Source: Parasedimentitalea huanghaiensis
GTDB taxonomy: Bacteria > Pseudomonadota > Alphaproteobacteria > Rhodobacterales > Rhodobacteraceae
Direction of reading: 5' to 3'
Length of the DNA stretch: 64,000 bases
Assembly (NCBI RefSeq): GCF_009753675.1
Contig: NZ_WQLV01000004.1
Coordinates: 1-64,000, forward strand
The number at the start of each line of letters is the position of its first letter. Position 1 is the stretch's first letter. This document shows, piece by piece, positions 1 to 64,000 of the stretch. The translations under genes were made by a program, and so were the position numbers. Below the pieces are notes generated by a model. That model was not told where the DNA came from. It saw only the letters and a program-made list of their open reading frames with translations, and ran no database searches.

Positions 1-558
1 GCGCATGTGGCCGAGTGCCTGCCCGAGATCTGCACACTGGACTGCGGCACCATGAACTTTGCCGAGGCCGATTACGTGATGACCAACACGCCGGGCATGT
101 TGCGCGCAATGGGCCAGATGATGACAGATCTCGGCGTAAAGCCCGAGATTGAGGCCTTTGACACTGGCCATCTGTGGTTTGCCAAGGAACTGGTGAAAGA
201 GGGCGTGCTGGAAGGCCAGGCGCTGGTGCAACTGTGCATGGGTGTGCCATGGGGCGCGCCGAATGATTTGAACACATTCATGGCGATGGTCAACAATGTG
301 CCAGATGACTGGAACTGGTCGGCCTTTTCACTGGGGCGGGACCAGATGGCCTATGTCGCGGCGAGTGTTCTGGGCGGCGGCAATGTACGCGTCGGGCTGG
401 AGGATAATCTGTGGCTGGGCAAAGGCGAGTTGGCTGAGAACTGGCAGCTTGTCGAACGTGCGGGCACCATTATTGAGAACATGGGCGCGCGGGTGATTGG
501 GCCTGATGCAGTGCGTGAGAAACTGGGCCTGGTGAAGCGTGCACCGGTGGCGAAGTAG
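1..558 (+). CDS. BKACE family beta-keto acid cleavage enzyme (DUF849), C-terminal part, probably 3-dehydrocarnitine cleavage
   Basis: The frame is open from the left edge, so the gene starts upstream and only the last 185 residues are present. BKACE enzymes are zinc-dependent TIM barrels that use acetyl-CoA to cleave beta-keto acids. The stretch VRVGLEDNLW near residue 130 of the visible part matches the family signature whose Glu is a zinc ligand in characterised members. The preceding GVPWGAPNDL segment is also typical. The carnitine dehydrogenase fusion gene downstream points to the CdhC role, converting 3-dehydrocarnitine plus acetyl-CoA to betainyl-CoA and acetoacetate. Family assignment is firm; the substrate is inferred from the neighbour. 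Confidence 0.85.
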   Translation, partial: AHVAECLPEICTLDCGTMNFAEADYVMTNTPGMLRAMGQMMTDLGVKPEIEAFDTGHLWFAKELVKEGVLEGQALVQLCMGVPWGAPNDLNTFMAMVNNVPDDWNWSAFSLGRDQMAYVAASVLGGGNVRVGLEDNLWLGKGELAENWQLVERAGTIIENMGARVIGPDAVREKLGLVKRAPVAK

Positions 559-647
559 GCCTATCTCCGGCGCGTGAAAACATGGACAGATCCAGTCTCC
601 CTCGCAATAATCTTTTCTATCAAAGGTATTGGAAAAGGAAATTCGAC

Positions 648-1040
648 ATGGTTTTGAAAGTGACACGCTATTCTATCTCTGTCCTACAAAAAGTGATTAC
701 CACTTTGGTTTTGACAACGGCGACCGCACAGGCCGCGGATGCGCCGCTGTGGGAAGGTCACTGGAGTGGAAACGCAAACTGGTGTGAGCGGGCAGGGGAT
801 GTCGGGGACGAAACCCCGACCTATTATGGCAAAGATGGCCTGTTTGGGATGGAATGGAGCTGTGATGTTGCCAAGGTCCAGGAAACAGGTCTGCCGAATT
901 CCTGGGTCCTGAATCTCGACTGTCTGGATGCAGGCTACAGCTATCAGGAACAGATGATGCTTCTGGTGACCCACGAGGATCGATTGCTGATCCTTGGAGA
1001 AAGTGGCGTCACGGCAAATCTGGTCCGATGTAAGAAGTAA
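648..1040 (+). CDS. small exported protein of unknown function inside the carnitine cluster
   Basis: A 130-residue protein that I do not recognise. An upstream in-frame ATG at 582 exists, but the ATG at 648 has a good ribosome site (AAAGGAAA) and gives a clean signal peptide ending AQA-AD around residue 30. The mature part has several Cys residues, including NWCERA, WSCDVA, LDCLDA and a final VRCKK, consistent with disulfides in the periplasm. It ends 12 bases before the dehydrogenase gene and is probably co-transcribed. Its position between two carnitine enzymes suggests a periplasmic accessory role, but nothing in the sequence shows a function. Confidence 0.7.
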   Translation: MVLKVTRYSISVLQKVITTLVLTTATAQAADAPLWEGHWSGNANWCERAGDVGDETPTYYGKDGLFGMEWSCDVAKVQETGLPNSWVLNLDCLDAGYSYQEQMMLLVTHEDRLLILGESGVTANLVRCKK

Positions 1041-1052
1041 AAGGAAGATCAC

Positions 1053-2525
1053 GTGAAAACAGCAGCAATCATCGGTGGTGGTGTTATTGGCGGCGGATGG
1101 GCGGCCCGGTTCTTGTTAAACGGTTGGGATGTGCAGGTGTTTGACCCGGACCCCGAGGCTGAGCGCAAGATCGGCGAGGTGCTGAGCAACGCGCGTCGCA
1201 GTCTGCCAGGGTTGGGCAATGTTGCGCTGCCGCCCGAGGGGAACCTGAGTTTTCATGGCTCGATGTCAGAAGCGGTGGTTGGTGCTGACTGGGTTCAGGA
1301 AAGCGTGCCCGAGCGGCTGGACCTGAAGCGCAAGGTCTATCAAACTTTGCAGGAACACTGTGATCCGAAGGCAATTCTGGGATCATCCACCAGCGGGTTT
1401 AAGCCAAGTGAATTGCAGGGCTGTGCCTCGCGGCCTGAGCAGATCGTAGTGACGCACCCATTCAACCCGGTTTACTTGTTGCCATTGGTCGAATTGGTCG
1501 GCACCGAGGCGAACCCGCCGGAAATGATCGCGCAGGCGAAAGAGATCATCACCAGTATCGGCATGTATCCACTGCATGTCCGTAAGGAAATCGATGCCCA
1601 TATCGCGGATCGGTTCCTTGAGGCGGTCTGGCGCGAGGCGCTGTGGCTGGTCAAAGACGGCATTGCCACGACCGAGGAAATTGACAACGCAATCCGTTAT
1701 GGTTTTGGTATCCGCTGGGCGCAGATGGGGCTGTTTGAGACCTATCGTGTGGCGGGGGGGGAGGCAGGCATGAAGCACTTCATGGCGCAGTTTGGTCCTT
1801 GTCTGACGGCGCCGTGGACCAAGTTGATGGATGTGCCTGAGTTCACAGATGAACTGGTGGACCTGATTGCCGATCAATCAGATGAACAGTCCGGTATGCA
1901 TTCGATCCGCGAACTGGAGCGGATCCGCGATGACAATCTGGTTGGCATGATGCGGGCGATGTCGGCCAATGATTGGGGCGCAGGTGCATTGCAGAATGCG
2001 CAGGATAAGGAGCGTGAAGGTGAGGCCGGGTTGCTGAGCCATATCGACCAGATTGGTGATTTGTCCAAGCCGGTGCTGACTCTGAACCGCACGGTGCCGC
2101 TGGATTGGACCGACTATAACGATCATATGACCGAGAGCCGATATCTGGATGCCTTTGCGCAATCCACTGACCGGCTGATGTTGTTGATTGGCTGTGATGC
2201 CGAATACATCGCCTCAGGCGGTAGCTATTTCACCGCTGAAACCCATATCCGTCATATTGACGAGGTGCATGCTGGGCATTCCATTCAGGTTCGAACTCAG
2301 GTGATACTGGGAGCGGGTAAGAAGATGCACCTTTGGCACGAGATGTATGAGGGAGACCGCTTGCTTGCCACTGGAGAGCACATGTTGCTGCACGTGGACT
2401 TGGCGACCCGGCGCTCTGCACCACCTGCAGAACATGTAGAAGCTGCGCTGGTAAAACTGGCAACGGCGCATGCTACGTTGCCTGCACCAGATGGGTTAGG
2501 CCGTGCTATCGGTGCGCCGCGGTAA
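1053..2525 (+). CDS. lcdH: L-carnitine dehydrogenase fused to a hotdog thioesterase domain
   Basis: This 490-residue protein oxidises L-carnitine to 3-dehydrocarnitine with NAD (EC 1.1.1.108). It starts at GTG 1053 behind AAGGAAG. The N-terminus carries the dinucleotide motif GGGVIGGGW at about residues 8-16, followed by a 3-hydroxyacyl-CoA-dehydrogenase fold to about residue 320. Its NPVYLLPLVE segment is typical of this fold. From about residue 335 a hotdog thioesterase domain begins (LDWTDYNDHM). It would be the CdhB-type betainyl-CoA thioesterase that is a separate gene in Pseudomonas. Fused forms are known in rhizobia and Rhodobacterales. The cytoplasmic enzyme works with the BKACE protein upstream. 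Its stop TAA overlaps the next ATG by one base (TAATG), so translation is coupled. Confidence 0.9.
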   Translation: MKTAAIIGGGVIGGGWAARFLLNGWDVQVFDPDPEAERKIGEVLSNARRSLPGLGNVALPPEGNLSFHGSMSEAVVGADWVQESVPERLDLKRKVYQTLQEHCDPKAILGSSTSGFKPSELQGCASRPEQIVVTHPFNPVYLLPLVELVGTEANPPEMIAQAKEIITSIGMYPLHVRKEIDAHIADRFLEAVWREALWLVKDGIATTEEIDNAIRYGFGIRWAQMGLFETYRVAGGEAGMKHFMAQFGPCLTAPWTKLMDVPEFTDELVDLIADQSDEQSGMHSIRELERIRDDNLVGMMRAMSANDWGAGALQNAQDKEREGEAGLLSHIDQIGDLSKPVLTLNRTVPLDWTDYNDHMTESRYLDAFAQSTDRLMLLIGCDAEYIASGGSYFTAETHIRHIDEVHAGHSIQVRTQVILGAGKKMHLWHEMYEGDRLLATGEHMLLHVDLATRRSAPPAEHVEAALVKLATAHATLPAPDGLGRAIGAPR

Positions 2526-3280
2526 TGGTGCGAGTTCTGATCACTGCCGGTGCGTCCGGTATTGGCCGCGCCATGGGGGAGGGATTTGCAGCTGCCGGTT
2601 ATGAGGTCTGGGTTACTGATGTAAACGAGGCCGGACTGGGTGAATTGCCATCCAACTGGATCACTCATCGCGCTAATGCGGCGAGCGAAGATGATATGCG
2701 GGCGGTGTTTGCGGCTATTGCAGCAGCCGGCGGTGTGGATGTGCTCTGTGCCAATGCCGGTATTGCCGGGCCCACGGCCAAAGTAGAGGATGTGGAACTC
2801 GCAGACTGGCAGGCCTGCGTCAGCGTCAATCTGGAAGGGGCGTTTTTGGCAGCGAAATACGCAGCGCCGCTGATGAAGGCGGCGGGGAAGGGGGCCATCG
2901 TCGTGACGTCATCGACTGCAGGGCAGTACGGCTATCCCAACCGTGCGCCTTATTCGGCGGCGAAATGGGCGGTGATCGGTCTGACCAAGACGCTGGCAAT
3001 GGAGCTGGGACCACATGGTATTCGCGCCAACGTCATCTGTCCTGGCGCTGTCGAAGGCCCCCGTATCGAGGGCGTGTTAGAACGTGAAGCAGCGGCCAAG
3101 GGGATGACCCGGGATGAGGTCTATCAGGGTTATGCCTCAGGCACCTCGATGGGGCGGTTTGTCGAAGCTAGCGATATTGCCAACATGGCAGTGTTCCTGG
3201 CCTCCGACGCGGCCCGTCTGGTGTCGGGGCAGGCCATTGCGGTGGATGGCCACACCGAAAATCCGGACCCTAAGGTCTAG
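2525..3280 (+). CDS. SDR-family oxidoreductase in the carnitine cluster
   Basis: A 251-residue classical short-chain dehydrogenase/reductase. The cofactor motif GASGIGRAMG lies at about residues 9-18, the NAG motif (CANAGIAG) near 75-82, and the catalytic YSAAK near 145-150 with an upstream Ser in VVTSSTAG. Length is normal for a tetrameric SDR. It overlaps the dehydrogenase gene by one base, which implies a shared transcript and a role in carnitine or related hydroxy-amine metabolism. The substrate cannot be read from the sequence. A long inverted repeat follows the gene. Confidence 0.9.
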   Translation: MVRVLITAGASGIGRAMGEGFAAAGYEVWVTDVNEAGLGELPSNWITHRANAASEDDMRAVFAAIAAAGGVDVLCANAGIAGPTAKVEDVELADWQACVSVNLEGAFLAAKYAAPLMKAAGKGAIVVTSSTAGQYGYPNRAPYSAAKWAVIGLTKTLAMELGPHGIRANVICPGAVEGPRIEGVLEREAAAKGMTRDEVYQGYASGTSMGRFVEASDIANMAVFLASDAARLVSGQAIAVDGHTENPDPKV

Positions 3281-3289
3281 TGCACCGGT

Positions 3290-3317
3290 GGCTCAGGTCA
3301 CTGCCGTGACCTGAGCC
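3290..3317. terminator. inverted repeat between converging genes
   Basis: Two perfect 11-base arms (GGCTCAGGTCA and TGACCTGAGCC) separated by six bases lie between the SDR gene and the converging regulator gene. There is no T-run, so intrinsic termination is uncertain, but position and symmetry fit a shared transcription end. Confidence 0.5.
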
Positions 3318-3347
3318 TGAACGCCGCCCTGTGGGCGTCGTGCAGCC

Positions 3348-4211
3348 CTAGCTGGCAATGGTTGCCTTAAGTGCGCGCAGATGGCCCGGCAATTGCCGGG
3401 CTGTCAGGTCGGCTTCGCGGATCAGGGTGTCGAAGTGTTTTGTAAAGGTCTCAATCCGGTCGCTATCGCGAAAGGCCATATAGTGGCTACCAGCATAAAA
3501 CACACAGAGTAACGGGCCGAAGATGGTCAGCGGTGATGAGTACAATCGTTTGGCATCAAACAGATAGACCCGTAGGCGCGGATACAGTTGGGTGCAGAGG
3601 CGCTCAAAATTGTCGAGCTGTTCAAGACGAGTTTCAAGTTCCAGGTCCTGATAGTAGCCGGTGCCATGCGCAAAGCTGTGCAGCTCATAGATTGGCAGGG
3701 CGATTTCATAATCCGACTGCGATTGCCGCATCCATGACAAGCGGTCCTCGGACGCACCAATCGCCTGGGTGGCTGTACGCCCCAGATGTGGGGTGTATTC
3801 CCATTCTAACATGGCGCGGGTTTTCATCATGTCGGGCAGGGTGGCGGGGACGTGACGGATCTTGTAACCCGCTGCTTCGCGGTGCCAGTCAAAGATGCGC
3901 GCATCGACCAGAGAGCGCGGGGCTTCGGACAAGGAAAGAGCACCGGCCAGAAGTTCAGCGGCGCTTTCGGGGCGGTCCGACAGGCTGAGTAACCAATCCG
4001 CCGAAACCCCCAATGCAGTTGCACAGGCTCCAACCACATGAGCATTGGGAAGCCGGGCGCCGTCACCAGTGAGCAGTTGTGAAATTGTTGACCGATCCAC
4101 GCCGATTTGCCGCGCCAATGCACTTTGGCTTAGCCCGCTATCTTGCAATCCACGATTTAGACGGATCCGAAATTGTTCAGCGCGGACGCGTTTGTCGATT
4201 TTTGTGTTCAT
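3348..4211 (-). CDS. XRE-family transcriptional regulator
   Basis: A 287-residue DNA-binding protein. An HTH_3 domain occupies about residues 15-75, with the helix-turn-helix LARQIGVDRSTISQLL clearly visible. The remaining 210 residues have no familiar motif. They contain aromatic-rich stretches (WEYTPHLGR, FYAGSHYMAF) and probably form a sensory or oligomerisation domain. The gene converges on the carnitine cluster and diverges from the DUF2061/desaturase pair, so either could be its target. The ATG at 4211 sits directly before the divergent intergenic region. Confidence 0.85.
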   Translation of the reverse strand: MNTKIDKRVRAEQFRIRLNRGLQDSGLSQSALARQIGVDRSTISQLLTGDGARLPNAHVVGACATALGVSADWLLSLSDRPESAAELLAGALSLSEAPRSLVDARIFDWHREAAGYKIRHVPATLPDMMKTRAMLEWEYTPHLGRTATQAIGASEDRLSWMRQSQSDYEIALPIYELHSFAHGTGYYQDLELETRLEQLDNFERLCTQLYPRLRVYLFDAKRLYSSPLTIFGPLLCVFYAGSHYMAFRDSDRIETFTKHFDTLIREADLTARQLPGHLRALKATIAS

Positions 4212-4315
4212 GTGTGGATTTATATCACCGTTGTTGAATTTTGTTAATCAGATACGGAATTTTGAACAATGCCACGTCGCGGTAGACCTGAACAGACATT
4301 TGCTCAGGAGGAACA

Positions 4316-4522
4316 ATGGAAACGCGATTACGTTCACTGGTGAAAGCGCTAATCTGGAACGCCATTGGCTTGGTGATGATGGCACTGGTTGGTTTTTTTG
4401 CAACGGGATCAGTCGCGATTGGCGGAGTAATAGCGCTGACCAACACGGTCATCGGTTTCTCTTGCTACCTGTTGTATGAGCGAATTTGGTCGCGGATCCG
4501 GTGGGGGCGCCACCATGTCTAA
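4316..4522 (+). CDS. DUF2061 small membrane protein
   Basis: A 68-residue inner-membrane protein with two hydrophobic segments (about residues 10-30 and 33-52) and a basic C-terminus ending IRWGRHHV. It matches the DUF2061 family in length and in its NAIGLVMMALVGF pattern. A strong ribosome site (AGGAGG) precedes the ATG. The 3' end overlaps the desaturase start, so the two are translationally coupled. Biochemical function is unknown; pairing with a desaturase hints at a membrane-lipid role. Confidence 0.8.
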   Translation: METRLRSLVKALIWNAIGLVMMALVGFFATGSVAIGGVIALTNTVIGFSCYLLYERIWSRIRWGRHHV

Positions 4523-5417
4523 ACCGCTGTCCAGAGCTCCGGAGTGGGGTACATTTCTGCTCATACTGTCCTGTTACGGTCTATGGTTTGTTGCGTTGGC
4601 TTTGTTGCCTGATGTGAGCCTGTTTCTGACGGTAATTGTGAGTTCTGTGCTGATTGCCTTTCATTCCTCGCTGACACATGAGGCGCTGCATGGTCATCCG
4701 TTCCGTAGCAAGATGTTGAACGAGACGCTGATGGCCGCACAGCTGAATATGGCGATCCCATACAATCGCTTTCGCGACACCCATTTGGCCCATCATCAGG
4801 ATGAATCCCTGACCGATCCGTATGACGACCCGGAAAGCAACTTTTTGGATCCTGCGGCCTGGCGAGAAATGCCGCGATGGAAGCGCCGCCTTTACCGTGC
4901 CAACAATACCCTTTTGGGTAGGATTCTACTGGGACCGATGATTGGGCAGTGTTGTTTCCTTGCAAGTGATGCGAGAGCCGCATGGAGGGGGGACCGTTCC
5001 GTGATATGGGCTTGGGCACTACATGTGCCGGGGGTGGTGATGGTGGTGTGGCTGGTCAGCCTGACTTCGATGCCATTTTGGGCGTATTGTATCGCCGCCT
5101 ACCTGGGGCTGGGACTGGTCAAAGTCCGCACCTTTCTGGAACATCGCGCGCATGATCAGATGCATGCCCGCACTGTTGTCGTTGAAGATCGAGGGCCGCT
5201 AGCATTCCTGTTTCTGAACAATAACTTCCATGTGGTTCACCATTTGCACCCAGGCGTGCCCTGGTACGCGTTGCCGAAATTGTATCGCGAACGTCAGAGC
5301 GATTTCAGCGATGCCAATGAGGGCTACATCTACCCCTCTTACCGCGACGTGTTTCGCCGTTATTTTCTGCGTGGCAAGGACCCGGTGCCGCATCCGCTCT
5401 GGCACAGCGGCGAATAA
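4515..5417 (+). CDS. membrane fatty acid desaturase family protein
   Basis: A 300-residue integral-membrane di-iron enzyme of the FA_desaturase family. The three histidine boxes are visible: HEALHGH near residue 56, HLAHH near 90, and HVVHHLHP near 236. Several hydrophobic segments lie between them. The ATG at 4515 is preceded by GGGGGC and overlaps DUF2061 by eight bases; an in-frame ATG at 4476 would add 13 residues and is less likely. The enzyme probably introduces a double bond into, or hydroxylates, a fatty acyl or lipid substrate. The exact substrate cannot be assigned. Confidence 0.85.
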   Translation: MSKPLSRAPEWGTFLLILSCYGLWFVALALLPDVSLFLTVIVSSVLIAFHSSLTHEALHGHPFRSKMLNETLMAAQLNMAIPYNRFRDTHLAHHQDESLTDPYDDPESNFLDPAAWREMPRWKRRLYRANNTLLGRILLGPMIGQCCFLASDARAAWRGDRSVIWAWALHVPGVVMVVWLVSLTSMPFWAYCIAAYLGLGLVKVRTFLEHRAHDQMHARTVVVEDRGPLAFLFLNNNFHVVHHLHPGVPWYALPKLYRERQSDFSDANEGYIYPSYRDVFRRYFLRGKDPVPHPLWHSGE

Positions 5418-5435
5418 GTCGCCATAACCCGACGT

Positions 5436-6338
5436 ATGAGTTTATGGATTCCCGTCGCCATCGCCGCCGCAACGTTTCAGACCGTGCGGTTTATGCTGCA
5501 AAAGGTCTTAAGCAGCGTCAGTCTGTCACCAGCGGGGGCTACGTTTTCCCGCTTCATCTACTCGGCGCCCTTTATTCTCGCCGGATTATTCATCTATCTG
5601 ATGGTTTCTGGGCAACAGCTACCGTCACTCCCGCCCAAGTTTTGGATGTTCGCCTCTATTGGCGGATTGTCGCAAATCCTAGCCACGATTTGTGTGGTGG
5701 CGTTATTCAAACAGCGCAACTTTGCGGTCGGCATCACTTTTAAAAAAACCGAGGTGATTCAGACTGCCATTGTTGGCCTGTTGGTGCTTGGTGATCAAGT
5801 TACGGTCTGGGGCTGGGTTGCGATTGTGATTGGTTTGCTGGCGGTGCTGGTGCTGGCCAAGCCCCCCAACAGCAGCGGGCACTGGTGGCAGCACCTTACC
5901 AACCGGGCGGCCCAGTTTGGGCTTGGATCTGGAGTGTTGTTTGCTTTCTCCGCCGTTAGCTATCGTGGGGCCTCACTCCAGTTGGGCGACCTGGACGCGA
6001 TGTTCCGCGCGGGCGTTACACTGGCGGTGGTGGTCAGCCTGCAAACCCTGATGATGTTGGCCTGGCTAAGCTGGCGCGACAGGGCTGAGATCACCCGCGT
6101 CTGGGCCGCACGTCGCGTTGCGATCTGGGTAGGGCTGACCAGCATGGGCGGCTCGTTTTGTTGGTTTTGGGCTTTCTCTTTGCAAAACGCAGCTTACGTA
6201 AAAGCGCTGGGTCAAGTGGAGTTGATCCTGTCGATTCTGGCGACAGTTCTGTTTTTCAAAGAAAAAATCAACTCGCGTGAGATCTTGGGTATGGCACTAT
6301 TGGTGGTGTCCATTTTGGCGCTGGTGCTGGCCATTTAA
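5436..6338 (+). CDS. EamA/DMT-superfamily transporter
   Basis: A 300-residue inner-membrane protein with about ten hydrophobic helices in two EamA repeats (roughly residues 1-138 and 158-300). The repeat ends carry the usual KKTEVIQTAIVGLLVLGD and FFKEKINSREILGM motifs. It begins 18 bases after the desaturase gene and probably belongs to the same transcript. Members export metabolites such as amino acids or drugs; the substrate is unknown. Confidence 0.85.
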   Translation: MSLWIPVAIAAATFQTVRFMLQKVLSSVSLSPAGATFSRFIYSAPFILAGLFIYLMVSGQQLPSLPPKFWMFASIGGLSQILATICVVALFKQRNFAVGITFKKTEVIQTAIVGLLVLGDQVTVWGWVAIVIGLLAVLVLAKPPNSSGHWWQHLTNRAAQFGLGSGVLFAFSAVSYRGASLQLGDLDAMFRAGVTLAVVVSLQTLMMLAWLSWRDRAEITRVWAARRVAIWVGLTSMGGSFCWFWAFSLQNAAYVKALGQVELILSILATVLFFKEKINSREILGMALLVVSILALVLAI

Positions 6339-6367
6339 ACTGGACGTTCGAGGCGACCCTGTCGGGG

Positions 6368-7096
6368 CTAGCCAGTTTCGGGCATTTCCGTACCGTGTAG
6401 CCGAAGGAACAGGCTGGCCTCGTCGTTGTTTCGAAAATAAGGCACCGAACTGGGCGGCGTCAGATCCGTAATACGAGCGGCGACTTCGGCCAATACCACT
6501 TCGGTAATGAACGGCAGGTCAAACTGGCGGGCCTGGGATAGTTTGATCCACTGCAAATGGGACAGTTCGTCAGAGGCCTGTGAAAAATCATCCAGATCGC
6601 CGGAGATCTGGTCCGCATCAACAAGGAAAAACCGGGCATCAAATCGTCGTGGTCGCCCGGGCGGGGTCAGGGCGCGGAATACATATTGCAGGCCGTTGCC
6701 TGATGGTAGAAATCCTGTTGAAGCAAAATCAGCCCAATCGGCTGGCGGGACGTCAGGCCAATCGCCGCGCTCACCCAGTACCAACCCGGTTTCTTCCCAC
6801 AGTTCACGTATTGCAGCCACTGTCAGGGCGGTTTGCAGGTCGTTAGGTGCCTGGTCGGCCAGCCGTTTGTGGCAAAGGTCGGAAATGTGAGAGGCCAAAG
6901 GGATCTCAGCATCTGCTACATCGACCGCACCGCCTGGAAACACAAACTTGTTGGGCATGAACGCAGCTTTGGCGCCGCGTTGCCCCATAAGGATCATTGG
7001 ATCTTTGCCCATCCGGTCGCGTACTACAATGACTGTGGCCGCATTGCGGATGGCCGTTTTGTCGATCACTGGCTGATTGTCCCGATTTGCGCTCAT
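6368..7096 (-). CDS. NUDIX hydrolase
   Basis: A 242-residue protein with a Nudix fold at about residues 15-200. The Nudix box is split by an insertion: FPGGAVD near residue 54, then AAIRELWEETGL near 95, which holds the REXXEE catalytic core. This longer form resembles the RNPP/CoA-pyrophosphatase-like Nudix group common in alphaproteobacteria. It presumably hydrolyses a nucleoside diphosphate derivative; the substrate is unknown. It follows DUF983 by 25 bases and is likely co-transcribed. Confidence 0.85.
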   Translation of the reverse strand: MSANRDNQPVIDKTAIRNAATVIVVRDRMGKDPMILMGQRGAKAAFMPNKFVFPGGAVDVADAEIPLASHISDLCHKRLADQAPNDLQTALTVAAIRELWEETGLVLGERGDWPDVPPADWADFASTGFLPSGNGLQYVFRALTPPGRPRRFDARFFLVDADQISGDLDDFSQASDELSHLQWIKLSQARQFDLPFITEVVLAEVAARITDLTPPSSVPYFRNNDEASLFLRLHGTEMPETG

Positions 7097-7121
7097 AAGA
7101 TTCTCATCACCTTACTATGGG

Positions 7122-7526
7122 TTACGAGTCCTTGTCGAACCCATGCATGCGTCGCGCCCATTGGTAGCCAACGACAATACCCTTCATTCGGGGTAAGAGG
7201 AACAAGGACAACGAGACGCAGCCGAGGGTAACAATGGAAAACATGACCAGTGGTTCAGGGCGCCAGGTAACATAGGCGATATGCAACAAAGGGGCCAGCA
7301 AGTGACCAACGATCAAAATGGTCAAATAGGCTGGCCCGTCATCTGCGCGTGCATGCGACAATTGCAATCCGCAGCTGTCGCAGTTGTCGTTGATTTTGAG
7401 ATAGGAATGCAACAAAGCGCCTTTCCCACAGCAGGGGCATTTCTTGCGCCACCCTTTTAACAGAGCGGGTGCTGTTGGGCGATCATTTTCAATTTCTGAA
7501 GCGGGTACGGCCTGAGACTCAGTCAT
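7122..7526 (-). CDS. DUF983 membrane protein with zinc ribbon
   Basis: A 134-residue protein of the DUF983 family. The N-terminal half has two CxxC knuckles (CPCCGKG at about 31-37 and CDSCGLQ at about 49-55), which probably bind zinc. Two transmembrane helices follow (about 68-88 and 93-112). Function is unknown. It heads a two-gene unit with the NUDIX hydrolase. Confidence 0.85.
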   Translation of the reverse strand: MTESQAVPASEIENDRPTAPALLKGWRKKCPCCGKGALLHSYLKINDNCDSCGLQLSHARADDGPAYLTILIVGHLLAPLLHIAYVTWRPEPLVMFSIVTLGCVSLSLFLLPRMKGIVVGYQWARRMHGFDKDS

Positions 7527-7832
7527 GACAAATCCTATGTGTTTGGTACATGTTTGCGCCCTTAAAGCCCCAATGGGTAGGGGCTACGCGAGTGCTGCGG
7601 CGTGATGCCGCAAAATTGTTTGCTCTCAACACGAGTTACTCTGACCACTCCAAGGCAGGCATGCTTTTGGGAAAGGGTATGTCAAAGGATGTAAGCAAAC
7701 TGTAACGATCGTGAGGAGTTACCCTTCAAAGTTTTTTGACCTTTTCAATATTGGAGCGACGGAACTGCAGCCTTGCAACGTTTGACTACCATGATCGGCG
7801 ACACTGGGTCGCTTTGGACAAAGGAATTGGAC
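7527..7832. promoter_or_regulatory. divergent regulatory region between DUF983 and EF-hand genes
   Basis: About 300 bases without a gene. The part nearest the EF-hand gene contains GTAAC at 7702-7706 and GTTAC at 7718-7722, an inverted repeat with an 11-base spacer inside a TGTAAC context. ECF sigma factors often use AAC-containing -35 elements, so this could be the autoregulated promoter of the sigma operon. That is inference only. A clear ribosome site (AAGGAA, 7821-7826) precedes the EF-hand start. Confidence 0.35.
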
Positions 7833-8324
7833 ATGAAAAAAGCAGGTATCTTCGCAGTGATTGCCGCTTCGGCTGGACTTGTTGGTGCAGGCGCAGTTCT
7901 GGCGAATAGTGGTCCGGGACGCCAGGGTATGAATATGACGTTTGAGAAACTGGATGCTGACGGCAACGGGGAGATTACGCAGGCTGAGGTTGACGGGCTA
8001 AAGGCCGCACGTTTTGCCGCCGCAGACGCCAATGGCGATGGCGCGCTGTCTCTTGAAGAGCTACAAGCTCAGGGCATGAAGAAGGCAGAACAACGGGCAG
8101 CCGGAATGTTGGAGAGGCATGATGCAAACGGCGACGGCGTGTTGAGCCAGGATGAGTTGCCCAAGCCGCGCCGGTCGGGCCATATGTTCGAACGGATGGA
8201 TGCCGACGGGAATGGCACCATTTCCAAGCAGGAATTCGAAGAAGCGCGCAACCAAATGCGCTCGAACGGAATGGGTAAACACCGTCCGGGGCAACCAGAA
8301 GTGACAGAACCGGAGCAAAACTGA
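7833..8324 (+). CDS. exported EF-hand protein with four calcium-binding loops
   Basis: A 163-residue protein. The ATG at 7833 follows AAGGAATT and gives a signal peptide ending about AVLANS near residue 24. Four EF-hand loops follow: DADGNGEITQAE, DANGDGALSLEE, DANGDGVLSQDE and DADGNGTISKQE. All keep the acidic positions needed for calcium. The protein should be periplasmic or secreted. Ten to seventy bases downstream, depending on start choice, lies a sigma factor gene on the same strand, so calcium or another divalent metal may be the input or product of this regulatory unit. Confidence 0.88.
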   Translation: MKKAGIFAVIAASAGLVGAGAVLANSGPGRQGMNMTFEKLDADGNGEITQAEVDGLKAARFAAADANGDGALSLEELQAQGMKKAEQRAAGMLERHDANGDGVLSQDELPKPRRSGHMFERMDADGNGTISKQEFEEARNQMRSNGMGKHRPGQPEVTEPEQN

Positions 8325-8391
8325 TTAGTCTGACGTGTATCTTAACCCAGACATATCCCGGCGGCGGCCTCGTGAAATGGGGCCGCTACTG

Positions 8392-8973
8392 ATGGGGGAG
8401 CCAGATCCCACGTTAAGCGATGACGCTTTGCTGGTTCTCTATGCCAATGGTGATGGCCGTGCGGCACAGGAGTTAACCGGCCGACTGGCTCCTAGGTGCC
8501 TAGGCGTGGCGATGCGGGTTCTGGGAAATCGGGCAGAAGCTGAAGACGTCACGCAGGAGGCAATGATGCGATTGTGGCGGATGGGGCCTAACTGGCAACC
8601 GGGACAGGCGCAACTGTCAACCTGGCTGTATAGGGTGACGATGAACCTGTGTATTGATCTGAAACGCCGTCAGAAAGGTGGCTATGTGGATCTCGATGCG
8701 GTGCCAGAACCAGAAGATACTGCCCGTAGTGCTGCCGAGCAAATTCAGGACGGAACGCGTCATGATGCGCTGCAAGCGGCCCTGATGCAGTTGCCAGAGC
8801 GCCAGCGTCAAGCGGTGGTGTTACGCCACATCGAAGAACTGGCCAATCCCGAAATCGCGGGGATTATGGATATTAGTATTGAGGCGGTTGAGAGTTTGAC
8901 CGCCCGTGGAAAACGGGCATTGGCGGCCGTTCTGGCCAACAAGCGTCAGGAATTGGGGTATAACGATGGCTGA
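8392..8973 (+). CDS. RNA polymerase sigma-70 family factor, ECF-like
   Basis: A sigma factor of about 193 residues with region 2 near residues 10-80 (RAEAEDVTQEAMMRLWRM is the conserved 2.2-2.4 part) and region 4 near 125-180 (LPERQRQAVVLRHIEEL, then the HTH IAGIMDISIEAVESLTARG). Length and domain set fit the extracytoplasmic-function group. Possible starts are GTG 8335, ATG 8377 and ATG 8392; I prefer 8392 because GGGG precedes it at good spacing. Its TGA overlaps the next gene, which encodes a single-TM protein, so a sigma/anti-sigma pair is likely. Confidence 0.88.
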   Translation: MGEPDPTLSDDALLVLYANGDGRAAQELTGRLAPRCLGVAMRVLGNRAEAEDVTQEAMMRLWRMGPNWQPGQAQLSTWLYRVTMNLCIDLKRRQKGGYVDLDAVPEPEDTARSAAEQIQDGTRHDALQAALMQLPERQRQAVVLRHIEELANPEIAGIMDISIEAVESLTARGKRALAAVLANKRQELGYNDG

Positions 8974-9349
8974 GTTGGACAAAGCAATGCAAGAGCTTGA
9001 CGATCTGTTTGCTTCCGCACGCGAAGCGCCCAGGCATCTACCTGACCACCTGAATAAAGCAATTTTGGCGGATGCAGTGACCGCGCGATCTGAGGCTGCG
9101 GTGGCAGAGCCTGCGGTGAAGCCGGTGGTGCTACAACGTCAAGGGTTCTGGAGGCAGTTGTTACTGGCAGTTGGTGGTTTACCGACGATTGGCGGGTTTG
9201 CCGTGGCCTGTGCAGCTGGCGTGTGGATAGGTCTGGAGCCGCCGTCATTTTTGCCCGACCCAGCCCAATTGGTTGGGTATTCAGACAGCACTTCGGTGCC
9301 CTATGACAGTTACGACCTGGCGGTGATGCTGGGCGAGGAGGTGCAATGA
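8966..9349 (+). CDS. single-TM protein, probable anti-sigma partner
   Basis: A 127-residue protein with an acidic cytoplasmic N-terminus of about 60 residues, one hydrophobic helix (about 65-88, rich in Gly/Ala) and a short C-terminal tail of about 38 residues. It overlaps the sigma factor gene by eight bases and the following sensor-like gene by four (ATGA). No anti-sigma domain is recognisable by eye. Position, topology and coupling are those of an anti-sigma factor such as CnrY, and the role is inferred from these. Confidence 0.65.
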   Translation: MAELDKAMQELDDLFASAREAPRHLPDHLNKAILADAVTARSEAAVAEPAVKPVVLQRQGFWRQLLLAVGGLPTIGGFAVACAAGVWIGLEPPSFLPDPAQLVGYSDSTSVPYDSYDLAVMLGEEVQ

Positions 9350-9834
9350 GCACGACGCAAACGCCAAAAATGAAACTCTGGTTACGGATTGTATTGGCGG
9401 GATCGCTGGGGCTGAACTTAATGGTTGCCGGACTGGCTGTTGGGGCGGCACTGCGGTTTCGTGATGATGTACGGCCCCGCCCGATGCCATCCTTTGGAGC
9501 GATGTTGTTTCGTGAGCTGGATAGCGAGACGAGGCAATCCCTGCGTAAGCAGGCCGGAGGTGATCACGGCAATTTTCACAAACGGCGGCGGGCAGAAGGC
9601 GAATCTGTCCTGGCCCTGTTGCGTGCAGACCCTTTTGTAGTTGAGGCTCTGTCCAGTTTTCTGCAAGGGAAAGCCACCTCTGGCCATGAATTTCAGATGT
9701 CGGTTCAAAAGGCCTGGATCGAGAGGGTGGCCGCCATGAGCGGATCTGAGCGTGAGAGTTATGCTGATGAACTGCAACAGCGCATGCATCGTCCACCCAA
9801 GCCCCCACGCCATCGTGGTTCAGCGCGAAATTGA
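9346..9834 (+). CDS. periplasmic metal-sensor-like protein (CnrX/Spy-like, Metal_resist)
   Basis: A 162-residue protein with a short cytoplasmic N-terminus, one membrane anchor (about residues 12-37) and a helical periplasmic part. The periplasmic part resembles the heavy-metal-resistance family: FRELDSETRQSLRKQ, then VLALLRADPFVVEALSSFL, then a C-terminal RMHRPPKPPRHR tail. Such proteins (CnrX, ZraP, CpxP relatives) sense metals or misfolding and signal to an anti-sigma factor. It is the last gene of the sigma unit, and a hairpin with four T residues follows at 9852-9873. Confidence 0.75.
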   Translation: MSTTQTPKMKLWLRIVLAGSLGLNLMVAGLAVGAALRFRDDVRPRPMPSFGAMLFRELDSETRQSLRKQAGGDHGNFHKRRRAEGESVLALLRADPFVVEALSSFLQGKATSGHEFQMSVQKAWIERVAAMSGSERESYADELQQRMHRPPKPPRHRGSARN

Positions 9835-9851
9835 GAAGAAAGTCGTTGAGG

Positions 9852-9873
9852 CGGGCCTGTAAAGGCCCGTTTT
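9852..9873 (+). terminator. intrinsic terminator of the sigma-factor operon
   Basis: Arms CGGGCCT and AGGCCCG enclose a four-base loop and are followed by TTTT. It lies 18 bases after the sensor-like gene. The end of the converging PleD-like gene is immediately adjacent. Confidence 0.75.
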
Positions 9874-11305
9874 AGGCCGCGACAGGGCTAAGTGTAACCT
9901 GGTTTCGACCCGCATGTTTTGCGCAATATAGTGCCCGGTCGGCGTCTGCGATCAGATCGCTAACGCTGGGGTGGGCCCGAGAGGTACGTTTGGAGCAGAG
10001 ATCACCACCGCCAATGACAACCCCAATGCTGGTGGTGACGGAGATCGGTTCGGCGACGCCTGGAACGCGAAACGGGGTTGAATTGATTTTCCGACACAGC
10101 TGTGCGGCAACTTCCGCAGCCTTGGCTTCACCGATGCCGGGTAAGACAATCATAAATTCTTCCCCGCCTACACGCGCCAGTAGATCCACCGGGCGCAGCT
10201 GTTTTTGCAGCCTGTTGGAGGTTTCGATCAATACCGCGTCACCTGCCGGATGGCCAAAGCGGTCATTGATCTGTTTGAAGTGGTCAAGGTCGATCAGCAT
10301 CAAGGCAAAGTTTTCGCCACAATCATTGGCATTGCGGGCGACCCGATCAAGGAACGGCTTTGCATAGCGGCGATTATATAGGCCGGTCATGGGGTCTTCG
10401 ACAGCGGCGCGCAACCCATTACGAACCGTGTCACGCAGGCGATCGGTTCGCACTTTATGCTGCAACTGTGTCGACAGCCTTAGGGCCAGTTCCTGAACGT
10501 TGAATCCTGATTGCAACACATCATGGGCACCGCGGTCCAGCGCTTCTGCCGCGACATGGGGATTCGCCGGACTGGGAATTGCGATCACTACTGAATTCCG
10601 GGTGGCGGCACGCGCGCGCAGATCAGCCAGCAATCGTAGACCTTGACCCGTTTCAGCCTCGTTCAGCTCTACAACGATCACGTCCGGGACTGGGGCACTC
10701 ATCAACTGTTGTATATCGTCAATCTGGTGCGGATGCAGGTGATAAGGGACTAAGGGTTGCAACCGCGCGGTCCATTGCGCAGCGGTAGGCGCATCATGGG
10801 CCACCAGCGCAACTTTGGAACCGCGAATTTCTGCGAGGCATTCCCGATTGCTGAGCGGAGGCTCAAAGCTCTGTGCGGCGTCGTGCTGCAGGTGTAGATC
10901 CTCATTGATGTTGCGAACCCGGATCAGGCTGCGGATCCTCGCCTGTAGAATTACGTCATCCACAGGTTGAACTAAGATGTCATCAATTCCAGCTGCTAAC
11001 GCGTTTATTCGGGTTGAATTGTCATTTTGCGCTGAAATTGCAATCACAGGAATACCAGATAGCGAGGCGTCGCTTGCCAGAGTTCGCTGAACATCAGCTG
11101 CAGTCCCATCCGGTAGGGACATGGCGGTCAGAATCAAGTCCGGGCGGCAACGCCGCGCTACGGACATCAAATCCGTAACACAGTCGGTTTGGACTACGCG
11201 GTAATAGGCTGCTGAAAGCTGCACTTTCAACATAATGCGGTTGGTTGCGACGCCATCTATGATCAGGATTGTGCCTTGCACGCGCTTCCCTTTCCGCCCT
11301 TGCAT
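9872..11305 (-). CDS. pleD: PleD-like diguanylate cyclase with two degenerate receiver domains
   Basis: A 477-residue protein with REC-REC-GGDEF architecture as in Caulobacter PleD, which makes cyclic di-GMP from two GTP. REC1 covers about residues 12-130, REC2 about 160-280 and GGDEF about 310-470. The active site is GGEEF, and the RxxD inhibitory site (RPVD) lies five residues before it. In REC1 the usual phospho-acceptor Asp is replaced by Ala (position about 61, in LILTAMSLPDG), and the acidic pair is D-G, so classical phosphorylation seems impossible there. REC2 also lacks a clear acceptor Asp. The neighbouring DUF3572 gene is a recurrent partner in alphaproteobacteria. GGDEF function is confident; control by phosphorylation is doubtful. 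Confidence 0.85.
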   Translation of the reverse strand: MQGRKGKRVQGTILIIDGVATNRIMLKVQLSAAYYRVVQTDCVTDLMSVARRCRPDLILTAMSLPDGTAADVQRTLASDASLSGIPVIAISAQNDNSTRINALAAGIDDILVQPVDDVILQARIRSLIRVRNINEDLHLQHDAAQSFEPPLSNRECLAEIRGSKVALVAHDAPTAAQWTARLQPLVPYHLHPHQIDDIQQLMSAPVPDVIVVELNEAETGQGLRLLADLRARAATRNSVVIAIPSPANPHVAAEALDRGAHDVLQSGFNVQELALRLSTQLQHKVRTDRLRDTVRNGLRAAVEDPMTGLYNRRYAKPFLDRVARNANDCGENFALMLIDLDHFKQINDRFGHPAGDAVLIETSNRLQKQLRPVDLLARVGGEEFMIVLPGIGEAKAAEVAAQLCRKINSTPFRVPGVAEPISVTTSIGVVIGGGDLCSKRTSRAHPSVSDLIADADRALYCAKHAGRNQVTLSPVAA

Positions 11306-11374
11306 TTCACTTGCCTAGAGTCTTTATGACAGGAGTTAACAAACCCTTTCCCAAGCCCGTAAAAGTGTCGCAAA

Positions 11375-11659
11375 ATGCCAGTTTCCGCCCAATCCGCCGA
11401 AACCCTTGCCCTGCAGGCGTTGACCTGGCTTGTAGGGAACGAGGATCTACTGCCGGTTTTCCTTGGTGCATCGGGGGCCAGCGAGGCGGATCTGCGTGAA
11501 AGCGCAGGTGAGCCGGAGTTCTTGGGGTCAGTGTTGGACTTCTTGATGATGGACGACGCTTGGGTGATTGGGTTCTGTGATGCGCAGGGTATCGCTTATG
11601 AGGCCCCGATGCAGGCACGAATGGTTTTGCCAGGAGGCGCACAGGTCAACTGGACCTGA
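11375..11659 (+). CDS. DUF3572 family protein
   Basis: A 94-residue cytoplasmic protein matching DUF3572, a small alphaproteobacterial family usually found beside pleD-like genes, as here. It opens with a helical ETLALQALTWLVGNEDLLP segment and has an acidic middle. It has no catalytic motif. It is divergent from the PleD-like gene and followed 40 bases later by a HAD phosphatase. Function unknown. Confidence 0.8.
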   Translation: MPVSAQSAETLALQALTWLVGNEDLLPVFLGASGASEADLRESAGEPEFLGSVLDFLMMDDAWVIGFCDAQGIAYEAPMQARMVLPGGAQVNWT

Positions 11660-11699
11660 TAGATTTTCATGGAACGCTGCTCCCAATTAAGGAACTGTC

Positions 11700-12389
11700 A
11701 TGCCCGTTGATGCCATATTGTTCGACAAAGATGGAACCCTGTTTGATTTTGGGGCCACTTGGAACAGTTGGACCGCCAAGACAATTCACCATCTTGCTCA
11801 GGGACGACCCGAAGTGGTGCAGGGGTTGGCCAAGGTGCTCAGCTATGATCTTGACCGGGGAGAGTTTCGTCGGGACAGCATTGCAATTGCGAGTACCAAT
11901 TCAGAAATTTCGGCTGTGATGGCCCCCTACATCGATCATATGGATGTAGCTGAACTCGAGAAGTATCTCACCACAAGTGCTGCGGATGCCACGCTGACCG
12001 AGGCAGTACCTTTGGTCGCGTTTCTTGATGACTTGCTAGCACGTGGCAAGGTTCTGGGCGTCATGACTAACGATTCCGAATTGTCGGCGCGTAACCAACT
12101 GCAACAGGCGGGTGTGATGGATCATTTTGCCTTTGTCGCCGGATTTGACAGTGGTCATGGCGCTAAGCCTGATCCTGACCCGCTGCTGGCGTTTTGCACT
12201 GCTGTCGGGGTGGATCCTTCCCGGACTGCCATGGTTGGCGATAGCCTCCATGATCTGGAGGCAGGCGACGCCGCAGGAATGCGCAGGATTGCAGTCTTGA
12301 CCGGGATGGCATTGCACGAAGATCTGGCGCCCCTGGCCGACGTGGTGCTGCCAGATATCGGACATATTCAGGCTTGGCTGGACAGCTGA
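11700..12389 (+). CDS. HAD-family hydrolase, phosphoglycolate-phosphatase-like
   Basis: A 229-residue haloacid dehalogenase-like phosphatase. Motif I FDKDGTLFDF at residues 8-17 holds the nucleophile Asp and the general acid Asp. Motif II is the VMTNDS stretch near residue 122, the lysine of motif III is in HGAKPDPDP near 155-160, and motif IV is MVGDSLHDLEAG near 178. The helical cap between motifs I and II fits the Gph group. The ATG at 11700 follows AAGGAACT. The specific phosphorylated substrate cannot be assigned. Confidence 0.85.
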   Translation: MPVDAILFDKDGTLFDFGATWNSWTAKTIHHLAQGRPEVVQGLAKVLSYDLDRGEFRRDSIAIASTNSEISAVMAPYIDHMDVAELEKYLTTSAADATLTEAVPLVAFLDDLLARGKVLGVMTNDSELSARNQLQQAGVMDHFAFVAGFDSGHGAKPDPDPLLAFCTAVGVDPSRTAMVGDSLHDLEAGDAAGMRRIAVLTGMALHEDLAPLADVVLPDIGHIQAWLDS

Positions 12390-12542
12390 CCGAACACCAC
12401 CGCTACGAGGTTTTGGCCGAGCTATACGCTGGTTTTTCGGCTGTACTGGTCACTTATGTACAGAAAAGATGAATCGCGCCGTGCTAAGCAATGAAAACGA
12501 CAGATGATGTCGTGAATGAAGCGGCGACATAGCCAAGAATTA

Positions 12543-12568
12543 GGCCTGCTGGAATTCAACAGCAGGCC
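12543..12568. promoter_or_regulatory. perfect inverted repeat in the leader of the MttB-like gene
   Basis: Arms GGCCTGCTG and CAGCAGGCC (nine bases each) flank an eight-base loop and end 14 bases before the start codon, just ahead of the ribosome site. No T-run follows, so it is more likely an operator or an RNA hairpin controlling translation than a terminator. Confidence 0.45.
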
Positions 12569-12582
12569 CAAGGGAGATGGTG

Positions 12583-14142
12583 ATGTCGAGGAGCGAGGGA
12601 CGCAGGCGGCGCGGCGGTGGCCGGGCAGGGGCAACAGCAAGACGAGGTGGTGCTGTCATCGAACAAATGCCCTGGCAAATTCCTGTCAACATTGATCGAC
12701 CAACAGAACCTCTTGGCCCCGAGGGCATTCAAGCGATCCATGAAGGCGCTATGCGAATACTTGAGGAAATCGGCGTGGTGTTTCTGAACCCCGATGCCTT
12801 GGCGATATTCAAACAGGCTGGCTGTCGTGTCGAAGGGGATTTGGTCCGAATGGACCGTGATTTTGTGATGGAGATGATTGGCAAGGCGCCCAGCACGTTT
12901 ACCATTACGCCCCGTAATCTGGAACGTACCTTGCCCATTGGCGGCAATCATATGTTGTTCGGCAATGTGTCGTCACCACCAAACTACTGGGATCTGGAGC
13001 TGGGTAAAAAGGTGTCCGGTACTCGTGAACAGTGCCAAAACCTGCTGAAGCTGACACAGTACTTTAACTGTATCCACTTTGCTGGAGGCTATCCGGTTGA
13101 GCCGGTCGACCTGCATGCATCCGTCCGCCATCTTGACGTACTGTATGACAAGCTGACGATCACCGACAAGGTGATGCATGCCTATTCGCTAGGGGCAGAG
13201 CGGGTCGAAGATGTTATGGAGATGGTCAAAATCGCCGGTGGACTAAGTGAAGATGAGTTTCAGGCCAAACCACGCATGTACACCAACATCAATTCGACCT
13301 CTCCGCTGAAACACGATTATCCAATGATCGATGGGTGTCTGCGGCTGGCCCGACGTGGGCAAGCGATTGTGGTAACGCCGTTTACACTGGCCGGAGCAAT
13401 GGCGCCGGTGACAATGGCTGGGGCGGTGGCACAGTCTATTGCAGAATCCCTTTGTGCGATTGCTTTGTTCCAGTATGTGGCACCGGGTACGCCCTGTGTC
13501 ATTGGAACATTTACTTCAAACGTCGACATGAAAAGTGGCGCACCAGCTTTTGGTACACCTGAATACATGCGCTCTACCCAAATGACAGGACAGATGGCGC
13601 GGTTTTATGGACTCCCGATGCGATCCAGTGGTGTGTGTACAGCGAATGTGCCTGATGGACAGGCGATGTGGGAAACCTCGAATTCGCTGTGGGCTTCGGT
13701 TCAGTCGGGGACCAATATGGTCTATCATGCGGCTGGCTGGCTGGAAGGCGGGCTGATTGCCAGCCCTGAAAAGTTTATCATGGATTGCGAAGTGCTGCAG
13801 CATATTCAGCGCTATATGCAGCCTGCAACCTTTGCCACCACTGCGGATGACATTGCACTCAGCGCAATCAAGGAGGTTGGGAACGAAGGTCATTTCTTCG
13901 GTATCCAGCATACTCAGGACCGCTATACCGAAGCGTTCTATCAACCGTTTTTGAGCGACTGGCGCAATTATGAGGCTTGGGAAGAGGCGGGGGCGGAATG
14001 GACCGCGCAACGAGCGCACAGAATGTTCAAGGACATCACCGCCAGCTTCCAGGAACCGGCCATGGACGACACGCTCCGTGGCGAACTGCAAGAGTTTGTA
14101 GCACGCCGGAAGGAAGAGGGTGGCGCGCCGACTGATTTTTGA
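12583..14142 (+). CDS. trimethylamine/glycine-betaine methyltransferase family protein (MttB-like, no pyrrolysine)
   Basis: A 519-residue protein of the MttB superfamily. There is no in-frame TAG, so it belongs to the non-pyrrolysine branch, which includes the glycine betaine:cobalamin methyltransferase MtgB and many roseobacter paralogues. The N-terminus is basic and Gly/Arg-rich (about residues 1-25), and the TIM-barrel body follows. Segments such as INSTSPLKHD, VVTPFTLAGAMAPVT and MRSSGVCTANVPDGQ are typical. ATG 12583 has AGGGAG six bases upstream; ATG 12577 is too close to it. It probably demethylates a quaternary amine with a corrinoid or folate partner not encoded nearby. No neighbouring operon partner is visible. 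Confidence 0.82.
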   Translation: MSRSEGRRRRGGGRAGATARRGGAVIEQMPWQIPVNIDRPTEPLGPEGIQAIHEGAMRILEEIGVVFLNPDALAIFKQAGCRVEGDLVRMDRDFVMEMIGKAPSTFTITPRNLERTLPIGGNHMLFGNVSSPPNYWDLELGKKVSGTREQCQNLLKLTQYFNCIHFAGGYPVEPVDLHASVRHLDVLYDKLTITDKVMHAYSLGAERVEDVMEMVKIAGGLSEDEFQAKPRMYTNINSTSPLKHDYPMIDGCLRLARRGQAIVVTPFTLAGAMAPVTMAGAVAQSIAESLCAIALFQYVAPGTPCVIGTFTSNVDMKSGAPAFGTPEYMRSTQMTGQMARFYGLPMRSSGVCTANVPDGQAMWETSNSLWASVQSGTNMVYHAAGWLEGGLIASPEKFIMDCEVLQHIQRYMQPATFATTADDIALSAIKEVGNEGHFFGIQHTQDRYTEAFYQPFLSDWRNYEAWEEAGAEWTAQRAHRMFKDITASFQEPAMDDTLRGELQEFVARRKEEGGAPTDF

Positions 14143-14280
14143 ACCATGGTTCTTGAGATATGTGATTTTTGCCAGTTGGTAGACTGGGGCTGAGCCACCA
14201 CTTGATGTGACACAAAATGTTGCAGAGGGAACAGCCTAAGCGCTAGATGGATAGAAAATTTAAATCATTAGGTTTCGCCC

Positions 14281-16056
14281 ATGTCTCTGAATGCTGCAGT
14301 AGAGCTGTCCAAGAACCGTGCCATTTTGTTTGGATTAGGCTTTGTTTCTGGACTTGAGCTTTGGCTGCTGTCCGAACATTGGGATAACCCTGCGTTGCCG
14401 CCCTGGCTTTTACTGGCATTGCTGAGCTTTATCGGGAGTTATGTCTCAGTCGCGTTGGCGCTCTGTGGGCCAGTTTCAGTGTTTCGTGCGCTGGGCGGTG
14501 CACTCGTTTTGTCAGTACCGTTTACAGCACTGACCTCCTTGGCCGGGCGCCGGTATGAGCTGGCAACCGGAATCCTGGATCAGCCGATCCCCATCAGTGT
14601 CAGCATTCTTGTGTTGCTGTTGGCCACTCCGTTTCTGATCGTCGGTCTTCAGAACCGCCCTGCATGGCGCAGTTACACAGCTCTGTTCGAAGCAGCCTGG
14701 GCGCTGACCATCCGATACCTGTCAGCATGGGCATTTGTCGGCATGTTTTGGGTGCTGATGTTTCTGTCCGATGCCTTGCTATCTTTGGTCGAGGTCAAAG
14801 TCATCGACTGGATTACCGACGAAGAGTGGTTGGTTTTTGGCTTGACCGGAGGGGTGTTGGGTCTTGCTATGGCAGTGGTGTTTGAACTTCGTGCAGCGGT
14901 TTCACCTTTCTTATTGTTACGGTTGTTGCGCCTGTTGGTGTTGCCTGTGCTGGCCGTGGTCGCGGTATTTTTAATCGCCATCCCTCTGCGGGGCCTTTCG
15001 CAGCTATTTGGTGATTTTTCAGCCGCCGCAACATTGATGAGCGTGGCTATGGTGATGATCACCTTGATCGCAGTGGTGCTAGAACGTGACGATGCAAGAA
15101 TGCGGGAGAGTGTTACAATCTCGATTTCGACACAGTATTTGGCCGTTCTTTTGCCATTTGTGACTGGTTTGGCTGCTTGGTCGATCTGGCTACGTGTCTC
15201 AGACTATGGATGGACCCCTGATCGGGTGCTTGCTGCCTGCTTTAGCGCTGTTTTACTGGGGTATGGGGTACTGTATCCATTGGCCGTTTTGCGTCGTACG
15301 GGGTGGGAGGAGCGGATTAGACGCATCAATGTTTCGCTGGCATTGGTTACGATCGCTATTTTGGCAGCTCTACTAACACCTTTGCTGAATCCAGATGTAA
15401 TTGCGGCAAGTAGCCAGGTTCAGCGATATCAGGATGGGCGTCTTTCGCTAGATAATTTCCCCATCGCGCAACTTGAACATGACTGGGGGCGGGCTGGCCG
15501 AGAGGCATTGAAGGCACTTGAAGATAGTCCAGAGAGTCAATCACCAGAGTTAATCAGTCGGCTGCAAGACTTTCGGAGTGCGGACAATCGGTGGGCATTT
15601 GAACGTGGTGTTACATCCGAAAAGCTGGAGGGGCTAAAAGCCGAACTGGTGGAAAAACTGCCGATATTTCCCGAGGGTGAAACCTTGAATGTCGAAGACT
15701 TAGAGGGTTTGGAACAGTACGATCTTAGCCTCTGGCTGACCGGTTGTGATTTACCAGTGTCGAATGGACGACCAGGTTGTGTTCTGATTATTGACCAGTT
15801 TGATTTGAACTCTGACCGGCAAGGGATGTTATTGTACCGAAACTCCCATAGCGCTTTGACGGTTAAAACCCGTTTTCTGACTTTCGCTACTCAGGGCCTA
15901 GCTCTGTCTAAAGAAGCGCTGGTGTTGGCAGGACAAGTGCGACCTAGACTGAACACTTTGGCCATTGAGCAAATATTTGATGGGGAGTACTCGGTTGGCC
16001 CCAGTTCACTCAGAGCACTGCATGTCGGCGGAAGAGAAATCACCACAAGACCGTAA
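14281..16056 (+). CDS. DUF4153 polytopic membrane protein
   Basis: A 591-residue protein with about ten to twelve hydrophobic helices in its first 380 residues, as in DUF4153 members, followed by a soluble C-terminal part of about 200 residues. That tail contains Asp/Glu-rich segments and a short repeat of helical LEDSPESQSPEL character. Function of the family is unknown. It stands alone, 138 bases after the methyltransferase gene and about 100 bases before the H-NOX-like gene. Confidence 0.75.
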   Translation: MSLNAAVELSKNRAILFGLGFVSGLELWLLSEHWDNPALPPWLLLALLSFIGSYVSVALALCGPVSVFRALGGALVLSVPFTALTSLAGRRYELATGILDQPIPISVSILVLLLATPFLIVGLQNRPAWRSYTALFEAAWALTIRYLSAWAFVGMFWVLMFLSDALLSLVEVKVIDWITDEEWLVFGLTGGVLGLAMAVVFELRAAVSPFLLLRLLRLLVLPVLAVVAVFLIAIPLRGLSQLFGDFSAAATLMSVAMVMITLIAVVLERDDARMRESVTISISTQYLAVLLPFVTGLAAWSIWLRVSDYGWTPDRVLAACFSAVLLGYGVLYPLAVLRRTGWEERIRRINVSLALVTIAILAALLTPLLNPDVIAASSQVQRYQDGRLSLDNFPIAQLEHDWGRAGREALKALEDSPESQSPELISRLQDFRSADNRWAFERGVTSEKLEGLKAELVEKLPIFPEGETLNVEDLEGLEQYDLSLWLTGCDLPVSNGRPGCVLIIDQFDLNSDRQGMLLYRNSHSALTVKTRFLTFATQGLALSKEALVLAGQVRPRLNTLAIEQIFDGEYSVGPSSLRALHVGGREITTRP

Positions 16057-16160
16057 AATCGAAGCTGAAAGGTCACTAAAAACCGACTGCATTTTAATTG
16101 TTGGGCCTTTCTTAAGGTTCGCAGGTCAATTGTGTGTTACTTAAAACGAGGGGCCTTCTT

Positions 16161-16748
16161 ATGCATGGGCTGATTAATAGGGCAATTCAGGCCTTTGTCT
16201 GCAGCACTTATGGTGAATCGCGTTGGCGCGATGTGACGGATTCGGCTGAACTCGGCTTTTCCGAGTTCGAAGCCATGCTGATTTACACGGATGAACAATC
16301 GCAAAAAATTCTGACTGCGATGGAACAAGTGCTGGAGCGCCCACTTCGCGAAATGCTTGAGGACATGGGCACCTATTTAGTGGCTAATCCACAGACTGAG
16401 GCGTTGAGACGTCTGTTGCGATTTGGTGGGGTGAACTATGTTGAATTCCTTCATTCGCTGGATGACCTGCCAGATCGAGTCCGGCTGGCAGTGTCTGATC
16501 TGAGTTTACCGGCATTAGAACTTGTTGAGACTGCGCCGGGTCAGTTCAAACTTATTTGCCAAAATGGCCTGCCAGGATATGCAAGTGTTATGATGGGGGT
16601 ACTGCGTGCTATGGCCGATGACTATGGGGATCTGGTCATTCTGGAGCATTCTGGAAGCGAAGAGGACGCCGAGGTCATCTCGGTGATGCTTGTCGAGACC
16701 GATTTTGCCGAAGGCCGCGCATTTGACTTGGGGGCGAACATGCTATGA
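16161..16748 (+). CDS. H-NOX-like (heme NO-binding domain) protein lacking canonical heme ligands
   Basis: A 195-residue protein with the HNOB fold (MHGLINRAIQ start, LRRLLRFGG core). H-NOX domains normally bind heme through a histidine in the LDxLH segment and a YxSxR motif. Here the aligned positions read LDDLP (Pro 104) and CQNGL (about 133-137), so both are missing. His 98, four residues upstream of the LDDLP segment's start, is the only nearby histidine. The ATG at 16161 follows CGAGGGG; an upstream start at 16134 is less likely. The gene overlaps an HNOBA-GGDEF gene by four bases, so the pair likely forms a signalling complex that controls cyclic di-GMP. Confidence 0.82.
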   Translation: MHGLINRAIQAFVCSTYGESRWRDVTDSAELGFSEFEAMLIYTDEQSQKILTAMEQVLERPLREMLEDMGTYLVANPQTEALRRLLRFGGVNYVEFLHSLDDLPDRVRLAVSDLSLPALELVETAPGQFKLICQNGLPGYASVMMGVLRAMADDYGDLVILEHSGSEEDAEVISVMLVETDFAEGRAFDLGANML

Positions 16749-17830
16749 TGAATAAAGATCAACTGGCTGAAATTGCTTCAAAAATCGCACCTATGTTTGT
16801 GTTGCTCGACGGCCAGGGAAACATCGGGCAGGTTGGGCCTACACTGCAGAAGTTGCGCCCTGATCAAGATTGGACAGGAAAGCCCTTCCTTGATGTGTTT
16901 GAACTGCGTCGTCCTCGATCGATTAGCAATATGACCGAACTGCTGCGGACGTCGGGCGTGAAGTTGCATATGCAGTTTCGTGATGAGCCGCAAACTGGTC
17001 TCAAGGGGGTGCTGGCACCTCTACCAGGGGATATGGGGGCAATTGTAAATCTGTCCTTTGGTATTTCAGTACTGGATGCTGTGCGTGACTATGATCTGAC
17101 CAGCGCCGACTTTTCGGCAACCGATCTTACTATCGAGATGTTGTATCTTGTTGAGGCGAAGTCAGCCGCGATGGAGGCATCGCGACAGCTGAACCTGCGG
17201 CTGCAAGGGGCCAAAATTGCCGCGGAAGAACAGGCATTTACTGATACTTTGACCGGGCTTAAAAATCGCCGCGCAATGGATCACATTTTGTCCAGAATGA
17301 TCAATACAGGTCGTGATTTTTCGCTGATGCAGGTCGATTTGGATTTCTTCAAGGCGGTCAATGATACGATGGGCCATGCAGCGGGTGATGCGGTCTTGCA
17401 AAAAGTGGCCGGAATTATGGTTGACTGCACACGCTCTACCGACACGGTGGCCCGAGTCGGTGGCGATGAATTCGTTCTGATCATAGATGGTCTTTTGGAT
17501 CGGTCTCGCTTGGATAGCATTGCGAGCAGGTTGATTGAGCAATTGGAAGTGCCGATTCCCTTTGGTGGTGAAATGTGCCGGATTTCGGCGAGTATTGGAA
17601 CGGCACTCTCTCCTTCGGGGGGGGGCGTTGAGGCTGCTCGGTTACTGCATGAGGCAGATGTGGCGCTGTACGCAGCAAAACGGGCCGGGCGTGCCTGTCA
17701 CTTCTTCTTCGAACCCGGAATGGACAACGACAATAGCGATGAAGCGGATAGTCCAGACGTTGGGTTGCCTGTTTCAAGCGGAGATGGCGACGGGTTTGTC
17801 AAAAATGCTGCTCAGCGCACGGGTGGTTAG
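16745..17830 (+). CDS. diguanylate cyclase with H-NOX-associated (HNOBA) domain
   Basis: A 361-residue protein. Residues about 10-140 resemble the HNOBA/H-NOXA PAS-like domain that sits next to H-NOX in guanylate cyclases (SKIAPMFVLLDGQGNIGQVG, then FELRRPRSI). A coiled-coil linker spans about 140-170, and a GGDEF domain spans about 175-330 with an intact GGDEF motif and an RxxD inhibitory site (RSTD). The last 35 residues are acidic and probably unstructured. It starts inside the end of the H-NOX-like gene (ATG overlapping TGA), as expected for partner proteins. It should synthesise cyclic di-GMP in response to the sensor. Confidence 0.88.
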   Translation: MMNKDQLAEIASKIAPMFVLLDGQGNIGQVGPTLQKLRPDQDWTGKPFLDVFELRRPRSISNMTELLRTSGVKLHMQFRDEPQTGLKGVLAPLPGDMGAIVNLSFGISVLDAVRDYDLTSADFSATDLTIEMLYLVEAKSAAMEASRQLNLRLQGAKIAAEEQAFTDTLTGLKNRRAMDHILSRMINTGRDFSLMQVDLDFFKAVNDTMGHAAGDAVLQKVAGIMVDCTRSTDTVARVGGDEFVLIIDGLLDRSRLDSIASRLIEQLEVPIPFGGEMCRISASIGTALSPSGGGVEAARLLHEADVALYAAKRAGRACHFFFEPGMDNDNSDEADSPDVGLPVSSGDGDGFVKNAAQRTGG

Positions 17831-18096
17831 GTCGGTGTTCGCGTGCACGGTTGGGGGGGGCGAAGCTTTAGCCAAGCAGAGAATCGGATGCTGTGCGTGT
17901 TCAGCTGAAGAATTTAACCCCTCGTACCACTCGCTGGTCTGTGTTGAGCCTGTGTGAGGGGAGCCATATCCGAGCACGCCTAAACATCGTTGCAACATCT
18001 GCAAAAGGAGCAGCCTGCAACCCGGCCAAAGGCAACACATGTTCGAAACCAAACAGCCAGCAACGTGAGTTTTACAAATTCAGAGATGATAGGCAG

Positions 18097-18171
18097 TGGC
18101 AGCCCGTACGAGAATCGAACTCGTCTTTCCAGGTTGAAAACCTGGCGTCCTAACCGATAGACGAACGGGCC
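18097..18171 (-). tRNA. tRNA-Glu (UUC), copy 1
   Basis: Read on the minus strand, a 75-base cloverleaf including an encoded CCA. The anticodon loop is TTTTCAA with anticodon TTC, the T-loop is TTCGATT, and the acceptor stem is GGCCCGT pairing with ACGGGCT (first pair G-U). It is identical to the second copy 240 bases away. Confidence 0.95.
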
Positions 18172-18338
18172 ACTTAGTGCTTGAAGCGGTATCTAATTAA
18201 CCCGCTTCCGGGACGCAAGTGGATATTTTCTAAAAAGTGCAATAATTTCTCACCTCATGAATTTCAGGCAAGCTTTTGACAAATAACAATAAGTTAACCG
18301 TTCGAAGGCGGTACTTTAGTTCTGTAAGGTGAGGGATG

Positions 18339-18413
18339 TGGCAGCCCGTACGAGAATCGAACTCGTCTTTCCAGGTTGAAAACCTGGCGTCCTAACCGAT
18401 AGACGAACGGGCC
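18339..18413 (-). tRNA. tRNA-Glu (UUC), copy 2
   Basis: Identical to copy 1 over the full 75 bases. The identity also extends a few bases into both flanks, from GTGG before to CACTTAGTG after. This is a local tandem duplication with about 167 bases between the genes. Confidence 0.95.
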
Positions 18414-18513
18414 ACTTAGTGTCAGCGGGTATTAGTAATTCCAGATGCGCACCGCAAGTAAAAAATGCATGGCAGCGAAAATTCTTTGGACCGACCGTTT
18501 TTGCTTCGGTGTG

Positions 18514-20256
18514 TTAGGCGGGGGCGGCATCTTCCAACCGCAGTTGCGCAGTCTGACGGCCACCCCAACTGTTGATCTCTAACCGGCCAGCAAAGTGGAA
18601 CCTGGCGCCACCATGGTCCAGTAGGTTTTGCCCCATCGCGGTGTCGAAGGCGCCAAAACAGATGGCATCAATGCCGCTGCTTATGCCGTCGCTCAGCGAT
18701 AGCTTCAAATGTGACTCACCGACACGCTTGGCAAAGCGTACCTGCATATCTGGGAAGGCATACCGTGGTGCAGGTGCACCTGCGCCAAAGGGGCCAGCCT
18801 GTTCGATCTGTTCGATCATGCTAACTGTGGCGGCCCCTGGCATCAGAACGCCGTCCAGCTTTAGGTCTGCTGGGCCCAGATCGCCGGCGCCTTGTTTGTC
18901 CAAAAGTTCTGCCAGTCGTGCCATGGCCGGCTCCAGCTGGTCGCGGGCCACACTCAGCCCTGCTGCCATCTTGTGGCCACCACCTTTGATCAGTAGCCCA
19001 TCACTGGCCAATCGCTGAATAGCTGCACCCAGATCGATACCGCTGACGGAGCGGCCCGACCCTTTGCCCTCGTTGCCATCCAGACCAATCACAACGGCAG
19101 GTCGTCCGGCAGCTTCTTTCAGCCGCGACGCAACAATACCCACCACCCCCGGATGCCAGCCCTCACCAGCGGCCCAGACCAATGGCGCATCCAGCCCACG
19201 CTCTTCGGCTTGCTCCATCGCAGCGGCACGTACTGCGTTTTCTATATCGCGGCGTTCTGTGTTCAGCTGGTCCAACCGCTCTGCTATAGAAGCGGCTTCA
19301 TGTGCGTCTTCGGTCGACAACAACCGAGCACCAAGGTCAGCCTTGCCAATCCGCCCGCCTGCATTGACCCGTGGGCCCAGCATAAAGCCGAGACTATAGG
19401 TGGATGGTGCCGAATCCATCCGTGATACATCTGCCAGTGCCACCAGGCCGGGACGTTTTCGGGCAGCCATTACCTTTAACCCCTGACGTACAAGGGCGCG
19501 ATTTGCCCCAATCAGAGGCGCCACATCTGCCACTGTTGCCAGTGCGACAAGATCCAGCATGGCCATCAAATCAGGGCCGGTACCATGACCGCCTTCACGC
19601 AACTGCCGACGCGCCTCGACCAACATCAAAAACACGACGCCAGCCGCGCAAAAGTAACCCAGCTCGCCGTCCTCGTCTTGTCGGTTCGGGTTCACCACAG
19701 CCACGCAGTCGGGCAGCGTCTCTGCGCCAAGGTGGTGGTCCAGAACCACCACATCCGCACCTGCGGCTGCGGCGATTGGGCCATGACTCATTGTGCCGCA
19801 ATCGACGCAAATGATCAGATCATGATTTTTCGCCAGCGCTGACATGGCTTCGTCATTGGGTCCATAACCCTCGTCGATGCGGTCGGGCACATAAAGCGTT
19901 GCACCGAGTCCCATTTGACGTAGCCATACCAGCAACAGGGCTGCCGAGCTGCCACCATCGACGTCATAGTCGGCAAAAACGGCGATCCGTTCGCGTCGCT
20001 CTGCAGCCTGTAGAAAGCGCTTTGCAGCGGTCTCCATGTCTTTCATTCGTCGTGGATCTGGTAGCAGGTCTTTCAATTGTGGTGTCAGAAACCCTTTGGC
20101 CTCGTGCGTGGGGACACCTCGTCGGGCAAGAACCTGGCACACTGGTGCAGCAATTTCGCTTTGTTGCGCCATAGCTTCCGCTGCGCGTTCAATGTCAATT
20201 CCTGGCCCTTGCCAGCACCGCCCAGTCAGGGATTTTTCAACATTCAGAAACACCAC
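18514..20256 (-). CDS. recJ: single-stranded-DNA-specific exonuclease RecJ
   Basis: A 580-residue 5'-3' ssDNA exonuclease of the DHH family, acting in RecF-type recombination and mismatch repair. Visible motifs are ADYDVDG (about residue 97), VDCGT (about 150) and the DHH motif VVLDHHLGA (about 170), followed by NPNRQDEDG and a DHHA1 domain with GGGHKMAAG near 428. GTG 20256 is used as start, with AAGGA upstream; a second GTG follows directly. It is the last gene of the hom-glpX-recJ block. Confidence 0.95.
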   Translation of the reverse strand: MVFLNVEKSLTGRCWQGPGIDIERAAEAMAQQSEIAAPVCQVLARRGVPTHEAKGFLTPQLKDLLPDPRRMKDMETAAKRFLQAAERRERIAVFADYDVDGGSSAALLLVWLRQMGLGATLYVPDRIDEGYGPNDEAMSALAKNHDLIICVDCGTMSHGPIAAAAGADVVVLDHHLGAETLPDCVAVVNPNRQDEDGELGYFCAAGVVFLMLVEARRQLREGGHGTGPDLMAMLDLVALATVADVAPLIGANRALVRQGLKVMAARKRPGLVALADVSRMDSAPSTYSLGFMLGPRVNAGGRIGKADLGARLLSTEDAHEAASIAERLDQLNTERRDIENAVRAAAMEQAEERGLDAPLVWAAGEGWHPGVVGIVASRLKEAAGRPAVVIGLDGNEGKGSGRSVSGIDLGAAIQRLASDGLLIKGGGHKMAAGLSVARDQLEPAMARLAELLDKQGAGDLGPADLKLDGVLMPGAATVSMIEQIEQAGPFGAGAPAPRYAFPDMQVRFAKRVGESHLKLSLSDGISSGIDAICFGAFDTAMGQNLLDHGGARFHFAGRLEINSWGGRQTAQLRLEDAAPA

Positions 20257-20281
20257 GGCTCAATCCTTAGTATAAGAAGGC

Positions 20282-20310
20282 AAAAGGCCAGGTCTCTCTC
20301 AGACCCGGCC
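20282..20310 (-). terminator. hairpin with T-run between glpX and recJ
   Basis: On the minus strand GGCCGGGTCT and AGACCTGGCC (one mismatch) form a ten-pair stem with a five-base loop, followed by TTTT. It would end the glpX transcript just before recJ, so recJ probably has its own promoter or depends on read-through. Confidence 0.65.
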
Positions 20311-20382
20311 TCTCTTCGTATTTAGAAATACCTTCTCCGGACGTCGCCGGTGGAGGCAGCGGGACCTAGGCCCCGCAACGGG

Positions 20383-21354
20383 TTAGACCGGGGTGCGATA
20401 AGACATCCGACGGACCGAGCCGGATTTGGAGCGCATCAGCAGGGTGCTGGTTTCTACCCATCCGGGTTCGCGTTTGATGGCAGGCAGGAGGGTGCCACCA
20501 GTAACGCCAGTGGCCGCAAAAATCACATTTTCAGTGACCATGTCGTCGCGGGCATAAATCCGGTTCAGGTCGGTGATACCTGCCTTGGCTGCGCGACCGC
20601 GTTCGTCGTCATTGCGGAACAACAACCGACCATAGATCTGACCGCCCATACATTTTAGAGCTGCAGCAGCCAGAACACCCTCGGGAGCGCCACCAGACCC
20701 CATATACATATCGATGCCGGTGGTTTCGCTTTCGGCGCAGTGCATAACACCAGCGACATCTCCGTCTGTGATCAGGCGGATCGCAGCACCAGTTTTGCGC
20801 ACTTCGGCAATCATGGCTTCGTGGCGTGGACGCTCCAGAATGCAAACCGTAATATCGGATGGGGCACATCCTTTGGCCTCAGCCAAGGCGACGACCCGTT
20901 CGGTCGGGCTCATGTCCAAGGTGACAACGCCTTCAGGCAGGCCGGGGCCAACTGCGAGCTTGTCCATATAAACATCAGGCGCGTGCAGCATGGATCCGCG
21001 TGGGCCCATGGCAATCACCGTCAACGCGTTAGGCATGTCTTTAGCGGTCAGCGTGGTGCCTTCCAGAGGGTCCAGTGCAATATCAACACCGGGGCCTTTG
21101 CCAGTGCCTACTTCTTCACCGATGAACAACATCGGCGCCTCGTCGCGCTCACCCTCACCAATGACCACCACGCCAGCGATGTCCAGCAGGTTCAATTGCT
21201 CACGCATGGCGTTGACGGCCGCTTGGTCAGCGGCTTTCTCGTCTCCACGACCCACCAAAGAGGCTGAGGCCAAGGCCGCCTGTTCGGCAACACGGGCCAG
21301 GCCCAGGGACAACATGCGGTCGTTAAAGGCCGCGTCGGAAAGGGTCGAAGTCAT
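20383..21354 (-). CDS. glpX: fructose-1,6-bisphosphatase class II
   Basis: A 323-residue GlpX enzyme that removes the 1-phosphate from fructose-1,6-bisphosphate in gluconeogenesis. Metal-binding motifs GEGERDEAPM (about residue 67) and DPLEGTT (about 98) are present, as is the MGSGGAPEGVLAAAAL stretch near 220. ATG 21354 is preferred, with AGGA eight bases upstream; a TTG two codons earlier is possible. Together with pyruvate carboxylase elsewhere in the window it supports gluconeogenesis. Confidence 0.95.
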   Translation of the reverse strand: MTSTLSDAAFNDRMLSLGLARVAEQAALASASLVGRGDEKAADQAAVNAMREQLNLLDIAGVVVIGEGERDEAPMLFIGEEVGTGKGPGVDIALDPLEGTTLTAKDMPNALTVIAMGPRGSMLHAPDVYMDKLAVGPGLPEGVVTLDMSPTERVVALAEAKGCAPSDITVCILERPRHEAMIAEVRKTGAAIRLITDGDVAGVMHCAESETTGIDMYMGSGGAPEGVLAAAALKCMGGQIYGRLLFRNDDERGRAAKAGITDLNRIYARDDMVTENVIFAATGVTGGTLLPAIKREPGWVETSTLLMRSKSGSVRRMSYRTPV

Positions 21355-21494
21355 GATCAATATCCTGTCTCAAACAATGAGGGTTACTCGTCGCATACCC
21401 CGTGCGGGGCAGGGCTCGCAAGAGGCGAGTATGATCCGGGGCGGGTTGAGACCCCGCAGCCCGGGCTAATTTTGGTTTTTGTGCAGCAATGTGC

Positions 21495-22781
21495 TCAAAG
21501 TTCTTCGATACGCAACGCGACCGGCGTTTGGGCGACCACCGCACTGGCCTCGAGTGCCTCCAACGCGACATCCAACGTCGCCCGGGTACATTTGTGGGTG
21601 ACGATAAGAACTGGTGCTGTTGGTTCCGAGTGGCTGTACTGGCGCATCCGGTCGATTGAGACGCCCGCATCTCCCAGGGCTGCGGCCACTTTGGCCAGGG
21701 CGCCGGGTTTGTCTTGCAATGCCATTCGCAGGTAGTAGGGGGCTGGCATGCCTGTTTGAGCTGCAGGAATTGTATGCAGACTGTTGGCGGGCTGGCCGAA
21801 GGTGGCAATGCGCAATCCACGTGCTAGGTCGCAAATATCACCAAGTACGGCGCTGGCTGTTGGGCCCTCACCAGCACCAGGACCGCGCAGAACGATCTGT
21901 TCCACTGCATCCCCTTCGATCACGACCATATTGGTGCCGCCTTCCAGCTGCCCAATCGGGGAGCTGGCCGGGACCAAGCAAGGTGACATGCGCTGTTCCA
22001 AACCGCGAGGAGAGCGTTGAGCTACCCCCAGCAATTTGATGCGAAAGCCCATGTCTGCAGCTTGATTGATGTCTTCCAGCGTGATGCGCTGAATGCCTTC
22101 CAGCTGCACGTTTTCAAAATCAGGCTTGGTGCCAAAGGCAATTGCAGCCAGCAATGCCAGCTTATGACCAGCATCAATGCCACCAACATCCAGATTGGGA
22201 TCTGCTTCGAGGTAGCCCAGCTTGGCGCATTCTTCGAACAAGGCATTATAGCCCTGTCCGGTGGCCTGCATCTGGGTCAGGATGAAATTGCAGGTGCCGT
22301 TCATCACGCCCATTACGCGCGTTATTTCATTTCCTGCCAGCCCTTCAGTCAGAGATTTGATCACTGGGATACCGCCGGCGACAGCAGCTTCAAACCGGAT
22401 TACCTGGCCTGCGGCTTCAGCCTGTTCAGCCAGTGATTGGCCGTGAATGGCCAGCAGTGCCTTGTTGGCGGTGACCACGTCCTTGCCCGTTGCCAGCGCG
22501 GCTTCGGTGGCTTGCTTGGCTGCGCCTTCATGCCCACCCATCAGTTCCACAAACACGTCAACATCGTCGCGTTTGGCCAGTGCGACCGGGTCCGTTTCCC
22601 AAGCATAGCTGCTAAGGGACAGGCCGCGGTCTTTGCTCGCATCACGGGCGGAAACAGCGGAAATCACCACTGGACGACCCGTTCGTGCCTCTAGCAGGTC
22701 AGCCTGGCGGCGGATGATTTTAATCACGCCCATGCCAACGGTACCTAAACCTGCAATCCCAAGACGAAGCGGCTCTGTCAT
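21495..22781 (-). CDS. hom: homoserine dehydrogenase
   Basis: A 428-residue enzyme that reduces aspartate-semialdehyde to homoserine on the way to threonine and methionine. The N-terminal GIAGLGTVGMGV motif binds NAD(P). The catalytic region has VMNGTCNFIL (about residue 158) and LGYLEADPNLDVGGIDAGHK (about 190). A C-terminal ACT domain from about residue 350 suggests threonine feedback control. It lies upstream of glpX on the same strand. Confidence 0.95.
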   Translation of the reverse strand: MTEPLRLGIAGLGTVGMGVIKIIRRQADLLEARTGRPVVISAVSARDASKDRGLSLSSYAWETDPVALAKRDDVDVFVELMGGHEGAAKQATEAALATGKDVVTANKALLAIHGQSLAEQAEAAGQVIRFEAAVAGGIPVIKSLTEGLAGNEITRVMGVMNGTCNFILTQMQATGQGYNALFEECAKLGYLEADPNLDVGGIDAGHKLALLAAIAFGTKPDFENVQLEGIQRITLEDINQAADMGFRIKLLGVAQRSPRGLEQRMSPCLVPASSPIGQLEGGTNMVVIEGDAVEQIVLRGPGAGEGPTASAVLGDICDLARGLRIATFGQPANSLHTIPAAQTGMPAPYYLRMALQDKPGALAKVAAALGDAGVSIDRMRQYSHSEPTAPVLIVTHKCTRATLDVALEALEASAVVAQTPVALRIEEL

Positions 22782-22996
22782 AGTTGATGATCCCTTATTC
22801 TTAATCTTTCCTCCGCCTTAGCCAATTCAGGGGAGAGGCGCAACGGCGCTGAAGTTCGGAAGGTAAGGAAACGCATGGCTTATCTTGTCGACGCCTGTGC
22901 GATTTCGGTGCCAAAGCGAGGTTTGACCTAGGTCGAGGAGGCGGTGCCAGACGTTACGGCAAGACGGTTTAGTGGGTGGCGTCGACGCAGGTTAGA

Positions 22997-23257
22997 TCAG
23001 TTGGAACTTGCAGCCAACGCGCCTGCACGCGCCTGTAATCGGGCACTTCGTGCAGCCAGCTCTTGTTCCAAAGCAGTGCTCTCTATCGCCGGGTCAGGCA
23101 GGGGAGGGGCCGCACTCTCTAATGGGACCAGCATCGGATAGTCGGCCCGTTTCAATGCCGGGGTCAACTGGTCTTCCAGCTCGGGTACCCGGGTGCAGGC
23201 GGCAGCCATCAGTGCAATGATGCAGGCGCAGGATTTCAACGCAGTTCGGCTACTCAT
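22997..23257 (-). CDS. small putative lipoprotein
   Basis: An 86-residue protein whose N-terminus is a signal peptide with a lipobox-like LMAAAC ending at residue 21. ATG 23257 is preceded by AAAGGAC, while longer in-frame starts upstream lack support. The mature part is Pro/Glu-rich (ESAAPPLPDPAIESTAL) and ends in an Ala/Arg-rich helix. I do not recognise a family. It diverges from a TetR gene, with a palindromic operator candidate between them, so it may be that regulator's target. Confidence 0.7.
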   Translation of the reverse strand: MSSRTALKSCACIIALMAAACTRVPELEDQLTPALKRADYPMLVPLESAAPPLPDPAIESTALEQELAARSARLQARAGALAASSN

Positions 23258-23324
23258 GGCGGTTCGTCCTTTTCTCTTTCTCTTTGATGCCTGTTTGACG
23301 CAAAAGGCGCAAGCAGGGGTTTTT

Positions 23325-23342
23325 TCTGAACGTTTGTTCAGA
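23325..23342. promoter_or_regulatory. palindromic operator candidate upstream of tetR-like gene
   Basis: TCTGAAC and GTTCAGA form a seven-base inverted repeat around a GTTT spacer, 12 bases before the TetR start and 68 bases before the divergent lipoprotein start. This matches the usual shape of TetR-family operators. Binding is inferred. Confidence 0.5.
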
Positions 23343-23354
23343 TAGTCTAGATGC

Positions 23355-23942
23355 ATGGCACGAACTCAGGGATCACATTCCGGCATAACTGGCCCGCGTA
23401 TTTCTGACGCGGCACTGCGTCTGTTTGCGCAACACGGCTATGCTGCTGTTTCCATGCGTCAGATTGCGCGGGAGGTGGGTGTGCAGGCGGGGGCGTTGTA
23501 TAACTATACCCCAGACAAGCAAAGCCTGCTGTTTCGGCTGATGGAAAGCCATATGACCGAGCTTCTTGCCTCGTGGCGTGATTTGCCGCGCGACGGTGGG
23601 GCATTGTCACAGCTCGAAGCCTTTACACGGTTCCACATCCGGTTCCATATGAGGCGGCCGGACGCTGTATTCATCGCCTATATGGAGCTACGCAACCTGT
23701 CTCCGGACAATTTCACCTCTATCGAATCGCTACGTCGTGAATATGAAACCGCGCTAGAGATGATCCTTAAGCAGGGCGTAAGTGAAGGCGTGTTTGTAGT
23801 GCCGGATACTAAAATCGCAACGCTGGCTGTGATCGCCATGCTAAATGGGGTCAATACTTGGTATCGCTCTGGTGGGCGGCTTTCCTTGGATGAAGTTGAG
23901 ACAACATATTGGGAGATGGTGCGGCGGGCGATGGTGTCATGA
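23355..23942 (+). CDS. TetR/AcrR-family transcriptional regulator
   Basis: A 195-residue repressor-type protein. The TetR DNA-binding domain spans residues 15-62, with the HTH SMRQIAREVGVQAGALYNY. The C-terminal ligand domain is all-helical and resembles regulators of acyl-CoA or fatty acid genes, but the ligand is unknown. Its stop codon overlaps the next gene (ATGA). An inverted repeat directly upstream suggests autoregulation. Confidence 0.88.
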   Translation: MARTQGSHSGITGPRISDAALRLFAQHGYAAVSMRQIAREVGVQAGALYNYTPDKQSLLFRLMESHMTELLASWRDLPRDGGALSQLEAFTRFHIRFHMRRPDAVFIAYMELRNLSPDNFTSIESLRREYETALEMILKQGVSEGVFVVPDTKIATLAVIAMLNGVNTWYRSGGRLSLDEVETTYWEMVRRAMVS

Positions 23943-24439
23943 CCCTGCTCGCGGTTAGGTCGGATCAGCTGTATTGTGATGATTGGCGCCTGCTGTCCCC
24001 GCACGATTTGTCGACCTTCTTCACGCCCGAAGTGGTGAAATTCCTACCCGGTGGGTTTCACGACCTTCTTAGTTTTTCAGCGCAGAGGGATTTCCTGACC
24101 GAATTATCTCGTGAGGCCGAAGTGGTCGCTTTGTTTGATATTTCGGGTGCAGGTGTTGGACTGCTGGTCCTTTCTTATGCAGAATCAAGTAGCAAGGAGC
24201 GCCATCTTGGGTATCTGTTTGCCCAGAGCGTCTGGGGGCAAGGGCGGGCAACCGAACTCATTTCGGCGCTTCAGCAGCATTTTGGAGATACTGATACTGT
24301 ACTGTGCGGTGGGGTCATGGCCGACAATACCGCGTCTGCTCGCGTGTTGCAGCGGGCCGGCTTTCACGGCGAAGGTGGCGGCGACGAGGTGGTCTATCGT
24401 TGGTCTGCCACATCTGACGTTAGTACAGGTCAGGCTTGA
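23939..24439 (+). CDS. GNAT-family N-acetyltransferase
   Basis: A 166-residue acetyltransferase of the RimJ-like GNAT type. The acetyl-CoA binding segment is LGYLFAQSVWGQGRATELI (about residues 89-107), and the NTASARVLQRAGF motif near 130-142 is a hallmark of the fold. It overlaps the TetR gene by four bases. Its 3' end overlaps the converging acyltransferase gene by ten bases. Substrate unknown. Confidence 0.85.
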   Translation: MTLLAVRSDQLYCDDWRLLSPHDLSTFFTPEVVKFLPGGFHDLLSFSAQRDFLTELSREAEVVALFDISGAGVGLLVLSYAESSSKERHLGYLFAQSVWGQGRATELISALQQHFGDTDTVLCGGVMADNTASARVLQRAGFHGEGGGDEVVYRWSATSDVSTGQA

Positions 24440-25308
24440 TATTGCCCTGGAACAAGAGATTCTGCTGCCTGCTTTAGAGTTGCAGGGTCGGCCCCGGGTG
24501 GGAGCAGCTTGCCATAATGAACGTCGTATCGCCCGCCCAGCTTTTCAATCAGCTCAGCCGTATACCGAAGTGACGCTACCATGGCGCCAAAATGGTCATT
24601 GCCTCCGCTAAGGAACCGGGCAACGGCGCGTATGCGGTAGTAGGCTCTGGAGTTTCTGGCATCTAGTGTTGCGGGTACAATTGGCGCCTGGCTGGCCAAG
24701 GAAACCAGTGTGGAGCCGTTTCGCCATGCGGGTTCTACCAATTGACCCTGTTTGGAATCGGGAACCCTTCCTGATCCGAAAATTAAAACTGCCCCATCGT
24801 TTGCAAGGTGATTTAGCATCGCCTGCCGGGTTTGTTTTCCCGATACAGCGCGGTTTTGTTTGTTGATCGTGACTGGAATGATGTTTTCTGCACCAAGAAA
24901 CTTTTCTGTCTCTTGGTTGGCAACGACTTTCATGTCGGGGCGTTTTTCCAACAGGGCTCCTGCGTGGGCGGGAAAGTCAAAGATTCCTGTTGGATGGGTT
25001 GATGCGATTATAACTGGACCGGTGGCAGGGATGTTTTGCAGCCCATGAGCTGTGATTGTGGTGCCTCCATCTCGTGCCAGCAGGGCGTTGACCAAGGCCT
25101 GGCCCTTTAGCCCGTCTACCTGATCGAAAAGGGCTTCGCTTTCACGTAGTGCAATAAGCGGGTGGCCAAACAGTGTCCGGCTAACAGTGTCGCTGGTATG
25201 GATCAGGCCGCGAATGAGTTTCAGCACAATGGTACTTCCGCTGCGAAGATGCAGACGTTCTCTCATTGCTTTGTCCAGCGGCCGTTCGGTCGTCCGTTGA
25301 TATTTCAT
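24430..25308 (-). CDS. 1-acyl-glycerol-3-phosphate acyltransferase-like protein
   Basis: A 292-residue protein of the PlsC/LPLAT superfamily. The HX4D catalytic motif is HPTGIFD near residue 105, and a glycerol-phosphate-type block (LIFGSGRVPDSKQGQ) lies near 180. ATG 25308 is preceded by GGGGTG; a TTG at 25353 would add 15 residues and looks weaker. The N-terminal 60 residues lack a clear membrane helix. It could acylate a lipid precursor; the acceptor is not evident. Confidence 0.78.
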   Translation of the reverse strand: MKYQRTTERPLDKAMRERLHLRSGSTIVLKLIRGLIHTSDTVSRTLFGHPLIALRESEALFDQVDGLKGQALVNALLARDGGTTITAHGLQNIPATGPVIIASTHPTGIFDFPAHAGALLEKRPDMKVVANQETEKFLGAENIIPVTINKQNRAVSGKQTRQAMLNHLANDGAVLIFGSGRVPDSKQGQLVEPAWRNGSTLVSLASQAPIVPATLDARNSRAYYRIRAVARFLSGGNDHFGAMVASLRYTAELIEKLGGRYDVHYGKLLPPGADPATLKQAAESLVPGQYQA

Positions 25309-25482
25309 TTGGGAACACCCCAAGGCAAAACGATAAAAAAACACTTCGGACAAAAAGGTCCGATTTCAATTTAGAAGAGAGTAACCTTATATTTGCTTAC
25401 GATGTCAGGTTGCGGCCGCAATTTCCAGAGTCACGTAACGGTAAATGACTCATTTGGTTGTTGCGACCGCTGAATTTGCTGA

Positions 25483-26394
25483 TTAATGGGCGGGCCGAAT
25501 GAAGCTACCATTGCGCAATTCGTCGAAGGCCTGTTGCAATTCAGCACGGGTATTCATCACAATAGGACCATGCCAGGCGACTGGTTCGTCAATTGGCGCA
25601 CCTGAGATGAGCAGAAACCGAACGCCTTCCGGACCTGCCATTACCGTGATTTCGTCTCCGCTTCCAAACCGTACCAGCGTCCGATCGCCTGACATATCCC
25701 GGATGTGCAGTTCTTCACCGGCCACTTCTTTTTCCAGCAAGACACCTTGAGGGGCCGAAGCATCGCTAAAGGCAGCCTGACCATCAAATATATAGGCAAA
25801 GGCGCGTCGGTAGGTGTCAATCTTGAAGGTCTTCTTGACCCCGGCCGGGACATAAACGTCCAGGTACTGTGGATCGGCGGCTATGCCATCAACCGGTCCG
25901 CGCTGTCCCCAGAATTCACCGACGATGACTTTGACCCGAGTCCCATCGTCATCAATGACCTCAGGGATGTCGCTATTGCCAACATCTTGGTATCGCGGCG
26001 CTGTCATTTTCTGGGCGCCGGGCAAGTTGCCCCACAACTGGAAGCCATGCATCTGTCCAGACGCGTTCCCGTTGGGCATTTCCTGGTGCATGATCCCCGA
26101 CCCAGCCGTCATCCACTGCACATCACCTGCACCCAAGGTGCCGGAGTTGCCGAGAGAATCCGTGTGGTCAACAGTTCCGGACAGCACATAGGTGATGGTT
26201 TCGATGCCGCGATGGGGATGCCATGGGAATCCCTTTTTGAAATCTTCGGGGTTTTCATTACGAAAATCGTCGAACAACAGGAATGGGTCCAGCTCACTGG
26301 GGTCTTGAAAACCAAAGGCACGATGCAGCTTGACGCCAGCGCCTTCCATAGTTGCAATTGCGTTGCGGGTTTCGAGTACGGGTCTGAGCGACAT
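25483..26394 (-). CDS. pirin family protein
   Basis: A 303-residue bicupin of the pirin family. The metal-binding motif HPHRGIETITYVLSG lies near residues 60-74, and the following His/Glu come from SGIMHQEMP near 103. The C-terminal cupin runs from about 180. Family members are iron proteins, and some act as quercetin dioxygenases or redox regulators; the role here is unknown. It diverges from the biotin operon. Confidence 0.88.
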   Translation of the reverse strand: MSLRPVLETRNAIATMEGAGVKLHRAFGFQDPSELDPFLLFDDFRNENPEDFKKGFPWHPHRGIETITYVLSGTVDHTDSLGNSGTLGAGDVQWMTAGSGIMHQEMPNGNASGQMHGFQLWGNLPGAQKMTAPRYQDVGNSDIPEVIDDDGTRVKVIVGEFWGQRGPVDGIAADPQYLDVYVPAGVKKTFKIDTYRRAFAYIFDGQAAFSDASAPQGVLLEKEVAGEELHIRDMSGDRTLVRFGSGDEITVMAGPEGVRFLLISGAPIDEPVAWHGPIVMNTRAELQQAFDELRNGSFIRPAH

Positions 26395-26570
26395 GTGATT
26401 GCCTCCGGTTCATGCTTGGTTGACCTAAAGATAGTCGTGCGGAGGTGCGGCGCAATCGGCGTCGAGTAACGGATCCTGTGCGAATATGCGCAATAGCGCC
26501 TTTGGCAGGCGCCAAGATGCGCGACTAATTGCGGCAGTAGCGAGATGGGGCTTGAAACCGACATTGAAAA

Positions 26571-26622
26571 TTATCTATTAACTGATGCAGCCGGGATGGT
26601 CTGGCGTGAAAATTATCTATAA
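26571..26622. promoter_or_regulatory. two BioR-type operator boxes upstream of bioB
   Basis: TTATCTATTA at 26571-26580 and TTATCTATAA at 26613-26622 both follow a GAAAA tract. The second matches the known BioR (GntR-family) recognition palindrome TTATCTATAA of alphaproteobacteria exactly, and the first differs at one position. They end 19 bases before the bioB start and should mediate biotin-dependent repression. The bioR gene is not in the window. Confidence 0.8.
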
Positions 26623-26641
26623 TTTCCTCTTGGGAGATCAC

Positions 26642-27619
26642 ATGTTGGACGCCAGCCCTATCCGTAACAACTGGACACGTGAGCAAGCCGAAGCGATTTA
26701 CAATCTGCCTTTCATGGATCTGCTGTTTCAGGCGCAGACTGTGCACCGTCAGCATTTTGACCCCAATCAGGTTCAGAAATCGAAATTGCTCAGCATTAAG
26801 ACTGGTGGTTGTGCCGAGGATTGTGCCTATTGCTCGCAGTCGGCCCGCAATGGCGCGCAACTGTCGGCCAGTAAGCTGATTGAAGTTGAACGTGTGATTG
26901 CAGAGGCCCGTAAGGCCAAAGTGGGCGGCGCGACACGCTATTGCATGGGCGCAGCTTGGCGCTCGCCCAAAGATCGCGACATGGCCGCGCTAGAGGCGAT
27001 GGTGAAGGGTGTTAAAGATCTGGGCATGGAAACCTGCATGACCTTGGGCATGCTGGACGAGGAACAGGTGTTCCGTCTGCGCGATTCCGGTTTGGATTAC
27101 TATAACCACAACATCGACACTTCAGAACGCTACTATTCGGAAATCATCACAACCCGTACCTTTGCCGACCGCATCGAAACCCTGAATAAAGTACGCGAGG
27201 CCGGTATCAAGGTCTGTGCTGGCGGGATCGTTGGTATGGGCGAGCAACAGATGGACCGTATCGACATGATGCTGGCCCTTGCCACGCTCGAAGAACACCC
27301 GGATTCGGTTCCGGTCAACATGTTGATCCCAATTGCTGACACGCCGCTGGCCGACGTGGCCAAGCTGGACCCGATCGAATTTGTCCGCACCGTAGCCTTG
27401 GCACGTATCCTGATGCCAAAGTCGCATGTGCGCCTGTCGGCAGGACGCACGGATATGAGTGACGAGATGCAGGCCATGTGTTTCTTTGCTGGGGCCAACT
27501 CGATCTTTGTTGGCGAAACCCTGCTGACCGCCGACAACCCCGAAGAAGACAAAGACAGCGCGCTGTTTGCCCGTCTGGGCATTTCGCCCATGGCGGTGGG
27601 CTGCGACGGATCTAAATGA
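26642..27619 (+). CDS. bioB: biotin synthase BioB
   Basis: A 325-residue radical-SAM enzyme that inserts sulfur into dethiobiotin. The [4Fe-4S] motif is C57-x3-C61-x2-C64 (CAEDCAYC). The YNHNIDTS block near 155 and the C-terminal [14 protein letters not shown]-like stretch are typical. The ATG at 26642 follows GGGAG; a longer frame begins at 26585 but runs through the operator. Stop TGA overlaps the bioF ATG by four bases. Confidence 0.97.
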
Positions 27620-28758
27620 GCACGGGCGCTTTCCCGCGCCATCAAAAGGCGCTGGATGCGCTCAGGTCGCGGGGCCGCTATCGCAGCCTGATGCCCCGCG
27701 CAGGGCAGGATTTTGCGTCAAATGACTACCTCGGGCTGGCCGGGTCGGACCTGCTGCGCGACGCCGCCAGCGCCGCGCTTGAGCGTGGTGTACCTGTTGG
27801 AGCAGGCGGCTCACGCCTGCTGCGCGGTAATGCAGACGAACACCAACTATTGGAAACCGAGGCGGCAAGTTTTTTTGGTACGCAGGCTGCCTTGTTCATG
27901 AGCGGTGGGTTTCAGGCCAATCTGGCCATCTTCTCGACACTACCGCAGCACAGCGATCTGGTCCTGCATGATGAGTTGATTCATGCCAGCACCCATGATG
28001 GAATGCGATTGGGCCGCGCACAAACACGCAGTTTCGCCCACAATGATGTTGCTGCTGCCGAGGCTGAAATTGCAAAATGGCACGCCGACGGTGGCACTGG
28101 GCAAGTCTGGATCGCGGTTGAAGCGGTCTATTCGATGGATGGCGACTGTGCGCCCGTGGCGGCGCTTGCAGATTTGGCGACCCGGGTGGGCGCAGTTCTG
28201 GTGTTAGACGAAGCCCATTCGACCGGTGTGTTTGGTGACCTGGGGCGAGGTTTGGGGCATAAAGTGGCTCATTTTCCTAACGTCCTGTCTTTGCACACCT
28301 GTGGCAAGGCACTTGGAGCATCGGGCGCCTTGATCTGCGGCGCCTCCGCTCTGATCGAAACCCTGATCAACAAAGCACGTGCCTTTATTTATGCAACGGC
28401 TCCATCACCTCTGAATGCGGCCTTGGTGCGCGCTGCCTTGTCAGAACTGTTGCACAATCCCATGCGTCAGGATCAGCTGTGGAGCGCAATCCATCATGCT
28501 CATAGCGAGGCTGAAACTCACTGTGGCCTGAGCGGGTTTCAAAGTCAGATCCTTCCCATTATCATCGGTGACGACAAACGTACCATGGCTATAGCCATCG
28601 CTCTGCAGGACCGCGGCTATGACATTCGCGGAATCCGCCCCCCCACTGTTCCGCGCCGTACTTCGCGGTTGCGAATTTCGGTGACATTGAACACGTCAAA
28701 GCAGGTGATTTCAGCTCTGTTCGCTGATCTCGCCAAGGAACTGGAGGCCGCGACATGA
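27616..28758 (+). CDS. bioF: 8-amino-7-oxononanoate synthase BioF
   Basis: A 380-residue PLP enzyme that joins pimeloyl-ACP (or CoA) and alanine. Visible features are [16 protein letters not shown] near 62-77, the [11 protein letters not shown] block (about 198) that positions PLP, and the Schiff-base lysine in [11 protein letters not shown] (about 230). It overlaps bioB by four bases and bioD by four (ATGA). Confidence 0.95.
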
Positions 28759-29468
28759 GCGCTATTGTTGTCACAGGCACCGATACTGAGATCGGCAAAA
28801 CCGTGTTTTCCGCTGGCCTAACCGCCGCGCTCAACGCCACATATTGGAAACCAGTGCAATCGGGGCAGGAAGAGGAAACCGACAGCCAGATTGTCACCCG
28901 CCTGTCTGGTCGCCCGTCCTTGCCCGAGGGCTATCTGCTGCAACTGCCTGCTTCGCCACATCTGTCGGCCGAGGCCGAAGGCGTCGAAATTGATCCCGAC
29001 TCTCTGGACCTGCCACAGGTGGACGGCGTTCTGGTTGCCGAAGGTGCCGGTGGCTTGATGGTGCCGCTGAACCGCGAGGTTCTGTATCTGGATCTCTTTG
29101 CCCGTTGGGGCGCGCCTGTGATCCTTTGTGCCCGCACACAGTTGGGTACGATCAACCACACCTTGCTGTCCTTGCAGGCCCTACGTGGCGGGGGTTGCGA
29201 CGTGATCGGCGTAGCCTTTATTGGTGAGGCAGAAGACGCGGTAGAAGAGACCATTTGCCAATTCGGCAAAGTCGCGCATCTGGGACGCTTACCGATGATC
29301 GAGGGATTGAACAACGCAACAGAAGCGCCTGATCTTGGGGAGGTGCAAAGCGCCTTCCCAGGGGGAAGGTCAGGCGCGGACCAGCCTAGCGGCCGGTCTG
29401 AAGAGCTGCATCAAGCCTTCGCCAAACACATCGACCTCGACACGATCAAAAAGGCGATCCTGCCATGA
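28755..29468 (+). CDS. bioD: dethiobiotin synthetase BioD carrying an in-frame palindromic insertion
   Basis: A 237-residue ATP-dependent enzyme that closes the ureido ring of dethiobiotin. The Walker-like loop GTDTEIGKTV is at residues 8-17, VAEGAGGLMVPL near 94-105, and CARTQLGTINHT near 119-130. Residues about 191-209 (APDLGEVQSAFPGGRSGAD) are encoded by one copy of a dyad-symmetric repeat that also occurs between genes at three other places in this window. The insertion keeps the frame and lies near the C-terminus, after the LGRLPMIEGL segment. The catalytic motifs are intact, so the enzyme is probably active. It overlaps bioF and bioA by four bases each. Confidence 0.92.
   Translation: MSAIVVTGTDTEIGKTVFSAGLTAALNATYWKPVQSGQEEETDSQIVTRLSGRPSLPEGYLLQLPASPHLSAEAEGVEIDPDSLDLPQVDGVLVAEGAGGLMVPLNREVLYLDLFARWGAPVILCARTQLGTINHTLLSLQALRGGGCDVIGVAFIGEAEDAVEETICQFGKVAHLGRLPMIEGLNNATEAPDLGEVQSAFPGGRSGADQPSGRSEELHQAFAKHIDLDTIKKAILP
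29325..29382. repeat. palindromic element copy A, inside bioD
   Basis: A 58-base copy of a repeat family. Outer arms GCGCCTGATCTT (29325-29336) and AAGGTCAGGCGC (29366-29377) pair at 11 of 12 positions. Its reverse complement matches the 54406-54463 copy at 50 of 58 positions without gaps. It adds about 19 codons in frame to bioD. Confidence 0.85.
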
Positions 29469-30763
29469 GCGCATCTGACCTAACCCAGCTGGAATTCGAT
29501 CAACAGCACCTTTGGCATCCCTATACTAACGTCACGCAACCGGGGCCGACCTTTATGGTGAAAGAGTCGCAGGGTGTTCACCTGTCACTGGATGACGGCT
29601 GCCAATTGATCGATGCAATGTCGTCTTGGTGGTGCATGATGCATGGGCATCGTAACCCACGGGTTACCCAGGCGATGCACGACCAGCTGGACAAGCTGCC
29701 ACATGTGATGTTCGGCGGGTTGACCCATGACCCGGCAATCAACCTTGGTCGCAAGTTGCTCGAGATTACGCCAGAGAACCTGACGCGAATATTCTATTGT
29801 GACAGCGGCTCGGTCTCGGTCGAGGTGGCGATGAAAATGGCCGTTCAATATCAACACGCTATGGGATTCCCAGGGCGATCTCAATTCGCCACCGTGCGAT
29901 CCGGCTATCACGGTGACACATGGAAGGCGATGAGCGTCTGTGACCCTGACACCGGCATGCACCACCTGTTCCAAGGTGCGCTAAGTGTGCAGCATTTTGT
30001 CAACCGTCCACCGATCTGCCTGAACGAAGATTGGAATGATGATCCGGCGAAAAATGGTTTGGCAGATCTGCGCCGCCTGCTTGAAACGAACAAGGACAAG
30101 ATTGCAGGGTTCATCCTTGAACCCGTGGTGCAGGGAACTGGTGGGATGTATTTCTACCATCCCGAATACCTGAACCAAGCTCGCGCGATCTGCGATGAGC
30201 TGGGCATCTTGCTGATTTTTGACGAGATCGCCACAGGTTTTGGCCGCACCGGTGAAATGTTTGCCACCGACTTCTGCACCATCGAGCCGGATATCATCAG
30301 CCTGGGCAAGGGTCTGACCGCTGGGCATATCTCCTTCGCATGTACCATGACCAACGATCGTGTGGCGGAAGGTATCGGCGGCGGCAATCCCGGTATCTTT
30401 ATGCATGGTCCCACCTATATGGCGAACCCGTTGGCCTGCGTTGCAGCACTGGCCTCGCTGGAACTGCTGACCGAACAGGACACGCGCGCAACCGTTTCTG
30501 GCATTGCGGACCAAATGACAACTGAACTGGCCCCTGCGCAAGCATTACCCAATGTGGCGGATGTCAGGGTTCTGGGGGCAATTGGGGTGATTGAAATGAA
30601 GCACCGTGTTTCAGCCGATCAGGCCCATGGCTTGGCCCGTGAGATGGGCGTGTTCCTGCGACCCTTTGGCAAAAATGTCTATACCATGCCGCCCTTTATC
30701 ACCACGCCCAACCAGTTGACCCAGATCACCGACGGCATGTTGCGATTGGCACGAGAACTGTAA
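29465..30763 (+). CDS. bioA: adenosylmethionine-8-amino-7-oxononanoate aminotransferase BioA
   Basis: A 432-residue class III PLP aminotransferase that uses SAM as amino donor to form 7,8-diaminopelargonate. The substrate-binding SSWWCMMHGHRNP stretch near residue 54 is specific to BioA. The DEIATGFGRTG block lies near 251-261, and the PLP lysine is in SLGKGLTAG (about 280). TAA overlaps the bioG ATG by one base (TAATG). Confidence 0.96.
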   Translation: MSASDLTQLEFDQQHLWHPYTNVTQPGPTFMVKESQGVHLSLDDGCQLIDAMSSWWCMMHGHRNPRVTQAMHDQLDKLPHVMFGGLTHDPAINLGRKLLEITPENLTRIFYCDSGSVSVEVAMKMAVQYQHAMGFPGRSQFATVRSGYHGDTWKAMSVCDPDTGMHHLFQGALSVQHFVNRPPICLNEDWNDDPAKNGLADLRRLLETNKDKIAGFILEPVVQGTGGMYFYHPEYLNQARAICDELGILLIFDEIATGFGRTGEMFATDFCTIEPDIISLGKGLTAGHISFACTMTNDRVAEGIGGGNPGIFMHGPTYMANPLACVAALASLELLTEQDTRATVSGIADQMTTELAPAQALPNVADVRVLGAIGVIEMKHRVSADQAHGLAREMGVFLRPFGKNVYTMPPFITTPNQLTQITDGMLRLAREL

Positions 30764-31380
30764 TGGACTTTCGCTGGTTAAAGAGAGAGTATGAGGCCGA
30801 AGCCATTGTCGTCTTTGGCGGTTGGGCGGTTGGTTCGCAAGTGTTCGACCACCTGACCGGCCCATACGACGTTCTCTTTGCTAGCGACTTTCGTGACCTT
30901 AATGCCGATCTGCCGGACCTGACCGCATATGACAGGATCAACCTGGTCGCTTGGTCCTTTGGCGTAGTGGCTTATGCCCATTGGCAGCAGGGACGTGCCG
31001 ATCCTTTTGGCCACAAGGTTGCTGTGAACGGCACATTGACGCCAGTTGACCGGATGACTGGCGTGCCGCCCGTGGCTATGAGCAAAACGATTGAAACCTT
31101 AAGTCAGGAGACCTACCAGCTGTTCTTGGCCCGTGCTTTCAACAAACGTCAGCAAAATGTTCCGATTGACTGCGTTGCCCGTCGCGAAGAATTGTGTGAA
31201 ATTGAAGCCCGTGGCGATGCGCAGGGGATAGAGTTTGATCTTGTCTGGATCAGCGACGCCGACAAGATTTTTCCAACGGCCAATCAAAAACGTGCTTGGC
31301 CAGACGGATGGTCCCGACAGGTTTCCGCTCCTCATGCTCCATTCGGACATTTTTCAAATTGGCAGGAGTTATTGTCTTGA
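30763..31380 (+). CDS. bioG: BioG-type pimeloyl-[acyl-carrier protein] methyl ester esterase (DUF452)
   Basis: A 205-residue alpha/beta hydrolase of the BioG/DUF452 family, which removes the methyl group from pimeloyl-ACP methyl ester. The nucleophile elbow is AWSFGV near residue 64 (Ser), the oxyanion region is FGGWAVG near 19-25, and the C-terminal APHAPFGHF segment likely supplies the catalytic His. It replaces E. coli BioH and lies within the biotin operon, directly after bioA and before bioC. Confidence 0.87.
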   Translation: MDFRWLKREYEAEAIVVFGGWAVGSQVFDHLTGPYDVLFASDFRDLNADLPDLTAYDRINLVAWSFGVVAYAHWQQGRADPFGHKVAVNGTLTPVDRMTGVPPVAMSKTIETLSQETYQLFLARAFNKRQQNVPIDCVARREELCEIEARGDAQGIEFDLVWISDADKIFPTANQKRAWPDGWSRQVSAPHAPFGHFSNWQELLS

Positions 31381-32168
31381 GAGACAACATGACCTCAAAT
31401 TTGAACCAAAACCGGGTGCGGCAAAGTTTTCGCCGCGGGCTGAGCAGTTACCACATGGGTGCTACGGCACAGGCAAAGATTGCTACCAATCTGGTGCAGA
31501 TGCTGCGTGAACAAGGTGCTCCAGCCCGGTTTGAAAATGTTCTTGAGTTTGGCTGTGGCACAGGACATTTAACGCGGCCGCTGATTGAGAATTTCGATAT
31601 TCACCACCTGTCTCTGAATGATCTGGTGGCTGAGGCCGTGTCTGGGTTAAGCGTGCTGACTTCGGATCGGGCTGAGAGAACAGATTTCACTTTTGGCCCA
31701 ATAGAAACAGTGCCGCTTCCCAAAGAATTAGACTTGATCGCTTCTGCTTCCACTGTTCAATGGGTCAGTGATGTTCCAGCATTGATGGCGCGACTGGTCG
31801 CCCGGCTATGTCCCGGAGGTTGGCTAGCTGTTTCAGGATTTGGCAGAGCCCAGTTTCACGAGTTACGAAATCTAGGATCAGACGCTGCTGCGCCAAGCTA
31901 TCATGATGCCCAAGATTGGCCTGCATTGCTGCCTCGCGATGTCGAGCTGATGCATGTAGCGCAAGAACCGATGGTTCTGCAGTTTGACAGCGCTGTTGAG
32001 CTGTTGCGTCACCTGAGGAAAACTGGTGTCAACGCCCAGGCTTCACAACGTTGGAGCCGCGGGCGGCTGGGGGAATTTGAAACCGCTTATCGGGATCAGT
32101 TTGGTCAGGATGGAAAGTTGCCATTGACCTATGATCCAGTCTACATGATCGCCAAGAAATGCCGCTAA
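31377..32168 (+). CDS. bioC: malonyl-ACP O-methyltransferase BioC
   Basis: A 263-residue SAM methyltransferase that caps malonyl-ACP to start pimelate synthesis. The BioC signature FRRGLSSYHMGATAQ opens the protein, and SAM motif I is VLEFGCGTGHLTRPL near residue 54. I chose TTG 31377 because AGGAG lies eight bases upstream and it overlaps the bioG stop (TTGA). ATG 31389 is the alternative and gives 259 residues. With bioG it makes the operon self-sufficient for pimeloyl-ACP. Confidence 0.88.
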   Translation: MRDNMTSNLNQNRVRQSFRRGLSSYHMGATAQAKIATNLVQMLREQGAPARFENVLEFGCGTGHLTRPLIENFDIHHLSLNDLVAEAVSGLSVLTSDRAERTDFTFGPIETVPLPKELDLIASASTVQWVSDVPALMARLVARLCPGGWLAVSGFGRAQFHELRNLGSDAAAPSYHDAQDWPALLPRDVELMHVAQEPMVLQFDSAVELLRHLRKTGVNAQASQRWSRGRLGEFETAYRDQFGQDGKLPLTYDPVYMIAKKCR

Positions 32169-32214
32169 CCGGATTTCACGATTAGAGGAAACGAATTCCA
32201 AGCAGTGTAGTTTA

Positions 32215-32808
32215 CTACTGTCTCTTCTTCCTGAAGGGGTCGGATGTGGCAAACGGGTCCGAACTGCCATTCAAAGCTTCGAGGTAAGACCTTTGGCAGG
32301 CCACCACCTCATTGAAGGCCTTGCGAGATCCGCGAAGGGTGTACCGACCCAGAGGACTGTTGCCAAAGCTCCAAGTCATAGAACCTTTGCGTTGGAATTC
32401 ATCAATGAACAAACCTGCTTGATCTGAATTGGCATCGATCAACATGTTTAACCCCGGAAACCCGTCGACCTGAATGCCATCCATCGCCAGTGTCCATGGG
32501 CTCTCATTGCCAAATTTGGCCGTGATCGAATATTCACTGCCGTTTTCGATTGATCTCCATCGATTGTCCAGCAGGGTGATGTCTAGGCTGAGGTTGCCAC
32601 CGGTATTGTCAAAACCGATAAAAAAGGCGGTGTCTTCTTCGAATAGGGCAAAGGCCTGACAGCCTTCGGAACTGGGATAGAAAGAAACATCCCAACCGCC
32701 TACAGTTTTCCAGTCGATTGTGTCGGCGGCAGTACTGCTACCAATACTAAATAGTGCGCCGATGAAGCCGAGACGCAGTGCAGATGGAATCGAATAACTG
32801 GTTGTCAT
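32215..32808 (-). CDS. exported protein of unknown function
   Basis: A 197-residue protein with a signal peptide (about residues 1-28, ending SSTAA-DT). The mature part begins with WKTVGGWDVSFYP and contains two Cys residues (SEGCQAF and VVACQRS) that could form a disulfide. The C-terminus is basic and ends PFRKKRQ. I do not recognise a family; the style recalls small roseobacter periplasmic proteins. It converges on the biotin operon and has no obvious partner. Confidence 0.6.
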   Translation of the reverse strand: MTTSYSIPSALRLGFIGALFSIGSSTAADTIDWKTVGGWDVSFYPSSEGCQAFALFEEDTAFFIGFDNTGGNLSLDITLLDNRWRSIENGSEYSITAKFGNESPWTLAMDGIQVDGFPGLNMLIDANSDQAGLFIDEFQRKGSMTWSFGNSPLGRYTLRGSRKAFNEVVACQRSYLEALNGSSDPFATSDPFRKKRQ

Positions 32809-33223
32809 GTATACCCCCTGATTATCCCTGTCTTTAATAATATTGCGTTTTTGCTGCCTGCCAACTGTTAGGCTCTAGGTTGGGAGCCTTTTGCTGTGGA
32901 TACAGCAGTTAATCTGAGTTCAAGGATTCTGGAGGTCGGCAGATTTAGCGGAGAAGACAGGTTAAATCTTGATCGTTCGCATCAAAAATTGAACGGTGGA
33001 ACAAAAAATGGAGAAATGAGCCGCAATTGCTCGACAAAGTGTCGTTATCTGGTCAAGCACTAAGAGGCACACCGGTCAATCTGATGGTGAGACTCATCCT
33101 GATCGGGACAAAAAAACAGATTGCGGATCCAGTGGCCTTTTCAAGCTACGAAAGTTCAGATTCCAATTAGAATGCCGGTCTGTTCACGGGCGGGCGCAGA
33201 ACAACAACACTGGGAGTAGATTT
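32809..33223. other. intergenic region ahead of the ABC transporter
   Basis: About 415 bases without a convincing gene on either strand. It must contain the promoter of the binding-protein gene. A ribosome site (GGGAG) lies shortly before that gene's ATG. I see no clear operator palindrome. Confidence 0.5.
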
Positions 33224-34189
33224 ATGAAGATGACGAGATATGCGGCGACGCTTGGAGCGGCCACATTTGCGGTAACAACCGGAATGGTACAAGCGGCTGA
33301 TCTGGGCGCGGTGGACAAGCCCATCCGCCTGGCGGTCAACGAATGGACCGGACAGCACGTTACCACTCATATCGCTGGTGAAATGCTAAAGGCGGCTGGC
33401 TATAAGGTTGAATACGTCTCGGCTGGCATGATGAACCAGTTCCAGGCGATTGCGGATGGCGACATCCACGCAACGCTGGAAATCTGGTCTTCGAACGTAT
33501 CCGATGACTATGCTAAGAAAATTGGTGAAGGCACTGTGGTAGAGCTGGGTGATCTGGAATTGGCCGCCCGCGAAGGTATCGCCTATCCAGCACACGTGGG
33601 TGAGCTGTGCCCAGGTCTGCCAGCATGGGAAGCCTTAAAGGACTGCGCGCCGCTGTTTGCCTCGGCTGAAACACTGCCAGCAGGTCGTTTGGTTGACTAC
33701 CCCGCTGATTGGGGCACACCGGGTGCTGACCGTATGACAGGCCTGGACCTGCCGTTCAAAGCTGTGCCTGCCGGTTCCGAGGCTGCTCTGATTGTTGAAC
33801 TGCGCGCCGCAACCGAGCGTAAGACACCATTGCTGGTTACCTTCTGGCAGCCACACTGGGCGATGTCGGCCTATGATGTGAAATTTGTTGATCTGCCAGC
33901 CGGTGAAGATGCCTGTTTCTCAGATCCAGCTTGGGGCCCGAACCCCAATGCGATCAATGACTGTGACTTTGCCGCTTCGCGCATCTTTAAGGCTGGTTGG
34001 TCCGGTCTGGCTGAAACATGGCCTGCTGCCAGCGAAATCCTGTCAAACTACACCCTTGCTGTCGAAGATCAGCAGCCGATGATGGGTGCCGTCGACGTAG
34101 ACGGTGGCAAGGTCGAAGAAGTGGTTGCTGCCTGGATGGCCGAGAACGAGGCCACATGGCGTCCGGTTGTCGAAGCAGCCACCAAGTAA
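33224..34189 (+). CDS. ABC transporter substrate-binding protein, glycine betaine/quaternary amine or TMAO type (OpuAC)
   Basis: A 321-residue periplasmic binding protein with a signal peptide (residues 1-24, ending VQAAD). The OpuAC-type fold is indicated by IRLAVNEWTGQ, MMNQFQAIADGDIHATLEIW and LLVTFWQPHW, whose Trp residues would build the aromatic cage for a methylated amine. The order binding protein-ATPase-permease recalls the tmoXWV trimethylamine N-oxide transporter of Ruegeria pomeroyi. Betaine, choline or carnitine are equally possible. Four Cys residues may form disulfides. Confidence 0.85.
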   Translation: MKMTRYAATLGAATFAVTTGMVQAADLGAVDKPIRLAVNEWTGQHVTTHIAGEMLKAAGYKVEYVSAGMMNQFQAIADGDIHATLEIWSSNVSDDYAKKIGEGTVVELGDLELAAREGIAYPAHVGELCPGLPAWEALKDCAPLFASAETLPAGRLVDYPADWGTPGADRMTGLDLPFKAVPAGSEAALIVELRAATERKTPLLVTFWQPHWAMSAYDVKFVDLPAGEDACFSDPAWGPNPNAINDCDFAASRIFKAGWSGLAETWPAASEILSNYTLAVEDQQPMMGAVDVDGGKVEEVVAAWMAENEATWRPVVEAATK

Positions 34190-34199
34190 GCTGACGGTC

Positions 34200-35252
34200 G
34201 TGAACGATAAGCCTCAGGCTGCCATCTCCTGCCAGAATGTCTGGCAGGTGTTTGGCCCCAACGCAGACAGCGCCTTATCAGAGGCGCTGTCTGTCCATTC
34301 CGAACCCGAAGCCGCCGCAGCTGCGCTGCGTGAAAAAGGGCTGATCCCCGCGGTGCAGGACGCCAATTTTGAGGTGGCCGAAGGCGAGCTATTTGTCATC
34401 ATGGGGCTGTCCGGTTCGGGCAAGTCTACCCTGATCCGCTGTATCTCGCATTTGTTGCATGCGACCCATGGCGAAATCCGCATTGACGGTGAAAACATTG
34501 TTGAGGCAACGCCTGATCGGCTAATCGAGCTGCGGCGCAAAAAGCTGGGCATGGTGTTCCAGCATTTTGGTTTGTTCCCGCATATGAGCGTGATCGACAA
34601 CGTGGCCTATCCGCTGCGCGTGCAGGGCGTGAAACGCAAGGCGCGTTTGGAAAAGGCCCAGAAAGTTATCGAACTGGTTGGTCTGACTGGGCGCGAGACG
34701 CACCATCCGCGTGAACTGTCCGGTGGTCAGCGTCAGCGCGTTGGCATTGCCCGTTCGCTGGTGACCGATTGTTCTGTCTGGTTCCTTGATGAGCCGTTTT
34801 CGGCGCTTGATCCGCTGATCCGTCGGCAGTTGCAGGATGAGTTCCTGCAAATTCAGGCTGAGCTGAAAACGACGATCGTATTCATCACCCATGACATCAA
34901 TGAGGCGCTGAAACTGGCCGACCGCATCGCCATCATGCGCGATGGTAAGGTTGTACAGATTGGCACGCCATCGGACATTATCCTGAACCCGGTTGATGAC
35001 TATGTGCGCGAGTTTTCCAAGGATGTGGCCAAGGGGCGCCATGCCCATGTCGCCTCGGTGATGGAACCCGGCGAGGGGCATGTCTATGGTGCTGATGATC
35101 CGGGGTTGCGCGTAGATATGACGCTGGATGCTGCATTGGCGCGGTGTATGGACCTGTATGAACCGGTTCCGGTACGCGCCGAAGATGGCACGTTGTTGGG
35201 TGTTGTGAACCCAGCTAATCTGGCTGCTGCCCTGCATGTGGAAGCTGGGTGA
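34200..35252 (+). CDS. ABC transporter ATP-binding protein, ProV/OpuAA type
   Basis: A 350-residue ATPase. Walker A is GLSGSGKST near residue 69, the signature LSGGQRQRVGIARSLV lies near 175, and Walker B is VWFLDEPFSALD near 195. The C-terminus after about 285 is a single CBS-like module, as in osmoprotectant importers. GTG 34200 is the likely start, ten bases after the binding-protein gene; longer in-frame starts run into that gene. It overlaps the permease start by one base. Confidence 0.9.
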   Translation: MNDKPQAAISCQNVWQVFGPNADSALSEALSVHSEPEAAAAALREKGLIPAVQDANFEVAEGELFVIMGLSGSGKSTLIRCISHLLHATHGEIRIDGENIVEATPDRLIELRRKKLGMVFQHFGLFPHMSVIDNVAYPLRVQGVKRKARLEKAQKVIELVGLTGRETHHPRELSGGQRQRVGIARSLVTDCSVWFLDEPFSALDPLIRRQLQDEFLQIQAELKTTIVFITHDINEALKLADRIAIMRDGKVVQIGTPSDIILNPVDDYVREFSKDVAKGRHAHVASVMEPGEGHVYGADDPGLRVDMTLDAALARCMDLYEPVPVRAEDGTLLGVVNPANLAAALHVEAG

Positions 35253-37288
35253 TGGCGGGTCTTAGCAAGGGAAGCCTTGCCGCATTGGTGGCCCTGGTCG
35301 TGGGTGCATTGTGCCTGCTGCTGGAAACCACGATGCCCTGGCTGGTGACATTCCCCGAGACGTTAGTTGTGCCAGCAACCGAATGGGTTGGCGCTGCCAT
35401 GACCTGGCTGTTGCAACTGCTTAAGCCAATTGCACGGGCGTTCTCGGCGCTGATGTCCTATCCGATGGAGGCCACCAATCTAGTATTGGGGAGCTCGCCT
35501 TGGATCTTGGTGATTGCGGTGGTGACAGCCATTGGCTGGATGCTAGGCGGTGTGTCGATGGCGCTGATGGCCGTTGTGGGGTTGGGCTTTGTGCTGGCTT
35601 CGGGCTATTGGCATGAAAGTATGAACACCCTGTCGCTGGTAGCGGTTTCGGTTCCTTTGGCGTTGATCGTCGGCGGTGGCATCGGTGTGTTGGCCAATGA
35701 ATACCCGCGTTTTCGCAAACCGGTGCAGGCGATGCTGGACATCATGCAGACGGTGCCGACCTTTGCCTATCTGACGCCGTTGTTGGTGCTGTTTGGCTTT
35801 GGTCCTGTGGTGGGGCTGATTGCCAGTGCGATCTATGCTGCGCCACCGATGGCGCGCAATGTGCTGCTGGGACTGGAACGGATTGAACCAGAGATCAAAG
35901 AAGCCGCGATCATGGCCGGGGGAACCCGGTTGCAGCAGCTGTTTCAAGTCGAGATCCCCTCGGCAGCGACGCAGATTTTGGTGGGGGTCAACCAATGTCT
36001 GATGGCGGCGCTTTCGATGGTGATCATCGCGGCTGTGATCGGTGGCTTTGATGACATCGGCTGGGAAGTTCTGCTGACCATGCGCAAGGCGCAGTTTGGT
36101 CCGGCGTTGATGGCTGGCTTGGTCATTGTGGTGTTTGCTGTGATCATTGACCGGATGAGCGGTACCTTGGCGCAGGACAATCGCAAACGCTATGATGCAC
36201 GGGTCGCCTGGGGCATTCTGGCGGTTGGTGTTGTCGCCAGTGCAGTCACTTGGAACAGCCTGCCGAATCCATCCGAGTATTCAGCCTTTGATGGCGCAGT
36301 TAATGCGGTGGATGCGGGGCTAAGCGCCTTTACCACGGCCAATTGGCAATGGTTGGCGGCCATCAAAAACAACGTGCTGTATTTTGGGTTGCTGCCGCTG
36401 CGTATTGGTCTGGATGAGGCCGTTCTGCCGTTCACCTGGGGGTTCCAGTGGACAACGCAATGGAGCATGGGACTGTTCGCTGTTGGTGCGGTTGCCGGAC
36501 TGGTTCTGGCGCTGCGCGGGCAAGTGACATGGGGAATCATGACATTGATCTTCGTTGGGATGCTGGAAACTGGGATCACCAATCTGCCATGGCCGTTTGT
36601 TCTTGTCGGAGTCGCATCCCTAGGCTGGGTGGCATCGGGGCATGGGCTTGCGGTTCTGTCGGTCGGGTTGCTGTTGACTATTCTGCTGTCGGGGCTGTGG
36701 GATCGTGCGATGTTGTCGCTGTACCTAAGCGGCGCTGCGGTGTTTGCCTGTGCGATCGCTGGGGGCGGTATCGGTTTGCTGTGTGCGGTGTCACCTATGG
36801 CGTGGCGGATCATCCGGCCGATTTGTGACATGTTGCAGACCATTCCGTTGTTTGTCTTCCTGATCCCTGTGCTGATGGTGTTTCAGATTGGCGAGTTCTC
36901 GGCGTTTCTGGCGATCATCGCTTATGCCATCGTGCCGATGATCCGCTACAGCCGTCATGGGCTGACCGAGACCCCGGACGAGATGATCGAGGCAGCAATT
37001 GCATCTGGAGCCACTACTTGGCAGATCCTGCGCGATGTGCGTGCGCCCTATGCGGCGCCGACCATCCTGTTGGGGTTGAACCAGACTATTCTGTATGCCT
37101 TTGCAATGCTGGTGATCGCCGCGCTGATCGGTACCACCGGTTTGGGTCAGTTGATCTATCTGGCGCTGGGTCAGGCAGATGTGGGTCTTGGAATCTCTGC
37201 AGGTGCTGCCATGGCAATTCTGGCATTAATTGCCGACCGCATGGTTCAGGGCTTTGCCGAGGAACGGCGTAAGGTGCTGGGACTGTAA
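35252..37288 (+). CDS. double-length ABC transporter permease (two fused BPD_transp domains)
   Basis: A 678-residue inner-membrane protein carrying two complete permease domains. The first has its EAA loop at EAAIMAGGTRLQQLFQVEIP near residue 216. The second has EAAIASGATTWQILRDVRAP near 580. Between them are additional hydrophobic helices. Most homologues are single-domain proteins that dimerise, so this is a gene fusion giving a pseudo-symmetric channel. ATG 35252 follows the ATPase stop directly (TGATG). It completes a three-gene importer for a quaternary amine or TMAO. Confidence 0.88.
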   Translation: MAGLSKGSLAALVALVVGALCLLLETTMPWLVTFPETLVVPATEWVGAAMTWLLQLLKPIARAFSALMSYPMEATNLVLGSSPWILVIAVVTAIGWMLGGVSMALMAVVGLGFVLASGYWHESMNTLSLVAVSVPLALIVGGGIGVLANEYPRFRKPVQAMLDIMQTVPTFAYLTPLLVLFGFGPVVGLIASAIYAAPPMARNVLLGLERIEPEIKEAAIMAGGTRLQQLFQVEIPSAATQILVGVNQCLMAALSMVIIAAVIGGFDDIGWEVLLTMRKAQFGPALMAGLVIVVFAVIIDRMSGTLAQDNRKRYDARVAWGILAVGVVASAVTWNSLPNPSEYSAFDGAVNAVDAGLSAFTTANWQWLAAIKNNVLYFGLLPLRIGLDEAVLPFTWGFQWTTQWSMGLFAVGAVAGLVLALRGQVTWGIMTLIFVGMLETGITNLPWPFVLVGVASLGWVASGHGLAVLSVGLLLTILLSGLWDRAMLSLYLSGAAVFACAIAGGGIGLLCAVSPMAWRIIRPICDMLQTIPLFVFLIPVLMVFQIGEFSAFLAIIAYAIVPMIRYSRHGLTETPDEMIEAAIASGATTWQILRDVRAPYAAPTILLGLNQTILYAFAMLVIAALIGTTGLGQLIYLALGQADVGLGISAGAAMAILALIADRMVQGFAEERRKVLGL

Positions 37289-37316
37289 CTAAAACTTGGT
37301 TTGGCCTGGCAGTGCC

Positions 37317-37404
37317 GGGCCGCACCTGACCTTTCCGTCAAACCAAAAGTTTGCCTGCAGCAATACGGGAAAGCGCTTTGCACCTCCTCAAGGTCAAGCG
37401 CGCT
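37317..37404. repeat. palindromic element copy B, downstream of the transporter
   Basis: A longer copy of the same repeat family. Its left part (37317-37337, with CCTGACCTT) and right part (37366-37404, with CTCAAGGTCAAGCGC) match the other copies. About 28 unrelated bases have been added at the central loop. The right part matches bioD copy A (reversed) at 31 of 36 positions. It lies between the permease and nnrU-like genes. Confidence 0.7.
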
Positions 37405-37476
37405 CCTCATTTGGTGGACGATGCTATTGGCTTGGCCTACACATTCTCTCAGCTTTCAGAATTTCCGGAAATTGAG

Positions 37477-38142
37477 ATGACAGACTGGCTCGAATTCATT
37501 GCAGCACTGACCCTGTTCATGGTTAGCCACATGTTCCCTGTGCGCCCGCCGATGCGACCCTGGCTGATCGCGCGGTTGGGAACAAAAGGGTACTTCATAT
37601 CCTATTCCTTTCTATCGTTACTGGTTCTAGGATGGCTGATCGTGGCCGCTGCGCGCGCACCCTTTGTCGCTGTGCTGCCTCAATGGGAAATCTTTCGCTG
37701 GGCGCCGCTGGTGGCGATGCCGCTGGCCTGTCTGATCGCTGTGGGCGGCATGATGGCGCAGAATCCGCTTAGCTTTGGTGGTTTGGGTAAACAGCCTTTT
37801 GACCCTGATAGACCCGGCGTGCTGGCCACTACTCGGCATCCGCTGTTAGCGGCGATGGCCCTGTGGGCAGTGGCACATGTGTTGGCCAACGGCGATTTGG
37901 CGCATGTAATCCTATTTGGTTTGTTTGCGGGCTTTGCTGTGATGGGCATGTTCCTGATCGACCGTCGTAAACAGCGACAATTAGGGCAGGGCGAGTGGCA
38001 ACGTTTAGCCCGGGGCACTGCACGGCTAAATCTGATACGGTTGCCGCTATCGCCATTGCCGTTGGTCCTCGCAGGAAGTGTCATGTTAGTGTTGATTCTC
38101 CTGCACGAGCCGGTCATCGGCTATGTGCCGCTGCCCTGGTAG
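37477..38142 (+). CDS. NnrU family membrane protein
   Basis: A 221-residue polytopic protein with six or seven hydrophobic helices. It has the NnrU-family MVSHMFPVRPPMRPWLIARL opening and a TTRHPLLAAMALWAVAHVLANG segment, both shared with isoprenylcysteine-methyltransferase-like membrane enzymes. NnrU is linked to denitrification in some species, but no denitrification genes are present here. ATG 37477 is preceded by GGAA; the longer open frame upstream only reads through the repeat element. Confidence 0.85.
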   Translation: MTDWLEFIAALTLFMVSHMFPVRPPMRPWLIARLGTKGYFISYSFLSLLVLGWLIVAAARAPFVAVLPQWEIFRWAPLVAMPLACLIAVGGMMAQNPLSFGGLGKQPFDPDRPGVLATTRHPLLAAMALWAVAHVLANGDLAHVILFGLFAGFAVMGMFLIDRRKQRQLGQGEWQRLARGTARLNLIRLPLSPLPLVLAGSVMLVLILLHEPVIGYVPLPW

Positions 38143-38234
38143 TGCTTGAAAACGATGCGTGGTACTGCCGCTACTGGTCGGGGTGCGATAAAAGGTTTAT
38201 CCGTGCCCTCACCGAAGTAAGAAAGAGATATGTG

Positions 38235-38753
38235 ATGCATCTGGCCTACGTGATGACCCAAGACCGCGGCGCAACCGATCGGCTGTTAAGCGCGTTGGCA
38301 GAACACCTCCAAGCGCAGGGGACTTCCATTGCCGGAATTGTACAGACCAACACAGAATGCCACGATGACGCGTTGTGTGACATGGATGTTCGCGTTCTGC
38401 CAAAAGGGGAAACCATTCGTATTTCGCAGTCGTTAGGGCCGCAGGCTCGTGGTTGTCGATTGGACCCGGCTGCGCTGGAGCATGCCGTTGCACAGGTCAC
38501 GAATTCACTACATGCCACACCTCTACCCGAGGTGCTGATTGTCAATAAATTTGGCAAGCACGAGGCCGATGGCCGCGGAATGCGCCCGGTAATCGGAGAA
38601 GCAATGGCATTGGGAATTCCGGTTGTGTCTGGTGTCAATAAAATGAATGTCGACGCGTTTAAAGAGTTCTCGGACGGTCTGGCCGTTGCTGTCGAGCCCA
38701 GTGTTGAGGCTCTGATCAACTGGCTGACCACTGCGCAGCAGCCAGAGATCTAA
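38235..38753 (+). CDS. DUF2478 family protein
   Basis: A 172-residue cytoplasmic protein of the DUF2478 family, predicted P-loop-like nucleotide-binding proteins often found near molybdenum or siderophore loci. It contains the conserved CRLDPAALE stretch near 76 and LIVNKFGKHEADGRGMRP near 104-121. A usable ribosome site (AAAGAGA) precedes ATG 38235. Function unknown; co-directional with the NnrU gene 92 bases upstream. Confidence 0.8.
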   Translation: MHLAYVMTQDRGATDRLLSALAEHLQAQGTSIAGIVQTNTECHDDALCDMDVRVLPKGETIRISQSLGPQARGCRLDPAALEHAVAQVTNSLHATPLPEVLIVNKFGKHEADGRGMRPVIGEAMALGIPVVSGVNKMNVDAFKEFSDGLAVAVEPSVEALINWLTTAQQPEI

Positions 38754-39547
38754 AGAAAAGTCTGAAGCGAGTTTGAGCAATGGCTTTGTTCGTCGACCAA
38801 GCCATAGATAGCAATCATGGATGGTTAGGGTTGGCTTTGAGTTTTGTTGCGGAAATTCTTTTGGGTGGGGCCATACGCCTGCCGGGCGTCGCTAGAGTGT
38901 TTCGACCTTCAGTCGCAGATCCAGCCTGAGGTCAAGCTCAGCATGGTATTTGAGAAGGGGCAGGCTATCCTCGAACAATAGAGCCTGCAGGAGCGCTTGG
39001 GGCGGCGTGGCTGGAGCACTTTCCCGCAACGCCTAGTTACTTGCTAGGGCGATAGTTTCGTCGCTGAGGTCTGGGAAGCGATATACAACATTGGTAAATA
39101 CACAAAGGCTTGCCCAAGCCGCATCGAAACCCGCGCCAAGTTAGCGACACCAACTTTAGCGATCATTTACAGTATTTGAGAGCCATAGTTTCAGGTTGTA
39201 GTTCGGTGATTGTACCTAAGTATCTTCTAAACTCTGCATTATCCGTGTGGCTGACGCGTGACTAATTGGCCCGTGAGTACACACGTCAAAGTATCCTTCT
39301 TGCCTGCTGAACCTGAGGATTGCCCGGAGCGTAGAACGGGTGGCCAGTCCATTTACATACCCGGAATACATCCCTCGCGACTTGAGTTGTCGTTGTAGTA
39401 CGAAAACATAAGCCCGTGGTTCAATTGATCTAAGCCTCAGGGCTCCCTTGGCGAGGCCTACTGTGTCTAACCCTTCGAGGTATTCCGCTGACGCTAGCCG
39501 TGAGATCTAATGATAAGCGCTTAGATAGATCAACGCTGTAGGAGAAG
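38754..39547. other. gene-poor stretch beside tRNA-Tyr
   Basis: About 790 bases without a recognisable gene. The only short frame worth noting is 38780-38929 (49 codons, beginning MALFVDQAID), which I do not recognise and which overlaps a short inverted repeat (ATGGCTT/AAGCCAT). The rest is full of stops in all frames and reads like decayed DNA, possibly remnants of an integrated element next to the tRNA. No transposase fragment could be identified. Confidence 0.4.
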
Positions 39548-39631
39548 TGGTGGGCGACCCTGGAATCGAACCAGGCGTGCGTCTCCGCGAGGGAGTTACA
39601 GTCCCCTGCCACACCTTGCGGCCTGTCGCCC
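39548..39631 (-). tRNA. tRNA-Tyr (GUA)
   Basis: On the minus strand, an 84-base class II tRNA with encoded CCA. The acceptor GGGCGAC pairs with GTCGCCC, the anticodon loop CTGTAAC carries GTA, a long variable arm follows, and the T-loop is TTCGATT. Confidence 0.93.
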
Positions 39632-39751
39632 ACTATCAGGTGACTGTTGCACCTGATGTGGGGCGTGACTACAAGCGCACCAACGGAGCGTCAACAGGAA
39701 AATCACTGGTTTTTCAGGATGGCTCAAAATTCCTTTTTGCCGGAGAGCAAG

Positions 39752-40528
39752 ATGACCAAAAAACCTAAGTGGGTAGTTGAAAAAGAACAGTCCAAAAAGG
39801 CCGCAGCTGCAGAAACCGTCTGGCTGTTCGGCCTTCATGCAGTGCGTGATGCGCTGCTGAACCCAAAGCGCCAGAAATTGCGATTGATGGTGACGCTGAA
39901 CGCCCAGACTAAATTGGCGGATGCAATCGCCGAATCTGGAATTGAGGCGGAATTGGTTGACCCTCGCAAGTTCAAGGCGCCGATTGATCCGAACTCAGTC
40001 CACCAGGGGGCGGTGCTGGAAGTGAAACCGTTACATTGGGGCAGCCTAGCTGAAAATTGCATCGGCGCCGAGGTGCCAAGGGTGCTTCTGCTGGACCGGG
40101 TGACCGATCCGCACAACGTTGGCGCAATTCTGAGAACTGCTGAAGTTCTGGGAGCCAGCGCGGTGATTGGAACCCGGCATCACTCAGCACCTGAAACCGG
40201 TGCTCTGGCCAAAACCGCCAGCGGTGCTCTGGAACGCCAGCCCTATCTGCGCATGCGCAACCTTTCGGATACAATTGTTGAACTACAGAACATGGGTTTC
40301 ATCGTACTAGGCCTGGATGGCGAGGCCGAACAGACAGTCGAGGCGTCCTTGGAAGGGCGACGGGATCGCCCGGTGGCACTGGTGTTGGGGGCCGAGGGGC
40401 CTGGGTTGCGGCAAAAGACCAAGGAAACAGTGGACCAGCTGGTCAAAATCGACGCGGCTGGTGAATTTGGATCGCTGAACGTCTCGAACGCGGCGGCACT
40501 GGCGCTCTACGCATCTGTGGCGCGGTAA
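39752..40528 (+). CDS. rlmB: 23S rRNA (guanosine-2'-O-)-methyltransferase RlmB-type (TrmH/SpoU family)
   Basis: A 258-residue SPOUT methyltransferase. After a basic N-terminus comes a substrate-binding L30e-like domain (about 22-95), then the catalytic domain with motif I DRVTDPHNVGAILRTAE (about 115), motif II VLGAEGPGLR (about 215) and motif III GSLNVSNAAALALY (about 240). Length and motifs fit RlmB, which methylates G2251. ATG 39752 follows GGAGAG. It is divergent from tRNA-Tyr. Confidence 0.93.
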   Translation: MTKKPKWVVEKEQSKKAAAAETVWLFGLHAVRDALLNPKRQKLRLMVTLNAQTKLADAIAESGIEAELVDPRKFKAPIDPNSVHQGAVLEVKPLHWGSLAENCIGAEVPRVLLLDRVTDPHNVGAILRTAEVLGASAVIGTRHHSAPETGALAKTASGALERQPYLRMRNLSDTIVELQNMGFIVLGLDGEAEQTVEASLEGRRDRPVALVLGAEGPGLRQKTKETVDQLVKIDAAGEFGSLNVSNAAALALYASVAR

Positions 40529-40641
40529 CGTGCTTTTGATGCTCTGTTACGTCGTGTTCACAACTGCGTATCGCGCCTAGGCAGGGTGGGATTGATCCGG
40601 CACATTGGTGCAATCCCGCCGCTTGGCGATGCCTTTTCTTG

Positions 40642-41103
40642 ATGGAGTCTTCTTTGCTACAGCGTTTTGCCATTCTGACCCTTTTTGCCCTGCTGTTTCA
40701 GCTGCCAGATCGTGCCTACGCGGATCAGCCGATGTTCCATGCAGAACAGGGCGTGGCAATTGGTGGCTATGATACCGTGGCGTTTTTTGTCGAAGGGCAG
40801 GCAATCAAGGGGCACAGAAAATTCGCAGTCATGTGGAAAGGTGCAGTTTGGCACTTTGTAACTAAAGACAATCAGATAAGTTTCGAAGCTGATCCTCGTG
40901 CCTATGCTCCTCGTTTTGGCGGTTACTGTGCGTTTGCTGTGTCACAGGGATATTTGATGTCGGGAAGTCCCGAATCCTGGCAGATCATCGGTGGGGAGTT
41001 GTTCTTGCTGTATGGCCCTGGCGTGCATCAAATTTGGCAATATCAATCCACAGAACTGATTTCGCAGGCACGAGACAACTGGCCTTCTGTTCTGAAGCAA
41101 TAA
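40642..41103 (+). CDS. YHS domain-containing exported protein
   Basis: A 153-residue protein with an N-terminal signal peptide (to about AYADQ near residue 29) and a YHS domain (IGGYDTVAFF near 43, then FGGYCAFAVSQGY near 95). YHS domains are small metal-associated modules; this secreted form is common in alphaproteobacteria with unknown function. The start is ATG 40642, directly after a possible TTG. A terminator follows at 41227. Confidence 0.82.
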   Translation: MESSLLQRFAILTLFALLFQLPDRAYADQPMFHAEQGVAIGGYDTVAFFVEGQAIKGHRKFAVMWKGAVWHFVTKDNQISFEADPRAYAPRFGGYCAFAVSQGYLMSGSPESWQIIGGELFLLYGPGVHQIWQYQSTELISQARDNWPSVLKQ

Positions 41104-41226
41104 ACCGGATTGCTCACGAAACCGCGATCTGACCTTTCAATTGCGTGTTATCACCCCATATCAGTGTTGTGACTGCGGCGCGGAACCACCGCAGATCTTA
41201 TTTCACTGTCCCTCGTTCCAGACCTT

Positions 41227-41256
41227 GCGCCCGGGCCCAGACCTGGGCGCTTTTTT
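41227..41256 (+). terminator. intrinsic terminator after the YHS gene
   Basis: GCGCCCGGG and CCTGGGCGC (eight of nine pairs) form a hairpin followed by six T residues. It ends transcription about 125 bases after the YHS gene and before the CoA-binding gene. Confidence 0.85.
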
Positions 41257-41296
41257 ATGGGCTTCCCTTTCTCGATCTCACGCGTAGGGTGCCGCT

Positions 41297-41767
41297 ATGA
41301 CTAATTATAGCGATCCGTTCCTAAAAGATATCCTGCACCGCACCAAGACGGTGGCAGTGGTTGGTGTCTCGATGAACCCTGTGCGCCCAAGCTATTATGT
41401 AGCGCGGTATCTGGGCCTGAAGGGTTATCATGTAATTCCGGTTAATCCTCGCCATGCGGGTGAGCAGCTGTTCGGCCAGGTGGTGCAGGAGAGCCTGACT
41501 GCGATAGAAGGGCCGGTGGATATGGTGGATATCTTTCGCCGATCTGAGGCGGTGCCGGACATTGTCGACGAAGCGCTGGCAGTTCTTGCCGACTTGCGGA
41601 CGATTTGGATGCAGATCGGTGTTGTACATGCTGCAGCGGCAGCAAAAGCAGAGGCTTGTGGGGTCGATGTGGTGCAGAATCTTTGCCCAAAGATCGAATA
41701 CCAGAGATTACATGGCGAATTGCGCATGGGCGGGTTTGCTACTGGGGTCATCAGTTCAAAACTGTAG
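41297..41767 (+). CDS. CoA-binding domain protein (YccU-like)
   Basis: A 156-residue Rossmann-fold protein of the CoA_binding_2 family. Conserved segments are VAVVGVSMNPVRPSYYVARYL near 15-35, GYHVIPVNPRHAGE near 38-51 and the C-terminal CPKIEYQRL stretch. Family members bind CoA; cellular function is uncertain. A stem-loop with a T-run follows. Confidence 0.88.
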   Translation: MTNYSDPFLKDILHRTKTVAVVGVSMNPVRPSYYVARYLGLKGYHVIPVNPRHAGEQLFGQVVQESLTAIEGPVDMVDIFRRSEAVPDIVDEALAVLADLRTIWMQIGVVHAAAAAKAEACGVDVVQNLCPKIEYQRLHGELRMGGFATGVISSKL

Positions 41768-41773
41768 AACGTA

Positions 41774-41822
41774 GGGGGGGCTTTGCCCCCTCGGCCTGCG
41801 GCCTCACCCCCAGGATATTTTT
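41774..41822 (+). terminator. roseobacter-type G-rich hairpin and T-run between converging genes
   Basis: GGGGGC and GCCCCC form the first hairpin and GGCC/GGCC a second, followed by CACCCCCAGGATATTTTT. This arrangement is a widespread intergenic motif in Rhodobacterales as I recall it. It sits between the CoA-binding gene and hisE and probably ends the plus-strand transcript. Confidence 0.7.
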
Positions 41823-41835
41823 GGCTAGATGAAGA

Positions 41836-42153
41836 TCAGGTGTTTGGGCGAGCAGCCTTCTCGTCGATGCCGCTGAGGCCTTGGCGGCGGTCCAGTTCGT
41901 TTAGCACATCATCCAATGGCACATCGCGAGCCGCGAGCATCACCAAGAAGTGGTAAAGCACATCGGCGCCTTCGGATGTGAGTTTTTCGCGGTTGCCTTT
42001 GACGGCTTCGATGATGGCCTCGATGGCTTCTTCACCAAATTTCTCAGCGCATTTTTCCGGGCCCTTGGCGAGCAGTTTTGCGGTCCAGCTGCTAGAGGGA
42101 TCAGCGCCCTTGCGGGCCTCAATCGTGGCGGCGAGGTCGTGGAGAAGGGTCAT
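41836..42153 (-). CDS. hisE: phosphoribosyl-ATP pyrophosphatase HisE
   Basis: A 105-residue all-helical enzyme that hydrolyses phosphoribosyl-ATP to phosphoribosyl-AMP, the second histidine step. The MazG-like metal site is seen in KCAEKFGEEAIEAIIEA and GADVLYHFLVMLAARD. Its ATG overlaps the stop of the upstream small gene (ATGA), so it is the last cistron of a hisF-containing unit. Confidence 0.95.
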   Translation of the reverse strand: MTLLHDLAATIEARKGADPSSSWTAKLLAKGPEKCAEKFGEEAIEAIIEAVKGNREKLTSEGADVLYHFLVMLAARDVPLDDVLNELDRRQGLSGIDEKAARPNT

Positions 42154-42572
42154 TGGCGTATGTGCTCCAGTCGGCTTTCATTCATTAAAACAGCGTCAAC
42201 GCAGGCCCAGAGCTGCGGTGCATAATCGCTGTTTAAAACATCATCTCGATTGAGCGGAGTGAACATGGAAATTTCTTTTTGTTCTTCGGCAGACCAGTCC
42301 ATCAAAGAGCACCCGCCGTCGTCGCCCTGATGCACTGCAATACGCGTAGCCCATCGGTGGCTTTGGGGGGCATCTTCCCCCCAGTCGCCTGTGTCGATGG
42401 TAATGTGCATCGGAATGTCTGGGTGTGCATCAGACCAGAGGGCAGTGTACCATGAATGAAACGAGTTAAGGTGCAGGACATTTCCTGTAACCTCTGTTGT
42501 AGAGGAACCGCAACAATCGCAGGGCGTGTCTGTGCGCTCTTCTTCCTCCAAAGAACAGTCTTGCCACCGCAC
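42150..42572 (-). CDS. Cys-containing protein of unknown function wedged between hisF and hisE
   Basis: A 140-residue protein that begins with GTG overlapping the hisF stop (TAGTG) and ends with a stop overlapping the hisE start (ATGA). This tight packing argues for a real cistron. It has a CDCCGSS knuckle near residue 20 and an acidic, Trp-rich middle (DTGDWGEDAPQSHRW, WSAEEQKEISMF). I recognise no family. An open frame extends upstream through hisF in another frame, but that part is only a shadow of hisF. Confidence 0.7.
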   Translation of the reverse strand: MRWQDCSLEEEERTDTPCDCCGSSTTEVTGNVLHLNSFHSWYTALWSDAHPDIPMHITIDTGDWGEDAPQSHRWATRIAVHQGDDGGCSLMDWSAEEQKEISMFTPLNRDDVLNSDYAPQLWACVDAVLMNESRLEHIRQ

Positions 42573-43333
42573 TAGGTGAGCCTCATCGGGATACCGGCGG
42601 CCTGCATATGGGCCTTGGCCTCGGCGATGGTGTAATCGCCAAAATGGAAGATCGAGGCGGCGAGCACGGCGCTGGCGCCGCCTTTGGTGACGCCTTCGAC
42701 CAGATGGTCGAGGTTGCCGACACCGCCGGAGGCGATGACTGGAACGCTGACAGCGTCTGAAATGGCGCGGGTCAGGGGCAGGTTGAATCCTGCCTTGGTG
42801 CCGTCGCGGTCCATCGAGGTGAGCAGGATCTCTCCGGCGCCTTTGGCGACCACGGTTTTGGCAAATTCCACAGCGTCGATGCCGGTTTCGCGGCGGCCAC
42901 CGTGGGTGAAGATCTCCCACTTTCCGGGCGAGACGGTTTTGGCGTCAATGGCGCAGACGATGCATTGGCTGCCAAACTGATCAGCGGCCTGGGCGATGAC
43001 GTCGGGATTGGCCACGGCGGCAGAGTTGAACGAGACCTTGTCTGCGCCAGCCAACAGCAGGGCACGCACATCTTCCTTGGTGCGGACACCTCCACCTACG
43101 GTCAGTGGGATGTAACATTGCTCGGCGGTGCGGCGCACCACGTCGAACATGGTGCCGCGGTTTTCCTCGGTGGCCATGATGTCGAGGAAGCAGAGTTCAT
43201 CGGCCCCGGCGGCGTCATAGGCCTTGGCGCTCTCAACGGGATCACCGGCATCACGTAGGCCAACAAAATTGACGCCTTTGACCACACGGCCATCAGCGAC
43301 GTCGAGACAGGGAATGATACGGGTTTTCAGCAT
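42572..43333 (-). CDS. hisF: imidazole glycerol phosphate synthase cyclase subunit HisF
   Basis: A 253-residue TIM barrel that uses ammonia from HisH to make imidazole-glycerol phosphate and AICAR. Catalytic Asp residues are in [14 protein letters not shown] (Asp 11 region) and [11 protein letters not shown] (Asp about 130). Phosphate-binding loops GGGVRT and ASGGVG are present. ATG 43333 is chosen over an upstream in-frame ATG because the protein then starts MLKTRIIPC as usual. Confidence 0.97.
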
Positions 43334-43389
43334 GGTTCGCCTCTGGTTACGGCGCATTCATAGAGGGTTGTCTGGTGGATTTCCAGTGC

Positions 43390-43821
43390 TCAGGTAAAGG
43401 TGTTGAACAGGCCCAGAAGGGCGGCGTAGCGCAGGGTTTTGGAGGCGGTGACGAGGATCAGGAAGGTGAGCCAGTGCATGCGCATGACACCGGCGGCAAC
43501 GGTGATGGGGTCGCCAACAATGGGGAGCCATGCGCCTAGAACTGACCATTGGCCCCAGCGGGTGAACCAGTTTTGCGCCTTGGCCAGATGTTTGGGCGAT
43601 ACCGGAAACCAGCGGCGGGTTTGGAAGTGCAGGGCGTAGCGGCCCAGGGCGTAGTTGACCAATGAGCCGAGGATGTTGCCGACGCTGGCTACGGCAAGCA
43701 GGATGAGAGCGGCATAGGTGCCTTCGTTCGCCAGCCACAGCAACGCCGCCTCAGATCCGCCGGGTAAGAGCGTGGCGGCAGAGAAGGAGACCAGGAACAG
43801 GCCTGGCAGGGACCAGATCAT
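43390..43821 (-). CDS. YqaA family membrane protein (DedA/SNARE-associated)
   Basis: A 143-residue protein with four hydrophobic segments, matching the YqaA/DedA-like VTT domain. The motifs SFSAATLLPGGSEA near 12-25 and WLPIVGDPITVAAGVMRM near 98-115 are characteristic. Its ATG at 43821 overlaps the DUF2867 stop by four bases. The broader family moves lipids or affects membrane homeostasis. It sits inside the his cluster without an obvious link to histidine. Confidence 0.87.
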   Translation of the reverse strand: MIWSLPGLFLVSFSAATLLPGGSEAALLWLANEGTYAALILLAVASVGNILGSLVNYALGRYALHFQTRRWFPVSPKHLAKAQNWFTRWGQWSVLGAWLPIVGDPITVAAGVMRMHWLTFLILVTASKTLRYAALLGLFNTFT

Positions 43822-44282
43822 GTGGCCGTTCGGTCGGGGCGCCAGATTTGGCTGACGGCATTGCGCACGATCAGCACGTGAAACGGCATGATCACGGCGA
43901 GATAGATACGGCCCAGCCAGTTGTTGCGATGCACCCAAGTGGCGCAGTAAGCCTGCGTTCCTGTTGTCAGGATTGAGATGCGGAAGTTCAGGTGGGAATC
44001 ATCAACGCCAAGAATGATTTCATTTTCATTGCGCTGGTCGATGGGGAAGGGGCCGATCTTTTCGCCATCGTCGAACTCATTTTTTAGTCCCAGTGGAGCC
44101 ACGAGAATATTGCGCAGGCGGAGCAAGGTCTTGGCCCACCGGGGAAAGGCCATGGCGCGGGCGGCGGCTTGATCGACCGAGAGATCGGTTGCGCAGGTGT
44201 AGCAATCTACGAAGTCTCCCTGTTGCATATAGCTATGCAGCAGGGAGTGTGTCGGCAGTTCGGTTTTGCTGGTGCGTGACAT
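43818..44282 (-). CDS. DUF2867 family protein
   Basis: A 154-residue protein fitting DUF2867: DFVDCYTC near 23, then FPRWAKTLLRLRN near 46, and IPF-like C-terminal AVIMPFHVLIVRNAV. The family resembles START/SRPBCC-like proteins found after NAD-dependent epimerases; function unknown. It ends four bases into the YqaA gene and begins just downstream of hisA. Confidence 0.75.
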   Translation of the reverse strand: MSRTSKTELPTHSLLHSYMQQGDFVDCYTCATDLSVDQAAARAMAFPRWAKTLLRLRNILVAPLGLKNEFDDGEKIGPFPIDQRNENEIILGVDDSHLNFRISILTTGTQAYCATWVHRNNWLGRIYLAVIMPFHVLIVRNAVSQIWRPDRTAT

Positions 44283-44285
44283 GGG

Positions 44286-45008
44286 TCAGGCTTTGAGCAC
44301 CGACAGGGCCTGTGCCAGATCAATTGCACCATCATAGAGCGCGCGGCCGGAGATGGCGCCGTTCAGATCGGCGCCACAGGATTTCAGCGCGCGCAGGTCG
44401 TCGAGCGACGAAACACCACCAGACGCAATCACCGGGATTGAGACGGCATTGGCCAGATCAGCGGTGGCGCTGACGTTGGGGCCCTTCATGGCGCCGTCGC
44501 GCATGATGTCGGTGTAGATGATGGCGGCCACACCTGCGTCTTCGAACGATTTGGCCAGATCTGTGACCATGACGTTGGTTTCCTCGGCCCAGCCTTTGGT
44601 GGCGACCTTGCCGTTGCGGGCGTCAATGCCGACGGCAACCTTGCCCGGGAACTCGCGGGCGGCTTCGCGGACCAGATTGGCGTTTTCGACCGCAACGGTG
44701 CCAAGGATCACACGGGCGAGGCCCTTGGTGATCCAGGCCTCAATTGTGGCCATGTCGCGGATGCCACCGCCCAGTTGGGCAGGGACCTTGGTTTGCTTCA
44801 GGATTTCCTCGACCGGGGCGGCATTGACCGGCTCGCCGGCAAAGGCGCCGTTCAGGTCTACCAGATGCAGCCACTCGCAGCCAGCCTCTACAAACTCCAA
44901 CGCCTGAGCGGCAGGATTGTCGTTGAACACGGTGGTTTTGTCCATGTCGCCATGCAGCAGCCGCACGGCCTGGCCGTCTTTGAGGTCGATGGCGGGGTAG
45001 AGGATCAT
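44286..45008 (-). CDS. hisA: phosphoribosylformimino-5-aminoimidazole carboxamide ribotide isomerase HisA
   Basis: A 240-residue TIM barrel performing the Amadori rearrangement of ProFAR. Catalytic Asp residues sit in [14 protein letters not shown] (Asp 8) and [14 protein letters not shown] (Asp about 130). Phosphate loops GGGIRD and ASGGVS are present. ATG 45008 is preceded by AAAGGC; the longer frame upstream is not supported. Confidence 0.97.
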
Positions 45009-45139
45009 GGCGGTGCCTTTCAGGAGTGCTCGGCAGTGTTTTGCACAAGCGTGGCCAGGAATGCAACGCGACCCCAAGTCAACCTTGCTTGAAATTGACG
45101 GACTGGGTCACTGTGACGCCATCAAAGGGAGGAAGTGAG

Positions 45140-45538
45140 ATGAATAGATGGGTAGTTGGGCTGGCGATGGGGCTGGGGCTGGCTGGTGTGGCCTCGGCAG
45201 ATCCGGTGGCGGGTGTCTGGCGGACAGCACCGGGTGAAACTGGTGGCTATTTGCATGTGAATATTGCCCTCTGCGGCAGCGCGATCTGCGGCAGAATCGA
45301 TTCCGCATATGACAAGTCGGGTACGGTTCAGAGCGATTATGAGCATTTGGGCAAGAAAATGCTGTGGGATATGAGTGGTGATACTGAGGGGTACTACAGC
45401 GGTGGTAAGATCTGGGCGCCAGACGCAGACAAGACCTACGCATCGAAGATGTCGTTAAGTGGCAATACTCTTGAGGTCAAAGGATGCGTCGCGGGGGGAT
45501 TGATCTGTCGCGGTCAGGACTGGACGCGAATTAAGTGA
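45140..45538 (+). CDS. DUF2147 family exported protein
   Basis: A 132-residue protein. GGGAGG lies just upstream of ATG 45140. A signal peptide ends at VASA-DP near residue 20. The DUF2147 pattern is clear: VAGVWRTAPG, then GSAICGRI, and the C-terminal LEVKGCV...LICRGQDWTR. The four Cys residues may pair in the periplasm. Function unknown. It is divergent from hisA. Confidence 0.85.
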   Translation: MNRWVVGLAMGLGLAGVASADPVAGVWRTAPGETGGYLHVNIALCGSAICGRIDSAYDKSGTVQSDYEHLGKKMLWDMSGDTEGYYSGGKIWAPDADKTYASKMSLSGNTLEVKGCVAGGLICRGQDWTRIK

Positions 45539-45546
45539 CTTAGGGC

Positions 45547-45798
45547 TTACAGCAGGCCCAATTGCACCGGGATCGGGACAAACCCGCGTTTGACCTGCCT
45601 GTCGCGGTGGTTTTCAACGGTGCTCAGCGCCTCGGCATAACTGCCGAGGTACAGGCGTTTTTGCTGTCCGCCCGGGGCGCCAAGAGGGCCTGCAATCCGT
45701 TCCACGCACCAATCACCAAACAACGTCTGATACAGGCTCAGCACGCAATAGCGATGCTGACCCTGATGGTGGTCGAATTTTTCGAGACGGATCTGCAA
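45547..45798 (-). CDS. WGR-domain-like small protein
   Basis: An 83-residue protein that looks like a free-standing WGR domain: YCVLSLYQTLFGDWCVERI, then a Gly-rich turn, then YLGSYAEALSTVENHRDRQVKRGF. The usual W-G-R triplet is changed to A-G-P. WGR domains bind DNA or nucleic-acid ends in PARP-type proteins; here no other domain is attached. It converges on the DUF2147 gene, with only eight bases between stops. Confidence 0.72.
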   Translation of the reverse strand: MQIRLEKFDHHQGQHRYCVLSLYQTLFGDWCVERIAGPLGAPGGQQKRLYLGSYAEALSTVENHRDRQVKRGFVPIPVQLGLL

Positions 45799-45876
45799 GG
45801 GCTGGACCTGATTTGAAAGCGTCTGGCCGGTATGCCCTTAACTGCTTGGAGTGTCCATTACTTGCCTTCGCTAGGG

Positions 45877-46413
45877 CTAAACCTCGCCAGTATATTCGCC
45901 GCGGGCTGGGTAGTCGTTGGCGATGGCGAAATCCAGTGCCCCAACCAACTCCGAGAAATGTGGTCGCACGAATGGCATGGTTTGGACCGAGCCATAGTAC
46001 AGCGACTGGTCCGGGCTGACCATGAATAGGCCGGGTTCGGCAAACAGGGCGGGTTCTTCGATCCCAATCGAGGTTTTCCCGCGTGAGGTCGAAATATAAA
46101 GCCCCCAGTCCTTGGCCACGCTCAGTGGCAGGTCATAGCCAAAACGCAGCGATTTCGCCTCGATCTTGTCCGCCATGGCGCGGGTGCGTTCTTCGCTGTC
46201 GGTGCTGAGCGCGATGCAGCTGACGCCACGTTCAGCAAAATCGGCGACGCGCTTTTCCAGCTCTTTCAGGTAATTGGCGCAGATCGGGCAGTGCAGCCCA
46301 CGGTAAAAGCAGATCACCGTGCCGCGTTCACTGCCTTCAGTGGTCAGATCGAAAGTGCCGTTGCCGAGGGTCGGAACTGTCAGGTTGGGTGTCTTTTGGC
46401 GTGGGATCAGCAT
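45877..46413 (-). CDS. AhpC/TSA-type peroxiredoxin-like protein
   Basis: A 178-residue thioredoxin-fold protein. The redox motif is CPIC in RGLHCPICANYL (about residues 38-49), and the downstream SCIALSTDSEERT is typical of AhpC/TSA. It probably reduces peroxides or acts as a thiol oxidoreductase. It is divergent from an AraC-family gene 84 bases away, a likely regulator-target pair. Confidence 0.85.
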   Translation of the reverse strand: MLIPRQKTPNLTVPTLGNGTFDLTTEGSERGTVICFYRGLHCPICANYLKELEKRVADFAERGVSCIALSTDSEERTRAMADKIEAKSLRFGYDLPLSVAKDWGLYISTSRGKTSIGIEEPALFAEPGLFMVSPDQSLYYGSVQTMPFVRPHFSELVGALDFAIANDYPARGEYTGEV

Positions 46414-46497
46414 TTGGTACTCCTGTTATCTGCTTGATAGTGGTTATGTCAGGCGTTAAGGCTTGGAAAATCCGAAAAAACCGACGAGAAATCCGAA

Positions 46498-47235
46498 ATG
46501 GATCGACTGACAACATTGATGGAGCGATTTCACCTGTCGGTGCAGGCGACACCTGTAGAAGAGGCAAACCTGTTGGCCCTAGCCGAATTTGGCGATGACC
46601 CCACGCAGTTGGTGTATTTCCCAGCTGGCCTATATCCGGCGGAAATGGGCGGTGACGTGGTTTTGTCGGCGCTGGTGGATTGGTCTGGACATAGCAACCC
46701 GTTCTTGGCCGCACTGCCCGAGGTGGTGGATTACGACCTGAGCCAATCCACTGAAGCGCAGGCACTAGTGCGATTGATGATGAATGAGGCGCAGGGTGGA
46801 CGCTGTGGGGCGCAATCGGTGGTCAACCGGTTAGGCGAAGTGCTGATGGTGCGGCTGTTACGCGAACAGATCGAACGAGGGGCAACTGAGCCGGGGCTGT
46901 TGGCGGGCCTGTCGGACGCTCGGCTGAGCCGGGCGATTGTAGCAATGCATGATCATCCGGGTCGTGTCTGGACCACATCAGACCTGGCGCAAGAGGCGGG
47001 ACTGTCGCTGTCGCGCTTTTCCGAACTGTTCGGGGCCGAGGTGGGCGAAACACCAATGGGATACCTGCGCCGCTGGCGGCTGATTCTGGCGCGGCAGGAT
47101 CTGCAACGCGGTGATCGGGTTGAGGCGGTGGCGCGGCGCTATGCCTATGGTTCACCCGAGGGGTTCAGCCGTGCGTTTCGCAAGGCTTATGGAGAAGCGC
47201 CGGTGGCGTTGCGGCGTGTTGGCTCGAACATGTAG
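46498..47235 (+). CDS. AraC-family regulator with cupin-type sensor domain
   Basis: A 245-residue protein. Residues about 1-130 resemble the AraC_binding_2/cupin_6 domain (LVDWSGHSNPFLAALPEVV). The C-terminal double HTH runs from about 145 to 240, with VWTTSDLAQEAGLSLSRFSE and VEAVARRYAYGSPEGFSRAF, ending in the usual YGEAPVALRR. It diverges from the peroxiredoxin-like gene and probably controls it. Confidence 0.88.
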   Translation: MDRLTTLMERFHLSVQATPVEEANLLALAEFGDDPTQLVYFPAGLYPAEMGGDVVLSALVDWSGHSNPFLAALPEVVDYDLSQSTEAQALVRLMMNEAQGGRCGAQSVVNRLGEVLMVRLLREQIERGATEPGLLAGLSDARLSRAIVAMHDHPGRVWTTSDLAQEAGLSLSRFSELFGAEVGETPMGYLRRWRLILARQDLQRGDRVEAVARRYAYGSPEGFSRAFRKAYGEAPVALRRVGSNM

Positions 47236-47284
47236 TTTGGTCATGTGGGAAGAGAAAGGGTTTAAGTTCATTACCGCTTAGGTT

Positions 47285-47938
47285 CTAACTTGCGTCGCGA
47301 GGCATAGTAGTAGGTAGCGGTTCAGACCGTTTCCCTTTCTTGTTACCGCGCCGATATTTGCTCTGATACTCCCGTCGCTGCTTGGTCACTTCATACAAAA
47401 CGATGCCAGAGCTGGTGCCCAAATTTAAGCTCTCGATCATGCCAAACATAGGAATTGCGACACACATTTCGCTTCGTTCTACAGCAACCTCGCTGATGCC
47501 GCGCTTCTCGTTTCCAAACCAAACGGCAAGTTTTGTATGAGTTGTGTAATCCCCTTCATTTAGGAAGACATTAACCTTTCCCTTGACGTGCGGGGACGTG
47601 ACAGCGGAAACAAATCCCTTTTCTTCGAGGTGTTGGAAGCACTCAATCGTGCTGTTGAAACGTTTGACAAAGGTCCATTTCACTGCGGAAACAGATGTCT
47701 TTGAAAGCGACTTTCGCTCGCGCATGTCTTGCCAATCTTCGGGCAGCGCATTGCGAGGGTCGACAATATAGACCTTTTCAACGCCAAGAGCGTTTACGTT
47801 TCGGATTACTGTTCCAATGTTTTTGATGTCTGTAGGATCTTCAATTACCGCAATTAGGTTCTTGCAACGAAAATCCTAGATTGCGTCAGCGCGCTTACGA
47901 ACCGAGGCCTTAGATTTTTTGGTTTCCGTGGTATCCAT
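47285..47938 (-). pseudogene. TrmH/SpoU-family RNA methyltransferase interrupted by an amber codon
   Basis: Read from ATG 47938, the frame begins MDTTETKKSKASVRKRADAI and then meets TAG at 47876-47878 (codon 21). Past it, the same frame continues with DFRCKNLIAVIEDPTDIKN, then NIGTVIRNVNALGVEKVYIV and on to the stop at 47285. The SPOUT motifs are intact: IEDPTDIKNIGTVIRN, AVWFGNEKRGIS and FGMIESLNLGTSSGIVLYE. No ATG, GTG or TTG lies between the TAG and ATG 47725, which is past motif I. It is therefore a probable nonsense-inactivated gene, unless the TAG is a sequencing error or is read through. It sits in the his region between araC and hisH. Confidence 0.8.
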
Positions 47939-48161
47939 GTTAGCTTTCTACTTATCCAAATTAGGTTCGATGAATGATTTTTATCTATCTGTGCTACATC
48001 AAGCCAACGTCGGCTTGAAACAGGAAGTTGGCAACTGGAAGTGGATACAGGTTTCTACTAACCCGCGGTGGCGACAATCTACAGTAAGGTCAGAGCCGGA
48101 CCGTGGCAGCTAAAGTCCTATGTCGCAATGGACGAAAACTAACTACTCAGGTGCTTTTGAT

Positions 48162-48800
48162 CTAAGGCTTCCAAGTCAAAAAATTCCCGATCATGCGCAG
48201 GCCCACGTCTTGGCTTTTCTCGGGGTGGAACTGCATGCCGACCATGGTGTCGCGGCCGATGACGGCGGTGACGTCGCCGCCATAGTCCACATGGGCCAGA
48301 CGTTCCGCCGCATTGCGGACCTGGAATTGGTAGGAGTGCACAAAATAGGTATGATTACCTGACTTGATGCCATCAAAGATCGCGTGGTCGTTTTCGATGA
48401 CCAGATTGTTCCAGCCCATGTGCGGTACTTTCAGGCTGCTGTCGCTCGGCGTGATTTTCACCACGTCACCGCCTATCCAGCCGATGCCTGGAGTCTCTTC
48501 GTATTCGTGCCCGGTGGTAGCCATCAGCTGCATGCCGACGCAGATGCCCAGAAACGGGCGGCCCTTGTTTTCAACTGCGTCAACCATGGCGTCATAGATA
48601 CCCTTGTGACCGCGCAGCTCGGACGCGCAGGCCGGAAAGGCGCCGTCGCCGGGCAGAACCAGCCGGTCCGCACGGGCCACAACATCTGCGTCTGAGGTCA
48701 CGACCACGTCGCCAGCGTTCATTTCCCGCGCCATGCGCTGAAACGCCTTTTCTGCCGAATGCAGGTTTCCGGATTCATAGTCGATGATGGCGGTCAGCAT
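48162..48800 (-). CDS. hisH: imidazole glycerol phosphate synthase glutaminase subunit HisH
   Basis: A 212-residue class I amidotransferase that supplies ammonia to HisF. The nucleophile is in FLGICVGMQLM (Cys about 88), and the His-Glu pair is in GMQFHPEKSQ near the C-terminus. The oxyanion region PGDGAFPAC is also seen. ATG 48800 fits the family start MLTAIIDYESGN; a GTG at 48830 would add ten residues. Confidence 0.96.
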   Translation of the reverse strand: MLTAIIDYESGNLHSAEKAFQRMAREMNAGDVVVTSDADVVARADRLVLPGDGAFPACASELRGHKGIYDAMVDAVENKGRPFLGICVGMQLMATTGHEYEETPGIGWIGGDVVKITPSDSSLKVPHMGWNNLVIENDHAIFDGIKSGNHTYFVHSYQFQVRNAAERLAHVDYGGDVTAVIGRDTMVGMQFHPEKSQDVGLRMIGNFLTWKP

Positions 48801-48852
48801 GTGTATGGTCTCTTGTAAGGTCTCTTTCACCTGTCGTGAATGGCGTTAAAGG

Positions 48853-49470
48853 TCAAGCCTTGGTAGCGTTGCTGACTACCAGTGCGTCAAGCAAAGACAC
48901 CACTTGATCAAAAGGGCCGCGCGCTTGATGGCTGAGGTCAATCCGGCCAAACCGGCTGGCCATATACAGGTGGGTGTAGCCGTGGATCAGGGACCAGACC
49001 TGAGTTTCAATGATCATCGGGTCCTGGCCGGGCTGAACAAAGGGCGCACAGGCTTTGCGTAATACGTCATAGGAAAAGGCAGTGCCGGACTTGAGGTTCG
49101 ATTCCAGACCCTCCATCGGGGCGGAGCTGAAAATCAGGTCAAACAATGCCGGGTTATCAATGGCAAAGTTAAGGTAGCCGCTGCAGATGGCCTTGAGGTG
49201 GTCAAGTTCGCTTTGATTTTCGGTGCCACTGGCATTGAGCATGGACAGACGAAATAAGCGAAACCCTTCCTGGGCAATGGCACCGCGCAATCCGCTGATT
49301 CCATCAAAATGATGGGCCGGGGCTGCGTGTGATACGCCAGCCCGTGCCGCGCACTTTCGGAGAGTTAGCGAATCTTTGCCACCTTCACTCAACAAGGCAA
49401 TGCCAGCCTGAATCAATGCGCTACGTAGATCGCCGTGGTGATGCGGCTTTGTGTTTTGATCATCGGTCAT
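48853..49470 (-). CDS. TetR/AcrR-family regulator with WHG-type C-terminal domain
   Basis: A 205-residue protein. The TetR HTH spans about residues 12-60 (LTLRKCAARAGVSHAAPAHHF). The C-terminal part (LFDLIFSS, then WSLIHGYTHLYMASRFG) fits the WHG-containing TetR subgroup. It diverges from a DUF2306 gene, and a perfect 17-base palindrome lies between them, so it most likely represses both genes. Confidence 0.88.
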   Translation of the reverse strand: MTDDQNTKPHHHGDLRSALIQAGIALLSEGGKDSLTLRKCAARAGVSHAAPAHHFDGISGLRGAIAQEGFRLFRLSMLNASGTENQSELDHLKAICSGYLNFAIDNPALFDLIFSSAPMEGLESNLKSGTAFSYDVLRKACAPFVQPGQDPMIIETQVWSLIHGYTHLYMASRFGRIDLSHQARGPFDQVVSLLDALVVSNATKA

Positions 49471-49489
49471 TTGCAGAAATTATCAGCTG

Positions 49490-49531
49490 ACTTGACAGTG
49501 TCAAGTTGATCTGATCTTTACAATGTCAAGT
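49490..49531. promoter_or_regulatory. TetR operator with additional half-site
   Basis: ACTTGACA-G-TGTCAAGT (49490-49506) is a perfect palindrome. A third TGTCAAGT half-site follows at 49524-49531. The palindrome contains TTGACA, a -35-like hexamer for the DUF2306 gene. Bound repressor would block polymerase, so direct repression is likely. Confidence 0.7.
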
Positions 49532-49555
49532 TCAGCAATGACGCAAGGATGTCTC

Positions 49556-50170
49556 ATGGTTTATGTATCGCGGATGCGGGTGTTTCTGGTTTGGTTCTTA
49601 TGCTTAGGGGTGGCGCTGGCCTCTTGGCGGTTTATGGCCTTGGGAGTCGAAGCATCGATGGATTTTGTCGCCTACCACGCCGTCGAGCGACGATGGGCCT
49701 TCTTTGCCCATATCACTTTGGCGCCCTTGGCCCTGATTTTGATGCCGTTTCAATTCTGGAAAGGGCTGCGGACAAGGCGGCCGGACGTGCATCGTTGGAT
49801 TGGGCGCGTTTATGGGGTAAGCATTCTGCTGGCCGGTATTGGTAGTCTGCTGATGGCATTTGGCACCACATCGAGTCCGGTGGCCGCCTGGGGCTTTGGC
49901 TTGCTTGCAGTGGCCTGGTTAGGCAGCACAGGTTACGGAATTTGGTTGGCGCGGCAGGGGCGCATTGCTGAACACCAGCGTTGGATGATCCGCTCAGCCG
50001 GTTTGACCTTTGCCGCAGTCACATTGCGGGTCTATCTACCGTTTCTGTTTATGACACTGGGCGAAGAGGCCGGTTATACACTGGTGGCTTGGCTGTGTTG
50101 GGTGCCCAATTTAGTGGTCACAGAATGGTTTCTCAGGCGGTCAAATGTGCCGTCACCTGCGGCAGCCTAA
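49556..50170 (+). CDS. DUF2306 membrane protein
   Basis: A 204-residue polytopic protein with about six helices, matching DUF2306. Conserved points are HITLAPLALILMPFQFW near 55-71, HRWIGRVYG near 84 and EHQRWMIRSAGLTFAAVTLR near 140-160. ATG 49556 follows AAGGA; the upstream ATG 49523 lies inside the operator and is unlikely. Function unknown. Likely controlled by the divergent TetR protein. Confidence 0.82.
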   Translation: MVYVSRMRVFLVWFLCLGVALASWRFMALGVEASMDFVAYHAVERRWAFFAHITLAPLALILMPFQFWKGLRTRRPDVHRWIGRVYGVSILLAGIGSLLMAFGTTSSPVAAWGFGLLAVAWLGSTGYGIWLARQGRIAEHQRWMIRSAGLTFAAVTLRVYLPFLFMTLGEEAGYTLVAWLCWVPNLVVTEWFLRRSNVPSPAAA

Positions 50171-50187
50171 GATCAGGACATGGGGAT

Positions 50188-50211
50188 AGGGGCGCTTAAA
50201 GCGCCCCTTTT
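50188..50211 (+). terminator. terminator overlapping the 3' end of hisB
   Basis: AGGGGCGCT and AGCGCCCCT around TAA form a nine-pair stem followed by TTTT. It ends the DUF2306 transcript and shares bases with the hisB stop codon on the other strand. Confidence 0.8.
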
Positions 50212-50783
50212 GTTGATGGAATAGCGTCGGCCTTACGTGGGTCCGTTTCAACCGCTGGACGCAGGGCGCGGGCAACCGATTTGAACGCGGCCTCGACGAT
50301 GTGGTGGCTGTTAAAGCCGTGAATTTTGTCGACGTGAAGCGTGATGCCGCCGTGTGTGGAAAATGCGGTAAAGAACTCGCGCACTAGCTCGGTATCGAAG
50401 GTGCCGATTTTCTGGGTTGGGATATCCAGGTTCCACACCAAAAACGGCCGTGCCGACAGGTCCAGAGCGCAGCGTACTTGAGCCTCGTCCATTGCAAGGT
50501 GGCACTCACCGTAACGGCGGATACCTTTCTTGTCGCCAAGTGCAGCGGCTAGGGCTTGCCCCAGCGCGATGCCGGTGTCTTCCACCGTGTGGTGGTCGTC
50601 GATGTGATAGTCGCCTTCGGCGCGGATGGTCATGTCGATCAGCGAGTGGCGCGACAACTGGTCCAGCATATGGTCGAAAAAGCCAACGCCGGTCTGATTG
50701 TCATAGACACCGGTACCATCCAGATTGATCTCGACTGAAATCGAGGTCTCGGCAGTCGAGCGGCTGATCTTGGCTGTGCGCAT
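50196..50783 (-). CDS. hisB: imidazoleglycerol-phosphate dehydratase HisB
   Basis: A 195-residue monofunctional enzyme that dehydrates imidazole-glycerol phosphate. The metal-binding motifs are [13 protein letters not shown] near 33-45, [15 protein letters not shown] near 65-79 and the C-terminal [15 protein letters not shown] near 160. Length is that of the single-function form, with no HisB phosphatase domain. The his unit continues downstream only after an inserted TetR/DUF2306 pair. Confidence 0.97.
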
Positions 50784-50952
50784 GGGGCAAATCCTTATTA
50801 CATCCGGGGTGCTTATAGGGGCAGGCTGGGGGGCGGCTCAAGCCTATGGTGGGGATTGGCTGACAGGTGTTGCTAAAAGGGACGGGGGATTGCGCCCGGC
50901 AGATGGGCGTGCCAGCTTGGGGTCAACACATCCTGAAAACCTGAGGCTTCTT

Positions 50953-51192
50953 ATGTCCATCTGTGTCTTTATCCAAATTCGCTGCAAACCCGGCACCACC
51001 TATAAAGTTGCCGAGGACATTGCGCTGCGGGAAATTCATTCCGAGTTGTATTCCACCAGTGGGGACTTTGATCTGCTGATGAAGCTGTACATTCCGGCGG
51101 ATGAGGATGTGGGCAAATATATCAATGATCACCTGCTGGTGATCGAGGGTATCGAGCGGTCGCTGACTACGATGACTTACAAGGTATTTTGA
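50953..51192 (+). CDS. stand-alone Lrp/AsnC ligand-binding (RAM) domain protein
   Basis: A 79-residue protein consisting only of the effector-binding domain of Lrp/AsnC regulators: FIQIRCKPGTTYKVAEDI, then SGDFDLLMKLYIP and LTTMTYKVF. It lacks an HTH. Such stand-alone modules bind amino acids and form ring assemblies. It lies divergently next to hisB, though a direct link to amino acid sensing is speculative. Confidence 0.82.
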   Translation: MSICVFIQIRCKPGTTYKVAEDIALREIHSELYSTSGDFDLLMKLYIPADEDVGKYINDHLLVIEGIERSLTTMTYKVF

Positions 51193-51228
51193 GCGGGAAC
51201 ATGAGAAGATTTGCTCGGCGGTAACGCC

Positions 51229-51292
51229 GGGCAGCGCCCGACCCTCCCCACGGGAGGGCGCTTTCGCACCCACCCAGGGTCAGGCGCTGCCC
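51229..51292. repeat. palindromic element copy C, between converging genes
   Basis: A 64-base copy. Outer arms 51229-51245 and 51276-51292 (17 bases each) pair at 16 positions (right arm AGGGTCAGGCGCTGCCC), and an inner CCCTCC/GGGAGGG hairpin sits in the left half. It is more diverged from copies A and D but has the same order of blocks. It lies between the Lrp-like and aminotransferase gene ends. Confidence 0.75.
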
Positions 51293-51301
51293 TAGTGTGT
51301 A

Positions 51302-52654
51302 TCAGCCTGCGATCAGGCCTTTGTCATTCAGCTCGGCATATGCGCTGTCAATCGCGGCCTTCAGCTTATCCATCAGTTCATCGACCTCGTCACGGGTGAT
51401 GATCAGCGGCGGGCACAGGGCCAGAGCGTTCCCGGCTACCGCACGCAGGATCAAGCCGTTGTCCTGACAGAACTTTTGCGATGTGGCTCCGGCGAGGCCG
51501 CCATCAAAGCTGGCGCCAGTGGTTTTGTTGGAGACCAGCTCTAACGCTGCGATAAGACCTTTGCCGCGAACCTCACCTACCAGTGGGTGATCGGTGAAAG
51601 CTTCGCGCAGCTGAGCTTGCAAATAGTCACCGACATTGGCGGCGTGCACGAACAGGTTGTCGCGCTCATAAATCTCGAGGGTCTTCAAAGCCGCAGCGCA
51701 GGCCGCTGGGTGGCCGGTATAGGTATAGCCTTGGCCAAACACACCTATCTGATTTGTCTGTTCAATCATTGCTTCGTACATCCAACCAGGAATGACTGCA
51801 GCTGAGATCGGGAAATAGGCAGAGCTGAGCTGTTTGGCAAAGGACATCAGGTCGGGTTTGATGCCCATGGTGGTACAGCCAAAATCATTGCCTGTGCGGC
51901 CAAACCCGGTGATGACTTCGTCCGCCCAGACCAGAATATTGTGCTTGCGCAGAACCGCCTGCAACTTTTCGTAATACCCTTCGGGGGGGACGATGACGCC
52001 AGATGCGCCGGTGATAGGCTCAACAATCATCGCGGCGATGGTGTCGGGGTCTTCTGCGACGATCTGTTCTTCTAGATTATTGATGATCCGGTCAACAAAC
52101 TGCGCCTCAGTCTCGTTGCCCTGACGACCTGTGAAATAATGCGGAGCATCGGCGCGCAAAACGCCTAAGGCCTCTACTGGGGCATCAAAATGGGCCAAGT
52201 TGCCGGGCAGCGACGTCAGCGATCCTGCCGCAACGGTCACTCCGTGGTAGCCGCGCTCGCGGGTGATGATCTTGCGCTTTTCTGGTTTCCCGATGGCGTT
52301 GAAGTAATACCGCAGCATTTTGTAATGGGTGTCGTTGGCATCAGAACCCGAGTTGCCAAAGAAGAAATAGGCGTCTTCAACCGGCACCATATCGCGCAGT
52401 TTATCAGCAAGCTGCTTGATCGGCTCATGCGTCTTGCCACCAAAAGTATGGGTGAACGGCAAGGTATTGAGTTGTTCTGTAATGGCATCGACAACTTCTG
52501 TGTTGCTGTATCCCAGTGAAGTACACCATAGGCCAGCCATGCCTTCGATGTATTTATTCCCGTCGGTGTCATAGACATAAATACCTTCGCCGCGCTCCAG
52601 GCACAGTTGTTCGACGGCGGTGAAATTTGTGTAAGGGTAGATGACTGGGGCCAT
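51302..52654 (-). CDS. class III omega-aminotransferase
   Basis: A 450-residue PLP enzyme. It has the FFGNSGSDANDTHYKMLRYY block near 98-117, WADEVITGFGRTG near 253-265 and the PLP lysine in SFAKQLSSAY (about 283). It resembles roseobacter omega-amino acid:pyruvate or amine transaminases. Its exact donor (putrescine, beta-alanine, taurine or others) cannot be told by eye. Confidence 0.88.
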   Translation of the reverse strand: MAPVIYPYTNFTAVEQLCLERGEGIYVYDTDGNKYIEGMAGLWCTSLGYSNTEVVDAITEQLNTLPFTHTFGGKTHEPIKQLADKLRDMVPVEDAYFFFGNSGSDANDTHYKMLRYYFNAIGKPEKRKIITRERGYHGVTVAAGSLTSLPGNLAHFDAPVEALGVLRADAPHYFTGRQGNETEAQFVDRIINNLEEQIVAEDPDTIAAMIVEPITGASGVIVPPEGYYEKLQAVLRKHNILVWADEVITGFGRTGNDFGCTTMGIKPDLMSFAKQLSSAYFPISAAVIPGWMYEAMIEQTNQIGVFGQGYTYTGHPAACAAALKTLEIYERDNLFVHAANVGDYLQAQLREAFTDHPLVGEVRGKGLIAALELVSNKTTGASFDGGLAGATSQKFCQDNGLILRAVAGNALALCPPLIITRDEVDELMDKLKAAIDSAYAELNDKGLIAG

Positions 52655-52770
52655 GCCGGAACTCCTGTTGTGGCGCGGTTGCTTGAGCGCAGGATTGACC
52701 GGTTTTTAGGTCTGCGTCAAAGGAATTTGATCAAAAAAACTGGGCGTGCAAAGATTACGGTCCAAAACGC

Positions 52771-52798
52771 GAAAAGGCCGCCCTAAGGCGACCTTTCG
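52771..52798 (-). terminator. terminator downstream of tRNA-Gly copy 1
   Basis: On the minus strand AAAGGTCGCC and GGCGGCCTTT flank a four-base loop, with TTTTCG following. An equivalent hairpin lies after tRNA-Gly copy 3, and a decayed one after copy 2. Confidence 0.75.
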
Positions 52799-52826
52799 AA
52801 ATCCACCGGGGTATTGGTGGTCCAAC

Positions 52827-52901
52827 TGGAGCGGGCGAGGCGATTCGAACGCCCGACCCTAACCTTGGCAAGGTTATGCTCTACCCCTGAGCTACGCCCG
52901 C
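52827..52901 (-). tRNA. tRNA-Gly (GCC), copy 1
   Basis: A 75-base tRNA with encoded CCA. The acceptor is GCGGGCG/CGCCCGC, and the anticodon loop CTTGCCAA carries GCC. Its T-stem is GGGCG/CGCCT, unlike the other two copies, with paired changes that keep the stem. Confidence 0.95.
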
Positions 52902-53307
52902 ATTCCGTTGGTGAAGCGGTGAATAGGATTTCCTAGCGGGGGCCGCAAGAGCGAAGTGACGAAGGGGGATAAAAAATGTTCCAGTGGGTCAAAGGCGAAT
53001 TCCCCGCAACTATCTCCGCCTTAGTTGATCCTTGAAAGAGGGAAGCTAGCTTCCCTTTGAATTTGCCGTATCGCTCCGGTTTTTGACGACCGAAGGAGAC
53101 CTTTGAGCGCGCAATTGAAAGGACCTATTTTGCCCTAGGGGCTGCGGCAGATGTTTGTGACGCTAATTGTTGATTGGGGTGTTGCCCGGATCGTCAATTT
53201 TGGCGCGACTGAGGATTAATTGAGGATCGTATATAGGGCGAGGAATCCGTTTGGGTTCTGGACGACTGCGCCAAATGCCAACGGCCGCCCGTTTCGCTGG
53301 TTCCGAT
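52902..53307. other. spacer between tRNA-Gly copies 1 and 2
   Basis: About 400 bases with no convincing gene. The first 55 bases resemble the flank that follows the other tRNA-Gly genes on their 5' side, so they probably hold the tRNA promoter. A perfect palindrome (AGGGAAGCT/AGCTTCCCT) at 53039-53056 is the other clear structure. The bases before copy 2 resemble a decayed tRNA terminator. Confidence 0.5.
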
Positions 53308-53382
53308 TGGAGCGGGCGAAGAGATTCGAACTCTCGACCCTAACCTTGGCAAGGTTATGCTCTACCCCTGAGCTACGCCCGC
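53308..53382 (-). tRNA. tRNA-Gly (GCC), copy 2
   Basis: A 75-base tRNA with the same body as copy 1 but a T-stem of GAGAG/CTCTT. It is identical to copy 3. It forms the left border of the restriction-modification pair. Confidence 0.95.
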
Positions 53383-53473
53383 ACTCCGTATCGGTGAGGC
53401 GCTGAATAGAATTTCCCGGCCCGCGCCGCAAGAGGTAAAATGGAAAAATTTGTTGAGGACGGAATTTTCGCGA

Positions 53474-54376
53474 TTAATCGGCAATCTGGGGAAGATCGAA
53501 ACCGGCCTGTGCTGCCATACGGTGTTGCAAAGCAGTGGTTGGTTGGCAGGAAATAAAATCGCTGGGCGAGCAATGGGGTAGGTCCAACGCTTTGATCAAC
53601 TGGCCGTGTAACTGGCCTTGCAGCAACAGGATTCCGTCCTGCGCGAGTAGATCACGGGCACCACGTCCTTTGTCAGATCGTACGCGGCGCATGAAGTCTT
53701 TTTGCATCGCTACAGCCTCGACCACATCGCGTGAGATCGGTTGGTTCTGCATTGCGCGAAACAGTGCTGCCATGCGGGCGTTTCCAGTGTCGTGGGTGAA
53801 AATCTGTTCCACGATGGATTCGTCCACCGTGCGCCAAAAGTTGGCCGGATAGGGGTGATCACACAGCAGCCACAGGATGTGCTGGAACCCATAAGCCGAG
53901 ATGGACCGCTTGGCGTCCTTGTTCTGACCGGCGGTCAGATAGTCATGTTTTGCGACGATTAAGCCCAGATAACATCGAGCGCGTACCTCATCTGCTGCGA
54001 CCAGCATACAGACCTGATTCACCGCTTCGGTGGGGATCATCCAGTTGCTGCCCATGGTGTTTTTGATGTCGACATCATGGTCTAGGATGACGGTGTCCAG
54101 TTTGCCGCGTTTCAGGCGCAGCAGGGCGCGTAATTCAATCTCAACCCGGGTGCCGATGTAGGTCTTTTCAGTTTTCTCCAACTCTTCATAACTGCGCCGC
54201 CCAGTTTTGGGGGTCATGATGACATCGTCGATGCAGGTGCGCAGCATGGCGGGGAAGTCATCCGCGAAGGCAAGGGCCCCGCCAGCACGGGCGGTGATCT
54301 CGGTTTGCAGTGAAGACAGCAGTCCGAAATCTGGGTGCTCCGGATGGACTAGGCTGGGGGGAATGGATTTTTTCAT
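53474..54376 (-). CDS. NaeI-type type IIE restriction endonuclease
   Basis: A 300-residue protein closely resembling NaeI, which cuts GCCGGC after binding two sites. The N-terminal nuclease domain has TGRRSYEELEKTEKTYIGT (about 58-76). The catalytic residues follow the NaeI spacing: E79, D94, D103 and K105 (D-V-D-I-K). WMIPTEAVNQVC (about 112) and the C-terminal CAP-like part (ISRDVVEAVAMQKDFMRRV) also match. It follows its methyltransferase on the same strand, with a repeat element between. Recognition of GCCGGC is inferred from the family. Confidence 0.85.
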   Translation of the reverse strand: MKKSIPPSLVHPEHPDFGLLSSLQTEITARAGGALAFADDFPAMLRTCIDDVIMTPKTGRRSYEELEKTEKTYIGTRVEIELRALLRLKRGKLDTVILDHDVDIKNTMGSNWMIPTEAVNQVCMLVAADEVRARCYLGLIVAKHDYLTAGQNKDAKRSISAYGFQHILWLLCDHPYPANFWRTVDESIVEQIFTHDTGNARMAALFRAMQNQPISRDVVEAVAMQKDFMRRVRSDKGRGARDLLAQDGILLLQGQLHGQLIKALDLPHCSPSDFISCQPTTALQHRMAAQAGFDLPQIAD

Positions 54377-54405
54377 AGCTGCGCCTTTGGTCCGACCGAT
54401 AGGTT

Positions 54406-54468
54406 GGACCGCGCCTGACCTTCCCCCCGGGAAGGCGCTCCACGCCTCCCCAAGGTCAGGCGTGGTCC
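54406..54468. repeat. palindromic element copy D, between methyltransferase and endonuclease genes
   Basis: A 63-base copy. Outer arms GGACCGCGCCTGACCTT and AAGGTCAGGCGTGGTCC pair at 16 of 17 positions, and CCTTCCC/GGGAAGG forms an inner hairpin. It is the most regular copy and matches the reversed bioD copy at 50 of 58 positions. Confidence 0.85.
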
Positions 54469-54481
54469 TACATAAAAAGTG

Positions 54482-55441
54482 TCAGGCCCGCACGACATGC
54501 AGATTTGGCTTGGAAATGGCTGCTTTCAGCTGAGTGGCGACAGCTTGTGCCACCGGTGGCGGGAAGGCATTTCCAACCTGTTTGTAAGCGTTGGTTTTGG
54601 CACCGGTGAAATGCCAGTCATCTGGAAAGCCCTGTAGGCGGGCCACCATGCGCACGGTCAGGCGGGGCATGTCGTTGTGAAACGGATCCGGGGCCTCGGG
54701 AGCGATGGTGCGACCCTCTACCCCCAACGATGCCCAGGCCTTGCGCGAGCGGGTTGGGCCCAGATCCGGGCCGCCGTGCTTTTTGGAGCCGCCAACGATG
54801 GTAGGCGCGATCTCATCAGCCTTGGCTGCCCAATCGTCTGCTCCACGCCAGCCACGTTCCTTCATTAAATCAATCAGCGTTTCACCGACTTTGGGCGGGT
54901 TGTGTGGCAGCGGTTCGGGCCAGCAGAACTGATCGTTATATTCCTTACGTAGGGCAACAATCACCACGCGCGGGCGCAGCTGTGGCACGCCATAGTCTGA
55001 GGCGTTCAGCAACCGCCAGTCAGTGGTGTAGCCTAGTTTGCCAAGCTGTTTCTTCAGCTTCTCGCGATAGTCCAGAAACACCGCATCCAGAAATCCCCGC
55101 ACGTTTTCGATCATCACCGCGCGGGGGCGAGTGGCATCAACGATTTTCAGTGCGTCGTCGAACAGGTTGCGCTCGTCCTTATCACCCAGCTGCTTACCCG
55201 CGACTGAAAACGGCGGGCAGGGCAGACCGCCGGCCAGTAGGTCGATCCCGGCAAAGTCCGAGGCACGCTCTTTGAACAAGCGTACATCTTCTTCAACCAC
55301 GTTCCAGTTGGGGCGGTTGTGGCGCAGGGTGGCGCAGCAATGCTTGTCGATCTCGACCAGTGCAGTGTGATCAAATCCGGCTTTTTCCAGTCCCAGGGCC
55401 TGACCGCCCGCACCTGCGCAAAGTTCAACTGATGTCAGCAT
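54482..55441 (-). CDS. DNA (cytosine-5-)-methyltransferase
   Basis: A 319-residue C5 methyltransferase. Motif I is ELCAGAGGQALGLEKAGF (residues 6-23), motif IV GGLPCPPFS carries the catalytic Cys 75, motif VI is MIENVRGF near 116, and motifs IX-X include RLTVRMVARLQGFP and the NAFPPPVAQAV end. It should protect host DNA against the NaeI-type nuclease encoded next to it, presumably at GCCGGC. ATG 55441 lies about 140 bases from tRNA-Gly copy 3. Confidence 0.92.
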   Translation of the reverse strand: MLTSVELCAGAGGQALGLEKAGFDHTALVEIDKHCCATLRHNRPNWNVVEEDVRLFKERASDFAGIDLLAGGLPCPPFSVAGKQLGDKDERNLFDDALKIVDATRPRAVMIENVRGFLDAVFLDYREKLKKQLGKLGYTTDWRLLNASDYGVPQLRPRVVIVALRKEYNDQFCWPEPLPHNPPKVGETLIDLMKERGWRGADDWAAKADEIAPTIVGGSKKHGGPDLGPTRSRKAWASLGVEGRTIAPEAPDPFHNDMPRLTVRMVARLQGFPDDWHFTGAKTNAYKQVGNAFPPPVAQAVATQLKAAISKPNLHVVRA

Positions 55442-55548
55442 GCTACCTCGTTGTTATTGGCGCCATGTGTGGCGTTCTTGCTCTGTTCTTAGCGGTTGAG
55501 CTGATTCCCCGCAAGGCTGGACACTAGAGCCTGAGCCGGAAATGCGAA

Positions 55549-55570
55549 AGGGCCGCCCGAAGGCGACCCT
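55549..55570 (-). terminator. terminator downstream of tRNA-Gly copy 3
   Basis: AGGGTCGCC and GGCGGCCCT form a stem with a short loop and are followed by TTTCG on the minus strand. It matches the hairpin after copy 1. Confidence 0.7.
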
Positions 55571-55584
55571 GTTCGTTACACCGA

Positions 55585-55659
55585 TGGAGCGGGCGAAGAG
55601 ATTCGAACTCTCGACCCTAACCTTGGCAAGGTTATGCTCTACCCCTGAGCTACGCCCGC
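55585..55659 (-). tRNA. tRNA-Gly (GCC), copy 3
   Basis: Identical to copy 2 over 75 bases, including the GAGAG/CTCTT T-stem. It forms the right border of the restriction-modification pair. Its 5' flank resembles those of copies 1 and 2. Confidence 0.95.
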
Positions 55660-55811
55660 ATACCGTCGGTGAGCGCTGAAATAGGAAGTCCGAGCCTGCG
55701 CCGCAAGTGCAAAACGAACCGAAAGCAAATATTTTTTTGAAAACACCGACGGAACAGCTTGGGTCCTTCGTAAAACCTTTTAACGTACATTGAAAATCAG
55801 GGGAATTGAGC

Positions 55812-56711
55812 ATGCGTGTTTCTGATACGGCTAAGCTGGCAGTTTTAGGCGGACTTATCACTGTAGGGTTTGTTTTGCAGAGTGACGCGCAGGGGCGGCG
55901 GCCGATGCGGCAGCACACAACGACGGAGGCCCAAAACCTGGACCTTGTAGCCGCAACGGTGCAATTGCGCGGCAGCAAGGTCAAACTGCGGGCCAGCGGC
56001 GACACGGTGAAGATCCGCGCCAATGGCATCCCGGATCACGCCGTGGGGCAGTTTCCCAACCGAGGTAATCCCCATGAGATCAAGTCACAGAACTATCGGT
56101 TCTCGACTGATACCGACCAATTACCAAGCGTGGCCAAGGCATTTGGCATGGCCGGTTTGTTTGGCGTTGCGGTCAACGGGGTTCCTTTTGACCCGGCGGC
56201 AGCTGAGTTTTGGAAGGGCAATCAACAGTCTGGCTGGCAATATGAGGCGCTGGGAGGGGCTGTGACACTGGGGCTGGATCAGAATTTCGCCCATGTGCAG
56301 CCAAGCGGGGCCTATCATTACCACGGACTTCCCTGGGGGTTGATGCAGCAATTGGGCTGGTCTTCAAACAAGGCGTCGCCTCTGATCGGCTATGCGGCGG
56401 ACGGTTTCCCGATTTATGCAATCACCGCCGAGGTGAATGGTAAGGTGCGGGAAATGACCAGTTCTTACCGGTTGAAATCTGGCAGTCGCCCCGGCGGGTC
56501 GGGGCCCAGCGGGCGCCATGATGGGGCCTTTGTGCAGGACTACCAGTATCAGGCTGGATTGGGCGCGCTGGACGAATGTAATGGTGCACAGGTGGTGACA
56601 GATGATTTTCCAGGTGGCACTTACGCGTATTTTCTCAGTCAGGATTTCCCTGTTATACCGCGCTGCCTGAAAGGCGACGCTGATCGTAGTTTTTCCAAAC
56701 GGCGCGGTTAA
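55812..56711 (+). CDS. YHYH-domain exported protein
   Basis: A 299-residue protein. ATG 55812 follows AGGGG; a TTG at 55806 is also in frame. A signal peptide (to about DAQGR near residue 28) is followed by a YHYH domain, with the signature motif PSGAYHYHGLP near 165. The domain is found in secreted proteins of unknown function, some near copper or lipid loci. GYAADGFPIYAI near 195 is also typical. No partner gene is evident. Confidence 0.85.
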   Translation: MRVSDTAKLAVLGGLITVGFVLQSDAQGRRPMRQHTTTEAQNLDLVAATVQLRGSKVKLRASGDTVKIRANGIPDHAVGQFPNRGNPHEIKSQNYRFSTDTDQLPSVAKAFGMAGLFGVAVNGVPFDPAAAEFWKGNQQSGWQYEALGGAVTLGLDQNFAHVQPSGAYHYHGLPWGLMQQLGWSSNKASPLIGYAADGFPIYAITAEVNGKVREMTSSYRLKSGSRPGGSGPSGRHDGAFVQDYQYQAGLGALDECNGAQVVTDDFPGGTYAYFLSQDFPVIPRCLKGDADRSFSKRRG

Positions 56712-57095
56712 AAACAGTTCGCCCTGGGTAAACCTTGAACATAAGAGGGATCACTTTGTCAGTTCGATGGATCCGGGCCGTTGGCTTTTGTTTGATCAGG
56801 TTTCCCAGGGGGCTGTAGAAACGCAGATTCGTGAGCCAGCCGTTTCAGTGGACAGTTTCAATCCAGTTGGCTTCCCCCTTCGAGTGATAAGGGCCGAATT
56901 GCAGATCGAAAAAGCGGTCGTCATTGGTGATCGTGTTGTCGCGGGCTCTGCCACGACTTGGGGAGGTCAGCCCCGGTTGCAATTTGGACTGCGTTTGCAA
57001 GTCACACGCTACAACTGACCAGAACTTTTTGTGAGAGTTATTTGGCGCCAGTAGATTAGAACTTGTTGAGAACATCACCGTGTGGCCATGGTAAA
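56712..57095. other. intergenic region with a doubtful 83-codon frame
   Basis: A frame from ATG 56767 to 57018 could encode 83 residues (FDQVSQGAVETQIREPAV and so on), but no ribosome site lies at proper spacing and I recognise no family. It may be a remnant. I see nothing else in this stretch. Confidence 0.3.
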
Positions 57096-58694
57096 TTACT
57101 TAACTGCCAAACATTTCTTCAGCTCTGCATCTATCATTGCTTGGATTGACTTATCTGCGCAGCAGGCGGCGTTGAATTTTTTGCTGAGTTGTTCGGCGCT
57201 TTCCGTTCCTTTTGCGGAAAGCAAGATGTTCTCTGCATGCTTTTTGGTATGTGCTGTCGTCTTTTTTATAACAAGGCTGGTCACCGCCGATGCAATTTTT
57301 GCATGGGCTTGCGCGGTCAAAGTCGCGCCGACCTTTTTGTTTTTTACCAATTTGTTCAACCGATCAGGTACGAGAGAGTAGGTTATCAGATCCTTGTGCT
57401 CATAAGACACTTTTTTGAAAAAGCTCCCAAGACGTTTGTTGATTTCGCCAGACAAGGGAGAGATCATTATTTTTGAAATCAGTTCATCGAGTTCTTTGGC
57501 CGTAGGAGTCTTTCCTTTTTTGGCACTTTCGCCAACCAATTTCACGACCTCTTCATAACTGCTTTTATATAGGCGCTCCCCGCCTGTACGTATCACCTTG
57601 TCCGCAAATTTTTGGACTGTGCTTTTTGAAACCAAAGATGTTTGAGAGACTATAGCTCTCGTTACATCATCGCTAACTTTTGAAAGGAGCTTTGTTACTG
57701 GTTTTGTGGGGATCTTGGACGTGAGGGCTCCTACTGTTCCGTCGATAATGATCTTGCGAAATGAACCGGCGACATCATCTGTAAGACCCAAATTGTGTTT
57801 CCAACCTTCTTCCATGCTGGATTGCAGGACCGAGGTACCGACGGCCGAGGCAACTGTCGCTACTGTTAGACTTGCGCCGGCGGTAACAAGGATCGGAGTG
57901 GCAATGGCGCCCAAAGCAATGAAGCCCACAGTCTGGGTAACCTCTAAAGCAAGAACGATGTTTGAACCGCCGGAGATATACTGGCTCTGAAACCGATCCA
58001 TATCCTTGGCAAATGCATGAACCGCCTTTTCTGCCGGGGGGAATTTTTTGTGAATGAAGCCAAGGTCCTTGCTTGACTTCAGCTTCTTCAGCGTGGCGGC
58101 AGCACTTGCAGCTTTTTTCGCCAGTACAGGTTTTGGGGCTCCGGTCGTCCCAACCGTGACGAATAGTGCGTGCATTAACGCTGCCGCTGCGTCTTCGCTG
58201 AAATCTGCTGTTTCTTCGAATTCTTTATGGATCATTTGCAAGACGCGGTTGTAGCTGATCAACGATCCAATGCGACGGTGAATACTTTTGAGTGCCTGTG
58301 CATACAGGCAGTCATACTCAGCCTTGTTGCACAGAATAGTCTTGCCTTTGAACTTGATCTGATAGAGCGGCTCGTTTTGCGCTTTTTTAAGTTCTTTCAA
58401 TGCCTTTAGGTATTTAGGCTGCAGGGCCTTGAAGGTGCGACCACTTGGATCAACAACGCTATCTGTAGTTTTAAACCCGACTTTTTTCTGGAAGCGATTG
58501 ATAGCCTTAATAAGGCCGTTGTCCACTTTGGTTGAATCGCCCAGAGGTCCGATTCCATTTGCTTCGAGCATGTTACGCAGCAGAGAAACGTCTTTCTTCG
58601 CATTTTTGACAGCTGCGCCTTCGAATGGACGGGGGGACGCTCCTACAGGAGCAGAAAGCTGATTGCTCGACATATGGCTTGATCCGAATGACAT
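57096..58694 (-). CDS. large protein of unknown function with peptidoglycan-binding-like N-terminus and hydrophobic core
   Basis: A 532-residue protein in AT-richer DNA than its neighbours and rich in Lys and Ser. Residues about 35-105 resemble a peptidoglycan-binding-type repeat (LLRNMLEANGIG, then LIKAINRFQKKVG). The middle (about 245-310) is a long hydrophobic stretch rich in Ala/Val/Thr (ALEVTQTVGFIALGAIATPI) that could insert into a membrane. The C-terminal 200 residues are Lys-rich helices ending with a CC pair and SIQAMIDAELKKCL. No signal peptide is seen. ATG 58694 is preferred; TTG 58736 or ATG 58673 are alternatives. Architecture recalls secreted effectors or toxins, but no family is recognised. 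Horizontal origin is plausible. Confidence 0.6.
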   Translation of the reverse strand: MSFGSSHMSSNQLSAPVGASPRPFEGAAVKNAKKDVSLLRNMLEANGIGPLGDSTKVDNGLIKAINRFQKKVGFKTTDSVVDPSGRTFKALQPKYLKALKELKKAQNEPLYQIKFKGKTILCNKAEYDCLYAQALKSIHRRIGSLISYNRVLQMIHKEFEETADFSEDAAAALMHALFVTVGTTGAPKPVLAKKAASAAATLKKLKSSKDLGFIHKKFPPAEKAVHAFAKDMDRFQSQYISGGSNIVLALEVTQTVGFIALGAIATPILVTAGASLTVATVASAVGTSVLQSSMEEGWKHNLGLTDDVAGSFRKIIIDGTVGALTSKIPTKPVTKLLSKVSDDVTRAIVSQTSLVSKSTVQKFADKVIRTGGERLYKSSYEEVVKLVGESAKKGKTPTAKELDELISKIMISPLSGEINKRLGSFFKKVSYEHKDLITYSLVPDRLNKLVKNKKVGATLTAQAHAKIASAVTSLVIKKTTAHTKKHAENILLSAKGTESAEQLSKKFNAACCADKSIQAMIDAELKKCLAVK

Positions 58695-58810
58695 TTTAAA
58701 TAACTCAACCTTCCAAGGATGACCTTGGGTTGTCAACTGTAGTGCTATATTCCTGAAAATTGTTCCCTTTTTTGGCGAGCATCTGGCTTTAGTGAGAGAG
58801 GGGTTATAAA

Positions 58811-58842
58811 TAAAAAGGCGCCAAACCGAAGTTGGCGCCTTT
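58811..58842 (-). terminator. pyruvate carboxylase terminator
   Basis: Perfect 11-base arms (AAAGGCGCCAA/TTGGCGCCTTT) with a seven-base loop are followed on the minus strand by TTTTTATTTATA. It lies 24 bases after the pyc stop. Confidence 0.9.
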
Positions 58843-58866
58843 AAAGGAAGTTAGACTGGTTTGTGA

Positions 58867-61800
58867 TTACTCCAGTTCGATCAGAAGATCCTTGGCGTCG
58901 ATCTGGGTTCCGGCTTGAACATGCACGGCTTTGATCACCGCATCGTGTTCGGCGTGGATGCCGGTTTCCATTTTCATGGCCTCGATGGTCAAAAGAAGGT
59001 CGCCCTCGTGGACTTGCTGGCCAACCTGTACCGCCACTGTGGCGACAACGCCGGGCATTGGCGCGCCAAGGTGGTCATCGTTTCCTGCTTCGGCTTTGGG
59101 GCGTTCGGCAGTTGAGGATTTCACCAAACGGTTAGGTACCCGGATGACGCGGGGCTGACCGTTCAATTCGAAGAACACTTTGACTTCGCCCTTTTCGTCG
59201 GTCTCACCAATGGCCTGTAAGCGGATTTCAAGGGTTTTGCCTGGGTCAATCTCGGCTTCGATTTCGTCACCCGGCTCCATGCCGTAAAAGAAGGTCTGGG
59301 TAGGCAGTGCGCGCACTGGACCATAGGTTCGGTGGCGCCCCATGTAATCAAGGAAGACCTTGGGGTACATCAGGTAGCCGTTCAGATCCTCGTCGTCGAT
59401 TGCCTTGCCATTCAACTCTGCACTCAACTCGGCACGGGTGGCTTCGAGATCTACCGGCTTTAGGTGTTTGCCCGGGCGTTCCAAGTTTGGCGCATCACCT
59501 TTGAGGACCTTATTGACGATGCCATCCGGGAACCCCTGAGGAGGCTGGCCCAGATTGCCGCGCATCATGTCGACAACGGAATCTGGGAAAGACAGGTCTG
59601 TGCCGGGATCTTCAACTTCGGCGCGGGACAAGCCCTGAGAGACCATCATCAACGCCATGTCGCCAACCACTTTGGACGACGGCGTCACTTTAACGATGTC
59701 ACCGAACATCTGGTTTACGTCGGCATAGGTCTGTGCGACCTCGTGCCAGCGCTCCTCCAGGCCGAGGCTGCGGGCCTGTGCTTTGAGGTTGGTGAACTGA
59801 CCGCCGGGCATTTCGTGCAAGTAAACCTCAGAGGCAGGGGCCTGAATGCCGCTTTCGAAGGCTGCATACTGGCCGCGGACCTGCTCCCAGTAATCCGAGA
59901 TTTCACGCACAATGGCGATATCAATGCCAGTGTCACGATCGGTGTTACGTAGACCCTCGACAATGGAACCCAGGCAGGGCTGTGAGGTACCGCCCGAGAA
60001 GGCGTCCATGGCAGCGTCCACAGCATCGACGCCAGCATCGGCTGCGGCCAGAATGGTGGCACCGGCTATGCCGGATGTGTCGTGGGTGTGGAAGTGGATC
60101 GGCAGGCCGACCTCTTCTTTCAGGGCTTTGACCAGAACGCGGGCAGCGGCAGGTTTCAACAGGCCTGCCATATCTTTCAGACCCAGAACATGGGCGCCAG
60201 CCGCTTCCAGCTCTTTTGCCATGCCGATGTAGTATTTCAGGTCATATTTGGCGCGGTTGGGGTCAAGGATGTCACCGGTATAGCAGATGGTGCCTTCGCA
60301 GATCTTGCCGGACTCAACGACGGCATCCATTGCGACGCGCATGTTTTCAACCCAGTTCAGGCTGTCAAAAACGCGGAAGACATCTACACCTTTTGCGGCT
60401 TCGGCGACAAAGCTTTGTACCACGTTGTCGGGATAGTTGGTGTAGCCCACGCCGTTGCTGGCGCGCAGCAACATCTGGGTCATGACGTTTGGCATTGCCT
60501 CGCGCAAGTCACGCAGGCGCTGCCATGGGCATTCCTGCAAAAAGCGATAGGCCACGTCAAAAGTCGCACCACCCCAGCACTCGACTGAGAACAGCTGGCT
60601 TAGGTTATTGGCATAGGCCGGCGCGACCTTGATCATGTCGATCGAGCGCATTCGAGTGGCCAGAAGCGATTGGTGGCCGTCACGCATTGTGGTGTCGGTC
60701 AGCAATAGCTGGCGTTGGGCCTTCATCCAATCAGCCACGGCTTGAGGGCCTTTTTGCTCCAGCAAGTTGCGGGTGCCATAAGGCAGGTTGCCCGGCGTGA
60801 CCTTGGGTGCTCGTGGCGCTTTCAAGTCGGCGGGTGGTGCGTTGCGGCCTTCGGTTTCGGGGTGACCATTGACCGAGATGTCAGCGATATAGGTCAGAAC
60901 TTTGGTGCCGCGGTCTCGACGCTTGGAGAACTGGAACAGATCGGGCGTCTCGTCGATGAATTTGGTGGTGTAGCTGTTGTCCAAGAAGGTTGGGTGCTTC
61001 AGCAGGTTTTCGACAAAGGCGATGTTGGTCGATACACCGCGGACCCGGAACTCTCGCAGGGCGCGGTCCATGCGGGCAATCGCCATTTCTGGGGTCGGTG
61101 CCTTGGCGGTGATTTTGGTCAGCAGGCTGTCATAGTAGCGTGTAATCACGCCGCCTGCATAAGCAGTGCCGCCATCCAGACGGATGCCCATGCCAGTAGC
61201 TGAACGATAGGCGGTGATGCGGCCATAGTCAGGGATGAAGTTGTTCTGGGGATCCTCAGTGGTGACACGGGTCTGCAGCGCGTGGCCAGTTAGAACGATA
61301 TCATCTTGATTGGCTTTGCCGGTGGCCTCTGCGATGCTTTTGCCTTCGGCGATCAGGATCTGGGCGCGCACAATATCGATGCCGGTGACTTCTTCAGTGA
61401 CAGTGTGTTCCACCTGCACCCGTGGGTTCACCTCGATGAAGTAGAACTTACCGTCGTCCATATCCATCAGGAATTCGACGGTGCCGGCACATTCATAGTT
61501 CACATGAGCGCAGATCTTGCGGCCCAGGTCACAAATCTCGGCGCGTTGCTCTTCGCTTAGATAGGGGGCGGGCGCGCGTTCAACCACTTTCTGGTTACGG
61601 CGCTGCACCGAACAGTCGCGTTCAAACAGGTGATAGATGCCACCTTGCTTGTCGCCCAAAATTTGTACCTCTACGTGACGGGCGCGTTGGATCATCTTTT
61701 CCAGATACCCCTCGCCATTGCCGAATGCAGATTCGGCCTCGCGGCGACCTTCGAGGATTTTCTCTTCCAGCTCATCCTCGCCGTAGATCGGGCGCATGCC

Positions 61801-62307
61801 GCGCCCGCCGCCACCCCAAGAGGCCTTGAGCATGAAGGGATAGCCTACTTCCGCAGCTTCCTTGCGGATGGCATCCATATCATCACCAAGTACTTCGGTG
61901 GCGGGGATAACTGGAACACCTGCCTTCACCGCAACCCGGCGGGCCGAGGCCTTATCCCCAAGGGCGCGCATGGTTTCAGCCTTGGGGCCGATGAAGGTGA
62001 TGCCATTGCGTGAACAGGCGTCGACAAAGTCAGGGTTCTCTGACAACAGACCATAGCCGGGGTGGATCGCATCTGCACCGCATTCCTTAGCGACACGGAT
62101 CATCTCGTCGATGCTTAGATAGGCGGCAACCGGCCCCATACCTTCGCCAATGCGGTAAGCCTCGTCCGCCTTGAAGCGATGGAGGCCCAATTTGTCCTCT
62201 TCGGCATAGACGGCAACGGTGGATTTACCCATTTCGTTGGCGGCGCGCATTACGCGGATGGCGATTTCGCCACGGTTGGCAATCAGGATTTTTTTGAAGT
62301 CTGTCAT
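58867..62307 (-). CDS. pyc: pyruvate carboxylase
   Basis: A 1146-residue biotin enzyme that carboxylates pyruvate to oxaloacetate. The domain order is biotin carboxylase (1-450; ATP motif SWGGGGRGMRPI near 168, active-site EVNPRVQVEHTVTEE near 295), carboxyltransferase (about 530-810; TTMRDGHQSLLATR, metal ligands in HFHTHDTSG), an allosteric linker, and a BCCP domain whose EAMKMETGI carries the biotinylated lysine about 35 residues from the end. Length is standard for the single-chain alpha4 form. It stands alone with its own terminator. The biotin operon 27 kb away provides its cofactor. Confidence 0.97.
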   Translation of the reverse strand: MTDFKKILIANRGEIAIRVMRAANEMGKSTVAVYAEEDKLGLHRFKADEAYRIGEGMGPVAAYLSIDEMIRVAKECGADAIHPGYGLLSENPDFVDACSRNGITFIGPKAETMRALGDKASARRVAVKAGVPVIPATEVLGDDMDAIRKEAAEVGYPFMLKASWGGGGRGMRPIYGEDELEEKILEGRREAESAFGNGEGYLEKMIQRARHVEVQILGDKQGGIYHLFERDCSVQRRNQKVVERAPAPYLSEEQRAEICDLGRKICAHVNYECAGTVEFLMDMDDGKFYFIEVNPRVQVEHTVTEEVTGIDIVRAQILIAEGKSIAEATGKANQDDIVLTGHALQTRVTTEDPQNNFIPDYGRITAYRSATGMGIRLDGGTAYAGGVITRYYDSLLTKITAKAPTPEMAIARMDRALREFRVRGVSTNIAFVENLLKHPTFLDNSYTTKFIDETPDLFQFSKRRDRGTKVLTYIADISVNGHPETEGRNAPPADLKAPRAPKVTPGNLPYGTRNLLEQKGPQAVADWMKAQRQLLLTDTTMRDGHQSLLATRMRSIDMIKVAPAYANNLSQLFSVECWGGATFDVAYRFLQECPWQRLRDLREAMPNVMTQMLLRASNGVGYTNYPDNVVQSFVAEAAKGVDVFRVFDSLNWVENMRVAMDAVVESGKICEGTICYTGDILDPNRAKYDLKYYIGMAKELEAAGAHVLGLKDMAGLLKPAAARVLVKALKEEVGLPIHFHTHDTSGIAGATILAAADAGVDAVDAAMDAFSGGTSQPCLGSIVEGLRNTDRDTGIDIAIVREISDYWEQVRGQYAAFESGIQAPASEVYLHEMPGGQFTNLKAQARSLGLEERWHEVAQTYADVNQMFGDIVKVTPSSKVVGDMALMMVSQGLSRAEVEDPGTDLSFPDSVVDMMRGNLGQPPQGFPDGIVNKVLKGDAPNLERPGKHLKPVDLEATRAELSAELNGKAIDDEDLNGYLMYPKVFLDYMGRHRTYGPVRALPTQTFFYGMEPGDEIEAEIDPGKTLEIRLQAIGETDEKGEVKVFFELNGQPRVIRVPNRLVKSSTAERPKAEAGNDDHLGAPMPGVVATVAVQVGQQVHEGDLLLTIEAMKMETGIHAEHDAVIKAVHVQAGTQIDAKDLLIELE

Positions 62308-62433
62308 GTCACCCTCGGGGTCGTGCAGTTTGGAGGAAGTGTTAGGTACATCTTAAAGGCAGGTATACTCGTAGTACTGGGTATAACCGGCAAGATGGTG
62401 TGTTTCTGCGGCTTCTTATTGCTGTCTTGTTTC

Positions 62434-63594
62434 CTATTGGTTCGGGACGGGCGCGGTTGGGAGCGTACAAGGCTCGGGCAGCTTCAACAGGCTCGAACAG
62501 CCAAGTTGGCCCATATTGGCCTCCAGATCCTTTTTCAAAATGTTGATCAGGTGGGTGGGGCCTGATGGCCCAAGTGCGGCGAGAGCAAAGTGAAACGCCC
62601 GACCGAGCATGACGAAGTTGGCCCCCAATGCCAGTGCGCGCAAGATGTCCAAGCCGCTCTCAACGCCGCTGTCAAAAATCAATGGTAAGTCTGTGACCTG
62701 TCGGATCTTGGGTAGCATTTCGATACTGGCCGGGCTTCCATCGAACTGGCGACCAGCATGGTTTGACACCCAGAGGGCGTCGGCACCGATCTGTTGCAGG
62801 CGCAAAGCATCGTCGGGGCGCATTATTCCCTTGACCACTAACGGTCCGTCCCAGTGGTCGCGCAGCCATTGGACATAGTCCCAATCCGGCGAGGTGCGCA
62901 GTAAATAGCCTATATGAGCGGTAGAAGAGAGATTGCCCATCTCACCACTGATGTATTTATCAAGTGTCCGCATATGCGGCATGCCGCGCTGGGCCATACC
63001 TATCGCCCATGCTGGCCGCATCATGACCTGGGCCATCAAACGCGGTGTCAGCTTAGGCGGCTGTGTCAGCCCTGAACGCACCTGCCGTTCGCGGCGCGAT
63101 GCCACGGGGACATCAGCAGTCAGGATCAACACTTTAAACCCTGACGCTTTGGCGCGCGCCAACATGTCTTTGCGAATATCGGGATCTTTCGGGGGATAAA
63201 GCTGAAACCAGCCATGTTTACCAAGATGCGGTGCCAGGTCCTCGGGCGATTGTGTCGCCACAGTAGAAAGTGAGTAGGGGATATCTGCCGTTGCAGCGGT
63301 GCGGGCCAGATGGCGTTCGGCATCGGGCCAGATCAGCCCAGACATCCCTAGCGGGGCAACACCAAAGGGCAGCGGAAGGGTTTCACCAAACAAAGATGTG
63401 CTAAGATCGATATCAATAGGTCCGTGAAGAATGGAAGGTAGAAACCCAACTTGATCCAGCGCTGTCCGGTTGCGGGCTTTGGTCGCCTCGGTTCCCGTGC
63501 CGCTATCCAGATACTCCCATACGAACTTGGGCAACCGCCGACGGGCACGGTGGGCTAGGTCGGATACAGCGGGGTAGCGGCTATCTAAATCCAT
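62434..63594 (-). CDS. FMN-dependent alpha-hydroxy-acid dehydrogenase (LldD-like)
   Basis: A 386-residue member of the lactate dehydrogenase/glycolate oxidase family. The FMN and substrate motifs are PFGVAPLGMSGLIWPDAE near 75-92, LILTADVPVASRRERQVRSG near 156-175 and the catalytic SNHAGRQFDGSPA with its His near 279. It probably oxidises L-lactate or a related 2-hydroxy acid to the keto acid, feeding pyruvate to metabolism. It lies upstream of pyc on the same strand, 126 bases apart. Substrate is not certain. Confidence 0.9.
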   Translation of the reverse strand: MDLDSRYPAVSDLAHRARRRLPKFVWEYLDSGTGTEATKARNRTALDQVGFLPSILHGPIDIDLSTSLFGETLPLPFGVAPLGMSGLIWPDAERHLARTAATADIPYSLSTVATQSPEDLAPHLGKHGWFQLYPPKDPDIRKDMLARAKASGFKVLILTADVPVASRRERQVRSGLTQPPKLTPRLMAQVMMRPAWAIGMAQRGMPHMRTLDKYISGEMGNLSSTAHIGYLLRTSPDWDYVQWLRDHWDGPLVVKGIMRPDDALRLQQIGADALWVSNHAGRQFDGSPASIEMLPKIRQVTDLPLIFDSGVESGLDILRALALGANFVMLGRAFHFALAALGPSGPTHLINILKKDLEANMGQLGCSSLLKLPEPCTLPTAPVPNQ

Positions 63595-63866
63595 GGCGAT
63601 TTGTGGGAAGGCTTGCGCGAAAAATCAAGTGCTGCGGTGCAGCGAAATTGAAATTGAAAGATTTGGCAAGAAATTTACCCGCCATATGTGCCTATGTTCC
63701 GTTCTGGGGCTCGAAATTGGTCGAATCTTGCTGAGTGCAAGTGCGTGGTGGCGCCGGTACGGGTCTGGAGATGCAAATGGCAGCTGGGAGTGGGTATAAA
63801 TAAAACGGGGAACATAGTGGGAACGTCCTCTTTCCCAACCATTGGAATCACGCTAGTGTCACGGTC

Positions 63867-64000
63867 ATGAGCAGTTTTGATGAAATGGACGCCTTCGAGG
63901 GCGCCTCGCTATCCTCTCGTGCCATGGCGGCGCGACCCCAACCCTATCTTGATGCGCTGAACCCGGCGCAGCGTGAAGCTGTGGAATGCCTGCAAGGGCC
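63867..64000 (+). CDS. UvrD/PcrA-type DNA helicase, N-terminal fragment
   Basis: The last 134 bases encode the start of a UvrD/PcrA superfamily 1 helicase and run off the right edge. After an acidic leader (MSSFDEMDAFEG) the characteristic YLDALNPAQREAVECLQG block appears, which is the Q-motif just before Walker A. The helicase unwinds DNA in excision and mismatch repair. The first ATG of this frame is used; the walker motifs lie beyond the window. Confidence 0.85.
   Translation, partial: MSSFDEMDAFEGASLSSRAMAARPQPYLDALNPAQREAVECLQG

Follow-up and report, generated by a model that had tools for sequence, protein, structure and literature searches.

A REP-like hairpin carried in frame by bioD in Parasedimentitalea huanghaiensis and its genus

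The dethiobiotin synthetase gene bioD in the window analysed here (64,000 nucleotides of Parasedimentitalea huanghaiensis) carries in frame a REP-like hairpin of about 75–85 nt, a repeat known so far solely from this bacterial family. The reading that we consider very probable is that this hairpin entered bioD in an ancestor of the genus, kept an open frame in which it is read as a floppy loop, was passed on by vertical descent and has been conserved at the level of the DNA. Under this model, the last common ancestor of the genus would already have carried the element in the C-terminal loop of the gene, where it would have been retained because its bioD frame has no stop codon and is translated into a floppy loop that lies between the last strand and the C-terminal helices. 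Inheritance would then have been vertical with the frame of the gene protected (deletions, a divergent copy and a nested palindrome are all in frame), and the in-gene hairpin would remain conserved as DNA, the most likely cause being upkeep of its structure by selection or by an element-directed process. The features on which this reading rests are listed in Table 1.

Table 1. Host genes, parts of the in-gene element and further copies in the window (positions counted from the first base of the window).
Feature	Position	Strand	Basis
bioD (dethiobiotin synthetase), 237 aa, intact frame with element	28755..29468	+	ORF; Pfam AAA_26, E = 5.5e-58
Inserted segment, 84 nt, residues 188–215 (ATEAPDLGEVQSAFPGGRSGADQPSGRS)	29316..29399	+	Protein alignment with insert-free homologues
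Repeat element, full covariance-model match	29317..29401	+	85.9 bits, E = 2.3e-15; RNA fold
Main hairpin	29325..29377	+	RNA fold; stem covariation over 64 matches
Main hairpin, 5' side	29325..29346	+	
Main hairpin, loop	29347..29349	+	
Main hairpin, inner 3' side	29350..29360	+	
Main hairpin, six-base bulge	29361..29366	+	
Main hairpin, outer 3' side	29367..29377	+	
3' hairpin, GGACC...GGTCT	29378..29399	+	RNA fold; two-partner pairing test
bioG, free of insert in the window	30763..31380	+	Pfam BioG, E = 3.2e-22
Weak copy	37298..37409	-	32.8 bits, E = 0.0019
Intergenic copy between two convergent ORFs	51210..51295	-	81.2 bits
Intergenic copy, partner of the bioD match in the earlier note	54387..54471	-	91.0 bits

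An earlier note on this DNA had matched 58 bases of bioD (29325–29382) to the reverse complement of 54406–54468 at 50 of 58 positions, and we obtained the same count in an ungapped comparison. A BLAST search of the whole genome (4.86 Mb, 40 contigs) with the 54 kb copy as query returned 29326–29379 at 89% identity (E = 8.4e-14). The covariance score of the bioD copy arises partly by construction, because that copy is itself among the 37 used to build the model; the BLAST figure is free of this. Folded as RNA, the element strand reaches -51.2 kcal/mol, whereas shuffled versions average -32.6 (z = -5.5), and none of 200 shuffles is equally stable.

The 58-mer proves to be the main hairpin alone, and the larger unit consists of a bulged hairpin plus a 3' hairpin. 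In an alignment of 37 copies (45 candidates, from 18 places in the window genome and 27 in relatives, less eight that were short, truncated, odd or duplicate), the whole unit comprises a 5' arm (AGGGCCGCGCCTGACCTT), an inner hairpin with an AAA loop, a six-base G-rich bulge and a 3' arm, which is followed in most copies by the short 3' hairpin. The first bases of this 3' hairpin double as the end of the main stem in other copies. Across 64 diverse matches, 94.7% of stem cells are paired and 16 of the 21 pairs show double-sided changes; the covariation score is 0.366 as against 0.179 in shuffles (none of 500 as high) and is destroyed when the partner is slid by one to three columns, figures that are somewhat favoured by an alignment fitted to the model. 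Two partners are possible for the tetramer that closes the main stem: in 42 of the 59 copies used (of 64 rows; 1,000 shuffles, mean 26.4, maximum 33) it can pair in full with the 5' end, and in 40 of the 59 (mean 24.5, maximum 33) its exact complement lies downstream, at the 3' hairpin. Copies such as L113, L004, L143 and L145 form a subtype with GGCCCG...CGGGCC or GACCCG...CGGGTC ends, in which a different tail (for example, GTGCGGCTTTGCCTTACGTCCC) replaces the GCCCGGC...GCCGGGC hairpin. Some copies (L136, L137 and L135 on contigs C33, C37 and C35 of the window genome, and L232 in the bioD of genome G002) hold within their bulge a second palindrome (CGTCAAACCG...TTTGCC on one strand), which starts with CGTC and, judged by eye, may be a true CGTC REP.

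The covariance model finds four copies in the window (starting at 29317, 37298, 51210 and 54387), that at 37298 being weak; the latter belongs to a 112-nt class like the nested variant and lies just past an ORF ending at 37288, and the copy at 51210 fills almost exactly the gap between convergent ORFs that end at 51192 and 51302. A genome-wide search with the model, for which the earlier note had predicted further copies, yielded 41 matches at E <= 0.01, which correspond to 35 places (six matches are the opposite strand of another), and 19 matches at E <= 1e-8. Copies are dense on two small contigs, C33 (91,680 bases; five places) and C9 (89,387 bases; three places; both at E <= 0.002), in contrast with the 35 distinct places (E <= 0.01, opposite-strand duplicates not counted) in 4.86 Mb. 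Each of eight genomes of the genus holds 15 to 44 copies at E <= 1e-8 (model of 85 positions). In a sample of the family, at least 65 of 149 genomes, the window genome included, have a match at E <= 1e-4, a lower bound given that at most 30 candidates per genome were scored. In a sample of the class, 2 of 240 genomes matched at E <= 1e-6 among the matches listed, namely the window genome and another of the same family (18 candidates were scored per listed genome, such that weak matches may be lost). No Rfam family reached its threshold for the element, and the window matches at gathering threshold were tRNAs only; a near-consensus copy is far from the threshold of every family, which rules out a known Rfam RNA.

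The best PDB matches of the bioD product, both by sequence and by fold, are dethiobiotin synthetases. The earlier note had proposed an in-frame insertion of about 19 residues (191–209); the in-frame insertion stands, but its size is 28 residues (188–215), that is, 84 nt with the second hairpin included. As that note had anticipated, homologues outside the genus generally lack the segment: in 37 of 41 such rows the flanks join directly (for example, LNN/EVLAEVF in L054 as compared with LNN/28 aa/EELHQAF in the window), and the segment is hence not ordinary conserved BioD sequence. The other four rows, from three genomes (L035; L041 and its duplicate L235; L050), have something at the same loop. 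That of L035 is an intact element of different sequence (65.4 bits), the sole intact one by the model among these three bioD genes; the L041 insert has a palindromic look by eye and L050 has only about eight extra residues, both being unmatched by the model. The first homologue alignment used 40 of 53 loci; that of 41 rows lost L258 (no start motif), left out L259 and contains duplicates (L041 = L235; L031–L034 = L228, L229, L233 and L234; L061 and L245 look alike). The BioD sample is limited, as no more than 25 of the 295 family genomes covered by a wider survey had a BioD match at E <= 1e-30. One bioD-like match, L079 (CP087974.1, Rhizobium sp.), has a stop codon in its translated frame.

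An AlphaFold2 model of the product (39 sequences) has a mean pLDDT of 87.4, and the sole segment below 50 is residues 188–212, between the last strand (175–179) and the C-terminal helices (216–235); few rows cover the insert, and the low pLDDT may partly reflect that. The model suggests that the added 28-residue loop is probably floppy or disordered, and the peptide is presumably exposed and tolerated in a folded enzyme.

All eight of these genomes of the genus carry the insert or a remnant of it in bioD, and in all eight the gene is open and the length changes are in frame. The insert is intact in the window, G004 (Zongyanglinia marina, L031), G005 (Parasedimentitalea denitrificans, L032) and G006; the inner hairpin is deleted in G003, the second palindrome is nested in the bulge in G002, the copy of G007 (L033) is divergent (53.3 bits) and G001 (L034) retains a short remnant. 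As none of the eight has a pre-insertion bioD, other genera serve as the basis for deducing the exact junction and any target duplication. The window copy differs at 1, 7 and 10 of 85 positions from its bioD orthologues and at no fewer than 15 from each of 17 paralogues in its own genome, which argues for vertical inheritance. We infer that one insertion founded all copies in the genus, although that of G007 may represent a second.

Given these orthologues, the insert can be compared with the remainder of the gene. In seven pairs of genus genomes, pS is 0.05–0.29 in the insert versus 0.43–0.62 in the rest of bioD, and pN/pS is 0.37–0.76 in six pairs and 0 in the closest, versus 0.05–0.20 in the rest; with pS low and pN/pS generally higher in the insert, the constraint looks DNA-level and not protein-level. 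Per site, the insert shows fewer nucleotide differences in every one of the six pairs formed by the four intact copies (Fisher p = 0.0003, 0.035, 0.059, 0.013, 0.034 and 0.00058, the pairs being non-independent), although these figures come from 84 nt in four or five genomes and p is only 0.034–0.059 in three of the six pairs. Six of the 12 variable columns fall at paired positions (five pairs), where standard pairing is kept except for one change in G004; two of these six columns form a double compensatory change in G006. By eye, the G002 copy has broken pairs in its 3' hairpin. From these patterns, the hairpin structure seems to be maintained within the coding region. Orthologous intergenic copies give a mixed picture: they are less diverged than both flanks at site A (three of three pairs), at site B between the window genome and G005, and at site D, barely so at site B between G004 and G005, and not so at site B between the window genome and G004 or at site C.

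The same element also occurs in frame in other genes. bioG, the next-but-one gene after bioD, is without it in the window and in G004; in G003 and G005 an intact element lies in frame at the N-terminus, after M-x-F-R-W-L (by N-terminal comparison and model matches), and in the L041 genome in frame after VDFRWL. At this place the bioG genes of G001, G002, G006 and G007 contain brief in-frame stretches that, by eye, look like what is left of the 3' half of the element. In G151, of another genus, a copy of 58.7 bits is in frame in nnr between YjeF_N (31–227) and Carb_kinase (307–545), which makes nnr a probable further host gene; the length of this linker varies among the relatives aligned, which makes absence of the element less clear-cut here than for bioD. 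Each of the three genes reads a different frame, all on the same strand. Two forward frames of the consensus contain no stop (frame 0 in bioD and frame 1 in bioG), and different copies can therefore be read as different peptides; frame 2, used by nnr, contains a TGA, which is CGA in the nnr copy. Among 91 distinct aligned copies, all taken in register, 62 are open in the bioD frame, 78 in the bioG frame and 30 in the nnr frame. ORF screens for further in-gene copies (126 distinct loci plus 60 more) gave many long ORFs, most probably spurious. Pfam found a domain in seven of 38 distinct ORFs (window bioG not counted), with the element between domains in nnr only; in the other six it starts at residue 8–107, upstream of the first domain, and thus probably before the real start. 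As this domain screen would miss N-terminal cases such as bioG, the in-gene counts are lower bounds.

Most copies lie between genes. Of 32 places in three genomes (1.19 Mb), 22 are between same-direction genes, six between convergent genes, none between divergent genes and four within genes, against background gaps of at least 60 nt numbering 324, 97 and 102 for same-direction, convergent and divergent neighbours; the chance of 0 of 28 being divergent is 0.0023, with the reservation that orthologous copies are non-independent and some places overlap called ORF ends. This count used a simple ORF caller and covers 32 of 33 distinct matches; the 33rd, weak place is same-direction, giving 0 of 29 intergenic places between divergent genes.

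Many copies occupy the same places in three species, and some are absent or changed (for example, that of bioG). One site of the nested palindrome (C33:30839 in the window genome, C12:350815 in G004 and C1:380290 in G005) has it in two species and lacks it in the third. Few empty sites were seen and many copies are stable between species, such that no copy was observed in the course of moving. The main stem has ends that pair, and the occupied and empty sites compared (bioG; the G005 copy at 156717) are too diverged for a target-site duplication to be either read or dismissed. PF01797 (Y1_Tnp, RAYT-type) has no match in the window genome, G002, G003 or G004; it was found in the other four of the eight genus genomes, where none of nine loci has an element at E <= 1. 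The lack of a Y1_Tnp match rules out a RAYT-driven REP in the window genome. The earlier note had spoken of a mobile palindrome: a many-copy repeat it is, but its movement is supported only indirectly, given the few empty sites and the lack of that transposase match.

Several other explanations deserve to be weighed. Chance resemblance might be suspected, as a loose pattern (part of the element, up to three mismatches) is no commoner in the window than expected (19 matches versus 12.9, with 8 of 100 shuffles giving as many); however, the BLAST E-value for the whole unit and the dozens of copies in the genus refute it, as the 37 insert-free rows refute ordinary BioD sequence, and we give this explanation practically no credence. 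It is also highly improbable that bioD is a decaying pseudogene whose frame is still open by luck: an insert of this bulk close to the C-terminus might suggest decay, but the frame is preserved throughout the genus and the rest of the gene is under strong purifying constraint, as the pN/pS values above indicate. By contrast with these two, we lean somewhat towards repeated, independent insertion into this loop as a hot spot over a single old insertion that was lost many times. In a tree of BioF and BioA (which left out L068, L069, L072 and the duplicates L032 and L033), the genus forms a single clade (SH-aLRT 100), with the three remaining carriers placed elsewhere; at least four changes are needed if L035, L041 and L050 all count as carriers, and trees constrained to group the carriers are rejected (p = 3.9e-9 for the genus with L035, 0.0078 with L041 and 1e-5 for all). 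This scatter makes recurrent insertion likely, and the different sequence of the intact L035 element at the same loop points the same way. Nevertheless, only L035 is a sure second case, since the L041 and L050 inserts are unmatched by the model, and a single old insertion followed by several losses may also fit the same tree. In that tree, the biotin gene run of L041 (JAHVJD010000005.1), titled Nocardioides marinus, falls inside Leisingera, and the record is therefore probably mislabelled or contaminated.

Two further alternatives concern why the insert has diverged so little. Gene conversion or repeated re-insertion by other copies, instead of selection on structure, strikes us as rather unlikely. 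The bioD copies of G005 and G006 are in part identical to the genus consensus, and at about this position G007 holds another subfamily, as if its copy had been replaced or a second one had inserted; yet the copies of the window, G004, G005 and G006 are mutually closer than to any of 17 paralogues (all taken from the window genome, also for the G005 and G006 copies), and the window and G004 have the changes T18 and A45 in common. We infer that structure rather than gene conversion lies behind the conservation. The hairpin could alternatively be an RNA element of the bio operon, acting in processing or stability of the bioD-bioA-bioG message with coding as a side effect, an explanation that we find doubtful. 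The very stable fold, ending 63 nt before the bioA start, would suit such a role, as would the additional site that other species have in bioG, within the same gene run, the pairs mostly kept despite coding (with the compensatory change in G006) and the lack of copies between divergent genes. Against it, many relatives have bioD without the insert and the window genome has bioG without a copy, so the element is not needed; moreover, no terminator-like site lies at the bioD element (an intrinsic terminator was sought in 29200–29600), and G001 and G003 have lost much of the hairpin. More speculative, and in our estimation improbable, is that the insert has two jobs, with the same 84 nt serving as a translated enzyme loop and as a kept nucleic-acid structure with a switchable segment (the end of the main stem, with its two possible partners across the element family). 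If this were true, the occurrence of the element in both bioD and bioG would point to an action of the structure on the biotin gene run that they share, and an invading palindrome would have become a regulatory and a protein-coding part at once.

The preferred reading, an old insertion retained in frame and conserved as DNA, bears on whether in-gene palindromes are tolerated junk or are retained for their structure, a question that has so far been hard to test. Rickettsia, the home of the best-known cases, is hard to grow and manipulate; the host group of this element is free-living and marine. As the element sits in a selectable pathway (biotin prototrophy) and eight genomes provide a natural series of its states (intact, trimmed, nested, divergent and remnant), the question becomes directly testable.

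Two other alphaproteobacteria, S. alaskensis and E. lithoralis, are relevant to a comparison with known repeats. The earlier note had named Rickettsia as the setting of in-frame palindromes; this holds for the RPEs, but not for Rickettsia alone, given that REPs are described inside genes of several other bacteria, S. alaskensis and E. lithoralis among them (PMC3733652). RPEs of Rickettsia and Wolbachia are described as palindromic repeats in frame in protein genes, with orthologues carrying inserts at the same site, different groups at nearby sites and an added peptide that is solvent-exposed (PMC3767692, PMC10969869). The present element likewise lies inside ORFs without breaking the frame in several genomes (bioD and bioG, with nnr probable). 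It differs in length (a unit of about 75–85 nt and an insert of 84 nt versus 100–150 bp; PMC3767692), in being a G+C-rich bulged hairpin with an overlapping 3' hairpin, and in having two sure host genes and one probable, a contrast drawn from RPE descriptions. REPs (GTAG and CGTC superfamilies) are reported to be palindromic, present in many copies and mostly intergenic, between convergent or same-direction genes and near gene ends; some lie in genes, and two Xanthomonas species carry different REPs at roughly the same point of recB (PMC3733652). The intergenic copies of our element are placed similarly (between same-direction or convergent genes, near gene ends). However, REPs are defined there by a terminal GTAG or CGTC tag on a hairpin of 20–40 bp (PMC3733652), whereas the consensus of 37 copies starts nnAGGGCC without such an end tag, the unit is longer (about 80 nt) and no Y1_Tnp gene was found in the window genome. 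With MITEs (for example, ERIC, RUP and QMITE), described as short repeats able to fuse in frame with genes (PMC10969869), the element has in common that it is a short repeat read in frame with genes; at the strongly diverged sites compared, no target-site duplication was recognised. No prior description of the element was found in the open-licence literature searched, mostly titles and abstracts, and one may be printed elsewhere. As it lacks the tag, size and RAYT of REPs and the size of RPEs, we file it as a separate, family-specific element, one that works like the in-gene palindromes already published, also outside Rickettsia.
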